A stretch of DNA of 7,870 bases from Nocardioides sp. GTDB lineage: Bacteria > Actinomycetota > Actinomycetes > Propionibacteriales > Nocardioidaceae. Under the pieces are notes generated by a model. It had not been told where the DNA came from, made no database searches, and was given only the letters and a program-made list of their open reading frames with translations. The stretch's first letter is position 1. Every line of letters begins with the position of its first letter. Both the position numbers and the translations under genes were made by a program. Positions 1 to 7,870 of the stretch are shown piece after piece. The DNA lies in NCBI GenBank assembly GCA_023252065.1, contig JAHEXO010000082.1, positions 1-7,870 of the forward strand. Reading direction: 5' to 3'.

Positions 1-28
1 GCAGGCCGGTGAGAGTGACACGCCACAT
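1..28 (-). CDS. Start of a probable FtsX/MacB-type ABC transporter permease (cut by window edge)
   Basis: Only nine codons are inside the window. On the minus strand an ATG at 28-26 reads MWRVTLTGL and stays open to the edge. It begins three bases after the stop of the upstream ATPase gene, which is typical of translationally coupled ATPase-permease pairs. Actinobacterial FtsX-like permeases that partner LolD/MacB-type ATPases often begin with a similar short basic stretch (M-x-R-x-T-L-x-G-L) before the first membrane segment. The assignment therefore rests on position and this short N-terminus. The rest of the protein is not visible, so membrane segments cannot be checked. Confidence 0.55.
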
Positions 29-31
29 GGG

Positions 32-802
32 TCAGTCACCGAGCTCCCTGACGGTCTCGAGGATCGTGTCCGTGCTCGGTGCGGCCAGCTCCCGCACGAT
101 CTTCCCGTCGGCCAGGAAGAGCACGCGGTCGGCGTAGCTCGCACCGTGTGCGTCGTGGGTGACCATCACGACGGTCTGGCCCAGCGTGTCGACAGTGGCC
201 CGCATCTGCTCCAGCAGGTCGGTCGCCGACCTGGAGTCCAGGTTGCCCGTCGGCTCGTCGGCGAACACCAGGGCCGGGTGGGTGACCAGGGCGCGCCCCA
301 TCGCGACCCGCTGCTGCTGGCCGCCGGACAGCTCCGAGGGCCGGTGACCGAGCCGGTCGCCGATCCCGAGGGTCGACACCAGGGAGTCGAACCAGTCGCG
401 GTCGGGCTTGCGGCCGGCCAGGGTGAGGGGGAGCACGATGTTCTCGCGCGCGTCGAGCGTGGGCACGAGGTTGAACGACTGGAAGACGAACCCGATCCGC
501 TCCCGGCGCAGCAGCGTCATCGCCTTGTCCTTGAGCTGCCCCAGGTCGATGTCGTCGATCAGCACCTGTCCATCCGTGAGCCGGTCCAGCCCGGCCAGGC
601 AGTGGAGCAGGGTCGACTTGCCCGACCCGGACGGGCCCATGACCGCGCTGAACTCGCCGTTCGCGAACTCAGCGCTCACCCCGTCCAGGGCCCGGACCAG
701 CGTCGCTCCGGAGCCGTAGACCTTGACCCCGTCCACGATCCGCGCGGCCGTTACTCGAGCCCCTGGTTCCTCGACACGGGGGCGAGCAACCGTCTCGGTC
801 AT
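32..802 (-). CDS. ABC transporter ATP-binding protein, LolD/MacB type
   Basis: This 256-aa cytoplasmic ATPase would energise a membrane partner, probably the permease that starts three bases downstream. Visible motifs are Walker A GPSGSGKST (residues 56-64), Q-loop Q108 in FVFQSFNLVP, signature LSGGQQQR (158-165), Walker B ALVFADE (177-183), the D-loop region GNLDS and switch histidine H216 in MVTHD. The FNLVPTLDARENI and ADEPTGNLDS stretches are characteristic of the MacB/LolD/FtsE-like group that works with FtsX-type permeases. That group exports peptides, lipids or lipoproteins rather than importing solutes. The start at 802 is preceded by AGGAG (812-808) five bases upstream. The frame stays open upstream to 1237, but that extension has no family similarity and runs antisense through the HIT gene. 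The substrate cannot be told from the sequence. Confidence 0.93.
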   Translation of the reverse strand: MTETVARPRVEEPGARVTAARIVDGVKVYGSGATLVRALDGVSAEFANGEFSAVMGPSGSGKSTLLHCLAGLDRLTDGQVLIDDIDLGQLKDKAMTLLRRERIGFVFQSFNLVPTLDARENIVLPLTLAGRKPDRDWFDSLVSTLGIGDRLGHRPSELSGGQQQRVAMGRALVTHPALVFADEPTGNLDSRSATDLLEQMRATVDTLGQTVVMVTHDAHGASYADRVLFLADGKIVRELAAPSTDTILETVRELGD

Positions 803-840
803 CTCAACTCCTGACCCACGACGACATCTCCCGAGCGCCT

Positions 841-857
841 CTTCCCAGGCTAGGAAG
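841..857. promoter_or_regulatory. CTTCC-N7-GGAAG inverted repeat over a possible -10 of the ABC gene
   Basis: CTTCC (841-845) and GGAAG (853-857) form a perfect five-base inverted repeat around a seven-base core. Read on the minus strand, the core contains TAGCCT (852-847), which fits the actinobacterial TANNNT -10 pattern. It would put transcription start roughly 30 bases before the ABC ATPase start codon. It could be a regulator site on that promoter. No clear -35 is visible, so this is a weak call. Confidence 0.25.
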
Positions 858-899
858 GCGCAGCCGTCACCGCCAGCGGCGATAGGCCGGGGTGCAGCA

Positions 900-909
900 G
901 ACCTAGGTC
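900..909. other. Perfect 10-base palindrome GACCTAGGTC
   Basis: GACCTAGGTC is a perfect palindrome in the divergent region between the ABC ATPase gene and the HIT gene, about 30 bases before the HIT start codon. It contains CCTAGG, a hexamer expected to be uncommon in high-GC genomes because CTAG is usually depleted. A second CCTAGG lies at 927-932. Whether it is an operator or chance cannot be settled here. Confidence 0.25.
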
Positions 910-928
910 CCGAGACTTTCGTCCCGCC

Positions 929-934
929 TAGGGT
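929..934 (+). promoter_or_regulatory. Probable -10 element of the HIT gene (leaderless transcript)
   Basis: TAGGGT fits the TANNNT -10 pattern and is followed by exactly six bases and then the ATG at 941. In actinobacteria this spacing is the usual signature of a transcript that begins at the start codon. No AGGAGG-like ribosome site is present. AGGG inside the same element could serve as a very weak one, so leaderless expression is likely but not certain. Confidence 0.45.
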
Positions 935-940
935 TCCCCC

Positions 941-1348
941 ATGGGCGACTGTGTCTTCTGCTCGATCATCGCCGGCGAGGTCGCGGGCGAGATCGTGCTC
1001 GACGAACCGGAGATGCTCGCGTTCCTCGATGCCCGGCCGGTGTTCAAGGGCCATCTGCTGCTGGTGCCGCGTGAGCACGTGGTGACCCTGCCCGACCTCC
1101 CGGCGCCCTTGCGTGACCCCTTCCTCGCCGCCGCGCAGCGGCTCGCGACCGCGGTCGTCGAGGGTCTCGGCGCGCAGGGGAGCTTCGTGGCGCTGAACAA
1201 CGTGGTGAGCCAGTCGGTCGCCCACCTGCACCTGCACGTCGTACCGCGGACCAAGGGCGACGGCCTTCGCGGCTTCTTCTGGCCACGCACCACGTACGCC
1301 GACGGCGAGGCCGCCGAGTACGCCGCGAGGCTGCGGGCCGTGGTGTGA
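941..1348 (+). CDS. HIT (histidine triad) family nucleotide hydrolase/transferase
   Basis: This 135-aa cytoplasmic protein has the hallmark HxHxHxx motif as HLHLHVV (H95, H97, H99), the nucleotidyl-transfer site of the histidine-triad family. H97 is the expected covalent nucleophile. The N-terminus MGDCVFCSIIAGE has the C-x2-C pair (C4, C7). Together with H46 in PREHV and a triad histidine this could form the zinc site seen in many bacterial HIT proteins. GHLLLVPREH (37-46) is the usual conserved strand before the catalytic half. The family hydrolyses AMP-lysine or other nucleoside phosphoramidates or dinucleotides; the exact substrate cannot be read from the sequence. The length is normal for the family. 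The start is fixed by the canonical N-terminus and the upstream -10. The gene is divergent from the ABC ATPase gene and lies just before the HTH/Clp-N unit. Confidence 0.92.
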   Translation: MGDCVFCSIIAGEVAGEIVLDEPEMLAFLDARPVFKGHLLLVPREHVVTLPDLPAPLRDPFLAAAQRLATAVVEGLGAQGSFVALNNVVSQSVAHLHLHVVPRTKGDGLRGFFWPRTTYADGEAAEYAARLRAVV

Positions 1349-1349
1349 G

Positions 1350-1396
1350 TGTCAGGAAAAGTTGACAACGCGGCATTACGTCAGGTTTACTTGACA
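1350..1396. promoter_or_regulatory. Twin operator-like palindromes over the HTH/Clp-N promoter
   Basis: Two related 18-base palindromes are present: TGTCAGGAAAAGTTGACA (1350-1367) and CGTCAGGTTTACTTGACA (1379-1396). Both fit YGTCA-GGWWWAST-TGACA, and their centres are 29 bases apart. The right half of the first overlaps TTGACA (1362-1367), a perfect -35 hexamer. The core of the second holds TTTACT (1386-1391), a reasonable -10 with an 18-base spacer. The GTG start of the HTH gene at 1399 follows the -10 by seven bases, so the transcript is probably leaderless. A protein bound at both sites would cover the whole promoter. The small HTH protein encoded just downstream is the obvious candidate binder, which is inference. 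Confidence 0.7.
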
Positions 1397-1398
1397 CA

Positions 1399-1623
1399 GT
1401 GATCGACGCCACCCGGCTCCCCGGGCTCTCCGAGTCCGCGGCGAGCAGCGATCCCGCCCAGGGACTCGCCGCTGTCCGAGCTCTCCGCGCGCTGGCCGAC
1501 CGCCTCGAGGCGGTCCAGGTCCGCAACGCACGCGAGCAGGGCTGGAGCTGGCAGGCGATCGCCGACGTGCTGCAGATCAGCCGTCAGGCCGTCCACCAGA
1601 AGCACTCACGCGACTCCGCCTGA
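1399..1623 (+). CDS. Small helix-turn-helix DNA-binding protein
   Basis: This 74-aa protein is mostly helical. Residues about 22-46 form an amphipathic helix (LAAVRALRALADRLEAVQVR) that could dimerise. Residues about 49-69 read GWSWQAIADVLQISRQAVHQKH, a clear helix-turn-helix with WQAIADVLQ as the support helix, ISRQ as the turn and start of the recognition helix, and a basic end. Such short HTH proteins are common in actinobacteria directly upstream of stand-alone Clp N-domain genes. The start is GTG at 1399. No ribosome site precedes it; instead a -35/-10 pair ends seven bases before it, suggesting a leaderless message. The Clp-N gene follows after 36 bases with its own strong ribosome site. 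The likely role is repressor of its own operon through the two palindromes upstream; nothing in the sequence proves the target. Confidence 0.8.
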   Translation: MIDATRLPGLSESAASSDPAQGLAAVRALRALADRLEAVQVRNAREQGWSWQAIADVLQISRQAVHQKHSRDSA

Positions 1624-1659
1624 GACCAGGGGAGTCACCCACCTTTCGAGGAGAACCCC

Positions 1660-2358
1660 ATGAACACCCGTTTCGACACCGAAGCCAGGATCGCCGTCAC
1701 CCAGGCGGCAGACATCGCCCGCGAGCTCGGCCACCGCGAGGTCGGTCCCGACCATCTCCTGCTCGGCCTGCTCGCCAACCCGCGCGGCACGGCGTACGCC
1801 GCGCTGACCGAGCACGGCCTCAGCCTCGACCCCGCGCGCGACCTCGTCGCCCAGACCCGTGTCCAGACCCACGTCGACCCCGTCGACGAGCCGGAGCCGG
1901 GCGAGGAGCCCGAGACCTCGGCCTATGACGACGACCGCGAGGCCCTGCGTGCCATCGGCATCGACCTCGACCGCGTCCGCGACGCCGTCCGGGCCAACCT
2001 CGGCCAGGACCTCGGTGACGGTTGGGGCGACCGCCCCGAGCGCCGTCGCCAGGGTCGCGGCCGCCGAGGCGGCCATCACCACGGGCCTCACCACGGGCCT
2101 CACCACGGCCGCGGCCGGCGCGGGCCGCGGAGCGGCCGCGCCGACGGACCGCGCTTCTCGCGCTCGCTACGCGCACTGCTGAGCGACGTACGCCGCTCGG
2201 TGCTGCGCGACCGGCTCGGTGACCAGCCGGACGACGCGAGCAGCATGTCCGGCGCCCGCCTGCTGGCTGCGCTGGTGCGCAGCGACGACCCGACCGTCCA
2301 GGCCGTGCTCGCCACCGCCGACGACCTCGCCGGACTGCGTGCCGCCACTGCTGGCTGA
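1660..2358 (+). CDS. Stand-alone Clp N-terminal-domain protein (ClpC2-like)
   Basis: This 232-aa protein resembles the double-repeat N-domain of ClpC/ClpA but has no AAA+ ATPase module: no Walker motifs occur anywhere. Repeat one is residues 5-68 (FDTEARIAVTQAADIAREL, then GHREVGPDHLLLGLL). A segment at 92-115 (ALRAIGIDLDRVRDAV) matches the linker usual in actinobacterial members. Repeat two is 166-227 (RFSRSLRALLSDVRRSV, then GARLLAALV), where the usual EH before LLL is replaced by AR. Between the repeats is a basic, histidine- and glycine-rich stretch (126-160) with seven histidines at 139-149. ClpC N-domains dock adaptors, phospho-arginine substrates and cyclomarin-type antibiotics. Mycobacterial ClpC2/ClpC3 are known stand-alone versions that bind cyclomarin. 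The start has GAGGAGA (1648-1654) five bases upstream. The stop codon lies inside an intergenic repeat unit. It is probably co-transcribed with the HTH gene. The domain is certain enough; the sponge or sensor role is inferred. Confidence 0.82.
   Translation: MNTRFDTEARIAVTQAADIARELGHREVGPDHLLLGLLANPRGTAYAALTEHGLSLDPARDLVAQTRVQTHVDPVDEPEPGEEPETSAYDDDREALRAIGIDLDRVRDAVRANLGQDLGDGWGDRPERRRQGRGRRGGHHHGPHHGPHHGRGRRGPRSGRADGPRFSRSLRALLSDVRRSVLRDRLGDQPDDASSMSGARLLAALVRSDDPTVQAVLATADDLAGLRAATAG
2077..2108 (+). repeat. 12-base tandem repeat encoding HHGP units
   Basis: The unit CACCACGGGCCT occurs twice perfectly (2077-2088, 2089-2100), followed by a partial third copy (CACCACGG). In frame it encodes HHGP-HHGP-HHG, giving seven histidines in eleven residues with the preceding HIS codon. 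The unit length is a multiple of three, so copy-number change would keep the frame. It lies in the linker between the two Clp-N repeats. Confidence 0.85.
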
Positions 2359-2440
2359 GGAGGTCGCTCTGCGACCTCGTCGAGACCTCGGCACCGACCG
2401 TTGGTTGAGGAGGTCGCTCTGCGACCGTCTCGAAACCTCG
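2352..2440. repeat. Two direct copies of a 39-base intergenic repeat
   Basis: Copies at 2352-2390 and 2402-2440 are identical at 34 of 39 positions and start exactly 50 bases apart. Both carry GAGGAGGTCGCTCTGCGACC and end in a GAGACCTCG or GAAACCTCG tail. The first copy supplies the stop codon of the Clp-N gene (TGA, 2356-2358). GTCGCTCTGCGAC is itself an inner inverted repeat (GTCGC/GCGAC). The pattern resembles dispersed palindromic elements I associate with Nocardioides-type genomes. Confidence 0.75.
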
Positions 2441-2445
2441 GGAGC

Positions 2446-2465
2446 GTGCCTGGGGCCTCAGGCAC
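2446..2465. terminator. Hairpin at the centre of the inverted repeat pair, possible terminator
   Basis: GTGCCTG (2446-2452) pairs perfectly with CAGGCAC (2459-2465) around a six-base loop. It sits in the loop between the flanking inverted repeat arms at 2402-2440 and 2473-2510, so the entire 109-base stretch can fold into one long branched stem. No T-run follows. Many actinobacterial terminators lack one, and the position after the Clp-N gene and before the SDR gene suits termination. Confidence 0.4.
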
Positions 2466-2472
2466 CGTCACC

Positions 2473-2537
2473 GGGTTTCGAAACAGGCGCTTGCGCGCCT
2501 TCCTCAACCAGCGGTGGGGCGCCTTCCTCAACCAGCG
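2473..2537. repeat. Inverted copy of the intergenic repeat plus a duplicated tail
   Basis: Positions 2473-2510 are an inverted relative of the copies at 2352-2440. TCCTCAACCA (2501-2510) is the exact complement of TGGTTGAGGA (2402-2411), and GGTTTCG is the complement of CGAAACC (2431-2437). The arm middle diverges (GGCGCTTGCGCGCC). The 19-base tail GCGCCTTCCTCAACCAGCG occurs twice without change, at 2495-2513 and 2519-2537, a 24-base period. The cluster as a whole looks like a REP/MITE-style palindromic element with internal duplication. Confidence 0.75.
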
Positions 2538-2578
2538 ACCGTCCCACGCCTGCCGTCGGGGCGTTGCCGTGCCCCCTC

Positions 2579-2584
2579 TACAGT
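2579..2584 (+). promoter_or_regulatory. Possible -10 of the SDR gene
   Basis: TACAGT in the stretch between the repeat cluster and the SDR gene fits the TANNNT -10 pattern and lies 46 bases before the start codon. No -35 hexamer sits at a normal distance (TTGCCG at 2564 is far too close). The call rests on the -10 alone. Confidence 0.25.
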
Positions 2585-2630
2585 GGCCGTGGCCGTGGGC
2601 ATGTGCCCGCAGACATTGAGGAGAGCACCC

Positions 2631-3401
2631 ATGGGTCGTTTCGACGGGCGGATCGCCGTCGTCACCGGAGCCGCACAAGGGATCGGGCAGGGCATCGCCA
2701 CCCGTTTCGCCGAGGAGGGTGCCGGCGTCGCCGTGCTCGACCTCGACGAGGGGCGAGCGGCGGAGTCCGCAGCCTCGCTCCCGGCCGGTGAGGGACAGCG
2801 CCACGACGGCATCGGCTGTGACGTCAGTGACGCCGCTTCAGTGCAGGCAGCGGTCGACGGCGTCGTCGCCGACCTCGGGGGGCTGCACATCCTGGTCAAC
2901 AACGCCGGGATCACCCGCGACAACCTGCTGTTCAAGATGTCCGACGACGACTGGGACCAGGTCATCGGTGTCCACCTGCGTGGCGCCTTCCTGATGACCC
3001 GCGCGGTCCAGCAGGTCTTCACCCAGCAGAAGTACGGCAAGGTCGTCTGCCTCTCCAGCGTCTCCGCCCTCGGCAACCGCGGCCAGGCCAACTACGCCGC
3101 CGCCAAGATGGGCATCCAGGGCTTCGTGCGCACGATCGCCATCGAGCTCGGCCCCTACGGCGTCACCGCCAACGCGATCGCGCCCGGCTTCATCGCCACC
3201 GACATGACCGACGCGACCGCTGCCAGGGTGGGGATGCCGGTCGAGGACTTCCGCCAGGCCGCCGCCGACCGCAACCCGGTCCGCAGGGTCGGGTTCCCGG
3301 AGGACATCGCGGCCGCCGCGGCGTTCCTGTGCAGTGACGAGGCGTCCTACATCACCGGCCAGACGCTCTACGTCGACGGGGGCGCCAAGCTTGTCTCCTG
3401 A
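2631..3401 (+). CDS. SDR-family oxidoreductase, 3-oxoacyl-ACP reductase (FabG)-like
   Basis: This 256-aa classical short-chain dehydrogenase/reductase has a single Rossmann domain and is cytoplasmic. It probably reduces a 3-oxoacyl thioester or oxidises a 3-hydroxyacyl group. The cofactor loop is TGAAQGIG (12-19), followed by D37/D39 at the end of strand two (VLDLDE), which favours NAD(H) over NADP(H). NNAG is at 90-93. The catalytic residues are S142, Y155 and K159 in SSVSALGNRGQANYAAAK. The position usually filled by catalytic Asn is His (H115 in GVHLRGAF), as in some hydroxyacyl-CoA-type SDRs. The C-terminal TGQTLYVDGG (242-251) is typical of FabG. The start at 2631 is set by GAGGAGA (2618-2624) and the usual N-terminus; the open frame upstream to 2514 runs through the repeats and is not coding. 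The next gene overlaps its end by 11 bases. Confidence 0.9.
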   Translation: MGRFDGRIAVVTGAAQGIGQGIATRFAEEGAGVAVLDLDEGRAAESAASLPAGEGQRHDGIGCDVSDAASVQAAVDGVVADLGGLHILVNNAGITRDNLLFKMSDDDWDQVIGVHLRGAFLMTRAVQQVFTQQKYGKVVCLSSVSALGNRGQANYAAAKMGIQGFVRTIAIELGPYGVTANAIAPGFIATDMTDATAARVGMPVEDFRQAAADRNPVRRVGFPEDIAAAAAFLCSDEASYITGQTLYVDGGAKLVS

Positions 3402-3876
3402 GTACGTCCGACCGACCGGCCGGCCGCCGGGCAGCAAGCCCATCCACCTGCTCTACGGCGCGGTGCTGGCGGTGTTCTGGGTGGTGCTCATGGTGGTGGT
3501 GATCACCCGCGGCCAGGGCGAGCAGTCGTCGGTCGACGTCTACTCCCAGCTGCCGCCCGCGTTCACCAACGAGCTGGCCGCCAAGGGGGTGCTCTACTCG
3601 GGGCTCTCGCCGGTCGACAGCGGCACCGTCGGGCAGGTACTGGCACACGCGTCGATCCAGGGCGGTGCCTCCGCCAGCGGGTCGAACCCGATCGTGCTGC
3701 GCACGTCGCTCAGCGACACCGCGAAGGGCTACACCGACCAGGCCGCGCTGATGGTGGTGGTGCCTGACGCGACCTCCACGGGCGGCGGGTCGTCGGTGTT
3801 CGTCGCCTTCCTGGACCCCACGACGTACAAGACCCTGACGACGTTGTCCTACCCGACGTCCGGCGGGTCGGGGTGA
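3391..3876 (+). CDS. Single-pass membrane protein of unknown function
   Basis: I do not recognise this 161-aa protein. A short basic, proline-rich cytoplasmic N-terminus (1-17) precedes one strong membrane segment at about 18-39 (PIHLLYGAVLAVFWVVLMVVVITRG). An outside domain of about 120 residues follows, rich in Ser, Thr and Gly, with no cysteine. The topology fits a signal anchor. TTG at 3391 is chosen as start: GGGGG (3378-3382) lies eight bases before it, the product begins with a sensible N-terminus, and the next in-frame ATG falls inside the membrane helix. An earlier in-frame ATG at 3334 would give 180 aa but lies deep in the SDR gene. The 11-base overlap with the SDR gene suggests translational coupling. 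No enzyme motif is visible. Confidence 0.75.
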   Translation: MSPEYVRPTGRPPGSKPIHLLYGAVLAVFWVVLMVVVITRGQGEQSSVDVYSQLPPAFTNELAAKGVLYSGLSPVDSGTVGQVLAHASIQGGASASGSNPIVLRTSLSDTAKGYTDQAALMVVVPDATSTGGGSSVFVAFLDPTTYKTLTTLSYPTSGGSG

Positions 3877-3977
3877 GGTTGCTCTCACCCTCGGCGCGCC
3901 CTGCCTGACCGGCTTTGCACCGTCCCCCACACTGGTGCCGACTGTCCTGATCGAGCACCACCCCCGATGGAGATCCT

Positions 3978-4991
3978 GTGCGACGCCTAGCCCTGTCCTT
4001 GTCCGCCCTCACCGCGGCGGGCCTCATGCTCACCGCCTGCAGCGGATCGGCCAGCTCGGGCCCCGAGGCCAACAGTTCGCAGTCGGTCCAGGGCGGCGCC
4101 GACCTGACGCAGTTCTGGCCCCTGACGGGTCTCCAGGTCGCCTCCGACCAGAGCGCGGAGAAGGACCACCCGGTGCTGGTCACCAAGATGGACAACACCA
4201 CCTCGAGCGCTCCGCAGGTCGGCCTCAGCCATGCCGACATGGTCGTCGAGGAGCTGGTCGAGGGCGGCCTGACCCGGCTCGCGGCGTTCTACTACTCCGA
4301 CATCCCCAAGAACGTCGGCCCGGTCCGCTCGATGCGCGCCAGCGACGTCGCCATCGTCTCGCCGGTGCACGCCTCGATCGTGACCAGCGGCGCCGCCGGC
4401 CCGACCATCAGGCTGATCAAGGCGGCGGGCATCCCGTTCTACGGTGAGAGCACGAGGGGCTTCTACCGCGCCAGCGACCGCATCCCGCCCTACAACCTGC
4501 TCGCCCACCTCGACCAGGTGGCCCAGGTCGCGAAGACCGACAAGGCGACCCCGCCCGACTACTTCACCTGGGGCAGCGGGAGCGACTACCCGAAGGGGCC
4601 GAAGGCCACCCACATCTCGGCGCAGTTCTCCGGCGGCCACACCACCCAGTGGTTCTTCACCAACGGTGCCTACCACAACACCAACAGCAACGCGCCCGCC
4701 GGTGACCAGTTCCCGGCGACCACGGTGCTGGTGCTGCGGGTGCGCGAGGGCGACGCCGGCTACAAGGACCCGGCCGGCAACCCGGTGCCGAAGACGCTTC
4801 TGGTCGGCAAGGGCAAGGCGCTGCTCTTCCACAACGGCCACGTCGTCAAGGCGACCTGGCACAAGGGCAAGAAGCCGACCTCGCCGGTCACCCTGTCCAC
4901 CAAGAAGGGCGCGCTGAAGGTGCCGGCCGGTCACACGTGGGTCGAGCTGGTGCCGGTCTCCACCGGAAGCGTCACCTACACCAAGAAGTAG
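3978..4991 (+). CDS. DUF3048 (YerB-like) domain lipoprotein
   Basis: This 337-aa secreted lipoprotein has a short signal peptide (MRRLALSLSALTAAGLM) and lipobox LTAC with lipidated C21. A Ser/Gly-rich tether of about 25 residues follows. The DUF3048 domain begins near residue 48 and shows the family blocks: VTKMDN (68-73), PQVGLSHADMVVEE (79-92), EGGLTR (95-100) and GPVRSMR (114-120). The C-terminal half holds a second region ending in KGALKVPAGHTWVELVP, matching the two-part layout of the family. The family, which includes Bacillus YerB, is found outside the membrane; its biochemical function is not established as far as I know. The start is GTG at 3978, with GGAG (3969-3972) five bases upstream. 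It follows the membrane-protein gene by about 100 bases and is convergent with the TetR gene. Confidence 0.88.
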   Translation: MRRLALSLSALTAAGLMLTACSGSASSGPEANSSQSVQGGADLTQFWPLTGLQVASDQSAEKDHPVLVTKMDNTTSSAPQVGLSHADMVVEELVEGGLTRLAAFYYSDIPKNVGPVRSMRASDVAIVSPVHASIVTSGAAGPTIRLIKAAGIPFYGESTRGFYRASDRIPPYNLLAHLDQVAQVAKTDKATPPDYFTWGSGSDYPKGPKATHISAQFSGGHTTQWFFTNGAYHNTNSNAPAGDQFPATTVLVLRVREGDAGYKDPAGNPVPKTLLVGKGKALLFHNGHVVKATWHKGKKPTSPVTLSTKKGALKVPAGHTWVELVPVSTGSVTYTKK

Positions 4992-5013
4992 CGCCGTCCG
5001 ACGCTCAGGGCGC
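4991..5013. terminator. Weak shared hairpin between convergent stops
   Basis: GCGCC (4991-4995) can pair with GGCGC (5009-5013) across a 13-base loop that contains the space between the lipoprotein stop (4989-4991) and the TetR stop (5007-5005). A bidirectional terminator is expected here because the genes converge with only 13 bases between them. The stem is short and has no T-run. Confidence 0.22.
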
Positions 5014-5682
5014 CTCGGCCAGCGGCACGCCCTGGTCGGCCAGGGACCGCAGGCCCGACAGGATGAACCCGATCGCCAGCTCCACGCGGGCGGCCTGGGC
5101 CTCGCTGTCCTCGGCGCTCGAGACCGTCGACCCGGCCGACGACATCGCCCCGAAGAAGATGCGGGCGAAGGTCTGCTCGAGGTCGTCGTCGACCAGCCAG
5201 TGGCCGGCGGCCAGCACCGACCGGACGATGTCGAGCACGTAGGTGAAGGTCGAGCGCACCTCCTGCTCGCGGAACCGCTCGTAGCCCAGCACCGACGGAC
5301 CGTCCTGCACCACGATCCGGTGGTACGCCGGCTGCCGCACGACGTCGAGGAACGCCCGCAGGCCCGCGATCGCCTTCTCCCAGGGGTCGTCGTGGTCCTG
5401 GAGGGAGTCCGCGATGGCGCGGGCGCCGGAGGCCTCGACCTTCTCGAAGACCGCCTCGAACAGCGCCTGCTTGCCCGAGTAGTGGTGGTAGAGCGCGCCC
5501 TTGGTGACGTCGGCGCCGGCCACGATCGCGTCGAGTGACGTCGCGGCGTACCCGTGCTCGGTGAACAGGTCCTCGGCCACGTCGACCAGCGCCCGCCGCG
5601 TCGAGGCGGAGTACTGCGAGCGGCGGCTGGTCCCGGGGACAGGAGGCACCGCGGCCAGGCGGTCCTGCGCGCTCTTGGTCAT
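5005..5682 (-). CDS. TetR/AcrR-family transcriptional regulator
   Basis: This 225-aa protein has an N-terminal TetR DNA-binding domain at about residues 27-75: STRRALVDVAEDLFTEHGYAATSLDAIVAGADVTKGALYHHYSGKQALF. The HTH falls in TSLDAIVAGADVTKGALYHHY, and KGALYHHYSGK is the family signature. The first 26 residues are an extra flexible tail. The C-terminal helices (about 85-215) form the ligand and dimer domain, whose ligand cannot be predicted. The start at 5682 lacks a ribosome site but has TAGACT six bases upstream, suggesting a leaderless transcript. It is divergent from modA across 156 bases and could control modABC, itself, or a distant target; molybdate operons are not usually TetR-controlled, so the link is open. 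Confidence 0.9.
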   Translation of the reverse strand: MTKSAQDRLAAVPPVPGTSRRSQYSASTRRALVDVAEDLFTEHGYAATSLDAIVAGADVTKGALYHHYSGKQALFEAVFEKVEASGARAIADSLQDHDDPWEKAIAGLRAFLDVVRQPAYHRIVVQDGPSVLGYERFREQEVRSTFTYVLDIVRSVLAAGHWLVDDDLEQTFARIFFGAMSSAGSTVSSAEDSEAQAARVELAIGFILSGLRSLADQGVPLAEAP

Positions 5683-5688
5683 CGGCGC

Positions 5689-5694
5689 AGTCTA
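5689..5694 (-). promoter_or_regulatory. Probable -10 of the TetR gene (leaderless transcript)
   Basis: On the minus strand TAGACT (5694-5689) fits TANNNT and is followed by exactly six bases before the ATG at 5682. With no Shine-Dalgarno sequence nearby, a message starting at the ATG is likely. No clear -35 is present at 17-18 bases. Confidence 0.45.
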
Positions 5695-5702
5695 GGGGCG
5701 AC

Positions 5703-5714
5703 GCCGGATCCGGC
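5703..5714. promoter_or_regulatory. Perfect 12-base palindrome GCCGGATCCGGC, candidate TetR-type operator
   Basis: GCCGGATCCGGC is a perfect palindrome in the tetR-modA divergent region. It lies eight bases upstream of the tetR -10, where a bound dimer would block RNA polymerase. Self-repression from such a site is common among TetR regulators. In DNA this GC-rich a 12-base palindrome can arise by chance, so confidence is limited. Confidence 0.35.
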
Positions 5715-5764
5715 TTCGGGCCACAGGGCGGACGGCGGCCCACGCGGCAATCGGCTTGGGTATC

Positions 5765-5783
5765 CCTAGGTATTGCCTAGGCA
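5765..5783. promoter_or_regulatory. Double CCTAGG element upstream of modA
   Basis: CCTAGG occurs at 5765-5770 and 5776-5781, centres 11 bases apart, about one helical turn. The second is part of the perfect palindrome TGCCTAGGCA (5774-5783). Extended copies read CCTAGGTAT and CCTAGGCAT, so the element is both a direct repeat and a set of palindromes in an AT-richer island. It ends 55 bases before the modA start, with TACAAC (5791-5796) as a possible -10 just after. It is a good candidate for a molybdate-responsive or TetR operator; the binding protein is not identified. Confidence 0.5.
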
Positions 5784-5838
5784 TTCGTGCTACAACAGTC
5801 CGGCCCTCCTCGGACCCACTCACCCTGCTGGGAGCACC

Positions 5839-6594
5839 ATGCGTTCTCTGGCCCGCCGCACCGTGGCCGCCACGGCCGTCCTCGTCTGCTCCGTCGCTCC
5901 GCTGACGGCCTGTGGCGGCAAGGGGGACACCACGATCACCGTGCTGGCCGCCTCGTCGCTGACCGGGACGTTCACCGACCTGGCCGGGCAGTTCGAGAAG
6001 GCGCATCCCGGGGTGAAGGTCACCTTGGCGTTCGACTCCTCGGCCACGCTCGCCCAGCAGGCGTCGGGAGGCGCGCCGGCCGACGTGCTCGCGACGGCCG
6101 ACACCGCCACCATGGACAGCGCGAAGTCGGTGCTCGCCTCGACGCCGAAGAACTTCGCGACGAACGTCATGGTGCTGGTCACCCCGCCCGACAACCCGGC
6201 CGGCGTCACGACGTTCGCCGACCTGAACTCCGCCAAGGTCAAGTACGTCGTGTGCGTCGACACCGCGCCGTGCGGCAAGGTCGCCGGGGCGCTCCTCGAG
6301 CAGGACCACATCACGGCCGAGCCGGTGAGCACCGAGGTCGACGTGAAGAGCGTGCTGGCCAAGGTGACCGAGGGCGAGGCCGACGCCGGCATCGTCTACA
6401 CGACCGACTCCGTGTCGGCCGGTGATGCCGTCAAGACTATCGCGATCCCGGGCTCCTCGAAGCAGGTCACGACGTATCCCATCGCCACCCTCGACCAGTC
6501 CAAGCAGTCGGCCCTGGCCCAGGACTTCGTGGACCTCGTGCTTTCCAGCCAGGGCCAGCAGGTCCTCCACGACGCCGGCTTCGGCGCACCCTGA
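5839..6594 (+). CDS. modA: Molybdate ABC transporter substrate-binding lipoprotein ModA
   Basis: This 251-aa extracytoplasmic receptor captures molybdate (and probably tungstate) for the permease encoded next. It has a signal peptide with twin arginines near the start, and lipobox LTAC with lipidated C25. ModA family blocks are TVLAASSLTGTFTDLA (34-49, the oxyanion-binding serines), FDSSATLAQQ (65-74), GAPADVLATAD (78-88) and VDVKSVLAKVTEGEADAGIVYTTD (167-190, with the usual binding tyrosine Y187). Cysteines C139 and C145 in VCVDTAPCG may form a disulfide, a feature I associate with actinobacterial ModA. The start at 5839 has GGAG (5831-5834) four bases upstream and gives a proper signal peptide; the frame is open to 5773 but that part is the promoter. 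The stop overlaps the modB start by one base (TGATG). Confidence 0.93.
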   Translation: MRSLARRTVAATAVLVCSVAPLTACGGKGDTTITVLAASSLTGTFTDLAGQFEKAHPGVKVTLAFDSSATLAQQASGGAPADVLATADTATMDSAKSVLASTPKNFATNVMVLVTPPDNPAGVTTFADLNSAKVKYVVCVDTAPCGKVAGALLEQDHITAEPVSTEVDVKSVLAKVTEGEADAGIVYTTDSVSAGDAVKTIAIPGSSKQVTTYPIATLDQSKQSALAQDFVDLVLSSQGQQVLHDAGFGAP

Positions 6595-7409
6595 TGACCA
6601 CGCCGGAGCCCGCCACGACGCGCGGGGCGCTGGGCTGGATCCCGACGATCCTCCTCGTGCCGGCGGTGCTGGCGGCCGCTCTCCTCGTGGTGCCGACGCT
6701 GAGCCTGATGGTGCAGACGCCGTGGGGCGACTTCCTCAGCCAGGTGTCGTCGACGCCGGTGCTCCAGGCCCTGTGGCTGACGTCGCTGGCGTCGGTGGCG
6801 ACGGTCATCCTGTGCATGCTGCTCGGGACGCCGCTGGCCTGGCTGCTGGCCCGCGTCGAGTTCCGGGGGAGGTCGCTGCTGCGGGCGGCGGTGCTGGTGC
6901 CGTTGGTGCTGCCGCCGGTCGTGGCCGGCGTCGCGCTGGTCACCGCGCTCGGCCGGACCGGGCTGGTCGGGAGGTGGCTCTACGACTGGTTCGGGCTGAC
7001 CGTGCCCTACACGACGACCGCCGTGGTGATCGCCCACACCTTCGTTTCGATCCCGTTCTACGTGCTGAGCGTCGAAGGTGCGTTGCGGGCCTCGGGGGAG
7101 GAGCTCGACCTGGTCGCCGCCACCCTCGGCGCGGACCGCTGGACGACGTTCCGCCGGGTGACGCTGCCGCTGGCGATGCCCGGCGTCGTCGCGGGAGCGG
7201 CCCTGGCGTGGGCCCGGTCGCTCGGCGAGTTCGGCGCGACCATCACCTTCGCCGGGAACTACCCTGGCACCACCCAGACCATGCCGTCGAAGATCTACAC
7301 GGCGCTGCAATCGCAGCCCGACGTCGCCCGCACGCTGAGCATGATCCTGCTCGTCGTGTCCGTCGGCGTGCTCGCGCTGCTCCGCAACCGCTGGCTCACC
7401 CGCCCGTGA
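6594..7409 (+). CDS. modB: Molybdate ABC transporter permease ModB
   Basis: This 271-aa inner-membrane permease is made of hydrophobic helices. The clearest are at about 15-39, 58-86, 97-118, 141-160, 195-207 and 248-263, the six expected of ModB/CysT-type permeases. The cytoplasmic EAA loop that contacts the ATPase is at 169-193 (EELDLVAATLGADRWTTFRRVTLPL, with the invariant G179). It is followed by the ModB-typical ARSLGEFGATITFAGN (207-222) and TQTMPSKIY. It would form a homodimer. The ATG shares one base with the modA stop, so translation is coupled. modC starts 19 bases after its stop. Confidence 0.95.
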   Translation: MTTPEPATTRGALGWIPTILLVPAVLAAALLVVPTLSLMVQTPWGDFLSQVSSTPVLQALWLTSLASVATVILCMLLGTPLAWLLARVEFRGRSLLRAAVLVPLVLPPVVAGVALVTALGRTGLVGRWLYDWFGLTVPYTTTAVVIAHTFVSIPFYVLSVEGALRASGEELDLVAATLGADRWTTFRRVTLPLAMPGVVAGAALAWARSLGEFGATITFAGNYPGTTQTMPSKIYTALQSQPDVARTLSMILLVVSVGVLALLRNRWLTRP

Positions 7410-7428
7410 GACGGGCCGTGAGCGCGCC

Positions 7429-7870
7429 GTGACCGGGCTCAGGGCCCGGCTCGTCGTACCCGGTCGTCTCGATGTCGAGCTGGGTGCCGAGCCGGGTGAG
7501 GTGGTGGCCGTGATCGGTCCCAACGGCGCCGGCAAGTCGACGCTCCTCGCCGCCCTCGCCGGGCTGGTCGCCGTCGAGGGGGAGGTGATGGTCGACGGGG
7601 AGTCGTGGACCGACCCGCCGCGCACGGTCCCCGACCGTCGGGTCGGGCTGGTCTTCCAGGCCGGTCTGCTGTTCCCGCACCTGACGGCGCTCGACAACGT
7701 GGCGTTCGGCCCACGGTCTCGCGGGGTGGACCGCGCCGCCGCCGACGCGCTGGCGCAGACGTGGCTGGGGCGGTTCGGCATCGCCGACCTCGCCGGACGC
7801 CGTCCGGGGGAGCTCTCCGGCGGTCAGCGCCAGCGGGTCGCGATCGCCCGTGCGCTCGCCGCCGAGCCCG
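7429..7870 (+). CDS. modC: Molybdate ABC transporter ATPase ModC (3' end outside window)
   Basis: 147 codons are visible and the frame is open at the right edge. Walker A is GPNGAGKST (30-38). The Q-loop is Q77 in GLVFQAGLLFPHLTALDNVAFGPR, a stretch typical of ModC. The ABC signature is LSGGQRQRVAIARALA (129-144). Walker B, the switch histidine and any C-terminal TOBE (molybdate-sensing) domain lie beyond the window, so whether regulation by a TOBE domain is present cannot be said. The start is GTG at 7429. It is the only in-frame start codon between the modB stop and the Walker A region that gives a normal N-terminus. The ribosome site is poor, in keeping with coupling to modB. It supplies ATP-driven power to ModB. 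Confidence 0.93.
   Translation, partial: MTGLRARLVVPGRLDVELGAEPGEVVAVIGPNGAGKSTLLAALAGLVAVEGEVMVDGESWTDPPRTVPDRRVGLVFQAGLLFPHLTALDNVAFGPRSRGVDRAAADALAQTWLGRFGIADLAGRRPGELSGGQRQRVAIARALAAEP

What the first reader, a model, noticed from the sequence alone, without database searches (positions are those of the whole stretch)
1350..2358. Split ClpC2-like decoy/sensor module: HTH protein plus ATPase-less Clp N-domain under twin operators
Seen: a 74-aa HTH gene and a 232-aa Clp-N gene without AAA+ motifs lie 36 bases apart behind a promoter covered by two matching palindromes. Known: the ClpC N-domain is the target of cyclomarin-type antibiotics, and mycobacterial ClpC2/ClpC3 are stand-alone N-domain proteins that bind such compounds and protect the ClpC1 protease. 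Inferred: the two genes form an autoregulated unit in which the Clp-N protein senses or soaks up a ligand (antibiotic, phospho-arginine protein or adaptor) and changes DNA binding by the HTH partner. A division of DNA binding and ligand binding over two polypeptides would be a useful variant to describe.
Basis: partly seen in the sequence, partly recalled or inferred. Interest (0 to 1): 0.72.

Follow-up and report, generated by a model that had tools for sequence, protein, structure and literature searches.

The report
Split two-gene ClpC2-like repressor switch
A small DNA-binding protein and a stand-alone copy of the protease part that certain antibiotics attack appear to be made together behind two matching DNA switches; this pair recurs in many actinobacteria and looks like a two-gene form of ClpC2, a known mycobacterial antibiotic sponge.

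Summary
A 74-aa HTH gene (1399-1623) and a 232-aa Clp_N gene without AAA+ domains (1660-2358) lie behind two GTCA-N8-TGAC palindromes (1351-1366, 1380-1395), the second ending 3 nt before the GTG start. The pair is widely conserved. Of 63 HTH loci, 62 have a Clp_N gene next and 61 have twin palindromes. A twin-palindrome search of 396 actinobacterial genomes gave 63 sites: 53 precede an HTH + Clp_N pair, none a fused protein. The same search with a 9-nt spacer gave 40 sites: 27 precede fused HTH-Clp_N proteins (ClpC2), none a split pair. Ten genomes hold both systems, so one base of operator spacing separates them. The HTH matches the N-terminal part of ClpC2, including the crystallised dimer salt bridge; that crystal stops just before the recognition helix. 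Split Clp_N proteins carry an extra half Clp repeat. Best reading: an autorepressed, split ClpC2. Not shown: any binding, ligand or HTH:Clp_N contact. The window protein keeps one of three residues critical for cyclomarin, so cyclomarin is an unlikely ligand here. New variant of a known kind.

The parts
1350..1367 (.). Upstream operator TGTCA-N8-TGACA; its right arm holds the likely -35 TTGACA (1362-1367)
   Evidence: pattern and chance level; two palindromes in 61 of 62 related loci; survey
1379..1396 (.). Downstream operator CGTCA-N8-TGACA; covers the inferred -10 region and ends 2 nt before the start codon
   Evidence: same position in relatives
1399..1623 (+). 74-aa HTH protein, homologous to the N-terminal HTH/dimer part of ClpC2; likely leaderless
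1660..2358 (+). 232-aa stand-alone Clp_N protein (no AAA+): Clp repeat 1 + extra half repeat + His/Arg/Gly-rich linker + degenerate Clp repeat 2
1921..2013 (+). Codons of the extra half Clp repeat (residues 88-118), the best conserved stretch of the aligned split Clp_N proteins
2035..2148 (+). Codons of the His/Arg/Gly-rich linker (about residues 126-163), low-confidence in the model; seen in the Flexivirga/Williamsia/Gordonia/window clade

Best explanation
A split, autorepressed ClpC2-type switch. Supported by comparison: the HTH gene reads a pair of GTCAAC-N4-GTTGAC-type operators that overlie the promoter of its own leaderless transcript, and the second gene is a ClpC N-domain without an ATPase. 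Inferred: the HTH protein binds as a dimer through the same D/E-R salt bridge seen in ClpC2 and represses the operon; the Clp_N protein is the ligand- or client-binding half that shields the ClpC protease. When ligands or misfolded or tagged clients of the ClpC N-domain load the Clp_N protein, repression is relieved and more Clp_N is made. Coupling in trans (Clp_N touching the HTH, perhaps through its extra half repeat) is the least certain step. In this strain the pocket has diverged, so the ligand is probably not cyclomarin.
For: Clp_N gene next to the HTH in 62 of 63 loci. Twin N8 palindromes in 61 of 62 loci; first in-frame start codon 2-4 nt after the last one in 61 of 62. Operator search in 396 genomes: N8, 53 of 63 sites precede HTH + Clp_N, 0 fused; N9, 27 of 40 fused, 0 split; reversed-pattern controls without a match. 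HTH vs ClpC2 N-part: hhalign E 6.8e-9; PDB 8ADA at E 0.019, the chain ending before the recognition helix. D46-R57 dimer pair kept as D/E34-R45 in 63 of 63. Clp_N vs ClpC2 C-part: hhalign E 4.7e-22. ClpC2 itself is an autorepressor released by cyclomarin (PMC10030653).
Confidence: 0.5

Rival explanations
1. Cargo model: the HTH protein is a self-sufficient autorepressor whose signal does not pass through Clp_N (for instance its own turnover by ClpC1P or another ligand). Clp_N is one of several possible cargo genes and acts only as sponge or holdase.
For: HTH relatives with two N8 palindromes precede ABC exporter genes (L168, L171; L169 by eye), hydrolases (L124, L125), a beta-lactamase-family protein (L286) or a sigma factor (L285); one with a single palindrome precedes a GrpB protein (L127).
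Against: In the two HTH-profile searches these HTHs score lower (E about 1e-13 to 1e-22) than the strongest Clp_N-linked ones (about 1e-31 or better), although survey HTHs with Clp_N reach down to about 1e-22. In the 63 loci closest to the window the partner is Clp_N in 62, with overlapping or near-abutting genes (48 of 57 gaps of 10 nt or less).
Confidence: 0.32
2. Toxin-antitoxin-like pair: HTH as DNA-binding antitoxin, Clp_N as a growth inhibitor that blocks the ClpC N-domain's clients.
For: The HTH relative RelI is an antitoxin (PMC13284704, passages; PDB 9SDC hit); patchy distribution and a decayed copy.
Against: The partner is a Clp_N protein, not a RelE-like toxin; ClpC2, its closest relative, protects cells. 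The window HTH protein has no match in the phage collection and matches 5 plasmid records.
Confidence: 0.07
3. Two unrelated neighbours; palindromes by chance.
For: None found.
Against: Conservation.
Confidence: 0.01

Closest known systems
ClpC2 (Rv2667 family), mycobacterial autorepressor and cyclomarin sponge (PMC10030653)
   Same: HTH/dimer part, Clp_N double repeat, no AAA+, start codon a few nt after a palindrome, usually two operators, same half sites GTCAAC/GTTGAC
   Different: Two genes instead of one; operator centre one base shorter (GTCA-N8-TGAC, not N9); extra half Clp repeat in the Clp_N protein; in the window clade a His/Arg/Gly-rich linker and a diverged pocket; occurs beside a fused ClpC2 in ten of the surveyed genomes
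RelI antitoxin of RelS-RelI (PMC13284704, passages seen)
   Same: Its HTH is also related to that of ClpC2
   Different: Partner is a RelE-like toxin, toxin gene first, and the paper reports no inverted repeats upstream
ClpC1 N-terminal domain
   Same: Two Clp_N repeats; pocket residues nearly identical in most Nocardia and Rhodococcus members
   Different: No AAA+ modules; separate short protein behind its own palindromes

Membership tests
ClpC2 (fused autorepressor/sponge) | HTH/dimer part and Clp_N part in one polypeptide | tested here: not met
   Two ORFs with a stop and 36 nt between; separate HTH and Clp_N ORFs in 62 of 62 intact relatives
ClpC2 (fused autorepressor/sponge) | Operator CGTCAAC-n5-GTTGACG just upstream of the start (PMC10030653) | tested here: not met
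   Position matches and half sites are of the same type, but the centre is one base shorter: N8 in the window and in 123 of 123 palindromes of 62 loci although 7-10 were allowed; in the surveys the spacer was fixed by the pattern, N8 giving 53 split and 0 fused, N9 27 fused and 0 split
ClpC2 (fused autorepressor/sponge) | N-terminal part homologous, with the dimer salt bridge D46-R57 | tested here: met
   hhalign E 6.8e-9; D/E34 and R45 in 63 of 63
ClpC2 (fused autorepressor/sponge) | Cyclomarin-critical residues F2, F80, E89 (ClpC1 numbering, named in PMC10030653) | tested here: not met
   Window has N, F, S
ClpC2 (fused autorepressor/sponge) | Binds its operator, released by ligand | not testable with these tools
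   Needs gel shift and reporter assays
Clp_N domain (Pfam PF02861) | Score above the curated cut-off | tested here: met
   50.7 bits against 20.7; one repeat scored, the second is degenerate
RelI-type antitoxin | Adjacent RelE/BrnT-like toxin gene | tested here: not met
   The neighbours are a HIT protein and the Clp_N gene
Sigma factor (database label sigma24) | Sigma-70 regions 2 and 4 above cut-off | tested here: not met
   Sigma70_r4 at 19.3 bits, below the 24.1 cut-off; no region 2 listed

The most novel reading that the evidence does not exclude
Actinobacteria carry a widespread, undescribed two-component form of ClpC2. The DNA reader of the whole family, ClpC2 included, is the N-terminal HTH whose recognition helix was missing from the ClpC2 crystal. 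A one-base change in operator spacing keeps the split and the fused system apart in cells that hold both. The extra half Clp repeat carries the ligand signal from Clp_N to the HTH in trans.
Probability: 0.35. Interest if true: 0.75.

Novelty: new variant of a known kind. Interest (0 to 1): 0.6.

Why it matters
ClpC is an antibiotic target, and ClpC2 is a natural protection against cyclomarin. A common two-gene version lets DNA reading and ligand binding be studied and mutated apart. It bears on where ClpC2 binds DNA: the 2023 paper proposed the Clp_N half, whereas the comparative evidence points to the HTH. It also offers a natural test of how one base of operator spacing insulates two paralogous repressors. 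For natural-product work it suggests a second inducible sponge in actinobacteria whose ligand is unknown.

Tried and rejected

Paper searches listed no description of the split pair; only open-licence PMC papers are held, and listings are ranked and cut. Of PMC10030653 I read sections 10 and 11 and saw passages; of PMC12913811 and PMC13284704 passages only; all other papers only as search listings.

Full report
What is there. The window is high-GC DNA of actinobacterial type. Two genes follow two palindromes: a 74-aa HTH protein (1399-1623) and a 232-aa Clp_N protein (1660-2358). Pfam gives Clp_N at 2e-13 and no AAA+ family. The palindromes GTCAGGAAAAGTTGAC (1351-1366) and GTCAGGTTTACTTGAC (1380-1395) are the only GTCA-N8-TGAC matches in the window; 0.14 are expected by chance. 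The second ends 3 nt before the GTG, which suggests a leaderless message. Start-to-start distance is 29, which puts TTGACA (1362-1367) of the first and the centre of the second near where a -35 and a -10 would lie; the consensus scan did not score this as a promoter.

The pair is conserved. In 62 of 63 a Clp_N ORF lies directly downstream. The exception, L063, is a Nocardioides MAG in which the HTH is cut short and Clp_N is gone, before an SDR gene like the window's (by eye). Of the other 62 loci, 61 have two palindromes and one (L061) has one. All 123 palindromes have spacer 8 although 7 to 10 were allowed, and the first in-frame start codon of the HTH gene comes 2-4 nt after the last one in 61 of 62 (the script itself took that codon as the start). 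Genes overlap or lie within 10 nt in 48 of 57 loci with a usable Clp_N start. Among 851 relatives in a protein database, the named ones of the best 120 are called mostly helix-turn-helix, hypothetical or sigma24 proteins.

A test from the DNA side. I searched 396 genomes of the phylum of G001 (Flexivirga caeni) for two GTCA-N8-TGAC palindromes 11-13 nt apart, a pattern taken from the loci above: 63 sites in 59 genomes, with no match of the reversed pattern listed. All 63 regions were fetched. By profile search 53 of 63 precede an HTH and a Clp_N in separate ORFs, 5 an HTH without Clp_N, and 5 neither; one of the last five, L202, shows a longer HTH relative by eye. In the 53, the first in-frame start comes 2-4 nt after the palindrome in 52, and the Clp_N match begins 212-316 nt after it in 52 (the earliest match of the 53rd is at 66 and was not examined). 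Two of the 63 hold the same HTH ORF as seed loci (L167 = L001, L177 = L043). The same search with a 9-nt spacer gave 40 sites in 36 genomes, again without control matches. All 40 were examined: 27 precede a single ORF with HTH and Clp_N, that is ClpC2; 3 an HTH only; 10 neither. Split against fused by spacer is 53:0 and 0:27. Related genomes count more than once, so the Fisher value there is only a guide. Ten genomes (G119, G196, G228, G249, G271, G302, G314, G355, G365, G391) have both a split pair with N8 and a fused gene with N9. The half sites are alike, so a centre one base shorter goes with splitting.

Relation to ClpC2. PMC10030653 (sections 10 and 11 read, other passages seen) shows that mycobacterial ClpC2 represses itself through CGTCAAC-n5-GTTGACG operators 1-2 nt before a leaderless ORF, often two of them, and that cyclomarin lifts repression. 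It assigns dimerisation to residues 4-72 (PDB 8ADA, D46-R57) and proposes DNA contacts on the Clp_N half (R185, R189). My HTH profile matches 8ADA residues 37-72 (E 0.019, weak on its own), where the chain ends, just before the recognition helix. Profile-profile comparison with six fused proteins runs through that helix (E 6.8e-9). The D46-R57 equivalents are D/E34 and R45 in 63 of 63 rows. In the survey, among 59 HTH rows, six lacked the anchor motif; of the other 53, D/E is kept in 48 and R in 43. PMC13284704 (passages) already notes an HTH region in ClpC2 shared with the antitoxin RelI. That the palindromes follow the HTH rather than Clp_N is supported by HTH genes without Clp_N that still have two N8 palindromes (9 of 18) and by four stand-alone Clp_N genes without this HTH that have none (L098, L102, L104, L105). 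Of 32 HTH loci with Clp_N found by the same HTH searches, 24 have two N8 palindromes, 2 one and 6 none, so the link is not absolute among distant members. Also against: R at the R189 position is kept in 23 of 27 fused proteins and 0 of 10 ClpC1, so it may matter in fused ClpC2; both arginines are kept in 8 of 53 split proteins, and in the window.

The Clp_N half. The model (pLDDT 81) is closest to ClpC1 N-domains (6cn8, E 1.7e-4, rmsd 11.9 A over 229 columns). Between the repeats lies a conserved stretch, D.EALRSIGIDLDAVR....FG. A profile of it, built from the 33 A2 rows, finds 44 of 53 survey split proteins and 0 of 27 fused ones at 1e-3. It also finds 6 of 10 ClpC1, because it matches the second half of ClpC1 repeat 1 (E down to 8.6e-7; best of the shuffled controls 0.024). 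So it is an extra half repeat. Of ClpC1 F2, F80 and E89, named as critical in the paper, all three are kept in 16 of 33 aligned split proteins: 16 of 21 outside the window clade, including 5 of 5 Nocardia and 4 of 6 Rhodococcus rows, and 0 of 12 in the window clade (the other pocket positions listed there are recalled). The window has N, F and S.

The HTH with other partners. Genes after HTH relatives with two N8 palindromes, other than Clp_N, encode ABC exporters, hydrolases, a beta-lactamase-family protein and a sigma factor; one with a single palindrome precedes a GrpB protein. This favours a cargo model as the main rival. In the genus of G012 (the Nocardioides MAG) 20 of 118 genomes have an HTH match at 1e-12; 13 of these have the strong HTH + Clp_N pair with N8 twins and two more have a Clp_N-cyclase fusion: an accessory system.

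Verdict. A conserved split variant of ClpC2. My odds: operator ownership by the HTH and autorepression about 0.9; a protective or sensing role of Clp_N about 0.6; signalling in trans from Clp_N to HTH about 0.4. The paper searches made showed no earlier description of the pair or the spacing rule.

Noticed in passing
window 5839-7870: Substrate-binding protein (SBP_bac_11), ABC permease and an ATPase-like ORF in a row, resembling a molybdate-type uptake operon (recalled), with a TetR-family gene at 5005-5682 on the minus strand.
   Followed up: no
window 2347-2540: 50-nt direct repeat (82% identical) over and behind the Clp_N stop, followed by inverted-looking copies (by eye); looks like a dispersed intergenic palindromic element.
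   Followed up: no
L063:2980-3200: Decayed locus in a Nocardioides MAG: one operator runs straight into the HTH 3' half, Clp_N lost, an SDR gene like the window's downstream.
   Followed up: partly
L098:822-1541 and L105: Another stand-alone Clp_N family with an N-terminal KINVYLP-type (ribbon-helix-helix-like, recalled) segment fused to Clp repeats; no GTCA palindromes upstream.
   Followed up: no
L282:464-1465 and L284:1748-2686: Clp_N fused to a polyketide cyclase/AHSA1-like domain, encoded behind an HTH relative.
   Followed up: partly
L122-L126: HTH relatives with two N8 palindromes 40-44 nt apart; in L124 and L125 the next gene is a Hydrolase_4-type protein.
   Followed up: partly
L168, L169, L171: HTH relative with twin N8 operators upstream of an ABC exporter gene (Pfam ABC_membrane confirmed for L168 and L171; L169 by eye).
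   Followed up: partly
window 2070-2108: 12-nt repeats encode a His/Pro/Gly-rich stretch in the Clp_N linker; a His/Arg/Gly-rich linker recurs in the Gordonia/Williamsia/Flexivirga clade.
   Followed up: partly
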